Notes under the pieces: generated by a model | Databases searched by the model: none | Told to the model about the DNA's origin: nothing | The model's input: only the letters and a program-made list of their open reading frames with translations | From: Ignavibacteriota bacterium | Lineage (GTDB): Bacteria; Bacteroidota; Ignavibacteria; SZUA-365 | Reading direction: 5' to 3' | Assembly: GCA_016218045.1 (NCBI GenBank) | Contig: JACRFB010000045.1 | Span: 124,001-188,000, forward strand | Length of the DNA: 64,000 bases | Translations under genes and position numbers: made by a program | Shown: in pieces, positions 1-64,000 of the stretch | How the letters are laid out: each line of letters opens with the position of its first letter | How positions within the stretch are numbered: position 1 is the first letter of the stretch

Positions 1-602
1 GTCCGAATCTCCCGCTGTTCCGGCGCAAAGGGATACGCGGTTCCGCGTATCACCGCGGCCGATCCCTGCACGGGCAGGACGCCCGCGCCGCTGTTGAGTC
101 GGCCCGGTGTGCGCAGTTGGTTGTAGGACATGGACGCGGGAAAGAAATGACAGGGCCTGCAGGCGTTGTCCGCGGGCAGCTCCGTGTGGAAGCGGTGCAG
201 TTGTTTCGTGCGCAGTGCAGAGCCGTTTCCGCCGTCGATGTGGCACGTGTTGCAGTCGGCTTGTGCGGGAAGCATGTGCCATGATCGCGCGCGGGCACCT
301 GCAAGCACAGGCAGGTATCCGCCATCGGGGATGCCCGCCGCGTGCACACGCCCGAGCGAATCGGACGGCGGGAGCGTGATACGCCCGCCATCGGGGCGCA
401 GCAGAACCATGGTGGAACCAGCGGCGGGACTGCCTCCCGCGTATGCGTTGAACACGGTGCCTGCAACACCGAAGCCGGGGTGACAACCCGTACACGACTC
501 GCCGGGAACATGTGTGCGTTGGCCCGGCGCGGGCGACACACACCAGAACACGGCGAACACGGTTAGAATTGCGCGGCGGCTCCCCGATTGGTTCGTCGAC
601 AT
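1..602 (-). CDS. Exported multiheme c-type cytochrome, C-terminus off the window edge
   Basis: Reading the minus strand from ATG at 602-600 gives an open frame that runs off the left edge after about 200 codons. A GAGGA ribosome site lies about 8 nt before the ATG. Residues 1-30 form a signal peptide: a short basic stretch (SRR), then a hydrophobic core (ILTVFAVFWCV). Three CxxCH haem-binding motifs follow: CTGCH near residue 38, CNTCH near 117 and CRPCH near 141. The protein should be periplasmic or outer-membrane associated and carry haem c covalently. The spacing does not match a multihaem family I can name, so the electron donor and acceptor are unknown. It is divergent from the oxidoreductase at 709. 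The CxxCH motifs sit in one continuous frame, which supports this reading over the overlapping frames. Confidence 0.8.
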   Translation of the reverse strand, partial: MSTNQSGSRRAILTVFAVFWCVSPAPGQRTHVPGESCTGCHPGFGVAGTVFNAYAGGSPAAGSTMVLLRPDGGRITLPPSDSLGRVHAAGIPDGGYLPVLAGARARSWHMLPAQADCNTCHIDGGNGSALRTKQLHRFHTELPADNACRPCHFFPASMSYNQLRTPGRLNSGAGVLPVQGSAAVIRGTAYPFAPEQREIR

Positions 603-708
603 CACATGTCCTCAGTTTGCGGAAGGGAAACAGAACCGAAGCGGGAATGTGTTATTTTTCCGGCTTCCGATCCAGCGTGTCCGGCCCGCGAGCCGGATCA
701 AATGAAAG

Positions 709-3087
709 ATGGTATCAATGCAACGAATACACGAAGAACTCCAGCTCCTCGATCGTGCCGCCGCCTACGATCTGGCGGTGGAGGCGCGCACACCCTCGTA
801 CTGCGCCGGGTGCCCCCATCGCGGAACATCGAGCGCGATACTCGAGCTGCGCGCGCGCCTCATCGATCCGGACTACATGCGCCGCGTGCACGGTACGGAA
901 CCGGTCGACATCATCGCCCACGGCGGCATCGGCTGCTACTCGCTCAACTTCCTCCCGCCATTTCGCGACATGCACAACATGGCGGCGATGGGATTGGGCG
1001 GCGCGGCCGGCATGGGCGCGTATCCCTTCACGAAGAACAAACACTACGTCCTGTGCGGCGACTCGACGTTTTTCCATTCCGAGATGTCGACACTGTCGAA
1101 CGCAATCAAGGACAGGCAGGACATCCTCTACATCATACTCGACAACAAAAACACCGCGATGACGGGGCATCAGGTGACCGCGGGCTCGGCGTACGACATC
1201 ATGGGATACAAGACGATACAGCAGGACATCGAATCGGTGGTCCGCGGCATGGACCGCGACGGCCAGGTGTTCCTGCGCCGCGTCAATCCCACCGACCGCG
1301 ACACGTATCTGGAACTGCTCGAGCACGCCTTCCTGCGCGACGGTGTGCGCGTCGTCGTCGCCGATCGCGAGTGCGGCATCACGTTTCACAAGCGTAAACG
1401 CGCCGCCGCACGCGCGGTGATCCGGCGTGAGGGTTTTCTGCGGCGCGAGAAACACATCAACGTCGCGGCGGAGACCTGCGAGAACTGCCGCGAGTGTACG
1501 CTCGCAACCGGATGTCCCGGACTGACGATCGTCGACACGCCGTACGGCGAAAAAATCGGCATTGATCCGAGCATCTGTGTCGATGACACGTATTGCACCA
1601 AGGTCAAGGCCTGTCCCTCCTTCGAGGAGGTGCACATCACGCGCCGGTCGGCTCCGCCCGCGCGCACAGGGACCTGGGACCTCTGGATGCGGGATGTGCC
1701 CGAACCCGCGCATCCGCTGCTCGGCGACGCCGAGGGACAGAGGCGCAGCTTCGCGGTGTTTGTCCCGGGCGTAGGGGGTATGGGACTCGGCTTTGTCGCC
1801 AAGCTGCTGACACAGGCGGGGGCGAAAGAGGACTATGAAGTCCGATTTTATCACCAGAAGGGCCTGGCGCAGCGGAACGGCGCCGTGGTTTCGCACGTCC
1901 TGTATTCCACGCCCGGCCTGCGACTTTCGCAGCGCATTCCCGAGGGCAAGGCCGATCTCGTTCTCGGACTCGACTATCTCGAAACGCTGCGCGGCCTGCG
2001 TGTCGCCTCGCCCGGCCGCACGGAGGTGATCTGCAATACCGCCGAGACGCCCACCATCCTGATGCTGACCGGCGAGGACGCCTTCCCCGAGGGCATCGAG
2101 CCGCGCATCCGCGCTATCGTGGGTGACGACCGTTATTTCGGCGCGGATTTCTTCGCGCTGTCGGAGCATTTTTTCGGCAACCGCCTGTACGCAAATCTCA
2201 TGATGCTCGGCTCGGCGTATCAGCGCGGCGTGCTTCCGCTCCGCTCCTCGACGATAGAGGACACGATACGCGAATCCGTCAAGAAGGACGAGCGCGAGAA
2301 CAATCTGCGTGCATTCCGCGTCGGGCGGCGCCTCGTGGCCTTTCCCGACATGCTTGCTCCCGCGATATCCGCATCCGGCACACCCGGCGTGGTCGAGACA
2401 AAACGCGCGGCGCTCGGTCGCGCGGGCGAGGTCTACGTGCGGCGCATGGCGGAGCTGCGCGCGCGCATGGACGCGTTGGGCGAGACGGATCACGACGACT
2501 TTGCACGACGGTATGCGGACCTCGTCCAATACGACGGCACCTCCTACGCGGAGCGGTACGCGGCCGCCGTGCAGCGCGTGTACGAAGCCGAAACAGCGGG
2601 CGGGGCTGATCCCGACGCAACACGCGCCGTGATCTGGAACCTCGCGAAAGTGATGGCAATAAAGGACGAAGTGTGGGTGGCGCATCTTCTGACGAGCGAC
2701 GAGAAACGTGCCTCCGACCGCGCGCGCTACGACATCGATCCCGCCCGCGGCGATCGCATTCGCTACGTACACATCAACAGGCCGCATTTCGACATCCTCG
2801 GGTACCGGCTCGAGTGGGACATGCGGACCCGCGACTGGATGCTGCACGGAATGAAACATCTTCGATTCCTGCGCCGTCTGCTACCGCGCTGGCATGCGCG
2901 CGAGAAGTCCTTCCGCGACTGGTACGAGGCCGAGGTGATCGGCGCCTATCTCGCCGGCCGTTTCCCGAATCGTGACGCCGCGATTGCCGCGCTCAACGCG
3001 CCCGCCTCCTGCACCGGGTATCGCGAGGTCGTCTACCCCAAACATGAACGCGCGCGCGCCCTGGTCCTGTCGCTGCTTGCACAGTGA
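709..3087 (+). CDS. Indolepyruvate:ferredoxin oxidoreductase-like protein, fused type, lacking the N-terminal domain
   Basis: About 792 residues. Residues 30-190 resemble the thiamine-diphosphate-binding domain of the IorA/2-oxoacid:ferredoxin oxidoreductase family, with YCAGCPHRG near 32 and a TPP/Mg motif GDSTFFH...DNKNTAMTG near 122-158. A cysteine-rich iron-sulfur segment follows (CENCRECTLATGCPG near 258, CVDDTYC...CP near 290). From about 345 comes the gamma-type 2-oxoacid reductase domain (GVGGMGLGF, KGLAQRNGAVVSH), and the last 250 residues resemble the C-terminal domain of long fused proteins (DUF6537-like). Full fused members are roughly 1,150 residues and begin with a pyrimidine-binding domain that is absent here; an in-frame TGA lies just upstream at 703-705. 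ATG at 718 is an alternative start. Expected chemistry is CoA-dependent oxidative decarboxylation of an aryl 2-oxoacid with ferredoxin, but activity without the missing domain is uncertain. Confidence 0.75.
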   Translation: MVSMQRIHEELQLLDRAAAYDLAVEARTPSYCAGCPHRGTSSAILELRARLIDPDYMRRVHGTEPVDIIAHGGIGCYSLNFLPPFRDMHNMAAMGLGGAAGMGAYPFTKNKHYVLCGDSTFFHSEMSTLSNAIKDRQDILYIILDNKNTAMTGHQVTAGSAYDIMGYKTIQQDIESVVRGMDRDGQVFLRRVNPTDRDTYLELLEHAFLRDGVRVVVADRECGITFHKRKRAAARAVIRREGFLRREKHINVAAETCENCRECTLATGCPGLTIVDTPYGEKIGIDPSICVDDTYCTKVKACPSFEEVHITRRSAPPARTGTWDLWMRDVPEPAHPLLGDAEGQRRSFAVFVPGVGGMGLGFVAKLLTQAGAKEDYEVRFYHQKGLAQRNGAVVSHVLYSTPGLRLSQRIPEGKADLVLGLDYLETLRGLRVASPGRTEVICNTAETPTILMLTGEDAFPEGIEPRIRAIVGDDRYFGADFFALSEHFFGNRLYANLMMLGSAYQRGVLPLRSSTIEDTIRESVKKDERENNLRAFRVGRRLVAFPDMLAPAISASGTPGVVETKRAALGRAGEVYVRRMAELRARMDALGETDHDDFARRYADLVQYDGTSYAERYAAAVQRVYEAETAGGADPDATRAVIWNLAKVMAIKDEVWVAHLLTSDEKRASDRARYDIDPARGDRIRYVHINRPHFDILGYRLEWDMRTRDWMLHGMKHLRFLRRLLPRWHAREKSFRDWYEAEVIGAYLAGRFPNRDAAIAALNAPASCTGYREVVYPKHERARALVLSLLAQ

Positions 3088-3132
3088 CCGGCACGCGGAC
3101 CATTCCAGTCATTCCTGATCAAGGACACCGCC

Positions 3133-3615
3133 ATGGAACTGTTCATCGTCCCACTCGAAAAGCCCGAGCACGTGAACGTGATACTCGGCCAGTCGCATTT
3201 TATCAAGACCGTCGAGGATCTGTACGAGGTGATCGTGCAATCGAATCCCGCCATACGATTCGGCATCGCCTTCTGCGAGGCATCGGGCCCCTCGCTGGTG
3301 CGCTGGGTCGGCAACGACGACGCCCTCGTTGCACTCGCGCAGGAAAATGCCCTGCGTATCGGCGCCGGGCACAGCTTCCTGATCTTCCTCGACAATGGCT
3401 TCCCGATCAACATTCTTAATGCCGTAAAAAACGTGCCCGAGGTGGCGCGGATTTTCTGTGCCACCGCAAATCCCACCCAGGTGATTGTTGCGCAGACCGA
3501 ACAGGGGCGAGGCATTCTCGGGGTGGTTGACGGTAATTCACCGAACGGCATCGAAAGCGAGAGCGACATCGCCGATCGACTCGGTTTTCTCCGGAGAATC
3601 GGGTACAAACTGTAA
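3133..3615 (+). CDS. Adenosine-specific kinase family protein (PF04008)
   Basis: A 160-residue cytoplasmic protein matching, over its whole length, the small family annotated as adenosine-specific kinase (COG1839). Hallmarks are [17 protein letters not shown] near 16, [12 protein letters not shown] near 52, [15 protein letters not shown] near 74, the central [23 protein letters not shown] near 95 and [18 protein letters not shown] near 121. The last two blocks are the best conserved. The start has an AAGGA-type site about 9 nt upstream (position 3120). The gene follows the oxidoreductase by 45 bp and may be co-transcribed. The biochemical role is poorly established: the name rests on little work, and ligand-binding regulator roles are possible. 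Family assignment is secure from the motifs; substrate is not. Confidence 0.85.
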
Positions 3616-3842
3616 AATTTTTACATTTTCAGAGGATCGTCTCGGGAGGGGATACTCCAAGGTCTTGTTTTCAAAGAAGTCGGAGTCGTTTTGCGTATTT
3701 TGCAATCCTCTTCGACTTCTTCCTTCATTTCAGGCCGAATCCTGCACTATTTGCAAACGGCATATGAATTGAAGCGTCGGAAGCAGCAGTGTTCCACCGA
3801 ATCCCGGAATGGAACAACCGAGCACGAAGACCGGAAGATGTT

Positions 3843-6800
3843 ATGGACGAATCTGGTGTGAAGACAGGCGCAAAAAGTGTGAGAAAGAAAATCCTGCAGT
3901 GGAAAACACTCCTGCGGACCGGCATGTTCGCGTGTTTTCTCCTGATTTTCGGATACGGACTCGTTCAGCTCGACGCCATCCTCTCGAATCCGTCTGCCGG
4001 GGATGGCGCGGCCGAAGGGATACTCGTCGGGGCGGCGCAGATCCGCACCGTCGGTGCCGCATATTCGATGACGGCGCCGGGAGGGTTCCGTCAATTGTTC
4101 TCGACTCCGTTTTTCCACGTCGTTTTCTATACCTTCATCGCACTGGCCATCGTGTGGGTACTGCTGTACCTGCAGAGCAGGAAGATGCGGGACGAGAGCA
4201 CCGATCTCCGCACGCGTGTTCATCACCTGAGCCAGGAACTTGAGGGTGCGCGCGAGGAATTCGCCCGCGAAATAGCGGAATACCGCGCGATGCTGAACGC
4301 GGCCAGCGAGAATGAGCGTTCGTTCCGCAATTTGTACGAGACCACGGGGACGCCCACCGTCGTCATGAATGAGGACACGACCATCGCCATGGTCAACGGC
4401 GAGTTCGAGCGACTGACAGGATACAATCGCGCGAATATCGAAGGACGGCTCAGTCTCACGGAGTTTGTGCATCCCGAGGATGTCGCGCGTGTGCTCGATC
4501 ATCACCGGCTGCGCCGCGTCGAACCGTCCAGAACCCCGACGAGTTGCGAATTCCGTTTTCTCACGCCCGCGGGCGACATCCGCTCGGCCATCGCATACGT
4601 GTCGATACTCCCCGGCGGCCGCCAGAGCATCGTGTCGCTGATGGATCTGACCGAGAAGAAACGCGCCGAACAACACATCCGGCTTCTTGCGCACGCGATG
4701 CAGAGCGTCAGCGAATGTGTCAGCATCACGGATCTCGACGACAGAATACTTTTTGTGAACACGGCCTTCCTGGAGACATACGGCTACGGCTTCGACGAAT
4801 TGAAAGGGACGTGTATCCGAGATCTGCGACCTGCGAACGAGGACGCAATTCCGGATATCCTCGAGAAGACGTTGCACGGCGGCTGGCATGGTGAGATTCT
4901 CAATGTGCGCAAGAACGGCCAGACCTTCCCGATCGAGTTGTCGACAAGTGTCGTGCTCGACGACAACGGGGCGCCGGCGGCGCTTGTGGGAATCGCCGAA
5001 GACATCACGGTGCGCCGCGCGGAAACCACGCGGCTGACGCGGCTGAACGAGTGTATGCTCGCGTTCGGTTCCGAATCCGTGCACAACATCGACCGGCTTG
5101 TCGCGCTGAGCGGAGAACTGCTCGGCGGCGACTGTGCCTTCTACAACCGGCTCGAAGGGGATGTGCTGCGCAGCGTGGGCATGTGGCGCGCGCCGGAGGG
5201 CGCGGGTACGGTCGATCAGGCGCGTGGACATGTGTGTTACGATCTGATCGGCGAGGGCACCACCACGGTGCGGCTGTTCCGCGCGCTTCAGTCGTCCGCG
5301 TATCGCGAGACCGATCCTATCGTCCGCGAATACGGGTTCGAAACATATCTCGGTGCGACGGTGTCCTTCGGCGGCGCGGTCGTGGGATCCCTGTGTGTGC
5401 TGTACGCCGGTGATGCCTCGCCGAGCGAAAGCGATTTCCGTCTGCTCGCGGTCGTTGCGACGGCGATCGGCGTCGAGGAGGAGCGGAACCGGTCCGCCGA
5501 AGCGCTGCGCCGCAGCGAGGAGCGGTATCGTTCGCTGTTCGAGAACGCGGTGACGGGTGTGTACCGCACGACGATCGAGGGCACGATCACCGATTGCAAC
5601 GACGCCTTCGCGCGGATTCTCGGCGCCGCGGCGCGGGAGGATCTGGTCGGCGTGAACAGCGTGCGTTTTTATCACAACCCAAAATCGCGCGAACATTTTG
5701 TGGAGGAACTGCGCCGCACGGGTATGCTGACCTCGCACGAGGTGCGTTTGCGCCGCACGGATGGAGCGGAGGTATGGGCGCTGCTCAGCACGCGCCTGCT
5801 CGACGACGGGTCCATTCTGGGCACGATGGTCGACATCAGCAGGCGCAAGGACGCCGAGCGCGCGCTGCAGGATTCGGAAACGCGCTACCGTCTTCTGTTC
5901 GAAAACAATCCCTTCCCGATGTGGGTATTCGACACCGAGACACACGCGTTCCTCGCGGTCAACGAAGCGGCCGTCGGGCATTACGGCTACTCGCGCGAGG
6001 AGTTTTTGGACATGACAATCCGCGACATCCGCCCGCACGAGGACGTGCCTCGCCTGCTCGACTCGATACAGCGGAAGGGCGACGACATCGAGCACGCGGG
6101 CGTCTGGCGACACCATAAGAAGGACGGCAGCGAGATACTCGTGGAGATCACGGCGCACCCGCTCATGTTTGCGGGCCGGCGCGCCGAGATGGTGCTGGCC
6201 GCCGACATCACCGAACGCCTCCGCACCGAGGAACAGAAACGCCGCTACACCGAGGAACTGCAGCAGCTCAACGCGAGCAAGGACAAGTTCTTCTCGATCA
6301 TATCGCACGATTTGCGCAGTCCGCTCAGCACGTTGCACGGGTATGCCGAGATGCTTGCGGGCGATTCCGAATCGTTCGGGCCCGAGACGATCAAGACGAT
6401 CGCCGGGAGCATGTACTCGCTGACGCACCGTGTGCACGCCCTGCTCGAAAATCTGCTCGAGTGGTCGCGGCTGCAGGCCGGGCGAATGGAATATCAGCCC
6501 ATCAAAATCGACATGCACGAACTGGTCGACGATGTGATCGATCTGTTGCGCGAGAGCGCGCTGCGCAAGAACATCGACATTCGCGTGCACCTGAACGGGC
6601 ACTCGTACGCGCGGGCCGATCAACGCATGATCCGTTCGGTGGTGCAGAACCTTCTGACGAACGCGGTGAAATTCAATCGGCGCGACGGGGTGATCACGGT
6701 CGACGCCGCGCAGAACGGCGACACGCTTGTTGTATCGGTGAGCGACAACGGCGTCGGCATCAGTCCCGAGGCCGTCGACCGCCTGTTCCGTATCGGCGTG

Positions 6801-6962
6801 AACCACAGCACGCCGGGCACGGCCGATGAGCAGGGGAGCGGACTCGGCCTCATCCTGTGCAAGGAACTCGTCGAGATGAATCACGGACGCATCTGGGTCG
6901 AAAGCCGGCCGGGTGAAGGCAGCACCTTCTCGTTTTCACTGCCGTACTGGGTGAACGGCTGA
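3843..6962 (+). CDS. Membrane-anchored sensor histidine kinase with four PAS domains and one GAF domain
   Basis: 1,039 residues from ATG 3843, preferred over an upstream in-frame GTG at 3789 because a GGAAG site sits 5 nt before it. Two membrane segments (about 24-43 and 90-110) bracket a short extracytoplasmic loop; a coiled coil (113-157) leads into PAS repeats at about 158-275, 283-400, 555-670 and 680-795, with a GAF domain near 405-540. The kinase core is complete: H box ISHDLRSPLSTLHGY, N box NLLTNAVKF, G1 SDNGVGI and G2 GSGLGL. It should autophosphorylate on the H-box histidine and pass phosphate to a response regulator. No receiver domain is present and no regulator gene is adjacent, so its partner lies elsewhere. 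Ligands of the PAS and GAF domains cannot be told; no haem or flavin motif is obvious. Confidence 0.9.
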   Translation: MDESGVKTGAKSVRKKILQWKTLLRTGMFACFLLIFGYGLVQLDAILSNPSAGDGAAEGILVGAAQIRTVGAAYSMTAPGGFRQLFSTPFFHVVFYTFIALAIVWVLLYLQSRKMRDESTDLRTRVHHLSQELEGAREEFAREIAEYRAMLNAASENERSFRNLYETTGTPTVVMNEDTTIAMVNGEFERLTGYNRANIEGRLSLTEFVHPEDVARVLDHHRLRRVEPSRTPTSCEFRFLTPAGDIRSAIAYVSILPGGRQSIVSLMDLTEKKRAEQHIRLLAHAMQSVSECVSITDLDDRILFVNTAFLETYGYGFDELKGTCIRDLRPANEDAIPDILEKTLHGGWHGEILNVRKNGQTFPIELSTSVVLDDNGAPAALVGIAEDITVRRAETTRLTRLNECMLAFGSESVHNIDRLVALSGELLGGDCAFYNRLEGDVLRSVGMWRAPEGAGTVDQARGHVCYDLIGEGTTTVRLFRALQSSAYRETDPIVREYGFETYLGATVSFGGAVVGSLCVLYAGDASPSESDFRLLAVVATAIGVEEERNRSAEALRRSEERYRSLFENAVTGVYRTTIEGTITDCNDAFARILGAAAREDLVGVNSVRFYHNPKSREHFVEELRRTGMLTSHEVRLRRTDGAEVWALLSTRLLDDGSILGTMVDISRRKDAERALQDSETRYRLLFENNPFPMWVFDTETHAFLAVNEAAVGHYGYSREEFLDMTIRDIRPHEDVPRLLDSIQRKGDDIEHAGVWRHHKKDGSEILVEITAHPLMFAGRRAEMVLAADITERLRTEEQKRRYTEELQQLNASKDKFFSIISHDLRSPLSTLHGYAEMLAGDSESFGPETIKTIAGSMYSLTHRVHALLENLLEWSRLQAGRMEYQPIKIDMHELVDDVIDLLRESALRKNIDIRVHLNGHSYARADQRMIRSVVQNLLTNAVKFNRRDGVITVDAAQNGDTLVVSVSDNGVGISPEAVDRLFRIGVNHSTPGTADEQGSGLGLILCKELVEMNHGRIWVESRPGEGSTFSFSLPYWVNG

Positions 6963-6969
6963 TACAGCG

Positions 6970-7020
6970 GCGGCGCTGAGCGCCGCCTGCTGCGCGGCCT
7001 TCACCATGCGGCCGCGCAGC
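6970..7020 (+). terminator. Two adjacent GC-rich hairpins after the histidine kinase
   Basis: Hairpin 1 pairs 6970-6977 with 6981-6988 (8 bp, 3-nt loop). Hairpin 2 pairs 6991-7000 with 7011-7020 (10 bp, 10-nt loop). They begin 7 nt after the kinase stop. Neither is followed by a T-run, so a role as a Rho-independent terminator is uncertain; they could protect the mRNA 3' end. Confidence 0.45.
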
Positions 7021-7201
7021 GCAGATGTGCGTGCGCGTTACGTGCGTCGTCGAAGCACGGCGCGCGCGCATTTGACATTTCCGTGACACCGCGCGCCCCG
7101 GCGCGCGCGACATTTGCGGGAGATACGATCGATGATGCCGACAGGATTTTGTTATTTCCGACATCATTATCATTTTCCCGCATTCCCATTTTGGAGGAGT
7201 C

Positions 7202-9097
7202 ATGAAACACATCCACAGCGCCCTTATCGCGTGCGCCTTCCTCTGTGTGCTCGCCGGAAGCATGCTCGCGCAGCAGCGCGACACGGTTGTCATCCTGCAC
7301 ATCAATGACACACACGCGAACCTGCTGCCCTCGGGTCCGCGCGCGACCGACATGTCGCAGACCATGGGTGGTATCGCGCGTGCGGTCTCGTACGTCGGCG
7401 CGCAGAAAATGTCGGATCCGCAGACGCTGTTCATGCATGCCGGCGACATGTCGATCGGCGATCTCTTCTTCAACGGCTATTTCTCCCTCATCGAACTGGA
7501 ACTGCTGTCGGAGGCGAATCTCGACGTGATGTCGCTCGGCAATCACGAGTTCGATCTGGGCAGCGGCATTCTACTGTCCATACTCGACACGGCGCAGGTG
7601 CCGTTCCCTATACTGTGCGCAAACATGTCGGTGCTCGACGCCTCCGTCGCGCGGCTCGCCACGCACGTGCTCCCGCACACGACGCTGCTCTCGAAGGGCC
7701 ACAAAATCGGGGTGTTCGGGCTTGTCACACCCGAGGCGAACTTCATCTCCAATCCGCTGCCCGAAGTGTATCTCGAAGCGGATACGGCTCTGGCGCGCAT
7801 CATCCTTGCCGAGGTGCAGGCGCTGAAAGCCGACGGCTGCGAGGCGGTGATCCTTCTCTCACATCTCGGCCGCAACGGCGACATGCTCGTGGCGGAGACA
7901 TTCCCGGGCATCGATTTGATCATCGGGGCGCACGACCATTACGCCGAGACGGCCCCGCTGTACGTCACCAACACGGCGACGAACGCACGTGTGCCGATAG
8001 TGCAGGCAGGCGCGTTCTACCAGCACATCGGACGGGCGTCGCTGGTGTTTTCAGGCACGGCCCTGTCGGGCTTCGACTGGCAGCTCGTGCCGCTCGACGC
8101 GCGCGTCCCCGAGGAACCCACCACACGGACCATCGTCGACTTCCTCGCGACAGAACTTGAAACCACCTTCGGATATCCGCTCTTCACATCGACCGCAACA
8201 ACGGTCACCGAGACGCTCGAGGAACTGCCGTCGGATCCGACCAAAACCGGTTTCCACGATACGCCCGTCGCAAATCTCATCACCGACGCGTTCCGTGATT
8301 TCACCAAAACCTACATCGCCATCACGGCCTGCGGCGCCACGGCGCAGCCGCTGTACAAAGGTCCCGTCACGCCGAACGACGTCTTCCGCATGATCGGCTA
8401 CGGATTCAATCCAGTGACCTACGTCGGGTTCCGCGTGGTCTCCTTCGACATCTCAGGCGCGGCCATGCTTGTGGGCCTCGAGTTCGGGCTCTCGCAGATC
8501 GAACTCAGCGACGAATTTCTGGTACAGACATCCGGCATGGAATACGAGTACAATCCCGCGGCGCCGCCGTATCAACGCCTGCTCCCGGGCAAGGTGCTCG
8601 TAGGCGGGCAGCCGCTCGATCCCACCAAAAGATACACCGTCACCACCAACGAATTTGTGCTCGCCATCTTCAACGCCATCGTGCAGCAGTCCGGCATCGA
8701 CACACTCGGCAACATACAGGGCTACAACGATTTCACTGAACTGCAGGTGGTGCTGACCTATCTCGCGAAGAACTCGACCTACAGTCCGGTACGGCGCCGC
8801 GGACCTCTGCCTGTGCAGCGCCTGGAATCCGGCGTGCGCGCGCTTGCGCTCGGGCATTACCCGAATCCGGTGTCGAGCTCCACCGAGATCATCTTCGACA
8901 TCCCCGAGGCGGCGCAGACGACACTCACCGTCTACGACGCGGCGGGCAGGACGGTCGGTATCGTGGTCGACGCGCGGCTCGAGGCCGGGCGCCACACGCG
9001 GCATTTCGACGCCTCCGCGCTTGCGCCGGGCATGTACAGCTACGTGCTTCGCAGCGGCGTCGTCGTGAAGACACAGCGTCTTGTGAAGATCCAGTAA
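7202..9097 (+). CDS. Exported 5'-nucleotidase/UshA-type metallophosphatase with type IX tail
   Basis: 631 residues with a strong GGAGGAG ribosome site just before the ATG. Signal peptide residues 1-23. The N-terminal metallophosphoesterase domain shows the dinuclear metal motifs in order: HINDTH (33-38), HAGD (79-82), GNHEFD (113-118), LLSHLG and GAHDH (the GxHxH motif near 243). The 5'-nucleotidase C-terminal substrate-binding domain follows (about 330-520; ANLITDAFRDF). Residues about 550-631 are a type IX secretion sorting domain (YPNPVSSSTEIIF..., ending in LVKIQ). It should hydrolyse nucleotides or related phosphoesters outside the cell, surface-attached or released by the type IX system. 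Alone in its transcription unit as far as can be seen. Confidence 0.9.
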   Translation: MKHIHSALIACAFLCVLAGSMLAQQRDTVVILHINDTHANLLPSGPRATDMSQTMGGIARAVSYVGAQKMSDPQTLFMHAGDMSIGDLFFNGYFSLIELELLSEANLDVMSLGNHEFDLGSGILLSILDTAQVPFPILCANMSVLDASVARLATHVLPHTTLLSKGHKIGVFGLVTPEANFISNPLPEVYLEADTALARIILAEVQALKADGCEAVILLSHLGRNGDMLVAETFPGIDLIIGAHDHYAETAPLYVTNTATNARVPIVQAGAFYQHIGRASLVFSGTALSGFDWQLVPLDARVPEEPTTRTIVDFLATELETTFGYPLFTSTATTVTETLEELPSDPTKTGFHDTPVANLITDAFRDFTKTYIAITACGATAQPLYKGPVTPNDVFRMIGYGFNPVTYVGFRVVSFDISGAAMLVGLEFGLSQIELSDEFLVQTSGMEYEYNPAAPPYQRLLPGKVLVGGQPLDPTKRYTVTTNEFVLAIFNAIVQQSGIDTLGNIQGYNDFTELQVVLTYLAKNSTYSPVRRRGPLPVQRLESGVRALALGHYPNPVSSSTEIIFDIPEAAQTTLTVYDAAGRTVGIVVDARLEAGRHTRHFDASALAPGMYSYVLRSGVVVKTQRLVKIQ

Positions 9098-9120
9098 CCT
9101 GCACTTTGCAGGATTGTGCC

Positions 9121-9147
9121 GGGCGCTCCGCTGATTGCGGAGCGCCC
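9121..9147 (+). terminator. Hairpin after the 5'-nucleotidase
   Basis: A perfect 11-bp stem (9121-9131 with 9137-9147) around a 5-nt loop, 24 nt after the stop codon. The following sequence has only scattered T residues (GCATTTA). Likely the transcript end of the nucleotidase gene. Confidence 0.6.
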
Positions 9148-9207
9148 GCCGCATTTATGGGCTTCCACGGCAGAAAAGTCGTCGCAGCAGAATCATCACC
9201 GTGGGAG

Positions 9208-9238
9208 TTGAATGTCTGTTGCGCAGGCGCTAGATTTC
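9208..9238 (+). promoter_or_regulatory. Bacteroidota-type promoter before the caspase operon
   Basis: TTG at 9208-9210, 20-nt spacer, TAGATTTC at 9231-9238, ending 40 nt before the ATG at 9279. This matches the -33 TTG / -7 TAnnTTTG pattern described for Bacteroidota primary sigma factor except for the last base. Same spacing recurs before actA, rex and the gene at 63975. Confidence 0.5.
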
Positions 9239-9278
9239 CGGAAACTTCATCACTCACTCGACCACGGCCGTTTCCACT

Positions 9279-10382
9279 ATGAGGACGATCGCAACGATAT
9301 GCTGCGTCTGCGCCCTGCTTGCGGCGGTTCCGCTTACCCGCGGCGTGCCCGCGCAATCCAAATCGAAGCAGCGCGGCGTGAAGGTGACGACGGCTCCGAA
9401 GAAGGAGGTTTTCACCGGGAAGGCCTACGACAATCTCTGGGCGGTGGTCATCGGCATCAACGACTACAAACACTGGGACGATCTCAACTACGCGGTGAAT
9501 GACGCCCGGGCAGTAAAGGATCTTCTCATCCGTAAATACGGTTTCAGGGCCGATCACATACTGGAACTGCTCAACGAGGATGCAACACTCGTCAACATCC
9601 GCACGACGCTGGGCGGCGTGCTGCCGCAGAAGACAAAAAAGAACGACGGGGTGATCGTCTTTTTTGCGGGTCACGGCGAGACGGTGGATCTGCCTGACGG
9701 CGGCAACCTCGGCTACCTCGTGCCACACGAGGGTTCGACCTCGAAGGGCGAGTACTTTGCCACACTGCTGCCAATGACACAGATCCGCGAAATCTGCACG
9801 CTCATCCCCGCAAAACACGTCTTTTTTGTCGTCGATGCGTGTTACAGCGGACTCGCCGCCGCTTCAGAACGCGGCATGGCCGAGGAAACCCGCGTGTACG
9901 TGAGCAAGCTGGCGTCGATGAAGAGCAGGCAGATACTCACCGCGGGCGGACGCGGCGAGCCCGTGATGGAAAACGACGAGTGGGGTCACAGCGCGTTTAC
10001 CTACAAACTTCTCGAGGGCCTCGAGTCGGGCTCTGCCGACACCGACGCCGACGGCGTTATCACGTCCGGCGAAATCGCGCTGTACATCAAGACACGCGTG
10101 CCTAAACTTTCGGGCAACAGGCAGACGCCGCAATTTAAAAATCTCTCGAACGACGAGGGCGAATTCATCTTTCTCTCCCCCGAGCGCGCGGCCAAAGCGG
10201 GCGTGACACAGTCGCGCGGTGTGCCCGGCGGCGGCGAGGAGGCGCCCGATGCGCTGCGACAGGAACTCGAGCGGCTCAAGCAGGAGAACGAACGATTGAA
10301 GGAACAGCAGAAAAACGAGAAGAAGGACGCGAAAAGCCGCGACGGCAAGGACGACCGCGACCTCTTCATCCCGCCTCCCTGA
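9279..10382 (+). CDS. Exported caspase-family (C14-like) protease with EF-hand loop and C-terminal coiled coil
   Basis: 367 residues. A signal peptide (1-26) precedes a caspase p20-like domain from about 48. The fold motifs are WAVVIGINDYKHW, the catalytic histidine in VFFAGHGE (near 128) and the catalytic cysteine in FVVDACYSG (near 188). A canonical calcium loop, DTDADGVITSGE (near 250), lies in the C-terminal part of the protease domain, so calcium control is plausible. Residues 325-360 are a charged coiled coil (LERLKQENERLKEQQ). Substrates are expected to be cleaved after Arg or Lys as in metacaspases, but the specificity pocket was not assigned. First gene of a four-gene operon; 22 bp to the next gene. 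No convincing ribosome site precedes the ATG. Confidence 0.85.
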   Translation: MRTIATICCVCALLAAVPLTRGVPAQSKSKQRGVKVTTAPKKEVFTGKAYDNLWAVVIGINDYKHWDDLNYAVNDARAVKDLLIRKYGFRADHILELLNEDATLVNIRTTLGGVLPQKTKKNDGVIVFFAGHGETVDLPDGGNLGYLVPHEGSTSKGEYFATLLPMTQIREICTLIPAKHVFFVVDACYSGLAAASERGMAEETRVYVSKLASMKSRQILTAGGRGEPVMENDEWGHSAFTYKLLEGLESGSADTDADGVITSGEIALYIKTRVPKLSGNRQTPQFKNLSNDEGEFIFLSPERAAKAGVTQSRGVPGGGEEAPDALRQELERLKQENERLKEQQKNEKKDAKSRDGKDDRDLFIPPP

Positions 10383-10404
10383 CACAGGCACACAGGACAC
10401 GACC

Positions 10405-10749
10405 ATGAAAATTCTCGCTTGTCTGCTCGCCGCCACCGCACTTTTTGCGGCCGGCTGTGAGGCAAATCCCGAATACCCGGACGCACCCGTCGCGGGACTC
10501 GTCACCGTGGTGAACGAGTCGTCGGACGATTTCCAGGTTCTGCGCTTCCGCGTAAACGGAACCATCGACTGGAGCAAGGACTATCTCGGCTCGGGAACCA
10601 CTATCCCGTCCGGCGAAAGCGTGACGTATTACATGCCCGTCGGCACGTTCGATTTCCTTGCCGAGAACACAATCGACCGCATCTACGTCGAGTTCAAGAA
10701 CATCACGATCACGCGGGGTCAGGAAACTACCCTGACCATCATCGACTAG
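10405..10749 (+). CDS. Small lipoprotein of unknown function
   Basis: 114 residues. Signal peptide with lipobox FAAGC (lipidated Cys at 18). The mature part is mostly beta-rich with no recognised domain: TVVNESSDDFQVLRFRVNG then a second half rich in Thr and Ile. The pattern (an exported, about 95-residue beta protein reading as 'elements of a single small barrel or sandwich') would suit a periplasmic or surface-anchored adaptor, but no function can be named. It lies between a caspase and an outer-membrane barrel and is 8 bp from the latter, so it probably acts with them. Confidence 0.75.
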   Translation: MKILACLLAATALFAAGCEANPEYPDAPVAGLVTVVNESSDDFQVLRFRVNGTIDWSKDYLGSGTTIPSGESVTYYMPVGTFDFLAENTIDRIYVEFKNITITRGQETTLTIID

Positions 10750-10757
10750 GAGGCCCC

Positions 10758-11495
10758 ATGACACGCACGCTCCGCGCGATCGGCGCAGGCCTCCTTCTGC
10801 TGACCTTGTGTGTCGCAGGTCCGGCCACCGCGCAAACACGCCTCTATGCGGGAGTCAAATCCTGGTACGCGAACTGGGATTTAAAAATCGACCGCATCGA
10901 AGGCGCGACACAGACCGACTATTCGGCCGCGTTCATGACGGGCCCCTATCTCACGCTTCGTATCGGCAAGGTCGCCACGACTGTATCCTACAGTACGTCG
11001 CTCCTCCATTTTGCAGCCGAGACGCGCAACCCCGGTTATAATCAGGTCGGTTTCAACATGAACCGCGAGTTGAAACGCGACGACATCAACGTCGTCCTGC
11101 AGTATTACCTCTCGTCGGATGTCGCCGTCTTCGCCAACGCCAAGTTCCTCACGTACCTGATGCGTGACGCCACCGTGTTCATCAATCAGGAGAGGGTCAC
11201 ACTCGACGAGAAGTTCACGAGCAGCGGTTTCGGCGGCGGCCTGCAGACCTCCGTACAATTCCGCGACGACAGGAGCTTCTACTCGTATCTCAGCGTCGGG
11301 GCAGTGTACAATTCGTTCAACGTCGTGATTGTCGACACAAAAAAATCGGAACTGATGTACTTCCTCGACACGGGCGTCGGCTACCTCGTACCGGAAACAC
11401 GCCTTGGTCTCGTGCTTGGACTGCGCGGTGAACACGGCGGCGAGACAAAAACGATCATCGGTCCCGTACTCGGACTTTTTCTCCAGCCATTCTGA
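10758..11495 (+). CDS. Predicted outer-membrane beta-barrel protein
   Basis: 245 residues with an AGGAGG site directly upstream. Signal peptide residues 1-25 (ends ATAQT). The remainder alternates polar and hydrophobic residues with many aromatic girdle positions (KSWYANWDLKI, YLTLRIGKVATTVSY, SFYSYLSVGAVYNSF) and ends in phenylalanine (LGLFLQPF), the usual last residue of outer-membrane barrels. Roughly 10-12 strands by eye. No named family recognised. Its stop overlaps the next gene's start (TGATG), which indicates translational coupling to the second caspase. Confidence 0.75.
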   Translation: MTRTLRAIGAGLLLLTLCVAGPATAQTRLYAGVKSWYANWDLKIDRIEGATQTDYSAAFMTGPYLTLRIGKVATTVSYSTSLLHFAAETRNPGYNQVGFNMNRELKRDDINVVLQYYLSSDVAVFANAKFLTYLMRDATVFINQERVTLDEKFTSSGFGGGLQTSVQFRDDRSFYSYLSVGAVYNSFNVVIVDTKKSELMYFLDTGVGYLVPETRLGLVLGLRGEHGGETKTIIGPVLGLFLQPF

Positions 11496-12952
11496 TGCGC
11501 AGACCGGATATGCGACACGTGACTTCGACCGAGACGCGGATCCGCGCACTCCCGCATCCGCGGGCCGCGGAAGCTTCCCCGGAATTTCTCCGCACGAGAC
11601 CCCTTCCAGGCCGAGTGTATACCGCGCTTGTAGTGTGTTTTCTTCTGGCGATTGTCGCGCCCGTGTATGCGCAGCGCGGCCTCGAGGTTTCGATACGGGC
11701 CGACAAGGGCAGCGGCATTCCCTACGTCGATGGCGAGCGTCTGCTGATACAGGCGCGCGCGAGTGCGGCATGTTATCTGCACGTGGTGTATCAGGACGCG
11801 TCGGGCGGACTCTTCCTCATTTTTCCGAACGACGGGTCCGATCCGCGCGGACACGTTGCGGGAGGGACCGATCTCGAACTCGGAAAAGGGCAGGAGATCG
11901 ACGGTTTCGAATTCACCATCACGGCGCCGTACGGCGCGGAGATGTTGCGTGCTTACGCGAGCACCGCGCCACTCCCGTTGCCTCCGGGCGAGAAGCTGGG
12001 CGGTGGCATGATCCGCCTCACCGATTCGCCCGACGGCCTGGATCTCCGGTATGCCGACGCGACGCAGGGATCGCGGGCCGCGCTGGCAACGGCATCCGCG
12101 CTCCTGCGCACCACCGCCGCCGCGCCGCGGACGCGCGACAAGGAGGATGCGGCATCCTCGGCCGTGCCAGAAGAGTCCTTCCGCAAGCCGCGTATATTCG
12201 GGCTCGTCGTGGGTGTGTCGCGCTACGCGTCCGCAGGCATACGGCCCCTGCAGTACGCGGACGACGACGCGCGCGCGATGGCCGCATTCTTGGCGGATAA
12301 AAACGGGGCCGGAATACCGCCCGCACAACTGCGCGTGCTGATCGACGAGGATGCGTCGCGCGAGAACATTCTCGACGCGTTCAGGGACTTTCTCTCCACC
12401 AGCGAATCCGGTGATCTCGTCTACATCTATTTTGCGGGACATGGCATCACATCGCCCTCACAGAATGCGACCTACTTTCTCAGCAGCGACGCCGATCTTG
12501 CGCGGCCGCAGAGCACGGCGGTGGATCAGGCCGAAATCACCGCGCTGCTCACACAGCGGGTGAAGGCGGGGAAAATCGTCTTTTTCATCGATGCATGTCA
12601 TGGTGGCGGACTCGGGCTGACAGGCGTGCGTCTGCGAGGCGCCACCACCGTCCTGTCGTCGCGCCTTCTCACGGAACTCGTTTCAAAAAAGGACGGCACG
12701 GCATTCTTCTCGGCGTCACGCGCGGCGGAACAGTCGCAGGAAGGACCGCGGTGGGACGGGCACGGAGTCTTCACGTATTATCTCGTGAAAGGCCTCCGCG
12801 GCGCAGCCGACGCAAATGCCGACACGAAGGTGACCGTGGACGAGCTGGCGGACTACGTCGGCGCGCAGGTCAAGTCCGACACAGGCGGCCGCCAGCATCC
12901 GGAATTGAAGGGATTTTTCGACAACGACCTCGTGTTGAGTGTTTCCCGCTGA
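11495..12952 (+). CDS. Exported caspase-family protease with N-terminal DUF4384-like domain
   Basis: 485 residues. About 40 polar residues precede a hydrophobic segment (YTALVVCFLLAIVAPVYA, 43-60), so the true start may be internal, though the ATG at 11495 overlaps the preceding stop in TGATG. Residues 62-175 resemble DUF4384 (RLLIQARASAACYLHVVYQD, LIFPND), a domain often joined to bacterial proteases and kinases. The caspase domain covers about 227-480: GLVVGVSRYAS, catalytic His in IYFAGHGI (near 315), catalytic Cys in FFIDACHGGG (near 368). An EF-hand-like loop DANADTKVTVDE (near 442) lacks the usual Gly at position 6. It is the last gene of the operon and is followed by a terminator. Confidence 0.85.
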   Translation: MRRPDMRHVTSTETRIRALPHPRAAEASPEFLRTRPLPGRVYTALVVCFLLAIVAPVYAQRGLEVSIRADKGSGIPYVDGERLLIQARASAACYLHVVYQDASGGLFLIFPNDGSDPRGHVAGGTDLELGKGQEIDGFEFTITAPYGAEMLRAYASTAPLPLPPGEKLGGGMIRLTDSPDGLDLRYADATQGSRAALATASALLRTTAAAPRTRDKEDAASSAVPEESFRKPRIFGLVVGVSRYASAGIRPLQYADDDARAMAAFLADKNGAGIPPAQLRVLIDEDASRENILDAFRDFLSTSESGDLVYIYFAGHGITSPSQNATYFLSSDADLARPQSTAVDQAEITALLTQRVKAGKIVFFIDACHGGGLGLTGVRLRGATTVLSSRLLTELVSKKDGTAFFSASRAAEQSQEGPRWDGHGVFTYYLVKGLRGAADANADTKVTVDELADYVGAQVKSDTGGRQHPELKGFFDNDLVLSVSR

Positions 12953-12994
12953 GTGCCACGCGGCGATTCGTGAATTCGTGAAACGAGAGAGAAA

Positions 12995-13026
12995 AGGATA
13001 ATAGGGTTTTATTATCCTATGTTTTT
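12995..13026 (+). terminator. Rho-independent terminator after the caspase operon
   Basis: A perfect 9-bp AT-rich stem (12995-13003 with 13010-13018), 6-nt loop, then TTTTT at 13022-13026. It lies 43 nt after the last caspase stop and separates this operon from the actA promoter. Confidence 0.7.
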
Positions 13027-13051
13027 CGCCTTGATTTTTCCAAATTCCTTG

Positions 13052-13082
13052 TTGCGCTCATACATCCAATTCCGTAGATTGC
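13052..13082 (+). promoter_or_regulatory. Bacteroidota-type promoter before the act/cco cluster
   Basis: TTG at 13052-13054, 20-nt spacer, TAGATTGC at 13075-13082. It lies between the upstream terminator and actA, leaving an untranslated leader of about 100 nt. No clear FNR palindrome (TTGAT-N4-ATCAA) was seen beside it. Confidence 0.45.
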
Positions 13083-13191
13083 GCCCACTCTGATGCACCC
13101 ATTCCCCGTACTACTTCTTCATATACAGTTCTCCACCCTGTTCCTTCCATAGCGGTTCATCGCTAGCCCTTCACGTAAAAGAGGATAAACC

Positions 13192-13839
13192 TTGGCGCAA
13201 TTATTCCCCGCGTGGGCGAATAAGGCCCCACGCTATGTGCTGCTTGGACTGACCTTCGGTCTCGTCCTGGCGATAGCGTTCGTCTGGTACTACTGGTCAC
13301 CCTGGTACACCGACGTGGGCTACGCCCCCGTACAGCCGGTGCCGTACAGTCACAAGCTCCATGTCGGGCAGCTCGGCCTCGATTGCCGGTACTGTCACAC
13401 CGGTGTGGAGAAGGCGGCTGTCGCGATGGTACCGCCCACGCAAACCTGCATGAACTGTCACCAGATTGTTTTGCCGACGAGCCCCAAGCTTGCGCTCGTG
13501 AAACAAAGTTGGGAGACACGGACGCCGATCGAATGGATACGGGTGCACAAGGTGCCCGACTACGCCTACTTCGACCACAGCATGCACCTGCGTGCGGGAG
13601 TCGGATGCGAGAGCTGCCACGGCCTCGTGTCGGGGATGGATGTGGTGGAGCTGACGCAGCCCCTGAGCATGGGGTGGTGTCTCGAATGCCACCGCGATCC
13701 CGACATGCACCTGCGCCCGGCATCGGCCATCACTGCCATGGGATGGACGCCGCCGGCGAATCAGCGGGAGCTCGCCGCGAAGATCAAGAAGGATCTGGGC
13801 CTCCGTCCGCCCGTGTCCTGTTCCGGTTGCCATCGATAA
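13192..13839 (+). CDS. actA: Alternative complex III subunit A, pentahaem cytochrome c
   Basis: 215 residues from a TTG start: a TAA in frame lies 6 nt upstream and GAGG lies 8 nt before the TTG, so no other start is possible. One N-terminal membrane anchor (about 15-35). Five CxxCH motifs at 65-69, 86-90, 139-143, 163-167 and 210-214 give the five-haem ActA pattern. In alternative complex III, ActA carries electrons from the iron-sulfur subunit toward periplasmic cytochrome c or the oxidase. First gene of a 16-kb co-directional cluster. Confidence 0.95.
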   Translation: MAQLFPAWANKAPRYVLLGLTFGLVLAIAFVWYYWSPWYTDVGYAPVQPVPYSHKLHVGQLGLDCRYCHTGVEKAAVAMVPPTQTCMNCHQIVLPTSPKLALVKQSWETRTPIEWIRVHKVPDYAYFDHSMHLRAGVGCESCHGLVSGMDVVELTQPLSMGWCLECHRDPDMHLRPASAITAMGWTPPANQRELAAKIKKDLGLRPPVSCSGCHR

Positions 13840-13881
13840 CGGTCGATTAGAGTCCCGCGTCACGAGACCACAGTGAAGAAT

Positions 13882-16860
13882 ATGAAATCCACCTGGAAGA
13901 GCATTGATGAATTGCGCGGAAGAGCGCACGATGCGACACATAATCTCGAGAATCCGCCCGAGGGTCTGCCTTCGGGAATGGATCGCCGTACCTTCCTGAG
14001 CCTGATGGGCGCCTCAGCGGCGCTAGCCGGCCTGGCCGGCTGCAGGAGGCCCGAGGACCGGATCGTTCCGTACGTGTCGAAGCCGGAAGACCTCGTGCTC
14101 GGCATACCACAGCGGTACGCTACGACGATGCCGTTTGGTCTCGAGAACATCCCCCTGCTCGTGACGAGCCATGAAGGCCGTCCGACACACATCGAGGGAA
14201 ATCCGCTCGATCCGTCCACCGCGGGCGCCGTGAACGTGTGGACCAGCGCATCGATTTTGGACCTCTATGATCCCGACCGTTCGCAGGTCGTGCGCAACGC
14301 AGGTGCGGAGGCCGAACTTGCGGCGTTTGTGGGCGACTGGCAGGTCAAACACGCCGGGTTTGTGCAGACGCAGGGAGAGGGACTCGCAGTGCTGTCGGGA
14401 TCGTTCGCGTCGCCGACACTTGCGCGTCTGGCGGGCGAATTCCGCGCACGCTTCCCGAAGGCGCAGTGGGTGACGTATGATGCCGTGAACGACGACACCA
14501 TTGTGCAGGGCTGTGCCGCGGCCACGGGACAGCGCGCGATTCCCGTGTATGATTTTACCAACGCCGATGTCGTCCTGTCGCTGGATGCCGATCTTTTCGG
14601 CACAGAGAGCAACGCCATCACCAACGCGCAGGGCTTCGCCTCGCGGCGCCGCATTCGTTCGACGAACGACACGATGAACCGCTTGTACCTCGTCGAGGGC
14701 ACGCTGTCGACCACCGCATCCATGGCCGATCACCGGCTCCCGGTCCGTTCGGGACTCATCAACGCCTGCGCAACCGCCATTGCGGAAGAGTTGCGCCGGC
14801 AGGGCCTGACTTTGCCCACGATCGGCGGACCCGCCGTCGGGGCCGGCCAGTTCGACACGCGCTGGATTGCGGCCGTCGCGAAGGATCTGCTTGCGCATCG
14901 CGGCCGTTGCGTGATAGCCGCGGGACGCCGCCAGCCGCCGGCTGTGCATGCACTTGCCGCAGCACTCAACGCGGCCCTGGGGAACGTGGGGACAACCGTT
15001 AAATATCTGCTGCCCCGGCATGCCGAGAGCACCGACACCGCCGCGTTCGAATGGCTTGTCACGCTCATGAACGCAGGCAAGGTGCAGATCCTGGTAATGC
15101 TCGACACCAACCCCGTGTATTCCGCCCCGGCTGATCTCGCGTTCGGGGAAGCGCTCGCCAAGGTCGGAACGATTATCCATGCCGGGCAGTCATTCGACGA
15201 AACCGCGGCCGCCGCAACATGGCATGTGCCGCTGCATCACTACCTCGAAAGCTGGGGCGACGTGAGCACGCTCCACGGCTCGCACGGCGTTGTGCAGCCG
15301 CTGATCGCCCCGCTGTACACGGGCATGAGCCTGACCGAAATGGCCGCGCTCGTCTCGGGGGGCGCGCAGATCAAGGGATACGATGCGGTGGTGCAGACGT
15401 GGAAAGCGCTGCTGCCCGCAGCCGGTTTTGATGCCGCGTTCACACGTGTCCTGCACGACGGACGTTTCGAGTCGGATGCTCTGCCGTCGATGTCGGTGGA
15501 CATGGCCCGCGCCGCCGCGTTCCATACATCGGCCTCCGTCAAACCCGCGGCCGTATCCGCCACCGCGCTGGAAGTGTCACTGCAGGCATCGCCCGCGGTG
15601 TACGACGGACGTTTCGCGAACAACGGCTGGCTGCAGGAATTTCCCGATCCGGTCACCAAGATCACGTGGGACAATGCGGCGATCATGAGTGAAGCCACCG
15701 CCGCGGCGCTCGGTGTGCGGAACGAGGACTTTATCCGGCTGACCTCCGCGGCAGGCAACATTGGACTGCCCGTGTGGATCATGCCGGGCCAGGCCGACTT
15801 CACCGTCACCGTCAATCTCGGTTACGGTCGGAAGAACTGCGGCCGCATCGGCGACGGTGTGGGCGACAACGGCTACCGCTTGCGCTCGTCCGCCAGCCCG
15901 TACATCGTGTCGGGCGTCACGATGCAGAAGATCCGCGGAACACATCGTGTGGCCTGCGTGCAGGATCACCACGGACTCGACACCGAGGATCTTGCGCGGC
16001 GCGGCATACAGGAACGCCTGCCGATGATCGTCCGCGAAGCGACACTCGAGGAGTATCAGCACGAGCCGAACTTTGCAAAGGAGCGCGTCGAGCACCCCGC
16101 GCTGCGTTCAACCTGGGACGAGCACACGTACAATGACGGTTTCCAGTGGGGCATGAGCATCGATCTCAACGCCTGCACGGGCTGCGGCGCATGTACTATC
16201 GCATGCCAGAGCGAGAACAATATTCCGATCGTGGGCAAGGAGCAGGTGCTGAACGGACGTGAGATGCACTGGATCCGCATCGACCGCTATTACGCGGGCA
16301 GCGTGGAACAGCCGGAAGTGCTCGTGCAGCCGCTCGGTTGCGTGCAGTGCGAGATGGCGCCCTGCGAGCAGGTGTGTCCCGTCGCGGCAACCTCGCACGA
16401 CGAGGAAGGCCTGAACGTGATGACCTACAACCGCTGCGTCGGCACGCGCTATTGCAGTAACAACTGCCCGTACAAGGCCCGCCGTTTCAACTTCTTCAAC
16501 TACTCGAAAGAAGCTCCCGAGACGGTGCAGATGGCGCGCAATCCCGAGGTGACCGTCCGTTTCCGCGGTGTGATGGAGAAGTGCACCTATTGCGTGCAGC
16601 GCATCGCGACGGGTAAGATTGCAGCCAAACGCGACGGCCGGGCCCTTGCCGACGGCGACATTGTTGCCGCGTGTGAATCGGCCTGTCCGACCCGCGCCAT
16701 CGTGTTCGGCGACACGCGTGACGAGAAGAGCCGCATCAGCGCGGCGAAAAAACTCGACCGCGACTATGCGCTGCTTGGCGAGCTGAACGTGCGTCCGCGT
16801 ACAACATATCTCGCGAAGCTGCGCAACCCGAATCCGGATCTCGCATCCGGCAAGGCCTGA
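13882..16860 (+). CDS. actB: Alternative complex III subunit B, molybdopterin-oxidoreductase-like and iron-sulfur protein
   Basis: About 992 residues. ATG 13882 is chosen (GAAG upstream); an in-frame GTG at 13873 adds three residues. A twin-arginine signal lies at about 33-56 ([21 protein letters not shown]), where the final Cys may be lipidated. Residues 60-720 resemble the molybdopterin oxidoreductase fold, which lacks cofactor in known ActB. The C-terminal 250 residues hold four cysteine clusters typical of three [4Fe-4S] and one [3Fe-4S] centre ([40 protein letters not shown]...CESACP). It takes electrons from quinol oxidised at ActC and passes them to the ActA haems. Confidence 0.95.
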
Positions 16861-16939
16861 CGGCGGTCCGCACGTATCCATCGTTCCTGATCGAAGACAT
16901 CGAAGAAGAATATCCAATACAACAGTTGGTGCAGAGCAC

Positions 16940-18358
16940 GTGAGTACCAAGAATCAGCAACACTACAGCCCGCCCGATGCCGGCGCGGGCGCGCTTGCGG
17001 GCGAGGCCCTCGTGACGGGAGGTCTCGATTTCCGCGGCATCACGGAAAAAGTCAGCAGCATCGTCGAACGGCCCACCCCCGCCGGCTGGAAGATCGCCTT
17101 CTCGCTCGCAGTGTCGGTTCTGTTGATGCTGATCGGCACCATCGGCTGGCTGGTGTACAACGGCACCGGTATCTGGGGTTTGAACAATCCCGTGGGCTGG
17201 GGATGGGACATCGTGAACTTCGTGTTCTGGGTCGGTATCGGACACGCGGGCACGTTGATCTCGGCCATCCTCTTCCTGCTCCGTCAGCGGTGGCGCACGG
17301 CGATCAACCGCTTCGCCGAGGCGATGACCATCGTGGCGGTTATCTGCGCGCTGATGTTCCCCGGCATACACGTCGGTCGTATCTGGATTCTGTACTGGTT
17401 CTTCCCCGTCCCGAACCAGATGTCGATGTGGCCGAATTTCCGCAGCCCGCTGCTGTGGGACTTCTTCGCCGTGGGCACCTACTTCACCGTATCCGCGCTG
17501 TTCTGGTACGTCGGACTCGTCCCCGACCTCGCAACGCTGCGTGACCGCGCAAAGACGCGCATCCGCAAGATCGTCTTCGGTCTGCTGTCCCTGGGATGGC
17601 GTGGAGGCAACAGGCAGTGGCGTCATTACGAGGTGGCGTATCTGATGCTGGCAGGTCTCGCGACGCCGCTTGTGCTTTCCGTGCACTCGATCGTATCCAC
17701 CGACTTCGCCACCAGTCTCATCCCCGGATGGCACACCACCATCTTCCCGCCCTACTTTGTCGCGGGCGCCATTTTCTCGGGCTTCGGCATGGTGATGACA
17801 CTCGCGCTCATCGCGCGCAAGATCTTCCATCTCGAGAACCTGATCACCATCGGGCATCTCGAAAAGATGAACAAGATCATGCTCGTGACCGGCAGCATGG
17901 TGGGGTACGCGTACATCATGGAATTTTTTATCGCCTGGTACAGCGGGAATCTCTACGAGGCCTTTACCTTCGTGAACCGCGCCTTCGGCAATTACGCGTG
18001 GGCATACTGGATCATGTTCCTCTGCAACGTGATCACGCCGCAGTTGTTCTGGTTCAAGAAGGTCCGCACCAGCATCCCGTGGATGTTCGTCCTGTCGATT
18101 TTTGTCAACATCGGCATGTGGTTCGAGCGTTTTGTGATCACCGTCTCCTCGCTGTCGCGCGATTTCCTGCCTTCGTCGTGGGATTACTTCTCGCCGACCA
18201 TATGGGACATGATGACTTTCGTGGGGAGCTTCGGACTGTTCTTCACACTGTTCCTTCTTTTCCTTCGTTTCCTTCCGATGATTTCGATGACTGAAGTGAA
18301 GGCCGTGCTTCCCGAGGCCGATCCGCATCACCACCCGCACGGCGGAGGTGCCGCATGA
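16940..18358 (+). CDS. actC: Alternative complex III subunit C, NrfD-like quinol-oxidising membrane protein
   Basis: 472 residues from a GTG start. About ten membrane helices, NrfD/PsrC family, full length for ActC. Recognisable stretches include the helix-loop [18 protein letters not shown] (near 93), the conserved [14 protein letters not shown] (near 140) and [18 protein letters not shown] (near 265). ActC is the main site of menaquinol or ubiquinol oxidation in the complex. The C-terminus has a His-rich tail (HHHPHGGG). Its stop overlaps the actD start by 4 nt. Confidence 0.95.
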
Positions 18359-18891
18359 GCGCGCTCGCTGTTCTCGCCGAATTCCACTCCGCCGGAGATC
18401 TCCTCCACGCGGCGGAGAAAGTCCGCCAGGCCGGCTACAGCCGTTTCGATTGCCACTCGCCGTTTCCGATTCACGGCATGGACGCCGCGATGGGCTTGAA
18501 GCGCTCTCCCGTCGGATTCATCGTCGGCGGCATGGCGCTGCTCGGCGCCGCGGTGGGTTTCTCGCTGCAGACCTGGGTCACCACCGACGCGTATCCCATC
18601 GTGATCAGCGGCAAGGCGCATTTCTCGTGGCAGGCCTATGTCATCGTCACCTTCGCGCTGTTTGTGCTCTTCGGCACCTTCGGCGCGGTGTTCGGCATGT
18701 TCCGGCTCAACAAGCTGCCGCGCCTGCATCATCCGCTCTTTTTCTCGGAGGAGTTTGCGCGCGTCACCGACAACGCGTTTATGGTGAGCATCGAATCGGT
18801 CGATCCGCGTTTCAGCGAGACCGAGACTGTCGCTTTCCTCAAGTCCATCGGCGCGTCACACGTCGAACTCGTGCGGGAGGTGCAGTCATGA
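18355..18891 (+). CDS. actD: Alternative complex III subunit D (DUF3341)
   Basis: 178 residues, matching DUF3341/ActD over the full length. Start [20 protein letters not shown] is followed by the conserved [17 protein letters not shown] (27-43), then two membrane helices (about 55-75 and 90-115). ActD is a structural subunit without cofactors that packs against the membrane part of the complex. It overlaps actC by 4 nt and actE by 4 nt (ATGA), which indicates coupled translation. Confidence 0.95.
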
Positions 18892-19508
18892 CAGCACGTC
18901 TGTACACTCTGCTCGCGGTGCTGCTCGTGGCGGGTGCCGCCCTGATGAACGGCTGCCGCGGCGCGCGCTCGGAAGATCCGCCCGTGCATCTGAATCCGAA
19001 CATGGACACACAGGACAAGCTCAAGCCGCAGCGTGAAAGCCGCTGGTTTGCCGACGGCGCATCGATGCGTGAACAGGTGGAACACACCGTCGCGCGCGGT
19101 CAGCTCCGCGAAGACGCGGCCTATTTTGCCGGCAAGACCGGCGAGGGGCTGTACGTGGACTCGCCCGTGCAGTGGACCGCCGAGGATCTCGAGCGCGGCA
19201 GGCAGCGGTATGCGATTTACTGCACGCCGTGCCATGGTGAACGCGGCAACGGCCGCGGGAAGATCCGCGAGTTCAAGTACCCGATTCCTCCGACCTCGTA
19301 TTTTGATCCGCGCATTCTGCAGGCGAAGGACGGGTACATCTACGAAGTCATTTCCAACGGCATTCGCAACATGCCTTCCTACAAGGCGCAGATTCCCGTA
19401 CGTGACCGCTGGTGCATCGTCGGGCATGTGCGCGAACTGCAGAAGGCGCAGCTACCCGATTCCCTGAAAGGCCTCGCGCCCGCACCACAGACTACCGCAG
19501 CGAAGTAA
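18888..19508 (+). CDS. actE: Alternative complex III subunit E, monohaem cytochrome c
   Basis: 206 residues. Start ATG overlaps the actD stop. A hydrophobic signal ends at C23 (ALMNGC), a possible but not ideal lipobox. A single CTPCH haem motif lies at 112-116 and a likely methionine ligand in RNMPSYKAQ near 166. ActE is the peripheral monohaem subunit, probably the exit point for electrons to the terminal oxidase. The mature N-terminus (EDPPVHLNPNMDTQDK) carries the NPNMD...Q...K stretch common in ActE. Confidence 0.95.
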   Translation: MTARLYTLLAVLLVAGAALMNGCRGARSEDPPVHLNPNMDTQDKLKPQRESRWFADGASMREQVEHTVARGQLREDAAYFAGKTGEGLYVDSPVQWTAEDLERGRQRYAIYCTPCHGERGNGRGKIREFKYPIPPTSYFDPRILQAKDGYIYEVISNGIRNMPSYKAQIPVRDRWCIVGHVRELQKAQLPDSLKGLAPAPQTTAAK

Positions 19509-19518
19509 GAGACGCACC

Positions 19519-20694
19519 ATGGACGCTTCCTACATGCTCAAGGACAAAGGCCGTTTCGGCATGATCGCGCTTGGTGTCGGCATTGCCGGCGCGGCGCTCA
19601 GCGCCGTCGGCGCCTTCGTCGATTCCAGCCGCTTCTTCCTCTCCTATCAGGTCGCCTTTGTGTACTGGGTGACACTCGCGCTCGGAGGGCTCTTCTTCAC
19701 GATGCTGCAGCACGCCACGGGCGCGGTCTGGAGCGTTGTTGTGCGCAGGGGCTCGGAGGCGCTTGCAATGACACTGCCGCTGCTGTTTGTGTTTTTCCTG
19801 CCGATGATCGGCGGCATACACAGTCTTTTCCACTGGTCACATGCCGACGCCGTCGCGCAGAACGCGGCGTTGCAGGGCAAGGCGGGATATCTCAATACCG
19901 GATTTTTCATCGGCCGGGCCGTGCTGTACTTCGCGGTGTGGACGGTGCTCGCATGGCTGCTCAACAAACACTCGAAGGCGCAGGACAGCACCGGCGCCGC
20001 GTCGCACAGCGTCTCGCTGCGCAACATCAGCGCGGGCGGACTGTTCCTTTTCGCCTTCACACTCACCTTCGCCGCCTTCGACTGGCTGATGAGCCTCGAT
20101 CCGCACTGGTACTCGACCATCTTCGGCGTGTACGTGTTTGTGGGCGGCTTCCTCGCCTCCATCGCCTTCCTCATCGTCTTCTACCTGCGTCTGCGCGACC
20201 GCGGCGTGCTCACCGACGCAGTCGGCATGGAGCATTTCCACGACTTCGGCCGGCTGCTCTTCGCATTCACCGTGTTCTGGGCCTATATCGGCGGTTCGCA
20301 ATACTTCCTCATCTGGTACGCGAACATTCCCGAGGAGACCGTCTGGTATCTGAACCGCTGGGATGCCTCGTCGTGGCGCATGGTCAGCATCCTGCTCATC
20401 GCGCTGCACTTTGCCGTGCCCTTCATCACACTCGCGTTTTACGCGGCCAAGCGCAACCTCTCGGTTCTGCGCATCATGGCCCTGCTGTTGCTCGTCATGC
20501 ACTATGTCGACATGTACTGGCTGGTGATGCCGAGTCACGCGAAGGACGGCGTGCACGTCTCGTGGATGGACGTTACAACGATGATGGCCATCGGCGGCTT
20601 CGTGCTCTGGTTCTTCCACGAGCGCTTTGCCAAGAGTTCGCTGCTTCCGCTGCAGGATCCGAAGCTGCAGGACTCGATCGCGCACCGCGTCTGA
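19519..20694 (+). CDS. actF: Alternative complex III subunit F, membrane protein
   Basis: 391 residues with about ten membrane helices; usual ActF length. Hallmarks are SYQVAFVYWVTLALGGLFF (near 42), the HWSHADAV loop (near 110) and MSLDPHWYSTIFGVYVFVGG (near 194). ActF resembles half of ActC and completes the membrane core; it may take part in proton translocation. It starts 10 bp after actE and ends 45 bp before the copper ATPase. Confidence 0.95.
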   Translation: MDASYMLKDKGRFGMIALGVGIAGAALSAVGAFVDSSRFFLSYQVAFVYWVTLALGGLFFTMLQHATGAVWSVVVRRGSEALAMTLPLLFVFFLPMIGGIHSLFHWSHADAVAQNAALQGKAGYLNTGFFIGRAVLYFAVWTVLAWLLNKHSKAQDSTGAASHSVSLRNISAGGLFLFAFTLTFAAFDWLMSLDPHWYSTIFGVYVFVGGFLASIAFLIVFYLRLRDRGVLTDAVGMEHFHDFGRLLFAFTVFWAYIGGSQYFLIWYANIPEETVWYLNRWDASSWRMVSILLIALHFAVPFITLAFYAAKRNLSVLRIMALLLLVMHYVDMYWLVMPSHAKDGVHVSWMDVTTMMAIGGFVLWFFHERFAKSSLLPLQDPKLQDSIAHRV

Positions 20695-20739
20695 TCACAC
20701 AGTACCCCATCGATCCGCAGTATTCCGAAGGTCAGCGCA

Positions 20740-23175
20740 GTGTACGAAACAGGATTGCCGCAACGCCACGCGCCGGAGCATGTCGCCGCCGCGTCGTGTT
20801 ACCATTGCGGCGATTCGTGTGACGCGCTCGACATCACACACGACGGGAAACATTTCTGCTGCAACGGCTGCAAGACCGTGTACGACCTGCTCGCGGAAAA
20901 AAATCTCTGCGGGTACTACACGGTGGACAAGGCGGGGCAGGGCATCACGCCGAAGGACAGGCAATACACGCGGCGATTTGAATTCCTCGACGACGAGAGC
21001 ATCGTCACGCAACTGCTCTCGTTCGCCGACGGCGAAACCGCCGTCGTCAGTTTCGCGATTCCGGGCATGCACTGCAGCTCGTGCATCTGGCTGCTCGAGC
21101 GACTGACGACGTTACACACCGGCATCGCCTCGTCGCGCGTCAATTTCCCGCGCAAGGAAGTGACCATCACGTACCGCAAGGACGCGATATCACTGCGCGA
21201 AATCGTGGTGCTGCTCGCTTCCATCGGCTACGAGCCGCTGATAAATCTGCAGAGCATCGCCGAGAAGAAGAGGCACACCGGCAACCGCGCGCTGTACTAC
21301 AAGATCGGCGTCGCGGGATTCGCCTTCGGCAACGTCATGCTGCTGAGCTTCCCCGAGTATCTCGCATCCGAAGGCACGCTCGATCCGGCGTTCCGGCAGT
21401 TTTTCGGACTCGTGAATCTTTTTCTCTCGCTGCCGGTGTTTTTCTACTCGAGTCTCGAGTTCTTCGTGCCGGCCTGGGTGGGTTTGCGCCAGCGCTTTCT
21501 GAACATCGACGTGCCGCTTTCGCTGGGCATCGTCATCCTGTTCCTGCGCAGCGCCTACGAAGTGCTGACACAGACCGGCGCGGGGTATCTCGATTCCTTC
21601 ACCGGCCTCGTCTTCTTCATGCTTATCGGCAGGATATTCCAGAAGAAGAGTTACGATGCACTGTCCTTCGACCGCGACTTCCGTTCCTATTTTCCGCTGT
21701 GGGTGACCGTGAGGAACGGCGACAGGGAATCGACGATTCCTCTCACCAAACTGTCGGTAGGCGACAGGATGATCGTGCGGAATCAGGAGATTGTTCCCGC
21801 GGACGCCGTGCTCATGCGCGGCGATGCACGCATCGATTACAGCTTCGTGACGGGCGAGGCCGATCTCGTGCCCAAAAGCGCGGGGGATCTAGTGTATGCC
21901 GGTGGGCGGCAGTCGGGCACGGCCATCGAACTTGAAGTGGTCAAGGAAATCTCGCAGAGCTACCTGACACGGCTCTGGAACGACGACGTGTTTACAAAGG
22001 CAACCGAGGCGCGGCTCCCGACGTTTGTCAACCGCATCAGCAGGGCCTTTACCGCCGTGCTGCTCGTGATCGCATTCGGCGCGGGCATCTACTGGTCGTT
22101 CGAAGGACTCGGCATGGCCGCCGTGGTGTTCACCGCGGTGCTCATTGTTGCGTGCCCCTGCGCACTCGCGCTCAGTTCGCCCTTTGCCTTCGGATCCGTG
22201 CAGCGGATTTTCGGGAACAACCAATTCTACATCAAGAACACCGAGACCATCGAGGCGCTCGCGCATATCGACACCATCGTGTTCGACAAGACGGGCACAC
22301 TCACACACGCCGCGCAACCGGCTGTCGAATACCTCGGCGATACACTCGGCGAGAACGAACTGCGCGCCGTGAAGACCCTCGCGCGGCAGTCGACGCACAC
22401 GCTCAGCCGCCAGCTCGCGACCGCCATCGATACCGACGGCACTGCCTCGGTCGAGGATTTCGAGGAGCGTCCGGGCGCCGGCGTTCGCGGCAACATCGAC
22501 GGACTAGCCGTGCGAATCGGCTCGGCGGAGTGGACCGACGCGGGCGCGGTGGAACACATCGAAGGCAGTTCCGCGGTACATGTGAAGATCGGCGACGCGT
22601 ACAAGGGCGCCTTTGTGATTGCCAACGCCTATCGCAAGGGCATCGAAGGACTCGTGGCGCGGCTCGCGCGGCACACAAATTTTGCAGTGCTTTCAGGCGA
22701 TTCGAATCGCGACGAAGGTGCGTTGCGCGGCATGTTCGGCGCCGGCGTGCCGATGTCGTTCGGACAGTCGCCCGAGGACAAAATGCGCGAGATCGAACGC
22801 CTGCGCGCAGAGGGACGGCATGTGCTGATGGTGGGCGACGGACTCAACGACGCGGGCGCGCTCAAGGCCGCACAGGTCGGCATCTCCGTATCGGAAGACA
22901 TCAACACGTTCTCGCCGGCCTGCGACGCGATCCTGTCGGCAACCCAATTTCCGATCTTCGACCGCTTCATCCGCGCCGCGCGCGCGAGCGTCATCATCGT
23001 GAAGACGAGCTTTGTGATATCCCTCGCATACAACGTTGTCGGACTCGGCTTCGCCGTGACCGGCATGCTCTCGCCGCTCGTGTCGGCCGTGCTCATGCCC
23101 TTGAGCTCTGTCAGCGCCGTGGCGTTTACCACCATCGCGACGCGCCTCGCCGCGCGCCGCATAGGACTGCGGTGA
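20740..23175 (+). CDS. ccoI: Copper-exporting P1B-ATPase of the CcoI/FixI type
   Basis: 811 residues from a GTG start. An N-terminal cysteine-rich metal-binding region (C20/C23/C27, C40/C41/C44) precedes a heavy-metal-associated domain with GMHCSSC (C112, C115). Six to eight membrane helices follow, with the transport motif CPC at 472-474 and the phosphorylated Asp516 in DKTGT. GDGLNDAGALKAA marks the hinge. This family supplies copper for the CuB centre of cbb3 oxidase, as its position directly before ccoS and ccoNO suggests. One oddity: the actuator motif reads TGEA (371-374), not the usual TGES. Confidence 0.9.
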   Translation: MYETGLPQRHAPEHVAAASCYHCGDSCDALDITHDGKHFCCNGCKTVYDLLAEKNLCGYYTVDKAGQGITPKDRQYTRRFEFLDDESIVTQLLSFADGETAVVSFAIPGMHCSSCIWLLERLTTLHTGIASSRVNFPRKEVTITYRKDAISLREIVVLLASIGYEPLINLQSIAEKKRHTGNRALYYKIGVAGFAFGNVMLLSFPEYLASEGTLDPAFRQFFGLVNLFLSLPVFFYSSLEFFVPAWVGLRQRFLNIDVPLSLGIVILFLRSAYEVLTQTGAGYLDSFTGLVFFMLIGRIFQKKSYDALSFDRDFRSYFPLWVTVRNGDRESTIPLTKLSVGDRMIVRNQEIVPADAVLMRGDARIDYSFVTGEADLVPKSAGDLVYAGGRQSGTAIELEVVKEISQSYLTRLWNDDVFTKATEARLPTFVNRISRAFTAVLLVIAFGAGIYWSFEGLGMAAVVFTAVLIVACPCALALSSPFAFGSVQRIFGNNQFYIKNTETIEALAHIDTIVFDKTGTLTHAAQPAVEYLGDTLGENELRAVKTLARQSTHTLSRQLATAIDTDGTASVEDFEERPGAGVRGNIDGLAVRIGSAEWTDAGAVEHIEGSSAVHVKIGDAYKGAFVIANAYRKGIEGLVARLARHTNFAVLSGDSNRDEGALRGMFGAGVPMSFGQSPEDKMREIERLRAEGRHVLMVGDGLNDAGALKAAQVGISVSEDINTFSPACDAILSATQFPIFDRFIRAARASVIIVKTSFVISLAYNVVGLGFAVTGMLSPLVSAVLMPLSSVSAVAFTTIATRLAARRIGLR

Positions 23176-23178
23176 GCC

Positions 23179-23385
23179 ATGGAAGTCATGTACGTGCTCA
23201 TCGGTTTCAGTCTGCTCGTCGCCCTCGTGTTTCTCGGCGCCTTCATATGGTCCGTAAAGACGGGGCAGTACGAGGACAAGTACACGCCGTCCGTGCGCAT
23301 GCTGTTTGATGACAGTGTCACAGCGGCCGACGAGGAGACCCCCCCCGACGTTTCGGTAAATCCAGAATACAGGAGCAAGGAGTAA
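23179..23385 (+). CDS. ccoS: cbb3 oxidase maturation protein CcoS
   Basis: 68 residues, one N-terminal membrane helix (about 5-26), then the conserved FIWSVKTGQYEDKYTPSVRML, which is the CcoS signature. CcoS is needed for cofactor insertion into cbb3 oxidase. It starts 3 nt after ccoI, and its stop shares a base with the ccoNO start (TAATG). Confidence 0.95.
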   Translation: MEVMYVLIGFSLLVALVFLGAFIWSVKTGQYEDKYTPSVRMLFDDSVTAADEETPPDVSVNPEYRSKE

Positions 23386-25502
23386 TGGAACTCGAAAAAT
23401 TCCGGTACGACAACCGGATTGTGCGGCTGTTTTTCATGGCCACGGTACTGTGGGGTGTGGTCGGATTCCTGGTAGGACTCACGATCGCCCTGCAGATACC
23501 CTTTCCGAGCCTGAACTTCGGCACACCGTTCACGTCGTTCGGCCGCCTGCGTCCGTTGCACACCAATGCGGTGATTTTCGCCTTCGTCGGCAACGGCATG
23601 TTCCTCGGCTACTACTACATGATCCAGCGTCTGCTGAAAACGCGCAACTGGAGCGACAAGCTCGCCAACATCCACTTCTGGGGATGGCAGCTCATCATCG
23701 TTGCCGCGGCGCTTACGCTCGTGCTTGGCATCACCACCGGCAAGGAATACGCCGAGCTCGAATGGCCCATCGACATCATGATCACGCTGATCTGGGTCGT
23801 GTGGGGCGCCAACATGATGATGACCATGATGAAGCGCCGCGAGCGGCATCTGTACGTCGGCATTTGGTTCTTCATCGCGACGCTTGTCACCGTGGCCGTG
23901 CTGCACATCACCAACTCGATGGAAATCGCGGCCGGTCCTTTCAAGAGTTATTCCGTGTACGCGGGCGTGCAGGACGCGCTTGTGCAGTGGTGGTATGGCC
24001 ATAACGCCGTGGCGTTTTTCCTCACCACCCCGTATCTCGGCCTCATGTACTACTACATGCCGAAGGCGGCGAATCGTCCGGTGTACTCGTACAAGTTGTC
24101 GATCATCCACTTCTGGGCGCTCATCTTCCTGTACATCTGGGCCGGACCGCATCACCTTCTGTACTCCTCGACTCCCGATTGGGCGCAGTCGCTGGGCACG
24201 GTCTTTTCGGTGATGCTCATCGCTCCGTCATGGGGCGGTATGCTGAACGGACTCCTCACGCTCCGCGGCGCCTGGGATCGCGTGCGTGAAGATCCGGTGT
24301 TAAAATTCTTTGTCATCGCGGTGACGGCATACGGCATGGCCACGTTTGAAGGTCCGATGCTCTCGCTGAAGAACGTGAACGCGCTGTCACACTTCACCGA
24401 TTGGACCATCGCGCACGTGCATGTGGGCGCGCTTGGTTGGAACGGTTTCATGACCTTCGGCATCCTGTACTGGCTTGTCCCGCGCATTTACGGCACCAAG
24501 CTCTACAGCACAAAACTCGCGAACTGGCACTTCTGGCTCGGCACACTCGCCATTCTGTTCTACGTGATTCCGATGTACTGGAGCGGCATCACGCAGGGTC
24601 TTATGTGGAAGCAGTTCACACCGGACGGTGTGCTTCAGTATCCGAACTTCCTCGAGACACTGCTGCAGATCATGCCCCTGCATATGATACGCGCGGTCGG
24701 AGGCACGCTGTACATCGTCGGCGCCATCTTCATGGTGGTGAATCTCTGGAAGACGGCCAAGGCCGGCAAGCTGATCGCGGAAGAAGAGGCCGAGGCCCCG
24801 TCACTTCGCGCGCAGGTGGAAGCCGAGGGCGAGAAGACCTACTGGGGCCACCGCTGGCTCGAGAGCCGGCCGGTGCAGTTCACCGTGCTTTCGGCCGTCG
24901 CCATCCTCATCGGCAGCATCATCGGCAACGTCCCGATGTTTGTCATCAAGTCGAACATTCCGACCATCGCCAGTGTAAAACCCTACACGCCGCTCGAACT
25001 GCTTGGACGCGACATCTACCTGCGCGAGGGCTGCTTCAACTGTCACTCGCAGATGATACGTCCCTTCCGTTCCGAGGTCGAGAGGTACGGCGAATATTCG
25101 AAGGCCGGTGAGTACGTGTACGACCATCCCTTCCTCTGGGGATCGAAACGTACGGGGCCCGACCTCATGCGTGAGGGCGGCAAGTATCCCGACGCGTGGC
25201 ATTACAGCCACATGAACGAGCCCTCGTCGATGTCGCCCGGATCCATCATGCCCAGCTACCCCTGGCTGCTGACCGATGCGTTGAGCTACGGTTCGCTCAA
25301 GGGCAAGATCTCGGCGATGCGCAGCATCGGAGTTCCGTATCCGGAAGGGTATGAGGAACGCGCCCTCGACGACCTGAAGGTGCAGGCGGAGAAGATTGTC
25401 GCGAACCTGAAAGTGGCCGGTATCAAGACCACGTGGGATCGCGAGATCATCGCCCTCACCGCGTATCTGCAGCGCCTCGGCACAGACATCAAGGCGAAGT
25501 AG
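23385..25502 (+). CDS. ccoNO: cbb3-type cytochrome c oxidase, fused subunits I and II
   Basis: 705 residues. The CcoN part (1 to about 470) has twelve membrane helices with the metal ligands of cbb3 oxidases: haem b His59 in PLHTNA, CuB His in WWYGHNAVAFF, the GPHHLLYSSTPDWAQ pair, and HVHVG near 340 for the two haems. The CcoO part (from about 500) has one membrane anchor and a single haem c motif CFNCH at 550-554. Fused CcoNO is frequent in Bacteroidota. It reduces oxygen at high affinity using electrons from cytochrome c or from alternative complex III. CcoN lacks the heme-copper A-type K-channel glutamate arrangement, as expected for C-type oxidases. Confidence 0.95.
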   Translation: MELEKFRYDNRIVRLFFMATVLWGVVGFLVGLTIALQIPFPSLNFGTPFTSFGRLRPLHTNAVIFAFVGNGMFLGYYYMIQRLLKTRNWSDKLANIHFWGWQLIIVAAALTLVLGITTGKEYAELEWPIDIMITLIWVVWGANMMMTMMKRRERHLYVGIWFFIATLVTVAVLHITNSMEIAAGPFKSYSVYAGVQDALVQWWYGHNAVAFFLTTPYLGLMYYYMPKAANRPVYSYKLSIIHFWALIFLYIWAGPHHLLYSSTPDWAQSLGTVFSVMLIAPSWGGMLNGLLTLRGAWDRVREDPVLKFFVIAVTAYGMATFEGPMLSLKNVNALSHFTDWTIAHVHVGALGWNGFMTFGILYWLVPRIYGTKLYSTKLANWHFWLGTLAILFYVIPMYWSGITQGLMWKQFTPDGVLQYPNFLETLLQIMPLHMIRAVGGTLYIVGAIFMVVNLWKTAKAGKLIAEEEAEAPSLRAQVEAEGEKTYWGHRWLESRPVQFTVLSAVAILIGSIIGNVPMFVIKSNIPTIASVKPYTPLELLGRDIYLREGCFNCHSQMIRPFRSEVERYGEYSKAGEYVYDHPFLWGSKRTGPDLMREGGKYPDAWHYSHMNEPSSMSPGSIMPSYPWLLTDALSYGSLKGKISAMRSIGVPYPEGYEERALDDLKVQAEKIVANLKVAGIKTTWDREIIALTAYLQRLGTDIKAK

Positions 25503-25508
25503 GTCGCG

Positions 25509-25694
25509 ATGTTCAAAAACCTCATCAACGTGGATACCTACATGACATGGGCGTTGATCGGCACGCTGATGTTCTTTGTCATGTTCCTGGGCATCCTCGT
25601 GCGCACGGTGTTGCTGAAGAAAGGTTTTACTCAGAAGATGAGCGCCCTGCCCCTCGATCACGAGGCGCACGACGCGACACAATACGGAGATTGA
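25509..25694 (+). CDS. ccoQ: Small CcoQ-like membrane protein
   Basis: 61 residues, single membrane helix (about 12-33), basic stretch LLKKGFTQKM after it. The position between ccoNO and ccoP and the size match CcoQ/FixQ, a stabilising subunit of cbb3 oxidase. Sequence similarity alone would be too weak to name it. Confidence 0.75.
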   Translation: MFKNLINVDTYMTWALIGTLMFFVMFLGILVRTVLLKKGFTQKMSALPLDHEAHDATQYGD

Positions 25695-25698
25695 ATTC

Positions 25699-26532
25699 AT
25701 GGCCAAGAAGAAACCAGTCGACGAACTGTTCCACCACGACTTCGACGGGATTCAGGAATACGACAACGACCTGCCCGGTTGGTGGAAGTGGCTTTTCTAC
25801 ATCTGCATCCTGTTCGCCTTCGGCTACCTGGTGCATTATCATGTGATCGGCACGGGCGACCTGCAGCGCGCCGAGTACATGAAGGAATTGAACCCCGACT
25901 ACTCGAGCACACTCGACGAGGCGAGCGGCGGCATCCTGTCGCCCTACGCGTCGCCGTTCCTTGCACGCGACGAGAACTTCTCGCCGCGCGTGAAGGCCGA
26001 ACTCGCAAAACTCGCGGATGCGAGCTTTGAGGAGAGTCTCATGCGCGCGATGTCGAAGGCGAATCCGGCGCAGCTCGAGAAGCTGAAGGCCTCGTTCCCC
26101 GACGTGTACAAGACCTTTGCGACCGGCGGCTTCAGCAGCAGCGGTGCCACGGCGGCTGCGCCGGAACCCACGATCGAAGCCCCGCTGAAAGACGCGGCCG
26201 CACTCGCGGAAGGCAAGAAGGTGTTCGAGACGCAGTGCTTCACCTGCCACGGCAAGTTGGGCGAGGGCGGCATCGGACCGAACATGACCGACGAGTACTG
26301 GATTCACGGCGGCGAGATCGGCAATCTCATCACGACGATCCGCAAGGGCGTCCCCGAGAAGGGCATGATCTCGTGGAAGACCACCCTCAAACCCGAACAG
26401 ATTGACGCCGTGGCGAGCTACATCCTGATGAAGCTCCAGGGCACCAATCCGCCGAACGCAAAGGCCCCGCAGGGCGAGAAGAAGTCGGCCCAGGCGCCCG
26501 CCACGCCGGCGGCAGCGCCCGCGGCCAAGTAG
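25699..26532 (+). CDS. ccoP: cbb3 oxidase subunit III, monohaem CcoP
   Basis: 277 residues. The start has the CcoP signature DFDGIQEYDNDLPGWW (14-29), followed by one membrane helix (about 30-48). A single haem c motif CFTCH lies at 180-184, with GMISWK near 225 giving the methionine ligand. Typical proteobacterial CcoP has two haem domains; only one is present here. The C-terminus is an Ala/Pro/Lys-rich tail of about 30 residues. The long linker (60-160) has no cysteine. CcoP takes electrons from the donor and hands them to CcoO. Confidence 0.9.
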   Translation: MAKKKPVDELFHHDFDGIQEYDNDLPGWWKWLFYICILFAFGYLVHYHVIGTGDLQRAEYMKELNPDYSSTLDEASGGILSPYASPFLARDENFSPRVKAELAKLADASFEESLMRAMSKANPAQLEKLKASFPDVYKTFATGGFSSSGATAAAPEPTIEAPLKDAAALAEGKKVFETQCFTCHGKLGEGGIGPNMTDEYWIHGGEIGNLITTIRKGVPEKGMISWKTTLKPEQIDAVASYILMKLQGTNPPNAKAPQGEKKSAQAPATPAAAPAAK

Positions 26533-26571
26533 TTCGGACGCGCGGTTCACCCGTCCAGTGCAGTAATGCAT

Positions 26572-26609
26572 ATGCGGGGTGTTGTGCCCGGCGGCACGGC
26601 ACCCCGCAT
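26572..26609 (+). other. Long GC-rich stem-loop between ccoP and ccoG
   Basis: Outer stem of 10 bp (26572-26581 with 26600-26609) and inner stem of 5 bp (26584-26588 with 26593-26597) around CGGC. No T-run follows. It sits about 40 nt after the ccoP stop and 73 nt before ccoG; it may act in mRNA processing or partial termination between oxidase and assembly genes. Confidence 0.6.
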
Positions 26610-26682
26610 GTGCTTGCGCGCATCCAATGCATGATCTACTTTGCCGTCTCCACGCACCTCCGATTTCTGTGAAAGGATAGAC

Positions 26683-28161
26683 ATGACTGATACACCCGTG
26701 CAGGCGCCTGCGACAGGGCCTGACGCCCCCGCCCTGTACCGCGACCGCATCGCGACAGTCGACGACGAGGGAAAACGTCGCTGGATATATCCGAAAAAAC
26801 CGCGCGGACGCTTCACCAGCGCGCGCACTATTCTGAGTTGGTTCCTGCTCGCCTTCCTGTTCGGCGCCCCGTTTCTGAAAATCGGCGGTGAACCGATGTT
26901 CCTCTTCAACGTGCTCGAGCGAAAATTCATCCTCTTCGGCGTCGTGTTCTGGCCGCAGGACTTCTACCTCTTCGGGCTCGTGATGATCGCAACCGTGGTG
27001 TTCATCTTCCTCTTCACCGCCGTGTTCGGCCGCCTGTTCTGCGGGTGGATATGTCCGCAGACCGTGTTCATGGAACTTGTCTTCAGAAAAATCGAGTACC
27101 TGATCGACGGCGACTCCGACAAGCAGCGCATGCTTGCGATGCAGCCCTGGACGGCGGGAAAAGTATTCAAGCGGACCCTGAAGCTCGGCATCTTTTTCGC
27201 CCTGTCGTTTCTGATCGGCAACACGTTTCTCGCCTGGATCATCGGGGTCGATCAGCTCTGGGCCATCGTCACAGATCCGCCCGCGCGACACATCGGCGGA
27301 CTCACCGCCATGCTTCTCTTCTCCGGCGCATTCTTCTTTGTGTTCGCATGGTTCCGCGAGCAGGCCTGCGTGCTCGTCTGCCCCTACGGCCGTCTGCAGT
27401 CGGTGCTGCTCGATCCGAATTCTGTCGTGATATCCTACGACTTCGTGCGCGGAGAACCGCGGCAGAAAATGCGCAAGGGTGCGGACCGTGCGGGCATCGG
27501 CGACTGTGTCGACTGCAAACAATGCGTCGTCGTGTGTCCGACCGGCATCGACATCCGCAACGGCACACAGCTCGAGTGTGTGAACTGCACCGCGTGCATC
27601 GACGCGTGCGACACCGTGATGGACAAGGTGGGACTCCCGCGCGGACTCATTCGCTACTCCTCGTACAACGCCATAAAGAGTGGTGCCAAGAAGCTGTTCA
27701 CTCCGCGCGTCATCGCGTACAGCGCGGTGCTGACCGTGTTGGTGGGGGTGATCATTTACCTGTTCATCGCGCGTGTCGATCTGCAGGCCACCATGTTGCG
27801 CGCCCCGGGCAGCCTGTTCCAGGAGAAGGGCGACGACATCATATCGAACCTGTACACGATCAAGGTCATCAACAAATCGAAGGAACAGCGCACGATCGAA
27901 CTGCGCCTGCTCGAGCCGGAGGGCACGCTGACCATCGTCGGCGGCCAGGCAATCACGCTGCCCAATGGCGGCATCGTCGAGGCCGCGGCGTTTATCGACA
28001 TCGAGCGCGATGAGTTGACTGGATTTTCGACTCCGGTGAAAGTGGGCATTTACGCCAACGGAGAATTGAAACAGACCATACGCAGCACTTTTTCCGGACC
28101 CATGCCGGGCATGGAACACGAAGACAAACCTGAAGGGGCTGACAAGCCCGACACACACTGA
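26683..28161 (+). CDS. ccoG: cbb3 oxidase accessory protein CcoG, membrane ferredoxin
   Basis: 492 residues from ATG 26683, chosen for the AAAGGA site 7 nt upstream. Four to five membrane helices, with FCGWICPQTVFMEL near 115 and QACVLVCPYGR near 226, then two [4Fe-4S] clusters (CVDCKQCVVVCPTG, CVNCTACIDACD) near 273-305 and a C-terminal IgG-like FixG domain. CcoG reduces Cu(II) to Cu(I) before delivery to the oxidase, as shown in Rhodobacter; here that role is inferred by family. Confidence 0.95.
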   Translation: MTDTPVQAPATGPDAPALYRDRIATVDDEGKRRWIYPKKPRGRFTSARTILSWFLLAFLFGAPFLKIGGEPMFLFNVLERKFILFGVVFWPQDFYLFGLVMIATVVFIFLFTAVFGRLFCGWICPQTVFMELVFRKIEYLIDGDSDKQRMLAMQPWTAGKVFKRTLKLGIFFALSFLIGNTFLAWIIGVDQLWAIVTDPPARHIGGLTAMLLFSGAFFFVFAWFREQACVLVCPYGRLQSVLLDPNSVVISYDFVRGEPRQKMRKGADRAGIGDCVDCKQCVVVCPTGIDIRNGTQLECVNCTACIDACDTVMDKVGLPRGLIRYSSYNAIKSGAKKLFTPRVIAYSAVLTVLVGVIIYLFIARVDLQATMLRAPGSLFQEKGDDIISNLYTIKVINKSKEQRTIELRLLEPEGTLTIVGGQAITLPNGGIVEAAAFIDIERDELTGFSTPVKVGIYANGELKQTIRSTFSGPMPGMEHEDKPEGADKPDTH

Positions 28162-28220
28162 CCGCTCCCTTCAACGGAAACGGATCAGCACGACATCACC
28201 GACAACAATCAGAGCGCACC

Positions 28221-28691
28221 GTGACACACAACGAACCATCACCGCAGAGGAAATCCTTCTGGCCGATAGGCCTCACCATCTTTCTCGCCGTGTTTGTGGT
28301 GGTGACGGTGGGTGTCGCCTTCTTCATCAGCCGTGAGAAGGTGGATCTGGTCACCGAACGCGCCTATGAAAAGGGCATCGCGTATCAGGCGCAGATCGAC
28401 GTGCTCGAACGGACAAAGGCCCTCGCGATCAAGCCGGCTGTGAGCTGGGCCGACGGGAACTGCGTCATCACCTTTGCCGACAGCACCCACGCTGCCGACG
28501 CAACCGGCATGCTCACGTTTTTTAAACCCGACGACGCGGCCCAGGATTTTAAGGTCGTTCTCGCGCTCGATGAACGCGGCATACAGCGTGTGCCTTTTGG
28601 TGAGAAGAAATCCGGTCGATGGAACATCGGCATCGCCTGGACACATGCCGGAAACGAGTATTTTCTGGAAGAGGCGGTGTTCGCACAATAA
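28221..28691 (+). CDS. ccoH: FixH/CcoH-like assembly protein
   Basis: 156 residues from a GTG start. One N-terminal membrane helix (about 15-37), then a periplasmic domain with the FixH features YEKGIAYQAQID (near 49) and a beta-rich tail. CcoH/FixH binds CcoP during oxidase assembly. Position after ccoG and length support the call. Confidence 0.85.
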   Translation: MTHNEPSPQRKSFWPIGLTIFLAVFVVVTVGVAFFISREKVDLVTERAYEKGIAYQAQIDVLERTKALAIKPAVSWADGNCVITFADSTHAADATGMLTFFKPDDAAQDFKVVLALDERGIQRVPFGEKKSGRWNIGIAWTHAGNEYFLEEAVFAQ

Positions 28692-28712
28692 GCCGTGGCA
28701 GGAGAATAAAGG

Positions 28713-29477
28713 ATGATCTGGTCCGCATTTATCATTGGCCTCGTCGGGAGTCTGCACTGCGTGGGCATGTGCGGTCCCATCGTGGTGATGTTGCCCGCAT
28801 CAGCGACGCGTCGCTGGGAGTTCGCCGCCGGACGACTGCTGTACAATCTTGGGCGAGCGGTGACCTACGCGCTGCTCGGCGCCCTGGTGGGTGTGATCGG
28901 ACAGTTTGTCGCACTCGCCGGCTATCAGCAGGTGCTGGGAATAGCTGCGGGAGTATTGATGATCCTGAGCGTTGTGGTGCCTTCGCGCTATGTTTCGCGC
29001 CTGCTGCCGGCGCGGACAAACGCCGCGCTTGATGCGGTGAAGTCGCGACTCGGCGCGCGTCTTTCGACAGGCGGCACGCGATCCATGTTTGTGATCGGAC
29101 TGTTAAACGGCTTTCTGCCCTGCGGTCTCGTCTATGCGGCTCTCGCGGCTTCACTTGCCGCGGGCGGCGTACTCGGCAGCGCGGCCTACATGTTTGTGTT
29201 CGGACTCGGCACCGTGCCTATGCTCTTTGCCCTCTCTTTCGCGAGCGGCCTGCTCTCGGGTTCCCTGCGCAGGAAACTCACACGCCTCATCCCCGTTACC
29301 ATCGGTATCATGGGCGCGCTGTTTATTCTTCGCGGACTCGCGATAGGCATACCATTCATCAGTCCAAAAATGGAGAAGATGCTCGCAAAGGGGAAACCGC
29401 ATACGGCGCAGGTTGTGCCGGCACCCGCGCAGAAAGCGGCGGAGAATGAGGAGGAGAAGAAGAGTTGTTGTGAATAG
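28713..29477 (+). CDS. SafE/UreH-type membrane protein of the cbb3 cluster
   Basis: 254 residues, six membrane helices, preceded by a GGAG site. The motif GSLHCVGMCGP (11-21) and its partner NGFLPCGLVYAAL (near 134) place it in the sulfite exporter TauE/SafE-like or UreH-like transporter family. Members next to ccoGH (often called CcoH2 or urease-accessory-like) have been linked to copper handling for cbb3 oxidase. The C-terminus ends in KKSCCE, which may bind metal. It closes the respiratory cluster; after it come only repeats. Confidence 0.85.
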   Translation: MIWSAFIIGLVGSLHCVGMCGPIVVMLPASATRRWEFAAGRLLYNLGRAVTYALLGALVGVIGQFVALAGYQQVLGIAAGVLMILSVVVPSRYVSRLLPARTNAALDAVKSRLGARLSTGGTRSMFVIGLLNGFLPCGLVYAALAASLAAGGVLGSAAYMFVFGLGTVPMLFALSFASGLLSGSLRRKLTRLIPVTIGIMGALFILRGLAIGIPFISPKMEKMLAKGKPHTAQVVPAPAQKAAENEEEKKSCCE

Positions 29478-29517
29478 TTGGGAGTGGGGAGTTGCGCAAT
29501 AGGGAAGCTGTGTCACG

Positions 29518-29540
29518 GTGAGCTTGTCGAACCGCGACGG
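29518..29540 (+). repeat. Dispersed word GAGCTTGTCGA..GCGACGG, copy 1
   Basis: GTGAGCTTGTCGA then CCGCGACGG. The same arrangement of GAGC, TCGA and GCGACGG recurs between 35.1 and 37.7 kb, always outside genes. Confidence 0.6.
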
Positions 29541-29548
29541 AGCTTCAT

Positions 29549-29676
29549 CAGATGATCAGACGATTAGACGGTTAGACGATCAGACGATTAGACGGTTAGA
29601 CGATCAGACGATTAGACGGTCAGACGATCAGACGATTAGACGGTCAGACGATTAGACGGTCAGACGATCAGACGGA
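29549..29676 (+). repeat. Octanucleotide tandem array, unit YAGACGRT, 16 units
   Basis: Sixteen contiguous 8-bp units fill exactly 128 bp. Units are CAGACGAT, TAGACGGT and TAGACGAT; the first (CAGATGAT) and last (CAGACGGA) are imperfect. The order A-B-C-A-B-C then A-B-A-A-B-A-B-A shows expansion of higher-order blocks. Slippage-prone. Confidence 0.95.
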
Positions 29677-29744
29677 TGGATTTCTATCCCCTCGTAATAA
29701 CCTAGAGGGACGTCGCCACCAGTATGTTGATCCACGTTGAAGAT

Positions 29745-30300
29745 GTTCCGGGACAGCATCAACGGTGTGACGGGCTGCTGTCGAGGAGTACTGGGACAAC
29801 GTCTGCGGTGTAATGGGCAAGCGCCTGAGGTGTTCCGGGACAGCATCAATGGTGTGACGGGCCACCGTCGAGGAGTATTGGGACAATGCCTGCGGTGTAT
29901 CGGTCAGACACCTGAAGTGTTCCGGGACAGCATCAATGGTGTGACGGGCCACCGTCGAGGAGTATTGGGACAATGCCTGCGGTGTATCGGTCAAGCGCCT
30001 GAAGTGTTCCGGGACAGCATCAACGGTGTAACGGGCTGCTGTCGAGGAGTACTGGGACAACGTCTGCGGTGTATTGGTCCGGTACCTGAAGTGTTCCGGG
30101 ACAGCATCAATGGTGTGACGGGCCACCGTCGAGGAGTATTGGGACAACGTCTGCGGTGTATCGGTCAAGCACCTGAAGTGTTCCGGGACAGCATCAACAG
30201 TGTAGCGGGCTGCTGTCGAGGAGTACCGGGACAACGTCTGCGGTGTATCGGTCAAGCGCCTGAAGTGTTCCGGGGTAGCATCAACAGTGTACCGGGAACA
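29745..30300 (+). repeat. Tandem array of an 87-bp unit, six copies plus a part
   Basis: The word GTTCCGGG begins at 29745, 29832, 29919, 30006, 30093, 30180 and 30267: a period of exactly 87 bp. Within a unit, two half-repeats of about 44 and 43 bp are related (both contain GGGACA, then TC, then CGGTGT). Translation gives a 29-residue repeat on either strand, but substitutions look no better tolerated in one frame than another. Not CRISPR: the copies are contiguous. Confidence 0.95.
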
Positions 30301-30361
30301 AATCCAGACGCGGGGGATTCAGTGCTGTTGACCCGTCAGTTCGTACCTGGATTTCGGGTTT

Positions 30362-32053
30362 CTACCGTACTATGCGTAAGCGTTGTGTCACCGAGCCATG
30401 TGTGCCGCTGACGGTCACGAGGTAATTCCCCGGAACCAGGTCCGCACAGTTCAGAGCGAGGTCGTGCCAACCGGCAATAAACGATTGGCCGTCGGTGAAC
30501 CGCGCGTGGACACGTCCGAACATGTCGACGACAGTACAGGTGATTCCCGTGTCGTACTTCGTCCAGAACCGCAGTTGGAAACTTTCATCCGCGGGATTCG
30601 GATACACGGTCGCCGCAAGAGTCGTCGGCGTTACTTCGTCCGGCGCCACTGTCTCGACGGCGGAGTATTCGTAGGAGCCGTCGACATCGATACTACGGAG
30701 TCGATACGATACCAGTGATGTGATGCCTGCCGCGCTACGGTCGAGGAAGGAATACACAGCACCGCCGCCTCCAGTACCTTCACAGCGTACGAAGCCGATC
30801 CGCGACCACTGTTCCTCCATGTTCACACGGCGTTCCACCTCGAAGCCCAGACTGTTCACCTCGGCGTCGGTGCGCCATCGAAGGAGCACATCAGCGCCGG
30901 ATGCCGTCGCGATAAATGACACGAGATTCACCGGTAGCGGCGTGCAGATGCGGCGGTTCACCGGAGAAAAAATGGTGTTCAGCAACACACGGCAGAGATT
31001 CACGAGCGGGGCGGAACCGTTTGTCGGTACAAAACGATGGCCGCCCACACAGACGATCAAGCCCTTTGTCGAATCTCCGTTTTTCCGAGCAAACGCGGCT
31101 TTCATCATGGTGGAATCCGAACTGAGGCAGGCGAGCGGAATGGTGTTGGGTCGATAGGACCCGCCCGGAGTGGGTGCCCATGCGGGGAGTGTCCCTCCAC
31201 AGGCCTCAATGGTGCCGTTGAACTGACCGAGTGTGGTATGCGTTCCTGAATCCGGGTGTGTCCAATAGCCGCGGGTTGGATCGGGACGCATTTCGAGGCC
31301 GTCGGTGCTGAATACAAGGCCGATCGGCCATGGTTGACTTTCGAAGCGCAGCACACTTGCGCATTGCAGGTACACGGTGCCTCCACTGTCTGCGAATTCC
31401 CTCAGACGGTAGACATCAGTCGCGCTCAGCCCGTCGTCATGCGGAATCGCAATGGCAGTGAAACATCCAGACCCCTGATACGAGAGTGTGTTGATGGTGG
31501 GGATGCCGGTTGAATCCACCTTGTATGCCGACGGAGGAATGTTGGCACGAGTGAACACATCCGTGACGAGCTGCAGCCAGGGTCCGTAGTGGTCCTGAAT
31601 AAATACTCTCGGCGTGTGACGCAACGTATGGCGTATAGGCACGGATGTGAAAGTGTACAGGACTTGATGCACCCAGACGTCCGTTGCGTGCTGGCGGATG
31701 ATGGGCCCTGCTGCCGCTGTGTCGGAGAGATGAACGATAAAGACACCGCCCTTGTAGTCGAAGCTCTTGGTAACGGCTGTGGTAATGGAGCGGTCCATCA
31801 CCTGGGAAGCGGCCGCGGTGAAGTCCGGTCCGCCGTGGATTTTTGTTTTTGAAAACGCCCACGACACGGGGATGTTGTGCGCCAGCAGGTCGTACACCAG
31901 TCCATACACCTTCAGCACGTCGTTCTGCCCGCCTGTTCCCGTATGTGTGGGAATGATCAACGAGCCGGGCGGCAGACTCTGCCCCTGCAGGGTAACAGAA
32001 AAAAGCGCCAGTAAGAGGACGGTGAGAAATGCACCAGTTCGAACCGGATTCAT
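30362..32053 (-). CDS. Secreted protein with type IX tail, function unknown
   Basis: 563 residues from ATG 32053-32051, with GAGG 7 nt upstream; the frame extends further but lacks a signal peptide there. Signal peptide 1-24 (LLLALFSVTLQGQ). Residues 25-360 form a single domain I cannot name; motifs such as IPTHTGTGGQNDVLKVYGLVY, the DSGGTVYLQC strand and GLIVCVGGHRF resemble a flavodoxin/ThuA-like or glutamine-amidotransferase-like alpha/beta fold. A central Ig-like region (LPVNLVSFIATASGADVLLRW, common before type IX tails) precedes the tail (YPNPADESFQLRF..., ending LRIVR). Exported by type IX secretion. No catalytic residues assigned. Confidence 0.8.
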   Translation of the reverse strand: MNPVRTGAFLTVLLLALFSVTLQGQSLPPGSLIIPTHTGTGGQNDVLKVYGLVYDLLAHNIPVSWAFSKTKIHGGPDFTAAASQVMDRSITTAVTKSFDYKGGVFIVHLSDTAAAGPIIRQHATDVWVHQVLYTFTSVPIRHTLRHTPRVFIQDHYGPWLQLVTDVFTRANIPPSAYKVDSTGIPTINTLSYQGSGCFTAIAIPHDDGLSATDVYRLREFADSGGTVYLQCASVLRFESQPWPIGLVFSTDGLEMRPDPTRGYWTHPDSGTHTTLGQFNGTIEACGGTLPAWAPTPGGSYRPNTIPLACLSSDSTMMKAAFARKNGDSTKGLIVCVGGHRFVPTNGSAPLVNLCRVLLNTIFSPVNRRICTPLPVNLVSFIATASGADVLLRWRTDAEVNSLGFEVERRVNMEEQWSRIGFVRCEGTGGGGAVYSFLDRSAAGITSLVSYRLRSIDVDGSYEYSAVETVAPDEVTPTTLAATVYPNPADESFQLRFWTKYDTGITCTVVDMFGRVHARFTDGQSFIAGWHDLALNCADLVPGNYLVTVSGTHGSVTQRLRIVR

Positions 32054-32514
32054 GTTCGCCTCAACGATGGATGGTGCGCAGCGTATTAATTCAAAGATAG
32101 ACTTACCCCGGTATTCCTGACAGAAGAGAGGGAAGTATTTTTTTGTCGTAACAAGTTGAAAGTAACACGTTGAAAGTAAACGAAACATCGACTACACGCG
32201 TGCCTCCTGACTCCTGAATCCTGTCTCCTCACGCGGACCGAGCAGATCAGTCTACCATCTACCAACTACCATCTACCCATCTACTCCATCGCGTCAGACC
32301 CGCCGCATCCAGCCGTCAACATTCTGACACAATCCAGACGATACCATATTTTGCTAAGGATAATGCTGGTATTTGTGTGGCGCGGAAATTGCGGTTACGC
32401 AGGGAACAAGGTGTAGTAGTTCGATCCCGGATCGTGTGGCTGGTTCGTAGGAGGAGCAGGTCACGCCCCGGCGTTTCGTCCGACATGCTCTGAACCATTG
32501 TCCGGAGAAAGGCC
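32054..32514. other. Divergent intergenic region with low-complexity words
   Basis: 461 bp between two divergent secreted-protein genes. It contains a -7-like TATCTTTG for the minus gene (32092-32099), the word GTTGAAAGTAACACGTTGAA (32155-32174) related to words at 35.06, 35.35 and 50.8 kb, a CTCCTG-rich stretch near 32205-32235 like that at 56.3 kb, and a TACCATC-like 7-8-mer run near 32252-32283. No gene seen. Confidence 0.6.
32092..32099 (-). promoter_or_regulatory. Putative -7 element TATCTTTG for the gene at 30362-32053
   Basis: On the minus strand TATCTTTG fits TAnnTTTG perfectly and lies about 40 nt upstream of the start codon. No convincing TTG is found 19-20 nt upstream, so this remains tentative. 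Confidence 0.35.
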
Positions 32515-35058
32515 ATGAGACGTAGTGTCCGCTGTTTTCTATTCCTGCTCCTCCTCATCGGTGCTGTCGCCAGCGCACAATATGCTCCCGCGCCGTTCCG
32601 GCTGTCGGAAGCGGGGCATACGAATCCGACACTGTTCCGTTTGGACCACACATCACGGTTGCCCGGCTGTGTGGCGGGGCAGGGACTCGAACGCGACACA
32701 TTACGTTTGCAATGGCGGCCTTCGGTGTGGACGGGTGCGGATACGGGACGCAACAATCCCACAGATCCGGTCCGCTACGAGTGGAACGTGATTGTGGACA
32801 CGAGCGCCGCCCAGCGCGACAGCGCACGCACGGGGATCACGTACACGTTTCCGTCCTGGAACAACGGCACCGCGGCAGAGCTGCGCCTCTCGGGGGACGT
32901 CTTCTACCCGACCTTGTTTACTCCCTCGCCCTGGCCAGCCGAGGAACCGGACAGCATCGTGATGCGTGTGCGGTGGTTCGTGCGCGCGTACAATTCGGTG
33001 GGATCCGTGTTCTCCGACACGGCCGGACATACCGTGCACCGCGGAAGCGATTCGAGCATGCTCACACCCGCGCTGATGCTGTCGTACAACCGGTTGTCGT
33101 TCTACCGCTCATCGCAATTACCGCAACAGTATTGGAAAGATATTCTCCCAATCCCTGTGGAACCCGCCGACAGTGGTGTGGTCGCAGTCGATGGAACAGG
33201 AATGGGACATATAATATGGACGCCGGGGTACGACCGAAACATCGTTGCCGGCATTGACATCGGCGGTTTCCGCCGGTACTTCCGCGCAACGCGCCGGTAC
33301 CACGAAGATCCCAGCGGGCGTACGGTAGATACGTTGCAGTATCAATGGGTCGGCACCGTGGTCCGCACCGTTCCTCCAGGACACGGCGCGGCACCCGGCA
33401 CGCGGCTGGTCCTCAACACCGGCACTACACAGGGCCTGCAGCTTACGAAGCAGAAGACGGATTCACTGCTCGGCATACGCGGTTCCGGCGGCGCCGACAG
33501 CGTGGTGATCGAGTGGCAGGTGTTTGTGAAGGACGCGGAATGGACCGACAACGTACCGATCGAACGGATCCCGTTTCCCTACGAGGCCGATGGCACGTTG
33601 CGCGCGGACACGGGTCTGTGGAGCCGTTTCGGCTGCCGGCCGCATGTCGTGGCCTCGAAGGTGTTTCACGCCACTCTCGCGCGACAGCGTTGGGCGCCCG
33701 CGCCGTTTGTGCTGTCGAATGCACAGACGACGAGTACAACATTGTTCCGCATCGATCACGTGGGTCCGAATCCTCCCTGTGGAGATTTTCTCGCAGACTC
33801 GCTGCGGCTGCGCTGGGTGAAATCGGAATGGACGGGCGCGGAAAGCGGCCGTAACGATCCTTTCGACACCGTACGCTACGAGTGGCACGCCCTCGTCGAC
33901 AGCGGCGGAACCGACATAACACGCGCGGTGCACGTCAGCGCTCCGTCGTCTCGTAATGGCCGTGATCCGCGCATCGTCCTTGGCGGAGCGTGGCTCGTGC
34001 AGAATATTTTCCGCCCCGCCACCTGGCCCGCATCGCAGCCCGACAGCATCGTGCGGCGTGTGCGCTGGTATGTGCGCGCGTACAATTCGGCGGGATCGAC
34101 ATACTCCGACACAGCGGGATGGACCCGGCATCGTGTGAATCCGCTGCCTACACCGGCGCTACTGGTCTCGTACAACCGCCTCCCTGACAAGGACGTGACG
34201 GTGCTTCGGCCTCTCGACAACACGGTGATCATCGGACTCACGGCGTCACATCCGGCGATACCGATTCAATGGACGGACGCCGACGATCCCAACATCCGCG
34301 CCGGCCGCAGAATCGGCGGCTTCAAGCTGTTTGACGTTGCACGACGCGCCTGGATCGACGATCCATCCAAGCGCACAGTCGATACGCTGTTCTATCAGTG
34401 GATCGCGGAAGTGATCGACACCAAACCCACGGGACGCGGTGCCCCTCTCGGCACCATCTTTGTGCAGCATACCGGCACATGGCTCGCGTGCGAGTTGACA
34501 AACCCACAAACGACCACGATGTTCGGCAGTTACGACAACAACTCACCCATCGCTGCCGACACCGTGGTGCTGCGCTGGCGTGTGGACACGAAGGATTTCT
34601 GGTCGAACGACGATCTGCCGTATGATGAGGTGCAATTCCGCTATAACATCGACGGCACACTGCGGTCCGACACGGGAAGGTGGAGCCAGTTCGGCTGCCA
34701 GCCGCACGTGCTGATGGGTGCCTGGAACCGGCTCACCCTCGTTCGGAACACCACGATGGCCGCGGGCGCGGCGCCGGAAGCGGATGGTTATCTTCTCGGA
34801 CAGAATTATCCGAATCCCTTCACACACAACACCCGTTTCACGTACACATTACCGCACGCAGGAAGCGCGCGTCTCACCATCTCGGATCTGCTCGGCCGCG
34901 AACTCGTACAACTTCGCGACGGCACACACGCCGCAGGCACCCATGCCGTCACCTGGGACGGCCGCGACGCCGCCGGCAGACGCGTCCCTGCGGGCCAGTA
35001 TTTCATCCGCTTGATGACCTGGGAAGGAGTCAGGGAGAGGATCCTGATGAAGCAGTAG
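32515..35058 (+). CDS. Secreted two-repeat protein with type IX tail
   Basis: 847 residues, GGAGAAAGG ribosome site. Signal peptide 1-22. The mature protein is two tandem copies of a roughly 370-residue module: copy 1 starts APAPFRLSEA (24), copy 2 APAPFVLSNA (about 394), and both end with a DTG(L/R)WS(R/Q)FGC(R/Q)PHV block. Inside each, the modules LRLWRWxxSEWTGAxxGRNxP and VRW(F/Y)VRAYNSxGS recur, which look like fibronectin/Ig-type beta sandwiches. A type IX tail of the FlgD-Ig type follows from about 765 (GQNYPNPFTHNTRFTYTLP..., ending RILMKQ). Probable surface adhesin or structural protein; no enzyme motif. Divergent from the preceding gene. Confidence 0.85.
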   Translation: MRRSVRCFLFLLLLIGAVASAQYAPAPFRLSEAGHTNPTLFRLDHTSRLPGCVAGQGLERDTLRLQWRPSVWTGADTGRNNPTDPVRYEWNVIVDTSAAQRDSARTGITYTFPSWNNGTAAELRLSGDVFYPTLFTPSPWPAEEPDSIVMRVRWFVRAYNSVGSVFSDTAGHTVHRGSDSSMLTPALMLSYNRLSFYRSSQLPQQYWKDILPIPVEPADSGVVAVDGTGMGHIIWTPGYDRNIVAGIDIGGFRRYFRATRRYHEDPSGRTVDTLQYQWVGTVVRTVPPGHGAAPGTRLVLNTGTTQGLQLTKQKTDSLLGIRGSGGADSVVIEWQVFVKDAEWTDNVPIERIPFPYEADGTLRADTGLWSRFGCRPHVVASKVFHATLARQRWAPAPFVLSNAQTTSTTLFRIDHVGPNPPCGDFLADSLRLRWVKSEWTGAESGRNDPFDTVRYEWHALVDSGGTDITRAVHVSAPSSRNGRDPRIVLGGAWLVQNIFRPATWPASQPDSIVRRVRWYVRAYNSAGSTYSDTAGWTRHRVNPLPTPALLVSYNRLPDKDVTVLRPLDNTVIIGLTASHPAIPIQWTDADDPNIRAGRRIGGFKLFDVARRAWIDDPSKRTVDTLFYQWIAEVIDTKPTGRGAPLGTIFVQHTGTWLACELTNPQTTTMFGSYDNNSPIAADTVVLRWRVDTKDFWSNDDLPYDEVQFRYNIDGTLRSDTGRWSQFGCQPHVLMGAWNRLTLVRNTTMAAGAAPEADGYLLGQNYPNPFTHNTRFTYTLPHAGSARLTISDLLGRELVQLRDGTHAAGTHAVTWDGRDAAGRRVPAGQYFIRLMTWEGVRERILMKQ

Positions 35059-35080
35059 AAAGTAGCAAAGTGGAAAGTGG
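35056..35080 (+). repeat. Dispersed word GTAGCAAAGTGGAAAGT, copy near 35.06 kb
   Basis: Directly after the stop codon: AAAGTAGCAAAGTGGAAAGT. Related copies lie at 32155-32181, 35347-35370 and 50806-50888. Confidence 0.6.
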
Positions 35081-35134
35081 AAGGGAAAGGCCTCCCGAAT
35101 AGGCTCAAGCGTGAAGCAATTGCTGACTCTCCCC

Positions 35135-35156
35135 GAGCTTGTCGACTGGCGACGGG
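35135..35156 (+). repeat. Dispersed word GAGCTTGTCGA..GCGACGG, copy 2
   Basis: GAGCTTGTCGA, CTG, GCGACGGG. Same architecture as the copy at 29518. Confidence 0.6.
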
Positions 35157-35259
35157 ATGGCGGTATTTCGCGCATAAGATGGCGACGGTTTTCTGACCTG
35201 AACCCGCCGCAACCCGGGCGGAACACCACCGTATACCGACGCATCCTATCCTAAGAACG

Positions 35260-35302
35260 CACTGCCGTCACCCCGGGCCCTGGTGACGGCAGTGTTTTTT
35301 TT
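35260..35302 (+). terminator. Strong Rho-independent terminator
   Basis: A perfect 13-bp stem (35260-35272 with 35282-35294), 9-nt GC loop, then eight T residues (35295-35302). It is 200 bp beyond the stop of the two-repeat secreted protein and reads in its direction. The reverse strand has no T-run, so it works mainly one way. Confidence 0.9.
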
Positions 35303-35381
35303 GTAGGATTCCGAGGTGAGTCCAGGCGAATGAGCCACCGTAACCGGTGGAAAGTAGCAACGTTGAAAGGAACAGGGTGTA

Positions 35382-35482
35382 CCGTCGCCCCGCGACAAGC
35401 TCGGGGAGACACAGTGGTCCGGTCCCGCTGTCCCGCGCTCTCGCTCTGTCCCGTCGCCCCTCGACAAGCTCGGGGAGACACA
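35382..35482 (-). repeat. Two inverse copies of the GAGCTTGTCGA word with GGGACAGC-like octamers between
   Basis: CGACAAGCTCGGGGAGACAC occurs at 35393-35412 and, almost identically, at 35462-35481, each preceded by CCGTCGCCCC. The stretch between is rich in the reverse complement of GGGACAGC and GGGAGAGC. This links the dispersed word to the octamer modules at 37.5-37.7 kb. Confidence 0.75.
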
Positions 35483-35531
35483 GGATTTGCATCACGCAGT
35501 AGCTTTCCTCGTTAGCCGTTCCCCTTTCCCC

Positions 35532-35611
35532 TTTACGCCTTTACCCCTTTACGCCTTTACCCCTTTACGCCTTTACCCCTTTACGCCTTTACCCCTTTAC
35601 CCCTTTACGTC
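35532..35611 (+). repeat. Octanucleotide tandem array, unit TTTACSCC, ten units
   Basis: Ten exact 8-bp steps: TTTACGCC and TTTACCCC alternate four times, followed by TTTACCCC and TTTACGTC. The last 15 bp are inside the neighbouring transporter gene and form its stop codon and final codons. Confidence 0.95.
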
Positions 35612-37468
35612 TTCCCTCCCGTCGTACTCGATCCGGAACGTCACCCCGGGGTATTTTTTCGGCAGGCGCATGAGATTCATGACCAGGATGCCTATCGCCC
35701 AGCGATCCATCCACGACGACATGGGCCAGCCGAGGTGTACGGATAACCGCATGTGCGGGAGTTCGTAGCGGATCAGATCGATGATGGTGCAGATGCTGCT
35801 GTACACGGATTCGAGTGTGAAAGGGAAGCGGAAATGATTCTCGCCCGCCCTTGAAGGAATACCCTGCCGCGCCGAATAGAAACTGATGTAGGCGCGTGAA
35901 CTGTCCATTCCCTCGATGCCTCCCTCTTCCTTCGGACGGCGGAAGTAGAGATGGATGCGGTCGCCTTCATGCGCGCCGAGCCAGGCGATCAGTTCGAAGG
36001 GGTTGTCGGTCTGTCGTAATTCCTTGATCTCGGGCGACCGCTTGCGCGCGATGCCGAGTCCGATGAAGAGGAACAGGCCCGTGGTGATGGCCCACAGCGC
36101 CGTCCCGTACGGGCGCATCACCATGAGGTAGCCGAGACTCGCTACGACAATGATGAACACGATCAGGGTCATGGAGCGGTGGGTGAAATAGACCCCGATT
36201 TCCTTCGTCCCCTTGAAATACCGGTACACGAGCAGCGAGCCCATGTTGATCGCAAAACTCGCGATGAGACCGATGGCGTACATCTCGGCGAGCAGGGCCT
36301 GCTGTCCGCTGGTCACCACGATGATGACGGAGTACAAGATGGCGCTGATGATGTGTATGCGGTACAGCGAATGGCGGTGGTTGACCTTCGAGAGCCAATG
36401 GAAATCGTACTTCTCAGCCACACGCTCGAGCAGTTCGCTCGACGCAACATACGCCGTGTTGACCGCCATGATGAGGGTGAAACTCGCTACCGCGCTCACA
36501 AGCAGACCGAATCCCGTGCCGCGCAGCATCACGGCGTACTGCGTGATGAGGTCGGTCTCATGATGCATGGGATCGAGAGGCGACGACAAGACCAGCATGG
36601 AGATCAGCGGCGTGAAGATGCCCACGGTGACCGCGAGGAACAGGTAGGCCTTACGGATGTCGTGCCACGAGCGGACGAGTCCCGCCGTCTGTATCACCGA
36701 TTCGATTCCAGAATAGGCGAGAATACAGCTCGATGTGCCGATGACGAGGTAGCCGATGTTCAGCGTCTGCTGCCCGAGGTCGAGTGTGAGAAATCGGTCG
36801 AAGGCGCCGGTGGCCGCATTCCCAATGCGCGCGGCCTGCACACCATCGATGGCGAGAAATCCCGAGACGAGCAGAAGGATGAGAACGGTGGCCGCGACGG
36901 TAAAGATGCCGAAGGTGAAACGCGCGTTTTCGCGTATTCCCAGGATGTTGAGACCGGCCACCCCCCATACAATTGCAAAGTTCACCGCCATCGCCACGGC
37001 CGGGTGAACATCGAAGAGGGAGAGACCGTTCTGCACGGCGCTGACGGTGGAGATACTCGCCGTGAGGACATATGTCACAAAGATCGAGGCCACGGCGATG
37101 AAACTTGCCGTGGGTCCGAGCACAAAGTACGAGAAGGAATAGACGCCGCCGCCCTTGATGTTGTGATGCTCGAGGATCTGGGCAATCTCCGTCATGCGGT
37201 TCGCGAGGAAACGCATCAGGATCGACGTCAGCGCGATGAAGATGATGGCGCTCTCGCCGATGAAACGGAAGGCCTCGGCGGGGGCGTAGAAAATGGACGT
37301 CAGTTCGTCCATCAGCGTCAGGATGGCGATGGCCATCCACGTCAGCCACCAGCGCCCGCCTGTGAACACCGAGAGCAGTTCCTTGCGCCGCCACAAATAG
37401 ACGAACAGCATGGCAAGCACGGCGGCGGTGCCGTAAAACACAAGATTATCCGTTGTCAGGTGTGGCAA
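35597..37468 (-). CDS. APC-superfamily amino acid/polyamine-type transporter with cytosolic tail
   Basis: About 623 residues from a TTG at 37468-37466; GTG at 37441 is an alternative, and the frame stays open upstream only through repeat DNA. Twelve or more membrane helices. The IKGGGVYSFSYFVLGPTASF motif (near 110) is the discontinuous first helix region of APC transporters, GxG(I/V)-like. The last 130 residues are cytosolic and unusual (GAHEGDRIHLYFRRP, RAYISFYSARQGIPSRAG). The closest family picture is the eukaryotic-like amino-acid permease group (2.A.3). The substrate cannot be told. Its C-terminal codons come from the TTTACSCC octamer array. Confidence 0.8.
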   Translation of the reverse strand: MPHLTTDNLVFYGTAAVLAMLFVYLWRRKELLSVFTGGRWWLTWMAIAILTLMDELTSIFYAPAEAFRFIGESAIIFIALTSILMRFLANRMTEIAQILEHHNIKGGGVYSFSYFVLGPTASFIAVASIFVTYVLTASISTVSAVQNGLSLFDVHPAVAMAVNFAIVWGVAGLNILGIRENARFTFGIFTVAATVLILLLVSGFLAIDGVQAARIGNAATGAFDRFLTLDLGQQTLNIGYLVIGTSSCILAYSGIESVIQTAGLVRSWHDIRKAYLFLAVTVGIFTPLISMLVLSSPLDPMHHETDLITQYAVMLRGTGFGLLVSAVASFTLIMAVNTAYVASSELLERVAEKYDFHWLSKVNHRHSLYRIHIISAILYSVIIVVTSGQQALLAEMYAIGLIASFAINMGSLLVYRYFKGTKEIGVYFTHRSMTLIVFIIVVASLGYLMVMRPYGTALWAITTGLFLFIGLGIARKRSPEIKELRQTDNPFELIAWLGAHEGDRIHLYFRRPKEEGGIEGMDSSRAYISFYSARQGIPSRAGENHFRFPFTLESVYSSICTIIDLIRYELPHMRLSVHLGWPMSSWMDRWAIGILVMNLMRLPKKYPGVTFRIEYDGREDVKG

Positions 37469-37543
37469 GTGGAGGTCGTACCGGAGGTCTGTGACAGGAA
37501 GGCACAAAATACCGCATGCCGCGTTTCCATTCAAGGAAACGGC

Positions 37544-37583
37544 GGGACAGCGGGAGAGCGGGACAGCGGGAGAGCGGGAGCGA
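37544..37583 (+). repeat. Octamer array GGGASAGC, first block
   Basis: GGGACAGC, GGGAGAGC, GGGACAGC, GGGAGAGC, GGGAGCGA: five consecutive 8-bp steps. It is followed by AACAACGAAATCGTGTCTCG. Confidence 0.9.
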
Positions 37584-37600
37584 AACAACGAAATCGTGTC

Positions 37601-37634
37601 TCGCTGAGTCCCGCGAAGCGGGAAAGCGCGACGG
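37601..37634 (+). repeat. Dispersed word, copy with TGAGTCCCGCGAAGCGGG core
   Basis: TCGCTGAGTCCCGCGAAGCG then GGAAAGCGCGACGG. Same position in the module as the word at 37697. Confidence 0.55.
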
Positions 37635-37680
37635 AACAGCGGGAGAGCGGAACAGCGGGACAGCGGGACAGCGGGAGCGA
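37633..37680 (+). repeat. Octamer array GGGASAGC, second block
   Basis: GGAACAGC, GGGAGAGC, GGAACAGC, GGGACAGC, GGGACAGC, GGGAGCGA: six 8-bp steps. The same 20-bp tail (AACAACGAAATCGTGTCTCG) follows, so the whole block plus tail is a duplication of the first. Confidence 0.9.
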
Positions 37681-37696
37681 AACAACGAAATCGTGT

Positions 37697-37725
37697 CTCG
37701 CTGAGCGGAGTCGAAGCGCGACGGG
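37697..37725 (+). repeat. Dispersed word GAGCGGAGTCGAAGCGCGACGGG
   Basis: CTCGCTGAGCGGAGTCGAAG then CGCGACGGG. Related to the GAGCTTGTCGA form by its GAGC, TCGA and GCGACGG blocks. Confidence 0.6.
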
Positions 37726-37843
37726 ACTGCGTGAGACCGGGACAGCGGGTCGGGATATTTGTTTCCGTGAGAAACAGGAGACAGATTCCGGTGTCGTTAC
37801 AATAACACTTCGTCTGTCCGAAATTCACGGGATTCTGTCCGAC

Positions 37844-40800
37844 ATGTTCACGCCGACACGTGTTTTCTCTTTCACCCTTGTCCTCACGCTGTGGTGTGGG
37901 GCTTGGACGATGCGCGCGCAGGCGCCTTTCTGCGACACCGTCACCGACAGCGCCTTCACCGCGTACTTCGACGCGATGCGCGGCGCTGTTCCGGACGGAG
38001 TCTCCACGGACGATTCCGCGTGGGTGCTTGTGCCGGTGCTGTTCCATGCACAATCCGACGCGGGTTCTCCCGCGGTGGACGAGACACGTGTGCGCGCGGC
38101 GATGGCCGCGGTGAACGCCTGGTACGCGCCCGGCCGGATACGGTTCGAGCAGTGCGGACCTGTCCTCATATATCCGAAGGGTTCGTCGAGTCCGTCGAAG
38201 AGGCGTGTGATCAACGTGTATGTCGCGCGCGCGGAATCGGGTTGCGGCGCGTACAGCGGCACCATCTCGATCAACATCAACTGCAACCGCAGTTTCGAGA
38301 ACATCCTCTCGCACGAGCTGGGACATGCGCTGGGACTGCCGCACACACACGGCCTCACAAACATGGGCACCACCGACGAACTCGCCGACGGTTCAAACTG
38401 CGCAAGCGCGGGCGACCGCTTCTGCGACACACCCGCCGATCCGAATCTGCTCGGCAAAGTGGACGGCGCCTGCCGCTATGTGGGCACTGCGCGTGATGCA
38501 CGCGGCAACCCCTACACGCCGAACACCGCAAACATCATGTCGTATTCGAACACGCCCTGCATGACGTATTTCTCGCCGCAGCAGTTTGCCGCGGCGCGGG
38601 ATATCGGACGCCGCCTGAACTACGAGTGCTGCCTGCTGCCGGCGCCGACGGCGCGCGACACCGCCGTGTGCCCCGGCACCGCGGTCACGCTGACGGCCTC
38701 GTCGGGTGCGCGCGAGATCCTGTGGTACGACGCGCCGGGCGGCGGCACTCCCGTCGCGCGCGGCGGTGTGTTCACCACGCCGCCGCTGTTCTCGACGACC
38801 GCCTGGTTCGTCGAGGCGGTGGACAGTTGTGTGAGCGAGCGGACGCGCATCCTTGCAACCGTGCAGGCGGGCGCGCCCCTGTCGACGGACTTCGCGACCC
38901 TCGTGACGGGCATATCGTCGGGAGGGAAGGGATCACAGCCCTCGAGTCTCATCGTATCGGACACATCACTCTTTTTTATCGCGCGTCCCGACACCACGGT
39001 CTCGATATGGCGCCTCGACGCCGCTTCACGCACGCCCCGGCGTATCTGGTCGATGCCCGCTTCCACTCCGGGCACAGAGGCCACGCAGTATCTGCACTCG
39101 CTCGCTGTGTGGAAGGGCCGCCTGTTCTGGGGTCTCAACGACCGCACGGCCGGACCCTCGCTGTGGACAAGCAACGGCGAACCTGGGGACGCCACGCGGA
39201 TTCTCTTTGTGCCGCTGCCGGCGGGCGCGGAGGCCTTCAGCAACTTCTGGCTTACACCCGCACGCGACTTCCTCATCTTCATGCTCAACGACGGTCGCGA
39301 CAGAACCACTCTGTGGCGCAGCGACGGCACTCCCGCGGGCACACGCAGCTTCGCCGCACTCCCGGGCAGCTCGGCGTTTATCGATTTTAATTTCACACCA
39401 CTCGACGGCGGCGTGTTCTTCACCGCGGCGGATTCGCTCCACGGCAAAGAACTCTGGTTTACCGACGGCAGCGACGCGGGCACCACGCGCGTGGCCGACA
39501 TCGCTCCGGGCAGCAAGGACGCCAATCCCGATGAACTGACGGTGTTCCGCGGACGTGTCTATTTTACAGCCGACGACAGCACCGGGCACGAGTTATGGAG
39601 CAGCGACGGCACACTCGCGGGCACACAGCAGGTTGCCGATATCAACAGCGCGGGTTCCGCGGCTGTGACAGGACTGAGAGTGCTCGACGGCGCGCTGCAT
39701 TTTTCCGCAAAGGACGGCTCGTCGGGCACCGCCCCGTACGTGAGCGACGGCACCTCCTTCGGTACGCGGAAGGCCGCGGATCCAGTGCCCGGCGCCTATG
39801 CGGTCCGCTGGTTGGGCACCGTGAACGGCGCGCGACTTTTTGTTGTCTCATCATCCGGATCGGGTGATGCTCTGTGGCGTGTCGATTCAACCGCCCCGGG
39901 CGGTGCCGTGTTTGTCGCGCGGCCGAATCCCGGGGGATACTCATCCATTTCGGATCCGGCGGTCCTGTATAGGAATCGCCTCGTGTTCACCGCATCCGAC
40001 GGCACACATGGCAGCGAGTTGTGGTTCACCGACGGCACGGAGCGCGGCACGGGCCTGCTCGCCGACATCGACACCGCCGGCGCTTCGATGCCCTCATCCC
40101 TTACCCCCTTCGCGGGCACGGTGGTTTTTGCGGCGGGTGTACAACAGCGCGGCGCCGACCTGTACTATCTCGATGCGACAGTGTTCAGCGTCTGCAACGG
40201 CGGCACACTCGAGTTGCGCACCGGCGGCGCGGGCGGCGCGCAGTACTGGTACGATGCGCCGTCAGGAGGCGCACCACTCGCCATGGGGCCGGTATTCCGC
40301 ACACCACCGCTGCGACGGTCGACGATCTATTACACCGACTATCGTGTCGGAGCATGCACGAGCGCGCGCGCCGCCTTTCCCGTGCACGTGCGTGGACCCG
40401 ATCCTCTCGTGCGCGACACCGTCGTTGCGCGCGGCGCAATCGTGGATCTTCGCGCGTATGCGGAGAGCGGCAGCATCGAATGGTGTGAGACTGCGGACAG
40501 CAGTCGCGTTGTGGGGAAGGGTCCACTCCTGCGCATCGGGCCGCTTGAACGCGACACCAGCTTCCTCGTCCGCACTGTTGAGGATGGCTGCACGAGCCCG
40601 CTGTTGACGGTGCGCGTCCGTGTGGACGGCGGAACTGGACTCGGGTCGCCGGTGCCGGACGAGACTCTCCTCGTGTTCCCGCAGCCGGCGGACGACCGGC
40701 TGCACGTATCACGGGGCATGGGCGCATTACTCCGTGTGAGACTTCTCACACTCCTCGGCTTGGAGGTTGCGGTAGCGGGTGATGGAACTCCCGCCGCGAC

Positions 40801-40891
40801 ACTCGACCTGCACACGGCAGGACTGCCCGCGGGCGTCTACCTGCTGGAAGTGGATGCCCGCGGGTGGCGCCTTGTCATCGTGCGGCGCTAG
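37844..40891 (+). CDS. Secreted M43-like zinc metalloprotease with ELWxxDGT repeats and type IX tail
   Basis: 1,015 residues from ATG 37844; the open frame upstream runs through the antisense of the transporter and is not used. Signal peptide 1-25. Catalytic zinc motif HELGHALGLPH (157-167; HExxHxxGxxH), Cys-rich DRFCDTPADPN and Met-turn NIMSYSN identify a metzincin close to M43 cytophagalysin/pappalysin-like proteases. Then come an Ig-like (W)YDAPGGGTP module, about seven copies of the hyalin-like ELW(F/S)xDGTxxGT repeat between 390 and 770, a second YDAPSGG module and a type IX tail (VFPQPADDRLHV, ending LVIVRR). It should digest extracellular protein at the cell surface. Confidence 0.9.
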   Translation: MFTPTRVFSFTLVLTLWCGAWTMRAQAPFCDTVTDSAFTAYFDAMRGAVPDGVSTDDSAWVLVPVLFHAQSDAGSPAVDETRVRAAMAAVNAWYAPGRIRFEQCGPVLIYPKGSSSPSKRRVINVYVARAESGCGAYSGTISININCNRSFENILSHELGHALGLPHTHGLTNMGTTDELADGSNCASAGDRFCDTPADPNLLGKVDGACRYVGTARDARGNPYTPNTANIMSYSNTPCMTYFSPQQFAAARDIGRRLNYECCLLPAPTARDTAVCPGTAVTLTASSGAREILWYDAPGGGTPVARGGVFTTPPLFSTTAWFVEAVDSCVSERTRILATVQAGAPLSTDFATLVTGISSGGKGSQPSSLIVSDTSLFFIARPDTTVSIWRLDAASRTPRRIWSMPASTPGTEATQYLHSLAVWKGRLFWGLNDRTAGPSLWTSNGEPGDATRILFVPLPAGAEAFSNFWLTPARDFLIFMLNDGRDRTTLWRSDGTPAGTRSFAALPGSSAFIDFNFTPLDGGVFFTAADSLHGKELWFTDGSDAGTTRVADIAPGSKDANPDELTVFRGRVYFTADDSTGHELWSSDGTLAGTQQVADINSAGSAAVTGLRVLDGALHFSAKDGSSGTAPYVSDGTSFGTRKAADPVPGAYAVRWLGTVNGARLFVVSSSGSGDALWRVDSTAPGGAVFVARPNPGGYSSISDPAVLYRNRLVFTASDGTHGSELWFTDGTERGTGLLADIDTAGASMPSSLTPFAGTVVFAAGVQQRGADLYYLDATVFSVCNGGTLELRTGGAGGAQYWYDAPSGGAPLAMGPVFRTPPLRRSTIYYTDYRVGACTSARAAFPVHVRGPDPLVRDTVVARGAIVDLRAYAESGSIEWCETADSSRVVGKGPLLRIGPLERDTSFLVRTVEDGCTSPLLTVRVRVDGGTGLGSPVPDETLLVFPQPADDRLHVSRGMGALLRVRLLTLLGLEVAVAGDGTPAATLDLHTAGLPAGVYLLEVDARGWRLVIVRR

Positions 40892-40917
40892 TCCTGGTGG
40901 CGCGGATCGACAATCCT

Positions 40918-42012
40918 CTAGTTCCGCTTCACCCGCCGACCATGCATGACAACCGGATACGCTCCTTTCATCCCGAGGATGAAAAGATCGTCAGGAAACA
41001 CCACACAGTCAATGAAGTAATACAAATCATTCGGGCTGGGCATGGTAACAATTTTCCAGTCTGCACCGTTGAAGTGCAGGACGTGCCCGAATTGCCCGAC
41101 CATGAGGATGTTGTTGTAGCCGGAACCACGCACCTTCATCTTGAATCCGAACGATTCGGGCGGTTTCGGAAAGCGATTCCATGCCGTGCCGTTCCACATC
41201 TTGCAATGGCCGGCTGTCATGTACATCCGCGATGTGTTCATGAACCAAATACTCTTCCCCGAACTTGGGGCTTCGCCGGTATAGGCTTCGGTCGCCGTTC
41301 GACCGACGAGCCGGATGACCCGCGTCTCAGTATCGGCGGTGTCCCATTCGGATGCAACGCAGATGGCGGTGTCGCCGACACCCCAGACGTCGTTGACACC
41401 TGTCTGGAGATTCGGAACCGTTATCCGGGACAACGTGGTGTAATCGTAATGAAATATCGAACCCGGCTCATTGAGTATCCCTGCACCACCCACGATATAC
41501 AGCCGTTTTGCGTCGCCCCACATCTCGTATTTGCGAACCCAATCCATCTGATCGCGTGTTTCCACGTGTTGATGATACGATTTTCCGTCCCATTGAATCA
41601 GTTGACCGGCGACAAACCAGACATTGTTTTTTGCGATCGCATGGACCAAGCTAACAGGTCCGACAGAATCCGGCGGCCACTGCGATGGCACATTGAAGAA
41701 ACGCCATGACGTTCCGTCCCAGTGCATTCCACTCCGGATACTTCTCTGGTGGTTGGGATCAGTGTTTATTAGGTTGCCGACGACCCACACGTCCTCGGGG
41801 CTGACACCTGAAATATCTGAAACAATCCCGTTTCTCCCGCCAATAACCCTTTCTTCCCACACGAGATCGTGGGAGGTCGTATCGGGTCCCGGATCGACCG
41901 GTGGTGGTTCAGTCGTTGGCTCGGCGCAGGCTGACAGGAACAATACAACAAGGATGAGTCCCAGTGATACACAGCGGCATGTGGATTCCACAGCGATAGT
42001 CGTTCGAATCAT
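40918..42012 (-). CDS. Lipoprotein, probable beta-propeller, function unknown
   Basis: 364 residues from ATG 42012-42010, chosen over a GTG five codons upstream because AAGGTGG lies 6 nt before it. Signal peptide with lipobox FLSAC (Cys near 29), then a Pro/Glu/Thr-rich linker (EPTTEPPPVDPGPDTT). The rest has repeated DVWVVG, NVWFVAG and DVWGVG strands spaced by 40-50 residues, and WDG or WNG turns (GMHWDGTSW, IQWDGKSYH, CKMWNGTAW), the pattern of a propeller related to 'glucosyltransferase-like' Bacteroidota lipoproteins. No enzyme motif. Convergent with the metalloprotease, 26 bp apart. Confidence 0.75.
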   Translation of the reverse strand: MIRTTIAVESTCRCVSLGLILVVLFLSACAEPTTEPPPVDPGPDTTSHDLVWEERVIGGRNGIVSDISGVSPEDVWVVGNLINTDPNHQRSIRSGMHWDGTSWRFFNVPSQWPPDSVGPVSLVHAIAKNNVWFVAGQLIQWDGKSYHQHVETRDQMDWVRKYEMWGDAKRLYIVGGAGILNEPGSIFHYDYTTLSRITVPNLQTGVNDVWGVGDTAICVASEWDTADTETRVIRLVGRTATEAYTGEAPSSGKSIWFMNTSRMYMTAGHCKMWNGTAWNRFPKPPESFGFKMKVRGSGYNNILMVGQFGHVLHFNGADWKIVTMPSPNDLYYFIDCVVFPDDLFILGMKGAYPVVMHGRRVKRN

Positions 42013-42023
42013 GACCGCCACCT

Positions 42024-42478
42024 TCACTTGACGAGTAGCATCGGGATAATCGAGACTTCACCCTGAAATGCAAGGCGACAGAAGTACACGCCGCCGGGAC
42101 AGTATTCGCTGTCGAAATGTGCACTGTGTGTTCCAGCCGAAACCTCGCCAGCTATTGGTACTGCGATCCCCCGGCCGACTGCGTCCGTGACCGACAAGCG
42201 TACATTCCCATCCGATGGGAGAGCGGAACAGAACATCCTCGTTTCGGGCCAATACTGCGGCATATGCATGCTGTCTTGCTTGCCGATGATCACGGTACAA
42301 GGATTCCAACCTCCGCGCAGAGTAAACAACAATTCGGCGATGTGTACTTGCACTGTTTCTCGATCGTCATCCTGTAGTCGCTGCGTTTCGGACTGTATTG
42401 GACGATCGGCTGAGCCTTACAAAGTGTTGTAACGAACAGTACGTTCAGAATGAGAGAGGGAGAGTACCCACATCCCAT
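42024..42478 (-). pseudogene. Small secreted protein with type IX-like tail, split by a frameshift
   Basis: A signal peptide (SLILNVLFVTTLCKAQ) starts at ATG 42478-42476 behind GGGGGT. This frame ends after 62 codons at 42290. The reading frame one step over is open from about 42415 (ADRPIQSETQRLQDDD) to the stop at 42024 and ends in a type IX-like tail (NVRLSVTDAVGRG...GVYFCRLAF...LLVK), but it has no start or signal of its own. A single indel near 42410-42420 would join them into a protein of about 150 residues. The last codons overlap the next gene's possible GTG start. It could be a decayed gene, a sequencing error or, less likely, programmed frameshifting. Confidence 0.6.
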
Positions 42479-42595
42479 GGCGACCCCCGGAAAAGGTGAA
42501 ATTCTTTGACGATTATTGAGAATATCGACGGGACATGCGTAAAAAAAAAAGCAGAAACAGATGCACTAATCCGATTATTGGTATCCGTAATAGCC

Positions 42596-44548
42596 CTATT
42601 TCACGACGGAAAACCGTCGCATTGTTGTGACTTTACCCGTCGTGACGTGGAGCAGGTAGGTGCCGGCCGGAAGCCCGGTCGTGTTCACGTGCAGTTGTGC
42701 AGGCGTTGCGCTTGCTGGTCCATCGTACAGAAGAACGTGCTGCCGCCCGAGCACGTCGAGCACGCGCGCTGTCACGGATGCGCTCCCTCCGGGAATCGCG
42801 ATCGGGAAAACGGTCTGCACACATACCGGATTCGGATACGGCGCTCCGATATGCAACACCTCCGGCGCGGGGACTCCGCCAGCCGCCATGACATCGCTGC
42901 CGTGTATGGTGACAGTGGAACGCAGAGTGGTGTTCATGTGTACGGTATTGGTCGCCACGAGTGTGTCGCCCGCGGTGTACATCGGCCCGCCGTTGTTGAG
43001 GTTGATGTCGAAGCGCGGGAAATTGGACGATGACACAACGATGCGCATACGGTGGCCGGGGAGCAGGGTGACGGCGAGTTTCTGCAGCTCGACGCGGAAC
43101 GTGTCGGGCACTCCGGGCACAAGCGGCACCTGGCGGTCCACGCCCTTGCGGTAGCGGCCGCGCAGAATGCCGTCGGCGAGGATCATGGAGCGGCCGTCGG
43201 GATACACGTCGCAGAATCGCACACTCATGTCGGTGTCGGTGCGGTCGGAACTCACGAGCAGCGTGGCCGTGATCGGACCGTCGAGTGTGAGCGGGCGGCC
43301 GAGCGGTGGTGTGCTGAACACGAGGGCGTCGGGTCGGCTCTCGACCGCGGCGCGGATGTCGAGCGGTCCGGGCACGGCCGTCTGATCGAGGGGATTAAAC
43401 CGCGCGCCGCCGTGTGAGGGCGAAGGATTGCGCGGATCGTAGATTAGCGTCCGTGTTGCGGACGGATCGGCGGGCATCGACTGCAGCAAACTGCCGTCGG
43501 CGTGCAGCCAGAATGTCAGCGATGATCCGGGTACTGCAGTCGAATCGCGCCCGTAATCGCGCCACACGTTGTCGCCCATCTGGTAGTACATGAACGGCGG
43601 GCGCAGCGGATACGCGTTTTTCTCCTGCCACAGGTAGTAGCCGAAGAACTGCAGCGCGATGTCGCGTGGTTCCGACACCGCGTTCGGGAAGGAGAGTTCG
43701 CCCTGCTGTTCGATGCCGAGGTCACCGTGCGTCCACGGTCCGTAGAGAATCTTGTGCGCGTCGCGCACTTTCGCGTCGCTTCGATCAGCAAGGTCGTGGA
43801 AGGCGCGGATCACATCGTCGGGGAAGTGGTCGAACCAGCCGCCGATGAGCAGCATGGGCACCGCGATGTCGGCCGAGAGATCGCTGTTGTTTTCCACCGC
43901 GCGCCAGATCGCGTTGTAGGTCGGCTGCGACGTGATGGCGGATGTGGTGAGAAAGCCGAGCGATTCGAGCGATTCGACATGTTCCTTGCGATAGACGCCG
44001 CCGTAGAAATAATCGGAGTACTTGGTTTTAAAATCCTTCACACAGGGAACGGCGCAGACGAGGTGCGGGGGGTGGTGCTTCGCGGTGAGGAATTGTATGT
44101 GCCCGAGCGCCGAGAGGCCCCAGGTGCCCACCTTGCCGTTGCTCCAGCGCTGCGCGGCGATCCATTCCACGGCGTCGTAGCCGTCGAGTCCGCGATCGTA
44201 GCCGCGCACATCGGCGTCTTTCGACCCGTAGAAGCCGCGCCAGTCGAGGATCACATAGTGGTACTTGGCCGTGTCGTACGGGAAGGCGCCGCCTCCTCGC
44301 GACTGCAGTCCGAGGCGGTAGAAGGCCTTGTTGTAGGGGGTCTGAATGAGAATGACCGGCTTCGGGACCGTGGTGTCGGTGGAGTAGAGATCGGCCGCAA
44401 GAGTCTTGCCGTCGCGCACGGGAATATCACGCGGCGCGTAGGGGAAGCGGGCCTGGGCCGGAGCGTGCGCGAGTGGCAATGATACTGCCAGCGCGATCAG
44501 GACGATGATACAACGGCAATCACATACAGATATTGAAACATGTCTCAT
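42596..44548 (-). CDS. CocE/NonD family exported hydrolase with type IX tail
   Basis: 650 residues from ATG 44548-44546, with GAGAGG 7 nt before. Signal peptide 1-33 (ends AQARF). It has an X-Pro dipeptidyl-peptidase (S15)/cocaine esterase fold: oxyanion Tyr in QTPYNK (near 71), nucleophile Ser146 in GLSALG, acid in GGWFDHF (near 228) and base in YGPWTHGD (near 278). The C-terminal jelly-roll domain spans about 350-570 and a type IX tail follows (YPNPVCVQTVFPI, ending RRFSVVK). Likely hydrolyses esters or proline peptides or beta-lactam-type amides outside the cell; the family is broad and substrate is not predictable. Confidence 0.9.
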   Translation of the reverse strand: MRHVSISVCDCRCIIVLIALAVSLPLAHAPAQARFPYAPRDIPVRDGKTLAADLYSTDTTVPKPVILIQTPYNKAFYRLGLQSRGGGAFPYDTAKYHYVILDWRGFYGSKDADVRGYDRGLDGYDAVEWIAAQRWSNGKVGTWGLSALGHIQFLTAKHHPPHLVCAVPCVKDFKTKYSDYFYGGVYRKEHVESLESLGFLTTSAITSQPTYNAIWRAVENNSDLSADIAVPMLLIGGWFDHFPDDVIRAFHDLADRSDAKVRDAHKILYGPWTHGDLGIEQQGELSFPNAVSEPRDIALQFFGYYLWQEKNAYPLRPPFMYYQMGDNVWRDYGRDSTAVPGSSLTFWLHADGSLLQSMPADPSATRTLIYDPRNPSPSHGGARFNPLDQTAVPGPLDIRAAVESRPDALVFSTPPLGRPLTLDGPITATLLVSSDRTDTDMSVRFCDVYPDGRSMILADGILRGRYRKGVDRQVPLVPGVPDTFRVELQKLAVTLLPGHRMRIVVSSSNFPRFDINLNNGGPMYTAGDTLVATNTVHMNTTLRSTVTIHGSDVMAAGGVPAPEVLHIGAPYPNPVCVQTVFPIAIPGGSASVTARVLDVLGRQHVLLYDGPASATPAQLHVNTTGLPAGTYLLHVTTGKVTTMRRFSVVK

Positions 44549-44588
44549 GGTGTACCTCTCGAATCGAACGGACGATGTGCGGGAAACG

Positions 44589-44620
44589 GAAAAATACGCC
44601 ACTCAGACACGCGAGGCGAA
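44589..44620 (-). promoter_or_regulatory. Putative promoter for the CocE/NonD hydrolase
   Basis: On the minus strand TATTTTTC (44596-44589) lies about 40 nt before the start codon, with TTC rather than TTG 21 nt upstream. A weaker match than the others listed. Confidence 0.35.
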
Positions 44621-44742
44621 TCGAGGTTTGATCCGCGGCACACAGACGCACTCCGGCGCGCATCGGTACAATGGATCTCCATCGCGGCCGTATCAGCTCC
44701 ATCCCGTGTATTGCCGCCTTGTTACGCGTACCGTCGTGCGAC

Positions 44743-44774
44743 AAAAAAACGCCCGTCCATAAGGACGGGCGTTT
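44743..44774 (-). terminator. Rho-independent terminator, minus strand
   Basis: A perfect 12-bp stem (44747-44758 with 44763-44774) around a 4-nt loop; on the minus strand it ends in seven T residues (44749-44743). No minus-strand gene lies upstream. Confidence 0.8.
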
Positions 44775-45162
44775 GGAGGTGTAGCTAGGAGGTGGAGCTA
44801 GGAGGAGCGTTGGAAGGCGCCTAGTGGGCGCGGAACACGTGGAGAAGGGAAAAAATAAACCGGCGCAGGGCACCGTGTTTCGGAAGAGCGAGAACGGCTG
44901 AATACGGGCGAGAGCAATTCTTTTGTGAGAACCGCCCGCGTCGTCCGTTCATCTCCGATATGATGCACTGCCCGGTCATTTTTGAATTCCTTGCGTGTAC
45001 TACACATGCTGCAATAATCAGGCCGATCGGAATACTTGAAATTCGGAGAATCTGGGGCATTTGTTCTTCGGCACTGTGAGGAAATCGCTCTGACCTGTGA
45101 ATTCTCTTCACATACACGGCGCGGCGGTTTTGTTTTCTCGCGCGGGGTGCGAACTTTGCCAC

Positions 45163-46296
45163 ATGCAAAAATCGACTCCTACCTCCGTGGCAGCTCTGTG
45201 TGCCGCCATCCTGTACCTGTTTCTGTTCAACGCCCCCGCGGTGTACGGCGCGCAGCCGGGTGTTGACGACAGTCTCGACATCATGATCGGACAGATGCTC
45301 ATGATCGGCTTCCGCGGAACGGCGGTGTCGGACACGTCGCCGGTGCTGCGGCACATCCGTGAGACACATGTGGGCGGGGTGGTGCTGTTCGATTACGATG
45401 TGGAGAGGAAGTCCGGCGTGCGGAACATTGAATCGCCCGCGCAACTGCGGCGTCTCACCGCGTCACTGCAGGCCGCGGCGCGGATACCGCTGTTTATCGC
45501 GATCGACCAGGAGGGCGGACGTGTTGCGCGCCTCAAACCGAAACACGGATTTCCCCCCACCATCTCGCAGCAGATGCTCGGCGACCTCAATTCCGCGGAC
45601 AGCACCCGTGCGGCGGCGCGGAGCATGGCGGCCGTTCTGCGGGGCTGCGGCATCACTGTGAATTTTTCGCCCGTGCTGGATCTCAACAGCAATCCGGCGA
45701 ATCCGGTGATCGGGGGGCTGGGCCGCAGCTTCGGCGCGGATCCGGCTCTCGTGGCGAAACATGGACGGATCATGGCCGCCGAATACAGGGCCGCGGGCAT
45801 CCGTTCCGCCATCAAACATTTTCCGGGACACGGCAGCTCGCGCAGCGATTCACACGAGGGATTTGTGGATGTAAGCGGCACCTGGGCACATGTCGAGCTG
45901 GCGCCGTTTGCGGACCTCATCCGCGCGCGGGCCTGTGACATGGTCATGACCGCGCATATCTTCAACAGGAACTGGGACGCGCAGTATCCCGCCACGCTGT
46001 CGCGGTCCGTGATCACCGGTCTGCTGCGCGACAGTCTGAAATTCGACGGCGTGGTGATCTCCGACGACATGCAGATGCGCGCGATCACCGCATCGTACGG
46101 ACTCGAAACCGCCATCACACGCGCCATCGACGCCGGAGTCGACATACTGCTGTTCGGCAACAACGCGGGGACCTACGACGAGTCCATCGCGCCCAGGGCG
46201 GCCGCGATCATACACGATCGTGTGGCACGCGGCCTCGTGACGCGCAGCCGCATCATCCAATCGTATCGGCGCATCATGGCGCTGAAACAGCCCTGA
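45163..46296 (+). CDS. GH3 family beta-N-acetylglucosaminidase-like enzyme, exported
   Basis: 377 residues from ATG 45163, which places the signal peptide (1-33, ending VYGAQ) at the terminus; a GTG at 45097 would add 22 unrelated residues. No good ribosome site is seen for either. The GH3 NagZ-type motif KHFPGHGSSRSDSHEG (near 207) carries the catalytic His/Asp, and SDDMQM (near 301) the nucleophile Asp. IDQEGGRVARL near 115 is also typical. It should remove N-acetylglucosamine from peptidoglycan or chitin-type sugars, here in the periplasm or outside. It is 24 bp upstream of ade. Confidence 0.85.
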   Translation: MQKSTPTSVAALCAAILYLFLFNAPAVYGAQPGVDDSLDIMIGQMLMIGFRGTAVSDTSPVLRHIRETHVGGVVLFDYDVERKSGVRNIESPAQLRRLTASLQAAARIPLFIAIDQEGGRVARLKPKHGFPPTISQQMLGDLNSADSTRAAARSMAAVLRGCGITVNFSPVLDLNSNPANPVIGGLGRSFGADPALVAKHGRIMAAEYRAAGIRSAIKHFPGHGSSRSDSHEGFVDVSGTWAHVELAPFADLIRARACDMVMTAHIFNRNWDAQYPATLSRSVITGLLRDSLKFDGVVISDDMQMRAITASYGLETAITRAIDAGVDILLFGNNAGTYDESIAPRAAAIIHDRVARGLVTRSRIIQSYRRIMALKQP

Positions 46297-46320
46297 CCGG
46301 CCCCGGATAAAGGAGAAGGC

Positions 46321-48045
46321 ATGAGGGACATTCAGAAAAAACTGGCGGTGGCGCGCGGCGAAGAGCCGGCGGACCTCGTCTTCCGCAACGGACGCATCAT
46401 CAACGTGCTCAGCGGCGAGATTCACGACGGCGATGTGGCCGTGAGCGGCGGCCGCATCGTGGGCATAGGCAGGTACGCGGGCTCCGAGGTGGTGGATCTC
46501 GACGGTGCCTTTCTCGCACCATCCTTCCTCGACGGGCACATACATATCGAGAGCACCATGCTCACCGTGCCCGAATTCACGCGGGCCGTTGTGCCGCACG
46601 GCACGGGCGGCGCGGTGGTGGATCCGCATGAATTCGCGAACGTTGCCGGTCTCGACGGAATACGCTATGTGCTCGAGGCCTCGCGCAGCACGCCGCTCGA
46701 CATCTTCGTGATGGCCTCCTCCTGTGTTCCGGCCACACCGCTCGAGACCTCGGGCGCATCGATCAGCGCGGCCGACATCGCGGCTCTCGCCGCGCAGGAC
46801 CGTGTCGCGGGTGTTGCCGAGATGATGAATTTCCCGGGCGTGTATCTCGGGTGGGACACCGAGCTGGAGAAAATCTCGCACGGGCACGGGATCGTCGACG
46901 GACATTCGCCCGGCCTGCGCCCTCCATTGCTCGACGCCTACATCCTCGCGGGCATCAGCAGCGACCACGAGTGCACGACGATCGAGGAGGCGCGCGACAA
47001 AGTGCGGCGCGGCATACACGTGCTGCTGCGCGAGGGCACGGCCGAGCGCAATCTCCACGACCTGCTGCCGCTGGTCACCGCCGCAAACGCCGCGCAGTTT
47101 TCCTTCGCCACCGACGACAAACATCCCGCCGACCTCGAGGACGAGGGGCATATCGACCATCACATCCGCGAAGCGATCGCGTGGGGACTCGACCCCATGC
47201 TCGCCTTCCAACTCGCGACCATCAACACGGCGCGGCACTACCGTCTGCGCAATCTCGGCGCCATCGCGCCGCGCTACTGGGCCAACCTCGTGGTGTTCGA
47301 TACACTCGAAAACATGCGGCCGCGGCTCGTGTATCACCGCGGCCGGCTGGTCGCGCGCGACGGAGAGTACCTCGCACCGTCCGATCACGGCGCTGCGCTT
47401 CCGGGATCCGCCATGAACGTGGCGCCGCTTGCGGACAACGCCCTGGCCGTGCCGGCGCGGGGGAGCCGCATCAAGCTGATAGGCCTCGTGCCGAGGCAGA
47501 TCGTGACCGACGCGCTCGAGGATGACGCCGCCGTGAGTGACGGGCATGTGACGGCCGATCCGTCACGCGACATACTGAAACTCGCCGTCATCGAGCGGCA
47601 TCACGCCACCGGAAACATCGGCATCGGATTCGTGCGCGGCTTCGGGCTGAAGCGCGGCGCGCTCGCGTCCACCGTCGCGCACGATGCGCACAACATCATC
47701 GTGGTCGGCGCGAACGATGCCGACATGCTCGCGGCCGCGCGCGCGCTTGTCACCATGGGCGGCGGGCAGTGTGTGGTGGCTGATGGCGACGTGCGGGCCA
47801 CCCTGCCGCTGCCTGTCTGCGGTCTCGTGTCGGACAGGCCGCTCGAGGAAGTGCGGGCGGGTGTGGAGTCGCTCAACGCCGCCGCGCGCGCGCTGGGCTG
47901 CATCCCGCCGGATCCCTTCATGACACTCTCGTTCCTCGCGCTGTCGCCGATCCCCGCGCTGAAAGTCACCGATCTGGGGTTGATCGACGCCGTGCGCTTC
48001 GAGAAGACCGAGCTGTTTGTCGAAGCTGCGACACGTGACACGTGA
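46321..48045 (+). CDS. ade: Adenine deaminase
   Basis: 574 residues, AAGGAG before the ATG. Amidohydrolase family, standard Ade length. Motifs in order: GHIHIESTML (72-81) with metal-binding histidines, VDPHEFANVAG (near 101), GHSPGL (near 195) and SSDHE (near 215), then the C-terminal Ade domain (VAHDAHNIIVVGAND near 453; MGGGQ near 481). Converts adenine to hypoxanthine and ammonia in purine salvage, in the cytoplasm. The stop codon overlaps a tandem ACACGTG word that continues into the intergenic DNA. Confidence 0.95.
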   Translation: MRDIQKKLAVARGEEPADLVFRNGRIINVLSGEIHDGDVAVSGGRIVGIGRYAGSEVVDLDGAFLAPSFLDGHIHIESTMLTVPEFTRAVVPHGTGGAVVDPHEFANVAGLDGIRYVLEASRSTPLDIFVMASSCVPATPLETSGASISAADIAALAAQDRVAGVAEMMNFPGVYLGWDTELEKISHGHGIVDGHSPGLRPPLLDAYILAGISSDHECTTIEEARDKVRRGIHVLLREGTAERNLHDLLPLVTAANAAQFSFATDDKHPADLEDEGHIDHHIREAIAWGLDPMLAFQLATINTARHYRLRNLGAIAPRYWANLVVFDTLENMRPRLVYHRGRLVARDGEYLAPSDHGAALPGSAMNVAPLADNALAVPARGSRIKLIGLVPRQIVTDALEDDAAVSDGHVTADPSRDILKLAVIERHHATGNIGIGFVRGFGLKRGALASTVAHDAHNIIVVGANDADMLAAARALVTMGGGQCVVADGDVRATLPLPVCGLVSDRPLEEVRAGVESLNAAARALGCIPPDPFMTLSFLALSPIPALKVTDLGLIDAVRFEKTELFVEAATRDT

Positions 48046-48054
48046 CACGTGGGA
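48034..48054 (+). repeat. Tandem ACACGTG, three units at the ade stop codon
   Basis: Three units of ACACGTG, ending in GGG, span the last codons and stop of ade. It is short and palindromic in part (CACGTG). Confidence 0.6.
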
Positions 48055-48184
48055 CGCGGCAGGCGGCACGCGCCACGCGGACGCGCACAGTCGCCGGTAC
48101 GGCGGCCCCAGCACGGCCCGTGCTTCCATTCCTCGGCCGCGGTAAATACATTGCACGGATGAGACAGGCCGAACAGGTGTGGTC

Positions 48185-50791
48185 ATGACCCCGCTCATGC
48201 GTCAATACCAGCGCATCAAATCCGAGTATCCGGACGCGGTGCTGCTGTTCCGCATGGGCGATTTCTTCGAGACCTTCGAGGAGGATGCGCAGATCACATC
48301 GCGCGTGTTGGGCATCACACTTACGAAGCGTTCCAACGGCGGAGCGAGCGACGTGCCGCTGGCCGGTTTCCCGCATCACGCGCTGGACTCGTATCTGCCG
48401 AAACTCGTGCGCGCGGGATATCGCGTGGCCGTCTGCGAGCAGCTCGAGGATCCGAAACTCGCGAAGGGCATCGTCAAGCGCGACGTGGTGGAAGTTGTGA
48501 CGCCGGGCGTCGCGTTCTCCGACAAACTGCTCGATCACAAACACTACCATTACCTCGCGGCAGTGTCCCTGCGTGGCGAACGCGCCGGCGTGGCCTTTGT
48601 GGACGCCTCGACGGGCGACTTCTCCGCAGCCGAGGTTCCCGCCCGCGACCTGCGCGACCTGCTCGAGTCCATCAATCCCGGCGAACTGCTGGTCGCGAAA
48701 CGGGACGTCGACACCTTCCGCGGATTGTTCGGACGGCATCAGCCCGCCGCGCCGGTTACAAAACTCGACGACTGGCTTTTTGCGCGCGACGTCGCCTATG
48801 AATTGCTCGTCACACATTTCAAGACGCAGACGCTCAAGGGTTTCGGCATCGACGACATGGCCGACGGCATCGTCGCGGCGGGAGCGGCGCTCCATTATCT
48901 CAAGGAGACGCAGAAGGCGAATCTGCCCCATCTGCGCGGCATCCGCCGCCACGACACGGCGGATTACATCACGCTCGACGCGGCCACGCGGCGCAATCTC
49001 GAAATCACCATTTCGATGGAGGGCGGATCGCGCGACGGCACCCTGCTGTCGATACTCGACCGCACCTCGACCTCGATGGGCGGGCGTTTGTTCACGTCGT
49101 GGATCACACATCCGCTGAAGCGGCTCGAGCCCATACAGCAGCGCCTCGCGGCGGTGAAGGAACTGGGCATCACACACGAGATGCGCGAGACGCTTGTCGC
49201 GCTGCTCCGCGAGACCGCCGATCTCGACCGTCTCATCGGGCGCATCTGCACCGCGCGCGCGACGCCGCGCGAACTCGGCGCGCTGCGCACCAGTCTGCGG
49301 CGCGTACCGCTGCTGCTGCGCGCGCTCGAAGCCGCCGACGCGCCGCTCCTGGCCTCGCTGCGCGGACAGCTTGAATCACTCGACGACATAGCGGCAGTGA
49401 TCGACGCGGCGATAGTCGACGATCCTCCGATCACCATCGCCGAGGGCGGCGTCATCCGTCCCGGCTTCCATGCCGAACTCGACGAGTACCGGGGCATCGC
49501 GACACACGGACGCGACTGGATGGTGTCGTATCAGGAGAAGATCCGCCGCGAGACGGGCATCGCGTCGCTCAAGGTCGAGTACAATCGCGCCTTCGGGTAC
49601 TACATCAACGTGTCGCGCGCGAACATCGAGAAGGTTCCCGCCTCCTTCGTGCGCAGGCAGACGCTGGTCAACGCCGAGCGCTACATCACGCCCGAACTCA
49701 AGGAGTACGAGGACAAGGTCCTGACCGCCCGCGAGCAGATCGCGCGCATCGAGACCGAGCTGTTCAACGAGGTCCGCCTCCGCGTCGCCGATTCTGCCGA
49801 GCGGGTGCAGCGCGTGTCGCGCGCGATCGCCGTGCTCGACTGCCTGACGGGCCTGGCCTGCGTGGCCGCCGAGAACGGCTACGTGTGCCCCTCCGTCAGC
49901 GACGGCGACACGATCCGCATTGTGGGCGGACGGCACCCCGTCGTCGAGCGCCTTCTGCCGCCGGGCGATCGCTTCGTGAGCAACGACGTGCACCTCGACG
50001 CCGAGGAGCGCATCCTGGTGATCACCGGACCCAACATGAGCGGCAAGAGCACATATCTCAGACAAACGGGTCTGATAGTCCTTTTATCGCAGATCGGCAG
50101 CTTTGTGCCCGCGGTCTCGGCCGAGATCGGCATCGTCGACCGCATCTTCACGCGTGTCGGCGCGTCCGACAACATCGCGGCGGGTGAAAGCACCTTTCTG
50201 GTCGAGATGCAGGAGGCGGCGAACATCCTGCACAACGCGACGCCGCGCAGCCTGGTGCTGCTCGACGAGGTGGGGCGCGGCACATCGACCTTCGACGGCA
50301 TCAGCATCGCGTGGGCGCTCACCGAGTACCTGCACGAGCACGCCCCGTCGCATTGCAAGACGCTCTTCGCGACGCATTACCACGAACTGAACGAGATGGC
50401 GGAGATCTACCCGCGCATCCGCAACTACAAGGTGGATGTGCGCGAGTATCAGGACAAGGTGATCTTCCTCCGCACCGTGTCCCGCGGCACCGCGGATCAC
50501 AGCTACGGCATACAGGTTGCGCGTATGGCGGGACTGCCGGAGGAGCTGCTGACTCGCGCGAAGGACGTGCTCGCTTCGCTCGAGGGACAGGATCTTAGCG
50601 TGCTCGCGCGTCCCGAAGGCCCTGACGGCACCCGTGTGCCACGGCGCGGCGCCCCGATGCAGATATCCCTCTTCGAGGCGAGCGACCTCGAGATCAAGGA
50701 CCGCCTGCGCGCCATCGACATCAACGCGCTCTCACCGGTGCAGGCCTGGCAGGCGCTCGAGGAGTTGAAGAAGCTCGCGGAAGGACGCTAG
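48185..50791 (+). CDS. mutS: DNA mismatch repair protein MutS
   Basis: 868 residues from ATG 48185; a GTG two codons earlier and an ATG five codons later are alternatives with similarly weak sites. Domain order is standard. The mismatch-reading Phe-x-Glu lies in GDFFETF (near 25), the connector, lever and clamp follow, and then the ATPase: Walker A GPNMSGKST (near 615), Walker B LVLLDEVGRGTSTFDG (near 690) and ATHYHEL (near 733). It binds mismatched DNA and recruits MutL. The C-terminal helix tail resembles the tetramerising end (RLRAIDINALSPVQAWQALEE). Convergent with the GATase gene across a hairpin. Confidence 0.97.
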   Translation: MTPLMRQYQRIKSEYPDAVLLFRMGDFFETFEEDAQITSRVLGITLTKRSNGGASDVPLAGFPHHALDSYLPKLVRAGYRVAVCEQLEDPKLAKGIVKRDVVEVVTPGVAFSDKLLDHKHYHYLAAVSLRGERAGVAFVDASTGDFSAAEVPARDLRDLLESINPGELLVAKRDVDTFRGLFGRHQPAAPVTKLDDWLFARDVAYELLVTHFKTQTLKGFGIDDMADGIVAAGAALHYLKETQKANLPHLRGIRRHDTADYITLDAATRRNLEITISMEGGSRDGTLLSILDRTSTSMGGRLFTSWITHPLKRLEPIQQRLAAVKELGITHEMRETLVALLRETADLDRLIGRICTARATPRELGALRTSLRRVPLLLRALEAADAPLLASLRGQLESLDDIAAVIDAAIVDDPPITIAEGGVIRPGFHAELDEYRGIATHGRDWMVSYQEKIRRETGIASLKVEYNRAFGYYINVSRANIEKVPASFVRRQTLVNAERYITPELKEYEDKVLTAREQIARIETELFNEVRLRVADSAERVQRVSRAIAVLDCLTGLACVAAENGYVCPSVSDGDTIRIVGGRHPVVERLLPPGDRFVSNDVHLDAEERILVITGPNMSGKSTYLRQTGLIVLLSQIGSFVPAVSAEIGIVDRIFTRVGASDNIAAGESTFLVEMQEAANILHNATPRSLVLLDEVGRGTSTFDGISIAWALTEYLHEHAPSHCKTLFATHYHELNEMAEIYPRIRNYKVDVREYQDKVIFLRTVSRGTADHSYGIQVARMAGLPEELLTRAKDVLASLEGQDLSVLARPEGPDGTRVPRRGAPMQISLFEASDLEIKDRLRAIDINALSPVQAWQALEELKKLAEGR

Positions 50792-50805
50792 ACGTTGCAC
50801 GTTCT

Positions 50806-50888
50806 ATGTAGCAAAGTACAAAAGTAGCAAAGTGGAAAGTGTGAAGTGATGAACACATCGCTTCATATACCTTGCTACTTTGCTACAT
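50806..50888. terminator. Long inverted repeat between mutS and the GATase gene
   Basis: Arms of 13 bp (50806-50818 with 50876-50888) around a second stem near 50843-50864. It contains the GTAGCAAAGTGGAAAGT word in both orientations and overlaps the last codons of the GATase gene. Probably a bidirectional terminator for these convergent genes. Confidence 0.65.
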
Positions 50889-51609
50889 TGCTACGTGTTA
50901 CGATTCTGCACGCAGTGAGAAAGGTCCGCGCGATATCGCCGGCGAGGGCCGGATTGTTTGTGTCGCGCTCCGGGTGCCACTGGACGAGCAGGAGAAATTG
51001 ATCCGCCGCCGTTTCGGCCCATTCCATTGCCTCGATCACGCCGTCGTCGCTTCGCGCAGTGACACGCAGCGTATCGGCGACGCGGCCCGCGGCCTGATGA
51101 TGCGCGCTGTTCACCCGGCAGGTGGTCGTGCCGGTGAGGGAATGGACGAGTGAAGCGGGTTCGATGGTGATCGAATGAGCGACGTCCCGGTCCGCGGCTT
51201 TGCCATGTCCGCTGATTCCCGTCCGCGGAAGATCGAGGATCAGGGACCCGCCGAGAGCGACATTGACGAGTTGCAGTCCGCGGCAGATGCCGAGCACGGG
51301 GAGGCGCCGCTTCCGTGCGCGGGCCCAGGCGTCGAATTCCATCCCGTCGCGCGCGCGGTCGACATTCCGCGAGAGGAGATCCGGATCGGATTCTCCGAAA
51401 TATGCGGGATGGATGTCCGCTCCGCCGCTGAGCAGCAGACCGTCGCAGGATTCGACCGGGGCCGCGTCATCGAGAATATCCACGATGTGCACCGTCGGGT
51501 CTGCCGCGCGCAGCCATGCGCCATACCGTGCGTGGCTCTCGGGATGTGTGGCGCCACCCCGCGTCACCGCGATGCGCAGAGGCCGGGAGGAATCAGCCGC
51601 CGTCGCCAT
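50875..51609 (-). CDS. Gamma-glutamyl-gamma-aminobutyrate hydrolase-like class I glutamine amidotransferase
   Basis: 244 residues, PuuD/peptidase C26 family. Motifs: LLLSGGADIHPAYFGE (near 59), the nucleophile cysteine in GICRGLQLVNVALGG (near 111), VNSAHHQA (near 165) and the catalytic VQWHPE (near 210). Substrates in the family include gamma-glutamyl-GABA and other gamma-glutamyl amides; here only the enzyme class is clear. Its start overlaps the upstream DUF971 gene by 17 bp. Confidence 0.9.
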   Translation of the reverse strand: MATAADSSRPLRIAVTRGGATHPESHARYGAWLRAADPTVHIVDILDDAAPVESCDGLLLSGGADIHPAYFGESDPDLLSRNVDRARDGMEFDAWARARKRRLPVLGICRGLQLVNVALGGSLILDLPRTGISGHGKAADRDVAHSITIEPASLVHSLTGTTTCRVNSAHHQAAGRVADTLRVTARSDDGVIEAMEWAETAADQFLLLVQWHPERDTNNPALAGDIARTFLTACRIVTRSNVAK

Positions 51610-51916
51610 CCAGCGCGCGTTCGAGTCCCAGCAGGTACTCCCACGAATAGATGCCGGTATCGTGGCCGTCGGCCCAGCGCAGCATGACCGCGTAGTTGCC
51701 GACAGGTGTGGCCGCCTGGAGTTCGAAGGACTTCGGCGTGATCACGGGCAGCTCGAGGGGCATATGCACGTTTCCGAGTATGTCGGTCTCGCCCTGGCAG
51801 CCCGCGCAGGGACAGCGCTGGCGCAGGTACTGTAGCGAGAGTCGCACGATGTGGCCGTCACTCCACACAATTTTCAGCTCCCGTTCCTGAGTCAGGGTGA
51901 TCGTCGTGGGTGTCAT
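51593..51916 (-). CDS. DUF971 protein
   Basis: 107 residues. Matches DUF971, the domain found at the N-terminus of gamma-butyrobetaine hydroxylase and as stand-alone proteins near Fe-S and Mo cofactor genes. It shows the WSDGHI.RL..LRQRCPCAGC motif (18-40) with a likely metal-binding CxxC pair, and the conserved GNYAVMLRWADGHDTGIYSWEYL ending. Its role is unclear. It overlaps the GATase start, so the two are translated together. Confidence 0.9.
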   Translation of the reverse strand: MTPTTITLTQERELKIVWSDGHIVRLSLQYLRQRCPCAGCQGETDILGNVHMPLELPVITPKSFELQAATPVGNYAVMLRWADGHDTGIYSWEYLLGLERALDGDGG

Positions 51917-51971
51917 GCTGCGGGGCTGCGGGGTTTGACGGCGGGACGGGCGGCGGGTGTCTCTGGACGGG

Positions 51972-52256
51972 TCAACGGACGTGGCGCGTGGCGTCGAGAC
52001 AGATGACGGGCGAGGTGCCGAGCACTTCCGCGGAATGTGACTGATGCGGCGGAATCAGGAATCGTTCCCCCGGCGTCAGAATGTAGTCCGCTCCCTCCAT
52101 CGTGATCTTCATCGATCCGCTGAGCACGACGTGAATCGTTTCGTGCTCGTGCGAATGAGTGGGAAAGAGCATGCCGTCGGGGTAGCTGTACACGTAGATG
52201 TTGTACCCTTCTTCCTTGAGCTGCTTCTTAATCGCGGCGATCTGATCGCTGTCCAT
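51972..52256 (-). CDS. Small cupin-fold protein
   Basis: 94 residues from ATG 52256-52254, preceded by GGAGAG and overlapping the panB stop (TAATG). Residues 35-90 form a cupin: HSHEHETIHVVLSG with metal-binding histidines, then GERFLIPPHQSHSAEV. Residues 1-20 form an amphipathic helix (IAAIKKQLKEEG). Single-domain cupins of this length bind a metal and may act as isomerase or dioxygenase; no specific substrate is implied. Translationally coupled to panB. Confidence 0.85.
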   Translation of the reverse strand: MDSDQIAAIKKQLKEEGYNIYVYSYPDGMLFPTHSHEHETIHVVLSGSMKITMEGADYILTPGERFLIPPHQSHSAEVLGTSPVICLDATRHVR

Positions 52257-53086
52257 TAATAGCTCTCCGATTCGTTGGGGAAGGTGCCGGCTTTCACATC
52301 GGCGATGTATTGCCGGCAGGCCCGTTCGATTTCCTCGCTCAGTTTCGCGTAGCGCCGCACGAAACGGGGGCGGAAATCTTCGAACAGGCCGAGCATGTCG
52401 TGTGTGACGAGGATCTGGCCGCTGCAAAACGGGCCCGCTCCGATGCCGATGGTCGGGATGTCGAGGCGCTCGGTGATGGTCCTGCCGAGTTCGGCGGGAA
52501 TTTTTTCGAGGACGATGGCGAAGGCGCCGGCCTCCTGCAAGGCGAGGGCGTCCTCGATGAGTTCGTTGGCCTCCTCGGCGGATGTGCCGCGCGGCCTGTA
52601 GCCGCCGTATTTGAGTATCGATTGCGGCATGAGGCCGATATGGCCGACGATGGGAATGCCTTCGCCCGACACTTTCTCCACCACCTTCGCGACACGGCGC
52701 CCGCCCTCCACCTTCACACCGAGGGCGTTGGTTTCCTTCATGATGCGGCCCGCGTTGCGGAACGCCTCCTCGACGGTCACCTGATACGTCATGAAGGGAA
52801 GATCGGTGATGACCATCGCGCGGCGTGTCACGTTGCTCACGATCTTGGTGTGATAGATCATTTCGTCGAGCGTGACAGGCAGAGTGGTGGCATTGCCCTG
52901 GAACACGTTGCTCAGGGAATCGCCGACAAGGATGATATCGAGCCCCACTTCATCGAGCATACGCGCCATGAGGAAATCATATGCCGTGAGGCAGGCGATG
53001 GGTTCGCCTGCATCCTTCATTTCCTGGATGGTTCGGGTTGTGATGCGGTTGGCTGAGGATGACACGGGGGCGCGATTATCGCTCAT
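52256..53086 (-). CDS. panB: 3-methyl-2-oxobutanoate hydroxymethyltransferase
   Basis: 276 residues from ATG 53086, which overlaps the lplA stop by 4 nt (ATGA). PanB, first committed step of pantothenate synthesis: adds a hydroxymethyl group from methylenetetrahydrofolate to 2-oxoisovalerate. It shows the family motifs LTAYDFLMARMLDEVGLDIILVGDSL (Mg-binding Asp in VGDS, near 56), VKVEGG, VGHIGLMPQS (near 126), ALQEAGAFAIVLE and GIGAGPFCSGQILV. No other pan gene is nearby. Confidence 0.95.
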   Translation of the reverse strand: MSDNRAPVSSSANRITTRTIQEMKDAGEPIACLTAYDFLMARMLDEVGLDIILVGDSLSNVFQGNATTLPVTLDEMIYHTKIVSNVTRRAMVITDLPFMTYQVTVEEAFRNAGRIMKETNALGVKVEGGRRVAKVVEKVSGEGIPIVGHIGLMPQSILKYGGYRPRGTSAEEANELIEDALALQEAGAFAIVLEKIPAELGRTITERLDIPTIGIGAGPFCSGQILVTHDMLGLFEDFRPRFVRRYAKLSEEIERACRQYIADVKAGTFPNESESY

Positions 53087-53862
53087 GGGGGGCTCATATG
53101 TTCCCATTCGCGGGCAATGTAACGATTCTGATCGTCAACTTGAAAGCGAATGGCCCAAGTTTTTTCGAAACCTTCGCGCAGTGCCTCGCGCAGTTCCTCC
53201 CAGCCGATACGCCTGCCCAGGACCTCGTCGAGCGTGGTCGTGTGTGCACGCATGTCGGAAAGGATCGCATCGCGGTTTGTCTCGTCGACGGCCAGGTAGC
53301 CGGCGAGCCGAAGGTGCGCGTCACCGATGAGAATGGACCCGTGCTGCAGGACCGTCTCGCCGATGCGCCGTTGCGCGCTGCCGACGAGCTTGCGTCCGCC
53401 GACTTCAATCTCGTAGCGCGCGGAACTCGAAAAGCAGGGGATGCCGCCCGGTTCCTGGTAGAGCTTCGCAAATTGCGGCTGGCTGCGGGCCATTTCGATG
53501 CCTGATGCGAGTGACGAGAGTCCCGCCGTGAGGGCCTCGCTGATGTCCTTGTACACATCCATGATGCCGCGCCCGCGCGAGGGCATGACGACGCAGTAGG
53601 TCAGCTCCTCCGCGTGCAGGATGGCTCTGCCGCCGGTCGGGCGGCGCACGATGTCGATGCCGTCCTCCGCGCAGCGCGCGGTGTCGAGATCGGATTCCTG
53701 CTGATGACGGCCGAGGGAAATGCACCAGGGCGTCCAGCGGTAGACACGCAGCGAGGGCAGGGCGCGTCCGGCGTCGACGGCCTCGGCGCGCGCGACATCG
53801 AAGGCCATGTTCTGCGCACCCGTGTGCGCGCCCGTGTCGAGGAATTCGAAGGTGTCGCTCAT
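53083..53862 (-). CDS. lplA: Lipoate-protein ligase A family protein
   Basis: 259 residues from ATG 53862-53860, with GGGAGG upstream. Biotin/lipoate ligase fold. RRPTGGRAILH (near 72) is the lipoate-binding glycine motif and GGRKLVGSAQRR (near 148) carries the catalytic Lys. It lacks the small C-terminal accessory domain of the two-domain E. coli enzyme, as many bacterial LplA or LipM-type proteins do. So octanoyl transferase (LipM-like) is an alternative. The 4-nt ATGA overlap with panB couples the two genes. Confidence 0.85.
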   Translation of the reverse strand: MSDTFEFLDTGAHTGAQNMAFDVARAEAVDAGRALPSLRVYRWTPWCISLGRHQQESDLDTARCAEDGIDIVRRPTGGRAILHAEELTYCVVMPSRGRGIMDVYKDISEALTAGLSSLASGIEMARSQPQFAKLYQEPGGIPCFSSSARYEIEVGGRKLVGSAQRRIGETVLQHGSILIGDAHLRLAGYLAVDETNRDAILSDMRAHTTTLDEVLGRRIGWEELREALREGFEKTWAIRFQVDDQNRYIAREWEHMSPP

Positions 53863-53875
53863 CACGCCTCCCGCG

Positions 53876-54631
53876 TCACTCTGCGATGCCGCGCAGCGCG
53901 ATGACGGCGAGCATGCGGCCCGAGGCCGCGCCGTCGCTGCGGTGTGAATGGAAGAGGGCGGGGGAGCACACGGTGCAGCGGCGCTCGACGTCGATGTTTG
54001 CGGCGGGCAGACCCGCCTCGAGAAGCTGACGGACATTCGCCTCGGGCAGGTCGAGCGTGGGATTGCGTCCTTCGCGGGGGCGGAGCAATTCCTGCGGGAA
54101 CAGCGCCGCGACGTCCGGTCCCACTTCGTAACAACACGGCCCGGCACCGGCGCCGATGTACACGTGTATGTCGGACGGTTCGCAGCCGTAGGTCCCGCAC
54201 AGCGTCGTCACCATCTTTGCGGCCAGATGTTCTGCCGTGCCCCGCCAGCCCGCATGTACGGCGGCGATGGCGTTGACCGCCGGGGCGTAGTAGAGGACCG
54301 GCAGGCAGTCGGCGACACGCACCGCGAGGCCGAGGCCCGGCTGCGTGCTGTGCAGGCCGTCGCACGACGGATACTCGCCGGCTTCGATCGCCTCGGCGAT
54401 ACGGTCCTCGTGCACCTGGTCCATAAACGCCATGTCCTCGGGCGCGAGGTCGAGGCAGGCCAGGAAACGCCGCAGATGCCGCTCCACGCGGTCGGGATCG
54501 TCGCCCACCTTGAAGCCGAGATTGAACCCGAACGGCGCGGCGTCGTCGGCGCCCTGGCGCGTGCTCATGGCGGCGTCCACATTCGGAAACTGCGCGAGCA
54601 GCGCGCTGCGGAGTCGGGGAAAATCGGACAT
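53876..54631 (-). CDS. pgeF: Peptidoglycan-editing factor/YfiH (multicopper polyphenol-oxidase-like) protein
   Basis: 251 residues. Family PF02578, with DQVHEDRI (near 70), DGLHSTQPGLGLAVRVADCLPVL (near 92) and the zinc-site AVHAGWRGTAEHLAAK (near 122), plus HSHRSDG near 228. Members have purine nucleoside phosphorylase or peptidoglycan-editing activity. It is 14 nt upstream of lplA on the same strand and probably starts the cluster pgeF-lplA-panB-cupin. Confidence 0.9.
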   Translation of the reverse strand: MSDFPRLRSALLAQFPNVDAAMSTRQGADDAAPFGFNLGFKVGDDPDRVERHLRRFLACLDLAPEDMAFMDQVHEDRIAEAIEAGEYPSCDGLHSTQPGLGLAVRVADCLPVLYYAPAVNAIAAVHAGWRGTAEHLAAKMVTTLCGTYGCEPSDIHVYIGAGAGPCCYEVGPDVAALFPQELLRPREGRNPTLDLPEANVRQLLEAGLPAANIDVERRCTVCSPALFHSHRSDGAASGRMLAVIALRGIAE

Positions 54632-54656
54632 GCGAATCTTCTATTGTGGACGTGAA

Positions 54657-55958
54657 TTACAACGTTGCGAGCGCGTCGGCGAGATCGCGGATGATGTCGT
54701 CGGGATGTTCGATGCCGATCGAAAGGCGGATGCCGCCCGGATCCATGCCGCGCTTCACCTGCTCCTCCGCGGGAATGGCGGAGTGTGTCATTGAGCCGGG
54801 GTGTTCGATCAGCGTGCGGAGGTGTCCGAGACTGACGGCGAGTGTGATCGTGTAGGCGTTTGCGGCAACCGTGTTGATGAAGCGCTCGCCCTTGTCGCGG
54901 CTTTCCTGCGGCGTGTCGGCCTGCAGGGTGAAATACATAAGCGTGCCCGGCGCGAAGTTGCCGTCGAAGTCGCGCATCTGACGCTGGGCGAGTTCGTACT
55001 GCGGATGGCTGGGCAGGCCCGGATACCGCATCTCCTTCACCTTCGGGTGCTGCTCGAGCCAGGAGGCGACGATGAGGGCCGATTCCATTTCGCGGCGCAC
55101 GCGCAGGGACAGCGTGGGAAGGCCGTACACCAGAATCGGCCACGCACTCTTGGTTGCGAGCACGCCGCCAAAGTCCTTGCGGTACATCAGCATCATGTCG
55201 TAGTACTGCTTCGGGCAGACGATGACACCGCCCATGTCGGTGCCGAAACCGCCGATGCCCTTCGTCAGGGAGTGCATCACAAAATCGGCGCCGAGTTCAA
55301 TGGGACGCTGGCAGAAAGGCGTCGCGAAGGTGTTGTCGACAACAACACGGATCTTCTCATGCTCCTCGCGACCGACGTTCGCCTTTGCGACCAGCTTGGT
55401 GATGGCAGGGATGTCGATGAGCCCCATCGTCGGATTGATCGGTGATTCGAAAAAGATGACGCGGGTCTTCTCCGTAATGGCCGACGCGAGCGCGTCGATG
55501 TCGTGCATGTTCTGGAACACCACGTCGATATTGTAGCGCGGGTACCACAGCGTGAGGAGCGAGTACGTGCAGCCGTACAACGTGGGATGTGCGATGATCT
55601 GCTCGCCGCTTTTCAGCAGTATCCCGAAAACCGCGGAAATGGCCGCCATGCCCGATGCAAACGTGATGGCCGCGTCGCCGTTCTCGGCAAACGCGAGGTT
55701 TTCCTCGAGGATGTCCTTGTTCGGTTCGCCGAGGCGGTCGTAAATGTAGATCGGGGCCTTGCTGCGCGTGTCTTCGGTCGTGTGCGCAAATTCGATGAAG
55801 CCCTGCGCGCCGCGCTGCGCCGAATCGAGCCGGTACGTCGCCGACGAGGAGATCGGGGGAATGACGTGGTGTGCGTAGTCCCATTTTTCCGAGTGGCCAC
55901 GTCCGTAAATCAGGCGTGTTTCGCGGGTGTATGTGTCGTTGTGCAGTTCGTCGCTCAT
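54657..55958 (-). CDS. Cys/Met metabolism PLP-dependent enzyme (methionine gamma-lyase-like)
   Basis: 433 residues from ATG 55958-55956, behind GGAGT. Family PF01053. The PLP Lys is in MHSLTKGIGGFG (near 238), the PLP-phosphate site is in GMAAISAVFGILL, and YDRLGEPN with FESPINPTM show a gamma-lyase or synthase. Candidates are methionine gamma-lyase, cystathionine gamma-synthase or O-acetylhomoserine sulfhydrylase; the sequence alone does not separate them. Not overlapping with pgeF (25 bp apart). Confidence 0.85.
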   Translation of the reverse strand: MSDELHNDTYTRETRLIYGRGHSEKWDYAHHVIPPISSSATYRLDSAQRGAQGFIEFAHTTEDTRSKAPIYIYDRLGEPNKDILEENLAFAENGDAAITFASGMAAISAVFGILLKSGEQIIAHPTLYGCTYSLLTLWYPRYNIDVVFQNMHDIDALASAITEKTRVIFFESPINPTMGLIDIPAITKLVAKANVGREEHEKIRVVVDNTFATPFCQRPIELGADFVMHSLTKGIGGFGTDMGGVIVCPKQYYDMMLMYRKDFGGVLATKSAWPILVYGLPTLSLRVRREMESALIVASWLEQHPKVKEMRYPGLPSHPQYELAQRQMRDFDGNFAPGTLMYFTLQADTPQESRDKGERFINTVAANAYTITLAVSLGHLRTLIEHPGSMTHSAIPAEEQVKRGMDPGGIRLSIGIEHPDDIIRDLADALATL

Positions 55959-56369
55959 GGCGGGACTCCGGTGCGTCGTGGAAGGTGCGGGAGGAAGGAG
56001 GGCGGGAATGATCCCGTAGCACAGAAAATTACCGACGGGGGTAGGGAAAAGCAAGGGAACTGACATAGAGTCGATTCGCGTCTACGGACTCCTTCATCCT
56101 AACATTCGTGTGAGGATACAGGAGAAAGGATACAGGAGCCGACACTGTCGCGATTCGTGGCTCCTTACTCCTGTATCCTGGGTCCGCACATTCGTGTGAG
56201 GATACAGGAGAATGGATACAGGAGACAGGCACGTGTCGATTCGTGTCTCCGGACTCCTTCATCCTAACATTCGTGTGAGGATACAGGAGAGAGGGGACAG
56301 GAGATAGGCACCGTATCGATTCGTGTCTCCTGCCTCCTGTCTCCTGTATCCTCTCACGAGTATTAGGGG
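55959..56369. other. Gap containing hairpin-forming repeats
   Basis: 411 bp between the PLP enzyme start and the end of the epimerase-like gene. Most of it is the repeat array described at 56102-56355. No gene and no clear promoter pair was found for the PLP enzyme. Confidence 0.65.
56102..56355. repeat. Three copies of a hairpin-forming repeat of about 80-86 bp
   Basis: ACATTCGTGTGAGGATACAG starts at 56102, 56188 and 56267. Each copy contains GGATACAGGAG direct repeats and ends with the reverse-complement CTCCTGTATCC or CTCCTTCATCC, so each can form a long hairpin. The CTCCTGTCTCCTG-like ending resembles that at 32205-32235. Confidence 0.85.
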
Positions 56370-57308
56370 TCAACGTTTTCGAGCAAGGAATGACTCATTC
56401 AACAGATCCTGAAGAGCGTGGGGGAGCTGTGGGAAACGGAATTGAAAGCCGGTGGCGAGAAGGGTTTCGGGTGCGAGGCGCTGTCCGGTGAGCAGGGCCG
56501 AGGCGAACTCGCCGGCGGCCAGACGCAGGGCGAAGGCGGGGACACGCAGGAAGGCCGGCCTGGAGAGGGCGGCACCGAGCGCGTTCATAAACTCGGCGTT
56601 GCGCACCTCGTCGGGCGCCACGAGGTTGAACGGTCCGGCGACCTCGACAGTGTCGAGCGCGTGAAGCAGTGCCGCGACCGCATCATCGATATGCACCCAG
56701 GGAAACCACTGCCGGCCGTGGCCGAAGGGTCCGCCCGCAAAAAACATAAACGGCGTGCGCAGGCGCGGCAGGGCGCCGCCTTCGCGCGCGAGTACCACGC
56801 CCGCGCGGGCGATCGCAACACGCGTGTGTGCGCCGCGGGCGGCGAGCGCGGCGGATTCCCACGCGGCGCAGACCTGCGAGAAAAAGTCGTCACCCGGGGC
56901 GGCCGTTTCGGCCGCGCGGTTGTCGCCCGTGTCGCCGTAATATCCGACACCCGACATGGAGAGCAACAGACGCGGCGGCCGCGCGGCGGCGCCGATGGCT
57001 TCGGCGATCGCGCGTGTGCCTTCGACGCGACTCTCGCGAATGCGGCGTTTCACCTCGGCGTTCCATCGCGAGGCGCCGACGGATTCACCCGCGAGATGCA
57101 ACACGGCGTCGGCGCCGTCGAAGGCCTCGCGCCAGGCGCCCGGCATGCCGGGTGACCAGAGCAGGACCCGCGCTGCATCGGGAAAAACCCCCGCTGCTCT
57201 TTCCGGATGACGGGAAAAAACAGTGACACTGTCGCCGCGCGCGCGGAGGGCCGCGTAGATCCTTTTCCCCAGGAGCCCCGTCGCTCCTGTCATGATGATG
57301 TGCGCCAT
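56370..57308 (-). CDS. TIGR01777/YfcH-type NAD-dependent epimerase-like protein
   Basis: 312 residues from ATG 57308-57306, with AGAGGAAAC before it. Short-chain dehydrogenase/epimerase fold. [14 protein letters not shown] near 8 binds NAD(P), followed by [16 protein letters not shown] (the YfcH motif), and a C-terminal DUF1731-like region with [24 protein letters not shown]. The substrate is not known. It is divergent from the aldolase gene and 142 bp away. Confidence 0.9.
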
Positions 57309-57353
57309 GTTTCCTCTTCGTTCACAAGATACGGACAATACAACACACACGCG

Positions 57354-57376
57354 CCCGCCGCGAGTTTCGCGGCGGG
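57354..57376. other. Perfect hairpin in the divergent promoter region
   Basis: A 10-bp stem (57354-57363 with 57367-57376) with a 3-nt loop, GC-rich. It sits immediately upstream of the aldolase promoter and could be an operator or a terminator for leftward readthrough; no T-run on either side. Confidence 0.5.
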
Positions 57377-57384
57377 ATGGTGCT

Positions 57385-57414
57385 TTGACGAAAATGCGTA
57401 AATCCCTAGCTTTC
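57385..57414 (+). promoter_or_regulatory. Bacteroidota-type promoter of the aldolase gene
   Basis: TTG at 57385-57387 (TTTG from 57384), 19-nt spacer, TAGCTTTC at 57407-57414, 36 nt before the ATG at 57451. The best match in the window to TTTG-N19-TAnnTTTG. Confidence 0.65.
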
Positions 57415-57450
57415 GTTTTCTCCACTCACTCACACACCTGGGTACGCGCC

Positions 57451-58503
57451 ATGTCCGTTTCCATTCAAGAATTGCTCGGCGGCGACGCCGAATACCTGCT
57501 CGGATTCAACTCACCCGCGGTTACGAAGGACCACCTGCACCTGCCGGGGCCGGATTTTGTCGACCGGATCTGGAAGGACAGCGATCGCAATCCGCGCGTG
57601 CTCGTGAATCTGCAGCGCATCTACAACACCGGCCGCCTCGCGGGCAGCGGGTACATGTCGATACTGCCCGTCGATCAGGGCATCGAGCACAGCGCGGGCG
57701 CATCCTTCGCGCCGAATCCCATCTATTTCGATTCGGAGAACATCATCAAACTCGCCATCGAAGGCGGCTGCAACGCGGTGGCCAGCACGCTGGGCGTGCT
57801 CGGGAGCGTGGCGCGGAAGTACGCGCATCATATCCCCTTCATCGTCAAGATCAATCACAACGAGCTGCTGAGCTACCCGAACAAGTTCGACCAGATCCTC
57901 TTCGCCAATGTCGAGCAGGCCTACGACATGGGCGCGGCGGCGGTCGGCGCCACCATCTACTTCGGGTCCGACGAGGCCGCGCGGCAGATCGTCGAAATCG
58001 CCGATGCATTCTCGCGCGCGCATGAGCTGGGCATGGCCACCATTCTCTGGTGTTACCTCCGCAATCCGGCCTTCAAGTCCGACAAGGACTATCACGTCGC
58101 GGCCGATCTCACCGGCCAGGCCAATCACCTGGGCGTGACCATACAGGCCGACATCATCAAGCAGAAGATGCCCGAGAACAACGGCGGATACAATTCTGTG
58201 AAGTTCGGCAAGACCAGCAAACTCGTGTACGATACACTGTCCACCGATCACCCGATCGATCTCACGCGGTATCAGGTTGTGAATTGTTACATGGGCCGCG
58301 CCGGACTCATCAACAGCGGCGGCGCGTCGTCGGGTGAGACCGATCTCGCCGAGGCCGTGAAGACGGCGGTCATCAACAAGCGCGCGGGCGGTCAGGGCCT
58401 CATTTCAGGCCGCAAGGCCTTCCAGCGTCCGATGCGGGAAGGTGCCGCGCTCTTGAATGCGATTCAGGACGTGTATCTCTCGCCGGATGTGACCATCGCC
58501 TGA
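57451..58503 (+). CDS. fbaB: Class I fructose-bisphosphate aldolase (FbaB type)
   Basis: 350 residues from ATG 57451; upstream extension of the frame is not used. Archaeal-type class I aldolase, the length of bacterial FbaB. It has the family block [20 protein letters not shown] (near 68), the Schiff-base Lys region ([18 protein letters not shown]) and the phosphate-binding [15 protein letters not shown] (near 288). It splits fructose 1,6-bisphosphate to the two triose phosphates in glycolysis and gluconeogenesis. The following small gene starts 13 nt downstream. Confidence 0.92.
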
Positions 58504-58515
58504 CAGGCGGCTGCA

Positions 58516-58896
58516 GTGCATCTCTCGGGCAACGACATTCTCGGCGCGCTCCGGCCGTACGAGATTCCTCTCCTGTTCCTGTCGCTCGTCGTGGGCGCCG
58601 CCGCGTGTGCGGCGGCGCTCAGGCGGCGCGCGCGTACCGCGAGTGAGCCCAAAGCCGCGGCCGACACGGCGCTGCGTGTGACGGCCGTGGTGTGTGTCGC
58701 CTTCGCCTTGAATTCCTTCACCGACATCAGCGGCAAACTGTTCCCGCATGTGTCGTCCACCGTGTATCCCGCGGTGCGCCTGGCCTGCGTCCTTCTCTGG
58801 GTCGGCGTGGTGATGGCGCTGCTGCGCACTGTCGAGCGTCGCTTCGAGACCGCGCGCGCTTCCGCGCACATACGGCGGCAACACCCGCCCGACTGA
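58516..58896 (+). CDS. Small membrane protein of unknown function
   Basis: 126 residues from a GTG, AGGCGG upstream. Three probable membrane helices (about 15-35, 55-75 and 90-112), the last ending in an Arg-rich stretch (VERRFETARASAHIRRQH). No recognisable family. It follows fbaB closely and may be read from its promoter. Confidence 0.65.
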   Translation: MHLSGNDILGALRPYEIPLLFLSLVVGAAACAAALRRRARTASEPKAAADTALRVTAVVCVAFALNSFTDISGKLFPHVSSTVYPAVRLACVLLWVGVVMALLRTVERRFETARASAHIRRQHPPD

Positions 58897-58955
58897 GACG
58901 CTGAACACGGCGCGCGGAACCTGGGGCGGCGCACCGGTGTTATTCTCTCACACAG

Positions 58956-58963
58956 TATTTTTC
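58956..58963 (+). promoter_or_regulatory. Possible -7 element TATTTTTC before the DUF2851 gene
   Basis: TATTTTTC, 20 nt before ATG 58983, overlapping the region just before the GGGGAGG ribosome site. A TTG at the proper spacing is absent. Confidence 0.25.
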
Positions 58964-58982
58964 AGATGTCGGGGAGGCATCC

Positions 58983-60305
58983 ATGACAGCACCTATGAGT
59001 GTTCCGCACTCCCGCCCGCTTCAGGGCGCAACACGGCTCCGTCGTCCGGCGGCCTGCCGCGCGTCCGCCTGCGCGGAACCGCCCCGGCACTATGCGGGCA
59101 TGCCCGAGGAGCACGTCTGCACCCTCTGGGAACAGCGCGCGGGCACGGGCGTGGTGATCACGAGCGCGGAGGGGCGGGAGATCCGCATCCTGTGCGCCGG
59201 CGTAAAAAATCCGCACGAAGGGCCCGATTACCTGGGCGCGCGCATCCATGTCGACGGCCGCGAGGAGGCGGGCGATATCGAGGTGCATGTGCGCGAGGGC
59301 GACTGGAAGCGCCATGGCCACGGCGACGATCCGCGGTATCGCGGCGTGATTCTGCACGTGGTTCTGCTTCGTGAACGGGGGCTGCCGGGCCCTGTGTTTG
59401 CGCATACCGTCGTGCTGCCCGACATCCTCGATAGGAAACTCCGCACTGCGTGGGTCTCGCTCCTCGAGGTGCTGCCCGCGCGGGCGCATCCCTGCGCCGA
59501 CACGGCTGCGTACCTGCACCCCTCGCGTCGCGAGGCGGCGCTGCTGCTTGCCGCGGCCTCACGCTTTGCGCGTAAAAACGCGCGTATCGCCGCGCGGCTT
59601 GGCGCGTGCTCCGCGTCGCGTCCGGTCGCCGAGGCGCGCATGCAGGTCCTCTACGAACTGTTCGCGCGCGCCTGCGGCTACGGCGGGAACGAGAGCGCGA
59701 TGGAGGCACTGGCCGCGTCATCCCCGCTCACGCAGTTCGAGGGCGTCTATGCCGAGGTGTTCCACGCGCTGTGCGCGCGGGCGGAACAGTTCTCCATACC
59801 AGCCGCGAACGGCGCGCCGCCCGATGGGCATGGCGGCCTGGTGTGGCACAGCCGTGGTGTGCGGCCGCACAATGCGGTACAGCGGCGCCTTGCCCAACTT
59901 GCGGCGTATATCTGCGCCCTGCGTGACGACTCGCTGTACACGGCCCTGCGCCACGCCCTGTGTGTTGCACCCGCGCAACTCCCGGCGCTGCTCGAGTCCG
60001 CGTGTACACAGTCCGCTGCCGCTGCTCCGGGCGAGGGTCGGAGGACGGAAATCCTTGTCAATGTTGTGGCGCCGTTCTACGCGGTGACCGGCGCGCAGGA
60101 CGGAAACGCCGCCCTCGTGCAGGCAGCGGCGGCGCTGTACTTTCATACGCCCGGGGCCGCATCCAATCACAAGACGCGCGCGCTGGGCTACCTCTGTCCC
60201 GCGGGCGAAATGCTCGACTCGATGACACAGCAGGCACTTGTCGAACTTCACGATACGTTCTGCACCGCGGGGCGCTGCGCTTCCTGTCTGCTGTCCTCTC
60301 CGTGA
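58983..60305 (+). CDS. DUF2851 protein
   Basis: 440 residues, GGGGAGG site. Matches the DUF2851 family of Bacteroidota and relatives over about 40-435: CTLWEQRAGTGVVITSAEGR near the start, then GVKNPHEGPDYLGARIHVDG and GDIEVHVREGDWKRHGH, and a C-terminal Cys cluster (CTAGRCASCLL). The N-terminal 30 residues are Arg/Ala-rich and may not be translated. Function unknown; the fold resembles a nuclease-like beta scaffold, but the catalytic residues are not established. Confidence 0.85.
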   Translation: MTAPMSVPHSRPLQGATRLRRPAACRASACAEPPRHYAGMPEEHVCTLWEQRAGTGVVITSAEGREIRILCAGVKNPHEGPDYLGARIHVDGREEAGDIEVHVREGDWKRHGHGDDPRYRGVILHVVLLRERGLPGPVFAHTVVLPDILDRKLRTAWVSLLEVLPARAHPCADTAAYLHPSRREAALLLAAASRFARKNARIAARLGACSASRPVAEARMQVLYELFARACGYGGNESAMEALAASSPLTQFEGVYAEVFHALCARAEQFSIPAANGAPPDGHGGLVWHSRGVRPHNAVQRRLAQLAAYICALRDDSLYTALRHALCVAPAQLPALLESACTQSAAAAPGEGRRTEILVNVVAPFYAVTGAQDGNAALVQAAAALYFHTPGAASNHKTRALGYLCPAGEMLDSMTQQALVELHDTFCTAGRCASCLLSSP

Positions 60306-60343
60306 CACAACACAGGGAATGTGATCCGGTCGCGGTACTTTCT

Positions 60344-60374
60344 TTGCCTTCCATCCCGAAATAGCGTATTTTTT
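60344..60374 (+). promoter_or_regulatory. Promoter of rex
   Basis: TTG at 60344-60346 (TTTG from 60343), 20-nt spacer, TATTTTTT at 60367-60374. Just downstream, TTGTGAA (60375-60381) is one half of the Rex operator consensus, so autoregulation is plausible. The transcript leader would be about 120 nt. Confidence 0.5.
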
Positions 60375-60502
60375 TTGTGAATTTCTTCTCTTTCATCGGC
60401 GGAGGCAGTGGAACGGATCCGCCGTATCCCGGATTCCCGCTCCGGGGACGCAGCCTGCCGACGCTGCGGACGATGTCACGACTTGCCAGAAGGAGCCGTC
60501 TC

Positions 60503-61183
60503 ATGGAAAACGAGATGACCGAAAAACGAGCACAAAAAAAAGGCGTTTCAAAGGCCGCATTCAGGCGGTTGCCCCATTATCACCAGATAGTGACGGCGTA
60601 CAACGTCCTCGGTCGTGCCTACATTTCCAGCAAGGAACTGTCGCAGATCCTCGAAATCAATGAGACCCTTGTGCGCAAGGACATGGCCGATCTGGAGATC
60701 CGCGGCCGGCAGAATCAGGGATATTCGATACCGCTCATGCGCAAATCGATCGAGGACTTTCTCGGTTTGCAGGAAATCACCGAGGCGCTGATCATAGGGG
60801 CGGGCTATCTCGGCAAGGCGCTGGCGCTGTATCAGGGCTTCGAACAGTACGGCCTGCGCATCGCGGGCGTGCTCGACAACGATCCGCAAAAAATCGGATC
60901 CTATGTCGGCAAATACGAGGTGTTGTCGGTGTTCCGCCTCGCGAGCATCATCGAGAGAAACAAGATCAAGGTTGTCGTGATAACGGTGCCCAAGGCTGCC
61001 GCGCAGGAAGTGACCGACATCGCGGTGCGTGCGGGTGTCAAGGCCGTGTGGAATTTCACGCCGACGGAACTGCAGGTGCCTGCGGGCGTGTACGTGCGCA
61101 ACGAGCAGATCGTCGCCGGATTCATGGCGATTTCGTATTACCTGAAAACGCTGTCGCGGACGCCCGACACCGACGCCGTCTGA
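60503..61183 (+). CDS. rex: Redox-sensing transcriptional repressor Rex
   Basis: 226 residues from ATG 60503, with AGAAGGAG 8-10 nt upstream; an upstream frame extension lacks a site. Winged helix N-terminus (FRRLPHYHQIVTAYNVLGR, SSKELSQILEINETLVRKDM) and a Rossmann domain (IIGAGYLGKALALY near 97). Rex binds NADH/NAD+ and represses respiratory and fermentative genes when NADH is low. The linker is slightly unusual (DLEIRGRQNQGYSI). Convergent with rseP across a short hairpin. Confidence 0.92.
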   Translation: MENEMTEKRAQKKGVSKAAFRRLPHYHQIVTAYNVLGRAYISSKELSQILEINETLVRKDMADLEIRGRQNQGYSIPLMRKSIEDFLGLQEITEALIIGAGYLGKALALYQGFEQYGLRIAGVLDNDPQKIGSYVGKYEVLSVFRLASIIERNKIKVVVITVPKAAAQEVTDIAVRAGVKAVWNFTPTELQVPAGVYVRNEQIVAGFMAISYYLKTLSRTPDTDAV

Positions 61184-61190
61184 TCCCCGC

Positions 61191-61212
61191 GCCGGCACCT
61201 TCCGCTGCCGGC
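61191..61212. terminator. Short GC hairpin between rex and rseP
   Basis: A 7-bp stem (61191-61197 with 61206-61212), 8-nt loop, in the 36-bp gap of two convergent genes. No T-run. Possibly a two-way terminator. Confidence 0.4.
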
Positions 61213-61219
61213 CGCGCGG

Positions 61220-62533
61220 TTAATGGAAGATGTCGTTGTAGAGGACAAACACCATGAGCCCGATCAGCAGAAGCCATCCGGCGTACAGCAGATAGTACTG
61301 CACTTTCTGCGGGATCTCCCTGCGGAAGATCAGCTCGTACATGAGGAAGATCACATATCCGCCGTCGAGGGCGGGGAAGGGGAAGATGTTGATCACCGCC
61401 AGACTGATGCTCAGTATGGCGACCAGCGACAGGAAACTCGCGATACCGACCTCGGCCTGCTGTGCGGCCATGCGCGCAATTTTCACCGGACCGCCTATCG
61501 ACTGGCGGAAGCTGGCCTTCCCGATGATGATGTCCCAGATGTTTGTGACCGTCATCGAGGTGATGGTCCAGAATCCCTTCACACTTGCGGTAAACGCCTC
61601 GAAGACGCCGTAGCGCAGCTCTTCCTTCGGGCCCTCGATCGCGCTGAACAGCGCGATGCCGATCTTGCCCTTCTCATTCGGTGTCACCGATCCGCGCAGC
61701 GTGTCGCTCTTGCGCAGCCAGGTTGCCGAGACAGGTTTGCCGGGGAAGGCGCCCAGTATCGCGATCACATCCTCGGATGTGCGCACAGTCTGGTTGTTGA
61801 TGCTCAGCAGGGCGTCGCCGGGCTGTATGCCCGACTTCGACGCGGGCAGCCCGTCCTCGACCGCGTTGATGCGCGGCCTGCTCCCTGGAGCGTAGATGCC
61901 GAATCGTTTGTCGCCGAGTGCCTCGATGGCGGTTCCCGGAACCGTGATCACGCTCTGTTCGCCGCCGCGATCGACGGTGATGCGCGCCCCTTCGGCGCCG
62001 CTCTCGAGCACGATGGCATTTTCCACATTTTCCCAGTAGCGGGCCTGCTCGCCGTTCACCGACAGGATGCGGTCGCCGTCGCGCAGCCCGGATCGTTCGG
62101 CCAGTGAACCCGGCTGCACATATCCGATGGTGGTGACGGGATGCACGTCGCGACCGCGCGCGAGATTCAATCCCCAGAAAATCATCACGGCGAGAACGAC
62201 GTTCATGAACACGCCCGCGGTGATCACGATAAAACGCTGGTACAGCGGTTTGGAGCGGAATTCCCACGGCTGCGGTTCCGACCGCATGGTTTCATTGTCG
62301 AAACTCTCGTCGATCATGCCGACGATTTTGACAAAGCCGCCGAACGGAATCCAACTGATGCAATAATCCGTCTCGCCGATTTTTTTCCCGAACGCGCGTG
62401 GTCCGAGTCCGATCGAGAATCGGTCGACACGCATGCGGAAGAGCTTCGCGGCGGAGAAATGCCCCAGCTCGTGCACGAGCACCAGCACGCTGATGATGAG
62501 GATGAAGTAGAAGGTCTGGCTGAAGAATTCCAT
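61220..62533 (-). CDS. rseP: Site-2 protease RseP
   Basis: 437 residues, four membrane helices. Zinc motif HELGH (21-25) and the partner NIFPFPALDGG (near 385) are intact. Two PDZ domains lie between (about 125-205 and 215-295). It cleaves membrane-spanning anti-sigma factors and signal peptides. It follows dxr by 7 nt on the minus strand, an arrangement common in Bacteroidota. Confidence 0.95.
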   Translation of the reverse strand: MEFFSQTFYFILIISVLVLVHELGHFSAAKLFRMRVDRFSIGLGPRAFGKKIGETDYCISWIPFGGFVKIVGMIDESFDNETMRSEPQPWEFRSKPLYQRFIVITAGVFMNVVLAVMIFWGLNLARGRDVHPVTTIGYVQPGSLAERSGLRDGDRILSVNGEQARYWENVENAIVLESGAEGARITVDRGGEQSVITVPGTAIEALGDKRFGIYAPGSRPRINAVEDGLPASKSGIQPGDALLSINNQTVRTSEDVIAILGAFPGKPVSATWLRKSDTLRGSVTPNEKGKIGIALFSAIEGPKEELRYGVFEAFTASVKGFWTITSMTVTNIWDIIIGKASFRQSIGGPVKIARMAAQQAEVGIASFLSLVAILSISLAVINIFPFPALDGGYVIFLMYELIFRREIPQKVQYYLLYAGWLLLIGLMVFVLYNDIFH

Positions 62534-62540
62534 ATACGTC

Positions 62541-63716
62541 TTATGCGGTGTGGACAGCGTTGACCGCGCGCCCGGCCGCGAGATGGCGGGCCAGGCGGCG
62601 TGTTTCGTGATCCGCCGCTACCACCGTGTCGATGTCGGAGGCGGCGGCGACGGGGAGTGTGGAGAGGCATTCCTCGATAATGGCGGGGATGTCGAGGAAG
62701 CCGATGGTTTCATCGAGGAAGGCCGCGACGGCAACCTCGTTCGCGGCGTTGAGAATCGCGGGCGCCGTGCCGCCTGCATGAAGGGCCTCGTACGCGAGCG
62801 CAAGGCAGCGGAATGTGCCGGGATCGGGGGCTTCGAACGTGAGCGAGGTCGTGGCGCTAAAATCGAGGCGCGGATACGCGGCCGCCCGCCGGTCGGGCCA
62901 GGACAGGGCGAAGTGTATCGGCAGTTTCATGTCGGGCGGACCAAGCTGCGCTTTCACCGAGCCGTCGGTGAATTCCACCATCGAATGAATGATGGACTGC
63001 GGATGTACAAGCACATCGATCCGCTCGCCGGGAACGGAGAACAACCAGTGCGCCTCGATGACCTCCAGACCCTTGTTCATGAGTGTGGCGCTGTCGATGG
63101 TGATCTTGTGCCCCATCGACCAATTCGGATGTTTGAGCGCCTGTTTGCGGGTGACAGTGGCCAGTTCGGCGCGGCTGCGGCCGCGGAAGGGTCCGCCGCT
63201 CGCGGTGAGAACGATGCGCGCGATGCTCTCGGTCGTTTCACCGGCGAGGCACTGCATGATGGCGCTGTGTTCGCTGTCGATGGGCAGGAAGGGCACGCGG
63301 TGTGTCGCGAGCAGGCGTGTGATGATTTCTCCGGCGACAACAAGTGTCTCCTTGTTGGCGAGCGCCACGGCTTTGCCCGCCTCGATGGCGGCGATGGTCG
63401 GACGCATGCCGGCAAAACCCACGAGACTGCTCACGAGCATGTCGTAATCGTCGCGGCGGGCGAGTTCCAAGAGTCCGCCGGCGCCCTCGAGCACCTCGGT
63501 ACGGTTACCGACCCGTTCGCGGACGCGAGCCGCCGCAGCGCGGTCTTCCACTGCCACCGCGCGAGGAGCGAACTCCTCCACCTGCGCGCACAGGCGGTCG
63601 ACGCTGCTGCGGGCCGCAAGGTAGCGGACGGAAAAATGCTCCGGATGGGCGCGCACGACATCAAGCGTGCTGCCGCCGATGGATCCGGTGGATCCGAACA
63701 GCGCGAGGGCTTTCAT
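62541..63716 (-). CDS. dxr: 1-deoxy-D-xylulose-5-phosphate reductoisomerase
   Basis: 391 residues, full length. NADPH-binding GSTGSIGGSTLDVV (8-21), the substrate/metal block IDSEHSAI (near 148), ASGGPFRG, KHPNWSMGHKITIDSATLMNKGLEVIEAH (near 195) and the C-terminal NAANE motif. It converts DXP to MEP, the second step of non-mevalonate isoprenoid synthesis. First gene of the dxr-rseP pair. Confidence 0.97.
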   Translation of the reverse strand: MKALALFGSTGSIGGSTLDVVRAHPEHFSVRYLAARSSVDRLCAQVEEFAPRAVAVEDRAAAARVRERVGNRTEVLEGAGGLLELARRDDYDMLVSSLVGFAGMRPTIAAIEAGKAVALANKETLVVAGEIITRLLATHRVPFLPIDSEHSAIMQCLAGETTESIARIVLTASGGPFRGRSRAELATVTRKQALKHPNWSMGHKITIDSATLMNKGLEVIEAHWLFSVPGERIDVLVHPQSIIHSMVEFTDGSVKAQLGPPDMKLPIHFALSWPDRRAAAYPRLDFSATTSLTFEAPDPGTFRCLALAYEALHAGGTAPAILNAANEVAVAAFLDETIGFLDIPAIIEECLSTLPVAAASDIDTVVAADHETRRLARHLAAGRAVNAVHTA

Positions 63717-63915
63717 CCGTGTGTCCGGACGGGCGGTGGGAATGGAGTGATTCGATTACGCATAAAATGTCAATATAGCATTTTCCGCTCGAAAACCGGG
63801 TCGAAAACAATGACCACGTCCCCGTGTAACACGTGCCGCGGCTGCGGAGTTCACCGCGCCGCGCGCCGCGTCGTTGTTGGGCCGGGGCGGATCCGGGTCA
63901 AAACCGGGAACCGAT

Positions 63916-63946
63916 TGCGCGATCTGGCGATTTACTCTATTATTGA
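63916..63946 (+). promoter_or_regulatory. Promoter for a gene starting at 63975
   Basis: TTG at 63916-63918, 20-nt spacer, TATTATTG at 63939-63946. It lies 28 nt before an ATG at 63975. Confidence 0.5.
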
Positions 63947-63974
63947 CGCGGTGTTTTCACCCAAAGACAAACAC

Positions 63975-64000
63975 ATGAAACTCTTTCCCGTCCCGTTCGC
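63975..64000 (+). CDS. Possible start of a plus-strand gene, cut by the window edge
   Basis: ATG at 63975 begins MKLFPVPF, 28 nt after a good promoter. Only eight codons are visible, so nothing can be said of the product. The promoter and the absence of other open frames in 63717-63974 support it. Confidence 0.4.

Follow-up and report, generated by a model that had tools for sequence, protein, structure and literature searches.

Why does one operon join two exported caspases to a small lipoprotein and an outer-membrane barrel? The arrangement occurs in a window of 64,000 nucleotides from an Ignavibacteriota bacterium (contig JACRFB010000045.1, positions 124,001 to 188,000; coordinates below are counted from the first letter of the window). 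Four open reading frames follow one another there on the plus strand (9279-10382, 10405-10749, 10758-11495 and 11495-12952, the last as read from its ATG) and encode, in that order, caspase 1 (c1), the lipoprotein, the barrel and caspase 2 (c2). Although exported caspases are widespread among bacteria, we came across none to which a substrate or partner has been assigned. A compact, conserved set of two such proteases and two outer-membrane proteins offers a tractable place to seek both. The features of the locus are as follows.

7202..9097, plus strand: exported 5'-nucleotidase/metallophosphoesterase with a T9SS tail (PF02872, PF00149, PF18962)
9279..10382, plus strand: c1, 367 aa, with Sec signal peptide, Peptidase_C14 domain and, at the C terminus, a coiled coil and a basic tail (PF00656; G007 orthologue 69% identical)
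9672..9674, plus strand: codon of c1 catalytic His132 (AGHG), invariant between orthologues and aligned to metacaspases in the PDB
9840..9842, plus strand: codon of c1 catalytic Cys188 (DACYSG), invariant between orthologues
10038..10073, plus strand: c1 EF-hand-like loop DTDADGVITSGE, from a pattern scan of 47 caspase domains; putative function
10251..10313, plus strand: c1 heptad-like coiled coil (ALRQELERLKQENERLKEQQK), read from the sequence; conserved in G007
10405..10749, plus strand: small lipoprotein, 114 aa, predicted to fold as a 7-stranded beta-sandwich (lipobox AAGC; G007 orthologue; AF2)
10758..11495, plus strand: beta-barrel protein of the outer membrane, 245 aa, with 10 predicted strands (G007 orthologue; AF2; PDB neighbours)
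11615..12952, plus strand: c2, 445 aa from a probable GTG (485 aa if from ATG 11495), with Sec signal peptide, DUF4384 and Peptidase_C14 (PF00656, PF14326)
11723..11971, plus strand: c2 DUF4384 domain (PF14326, 49.5 bits, E 4.5e-13)
12440..12442, plus strand: codon of c2 catalytic His (AGHG), invariant between orthologues
12596..12598, plus strand: codon of c2 catalytic Cys (DACHGG), invariant between orthologues and aligned to metacaspase-4 and -9
12809..12844, plus strand: degenerate EF-hand-like loop of c2, DANADTKVTVDE (G007: DLNDDGLVTIDE), from the pattern scan

The four-gene order, together with the upstream nucleotidase gene, is conserved in one genome, G007, which belongs to another genus of the same family. 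The four proteins are 54-69% identical to their G007 counterparts, and dN/dS ratios between about 0.13 and 0.31, obtained at a dS close to saturation, indicate purifying selection in all four genes. The operon is thus real and under selection. The nucleotidase orthologue, 54% identical, occupies the equivalent position in G007, and its gene probably forms a transcription unit separate from the operon. Downstream, the genes are ACIII-type in the window and transporter-like, on the opposite strand, in G007. A search for conserved synteny had been proposed in the first-pass annotation; the order is kept in a second genus, but the set was recovered from two genomes only: the family's 10 remaining genomes lack it, and no additional copy came from the phylum and class samples or from a scan of 85,000 genomes with two N-terminal peptide patterns only. 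A sigma-70 promoter scan gave no match, which is uninformative for Bacteroidota. Respiratory and envelope genes surround the operon. A phage origin was rejected, the PHROG matches being weak and confined to the caspase domain.

A recount confirmed the 22-bp and 8-bp gaps reported at first pass, whereas the 1-bp overlap between the barrel and c2 genes depends on an unlikely c2 start at ATG 11495, which adds 40 codons. The G+C content of these codons is 0.70/0.65/0.65 by codon position, versus 0.68/0.49/0.75 in the c2 gene body, whose dip at position 2 they lack; in addition, the G007 orthologue of c2 begins at its own signal peptide. On these two grounds GTG 11615 appears the likelier start, which would leave a gap of 119 bp after the barrel gene. 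The DUF4384 domain of c2, the coiled-coil tail of c1 and the conserved nucleotidase gene upstream had been overlooked at first pass.

Both proteases belong to the Peptidase_C14/orthocaspase family. Their PF00656 matches (69.5 bits over residues 54-288 in c1 and 75.8 bits in c2) lie far above the cut-off of 21.4, and the GHG and DAC motifs are invariant between orthologues. The intact His/Cys dyads (AGHG/DACYSG in c1, AGHG/DACHGG in c2) and the export signals, here Sec signal peptides, agree with the first-pass reading. Against the NCBIfam model caspase_w_EACC1 (NF047832), c1 and c2 scored 88.9 and 101.3 bits, below the curated cut-off of 140. In a caspase tree, c1 grouped with f62/f7 caspases (99/98) and c2 with f2/f9 and same-family caspases, some branches being long. 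Since the two fall in different clades, a recent tandem duplication of one caspase was rejected. A basic P1 preference has been reported for orthocaspases (PMC6426788). Both c1 and c2 contain the DxC motif, and cleavage after Arg/Lys is predicted for them, with only the Asp of this motif speaking for a basic P1. EF-hand-like loops were found in all four caspases of the two genomes (pattern scan of 47 caspase domains), that of c2 in the window being degenerate. At the sequence level, these loops suggest that both proteases may depend on calcium; one review makes the case that orthocaspases lacking p10 are independent of calcium (PMC5756287), which counts against such a role.

As the first-pass annotation had it, a lipoprotein and an outer-membrane barrel lie between the caspases: the former carries the lipobox AAGC, and the model of the latter has ten strands. 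The lipoprotein is 60% identical to its G007 orthologue, and the signal peptide and lipobox (...AAGC) are present in both. A Pfam search returned no family above cut-off, and the best structural neighbours of its AF2 model (mean pLDDT 70), domains of HGSNAT, PepT2 and AlgF, are generic beta-sandwiches only. Profile matches in nine other genomes were fragments with E values of 1e-3 to 1e-2, mostly of far longer frames, and were taken as chance. Potempins keep Tannerella proteases silent. By analogy, the lipoprotein might be a dedicated inhibitor that silences the periplasmic caspases, with relief by the barrel or by an outside signal; its gene does adjoin a cysteine protease gene, and its predicted fold is a beta-sandwich. 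However, none of the three best structural neighbours is an inhibitor, and no sequence link between the lipoprotein and inhibitors was found. We consider this possibility distinctly improbable.

The barrel protein, 54% identical to its G007 orthologue, was modelled with moderate confidence (best AF2 model, pTM 0.62 and pLDDT 65; the other four models were poor). The nearest PDB folds are 10-stranded barrels with Z scores of 15-18. OpcA, the omptins (OmpT/Pla, Z about 15-16) and Legionella Dot/Icm porin I resemble it in this predicted fold, with identities of 13% or less. Omptin protease activity was rejected because the catalytic Asp/Asp and Asp/His pairs are missing; a motif scan of the window barrel detected neither DxD nor DxH, and those of the G007 barrel are not conserved. 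PDB sequence matches to gp41 constructs were likewise dismissed as chance. Homologues were sought with a single sequence in 395 phylum genomes, with a 2-row profile in 16 order and 391 class genomes, with a 3-row profile in 395 phylum genomes, and in the scan with two N-terminal peptide patterns only. Combined, these searches recovered G000, G007 and G411 only, plus a weak match in G641 (E 0.007).

The homologue in G411, a genome of another family (full-sequence E 2e-24), adjoins a TonB_C protein and a secreted protein. The surrounding 14 kb has no caspase or lipoprotein homologue, and the whole genome has no c2-type match at E<=1e-10 and no c1-type match at E<=1e-30. The barrel is therefore not an obligate caspase partner. 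This finding, together with the generic folds of the barrel and lipoprotein, favors a rival explanation, namely that an ordinary envelope lipoprotein and barrel are expressed from one promoter with two housekeeping proteases of the periplasm but make no contact with them. Against mere co-transcription, the full order is intact in G007 although the proteins have diverged to 54-69% identity and the genes downstream are entirely different. We judge this explanation a serious contender, though probably not the right one.

No T9SS sorting domain (PF18962 or TIGR04183) was matched in c1 or c2, though the neighboring nucleotidase has a T9SS tail, and neither caspase carries a lipobox; the periplasm is therefore a likelier location than the cell surface. 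The first-pass annotation had viewed the operon as a dedicated secreted or surface device, in which the barrel would export or display the caspases. The position of the barrel gene within the operon is consistent with that view, as is the presence of surface proteins (OpcA and the omptins) among its nearest folds. However, the caspases lack not only the T9SS tail and lipobox but also any autotransporter linkage, and a 10-stranded barrel is too narrow for the passage of folded proteins. With a barrel homologue that occurs without caspases in G411 and a set recovered from two genomes only, the device view fared poorly, and we give it little chance.

The most likely role of the operon is regulated proteolysis in the periplasm. 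Specifically, we propose, with somewhat more doubt than conviction, that it encodes an envelope pair of Arg/Lys-specific orthocaspases and two outer-membrane partners. Both proteases would fold in the periplasm, where calcium could reach their EF-hand-like loops; the DUF4384 domain would be the docking part of c2, and c1 may self-associate via its coiled coil. On the periplasmic side of the outer membrane, the proteases might be held or regulated by the lipoprotein and barrel. Their limited cleavage of envelope proteins would serve maturation or quality control and have no part in defence or cell death. The proposal draws on the domains and dyads, the order kept in G007, purifying selection, and the signals and lipobox present in both genomes, as well as on the barrel fold, the lipoprotein beta-sandwich, the DxC motif, the EF-hand-like loops, the recurrence of DUF4384 and the lack of a defence-family match for lipoprotein and barrel. 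It is weakened by the barrel homologue away from caspases, the generic lipoprotein fold and the moderate barrel model. Clusters of exported caspases recur in this Bacteroidota class, and the proposal takes the operon as a lineage-restricted version of them. A bolder version, which we think unlikely, is an undescribed outer-membrane complex in which barrel and lipoprotein anchor and gate the two orthocaspases as a calcium-responsive envelope protease cascade; c2 and c1 might then activate one another or cut envelope proteins in sequence.

The PADLOC caspase model was matched by both proteases, which raises a further alternative: in a defence or programmed-death module, a caspase cut might make a pore of the lipoprotein or the barrel, in the manner of bacterial gasdermins. 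However, all four proteins are exported, a sensor or STAND protein is absent, the neighboring genes are respiratory and envelope genes, and PADLOC matched the caspases only, with no defence-family match for the barrel or lipoprotein and no companion gene of a known caspase-containing anti-phage system. Such a module seems to us scarcely credible. The four-gene set suggests that exported caspases may serve envelope upkeep rather than cell death.

How does the operon compare with described systems? Orthocaspases, including DUF4384-caspase fusions, have in common the His/Cys dyad, the DxC motif and DUF4384 as an accessory domain (PMC7475262, PMC6426788). The biochemically characterised orthocaspase MaOC1 was described without a domain beside p20, whereas the window caspases are exported, paired and equipped with an EF-hand-like loop. 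In a literature search mostly outside subscription papers, we found no published system with this gene order. The first-pass claim that no such system is described thus holds for the exact order as far as we found, but was too strong: a 2012 survey by Asplund-Samuelsson et al. counts 20 operons that each encode at least two caspase homologues, with Bacteroidetes among the four groups that have them, and 14 caspase operons with an OmpA domain (PMC3501461). The likeness lies in multiple Peptidase_C14 genes within an operon and, as a separate feature, in outer-membrane or surface protein genes; these barrel and lipoprotein families and the caspase-lipoprotein-barrel-caspase order are not among the survey passages on which we draw (PMC3501461). 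Closer to the window, exported-caspase clusters of the same class likewise contain small envelope proteins and DUF4384. In G239, G005 and G050, a large exported protein neighbors a small A6-family protein and a caspase that bears additional beta domains, the caspases of G239 and G050 being in tandem or in pairs, while f62 genomes have an LPP20-DUF4384 lipoprotein and a c1-type caspase. The A6 protein is unrelated by profile to the window lipoprotein (hhalign probability 2.4%, on which their kinship was rejected), and no barrel relatives were found in the G239, G005, G050 or f62 caspase stretches. G270, G423, G452, G474, G239, G050 and G438 have DUF4384 within an exported caspase or next to one. 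Across several families of the class, exported caspases stand beside DUF4384 proteins and small proteins that are also exported; this wider pattern is probably more useful than the single operon, which is a rare, new arrangement within an already known type of gene cluster.

The source genome of the window, a 4.77-Mb draft in 72 contigs, carries four genes on one strand, as the first-pass annotation had described, and the His/Cys dyads it ascribed to both caspases are intact:

9279-10382, +, caspase 1, Peptidase_C14 (Pfam)
10405-10749, +, lipoprotein gene, no Pfam match above cut-off
10758-11495, +, barrel gene, no Pfam match above cut-off
11495 or 11615-12952, +, caspase 2, Peptidase_C14 and DUF4384 (Pfam)

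DUF4384 has been reported as a caspase accessory domain (PMC6426788, PMC7475262). The only other Peptidase_C14 protein of this genome (G000) is a WD40-caspase fusion on contig 10 (G000:C10:97607-98353; stretches L003 and L024). Similar caspases of ~750-870 aa occur in nearly all genomes of the family, of which they are apparently a core caspase.

A 1-bp overlap between the barrel gene and caspase 2 had been claimed, but it requires a start at ATG 11495, which is poorly supported by codon composition and by the orthologue. The 40 codons at 11495-11614 have G+C contents by position of 0.70/0.65/0.65, against 0.68/0.49/0.75 in the rest of the gene, and are also unlike the other three operon genes. 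They have no counterpart in caspase 2 of G007, a genome of another genus in the same family, where the protein opens with its signal peptide, 12 bp past the barrel gene. Read from GTG 11615, caspase 2 begins with MYTALVVCFLLAIVAPVYAQ, an ordinary signal peptide, and the gap behind the barrel gene is then probably 119 bp.

In G007 all four genes recur in unchanged order, separated by 17, 10 and 12 bp, and the proteins are 69% (caspase 1), 60% (lipoprotein), 54% (barrel) and 60% (caspase 2) identical to those of the window. All four are under purifying selection, since Nei-Gojobori counting puts dN/dS at ~0.13-0.31, dS being close to saturation. The nucleotidase gene upstream has been kept too (54% identical, only its back part lying on the operon's contig in G007). 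This gene (7202-9097) encodes one of three paralogous UshA/5'-nucleotidase-like proteins of the genome and has a T9SS tail, the others being at G000:C13:56309-58159 and G000:C45:47524-48867. On the 3' side the two genomes differ: G007 has a transporter-like gene on the opposite strand, and the window has what we take, from its sequence, to be a cytochrome c/ACIII-type cluster, whose ActB-like protein has no G007 match at E 1e-100. The stretch 13192-18358 reads as a multihaem cytochrome c, an iron-sulfur molybdopterin-type protein and an NrfD-like membrane protein (alternative complex III layout), and the large subunit is encoded a second time at G000:C72:4196-7219. Tandem repeats occupy three further regions of the window (29547-30296, 35521-35608 and 56096-56351):

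29548-29674, 24-bp unit
29738-30290, 87-bp unit, 6 copies
35523-35608, 16-bp unit
56096-56351, 86-bp unit

Searches of the remaining 10 genomes of the family, the four other members of the order and 395 genomes of the phylum did not find the barrel. Among 391 genomes of the class there was one further convincing homologue, in a different family:

G411:C129:5768-6592 (L123), 275 aa, full-sequence E 2e-24 in a local search

Next to it are a protein with a TonB_C domain and a secreted protein, and the surrounding 14 kb yielded neither a caspase nor a homologue of the lipoprotein; the barrel family can thus exist apart from the caspase operon. G007 was the only other genome found with the operon, which we regard as real, conserved and narrowly distributed.

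A tree of 47 caspase domains of the class places caspase 1 with caspases from family f62 and from one f7 genome (support 99/98) and caspase 2 in a different set, with caspases of its own family (G005, G001) and of f2 and f9; some branches are long, so finer placement is unsure. These separate positions rule out a recent duplication; the two genes were brought together instead.

Topology prediction for the barrel, as the first-pass annotation had proposed, gave ten strands in the best AlphaFold2 model (pLDDT 65, pTM 0.62, from two input sequences; the other four models were poor). The closest solved structures include Legionella porin I (Z 18.0), OpcA (Z 17.0, 4.1 A over 201 residues), and pOmpT and Pla (Z ~16), all likewise 10-stranded, at identities of at most 13%. 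At such identity, and with the paired DxD/DxH motifs of omptins not conserved, an outer-membrane protease is unlikely. For the lipoprotein the model is a beta-sandwich of seven strands, with a pLDDT of mostly 74-89 from residue 31 on, one loop excepted. Its matches to HGSNAT, PepT2 and AlgF domains are middling (Z 8-9); the arrangement is a common one and says nothing about function.

The operon had been taken for a secreted or surface device. Both caspases have Sec signals, but neither a T9SS tail, such as the adjacent nucleotidase has, nor a lipobox was found on them, and they are therefore periplasmic by default. Most likely, they would cut envelope proteins there by limited proteolysis, and the Asp of their DxC motif fits the basic P1 residue reported for orthocaspases (PMC6426788). 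EF-hand-like loops (DTDADGVITSGE in caspase 1; a degenerate DANADTKVTVDE in caspase 2, DLNDDGLVTIDE in that of G007) suggest a role for calcium, which conflicts with a published proposal that orthocaspases work without it (PMC5756287); the strict pattern occurs in 9 of the 47 domains and a looser form in many more. The lipoprotein and barrel may act as outer-membrane partners of the caspases; simple co-transcription of the four genes comes close behind, because it is gene order alone that suggests the partnership.

Exported caspases in the class often adjoin envelope proteins. In f62 genomes an LPP20/DUF4384 lipoprotein gene directly precedes a caspase of the caspase 1 type, ending less than ~20 bp from its frame (a FlgO-like segment is present in two). 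The gene for a small exported protein of family A6 stands just 5' of a caspase gene in three other genomes (G239, G005 and G050). That caspase carries additional beta domains, which resemble CARDB/DUF11 in two of the genomes and weakly match Glucodextran_B in G005; a large exported protein is encoded next to the pair, and G239 and G050 have a second caspase as well:

L075 6840-10586, L082 7384-10983, L083 842-3708, LPP20-DUF4384 lipoprotein and exported caspase of the caspase 1 type
L070 8692-16506 (-), L071 4975-12563 (-), L085 8386-16540 (+), A6-caspase cassette, three families of the class

A6 has no Pfam match and a C-terminal TM-like stretch, and the large protein bears a FlgD_ig or T9SS-like tail. 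Profile comparison shows no relationship between A6 and the window's lipoprotein. The operon is one more variant of this exported-caspase-plus-envelope-protein theme. That no such system had been described holds for the gene set itself, which we did not find in the literature, but not for its kind: a 2012 survey (PMC3501461) found two or more caspase homologues in each of 20 operons, Bacteroidetes included, and an OmpA domain in 14, and already notes likely exported caspases with possible cell-surface roles.
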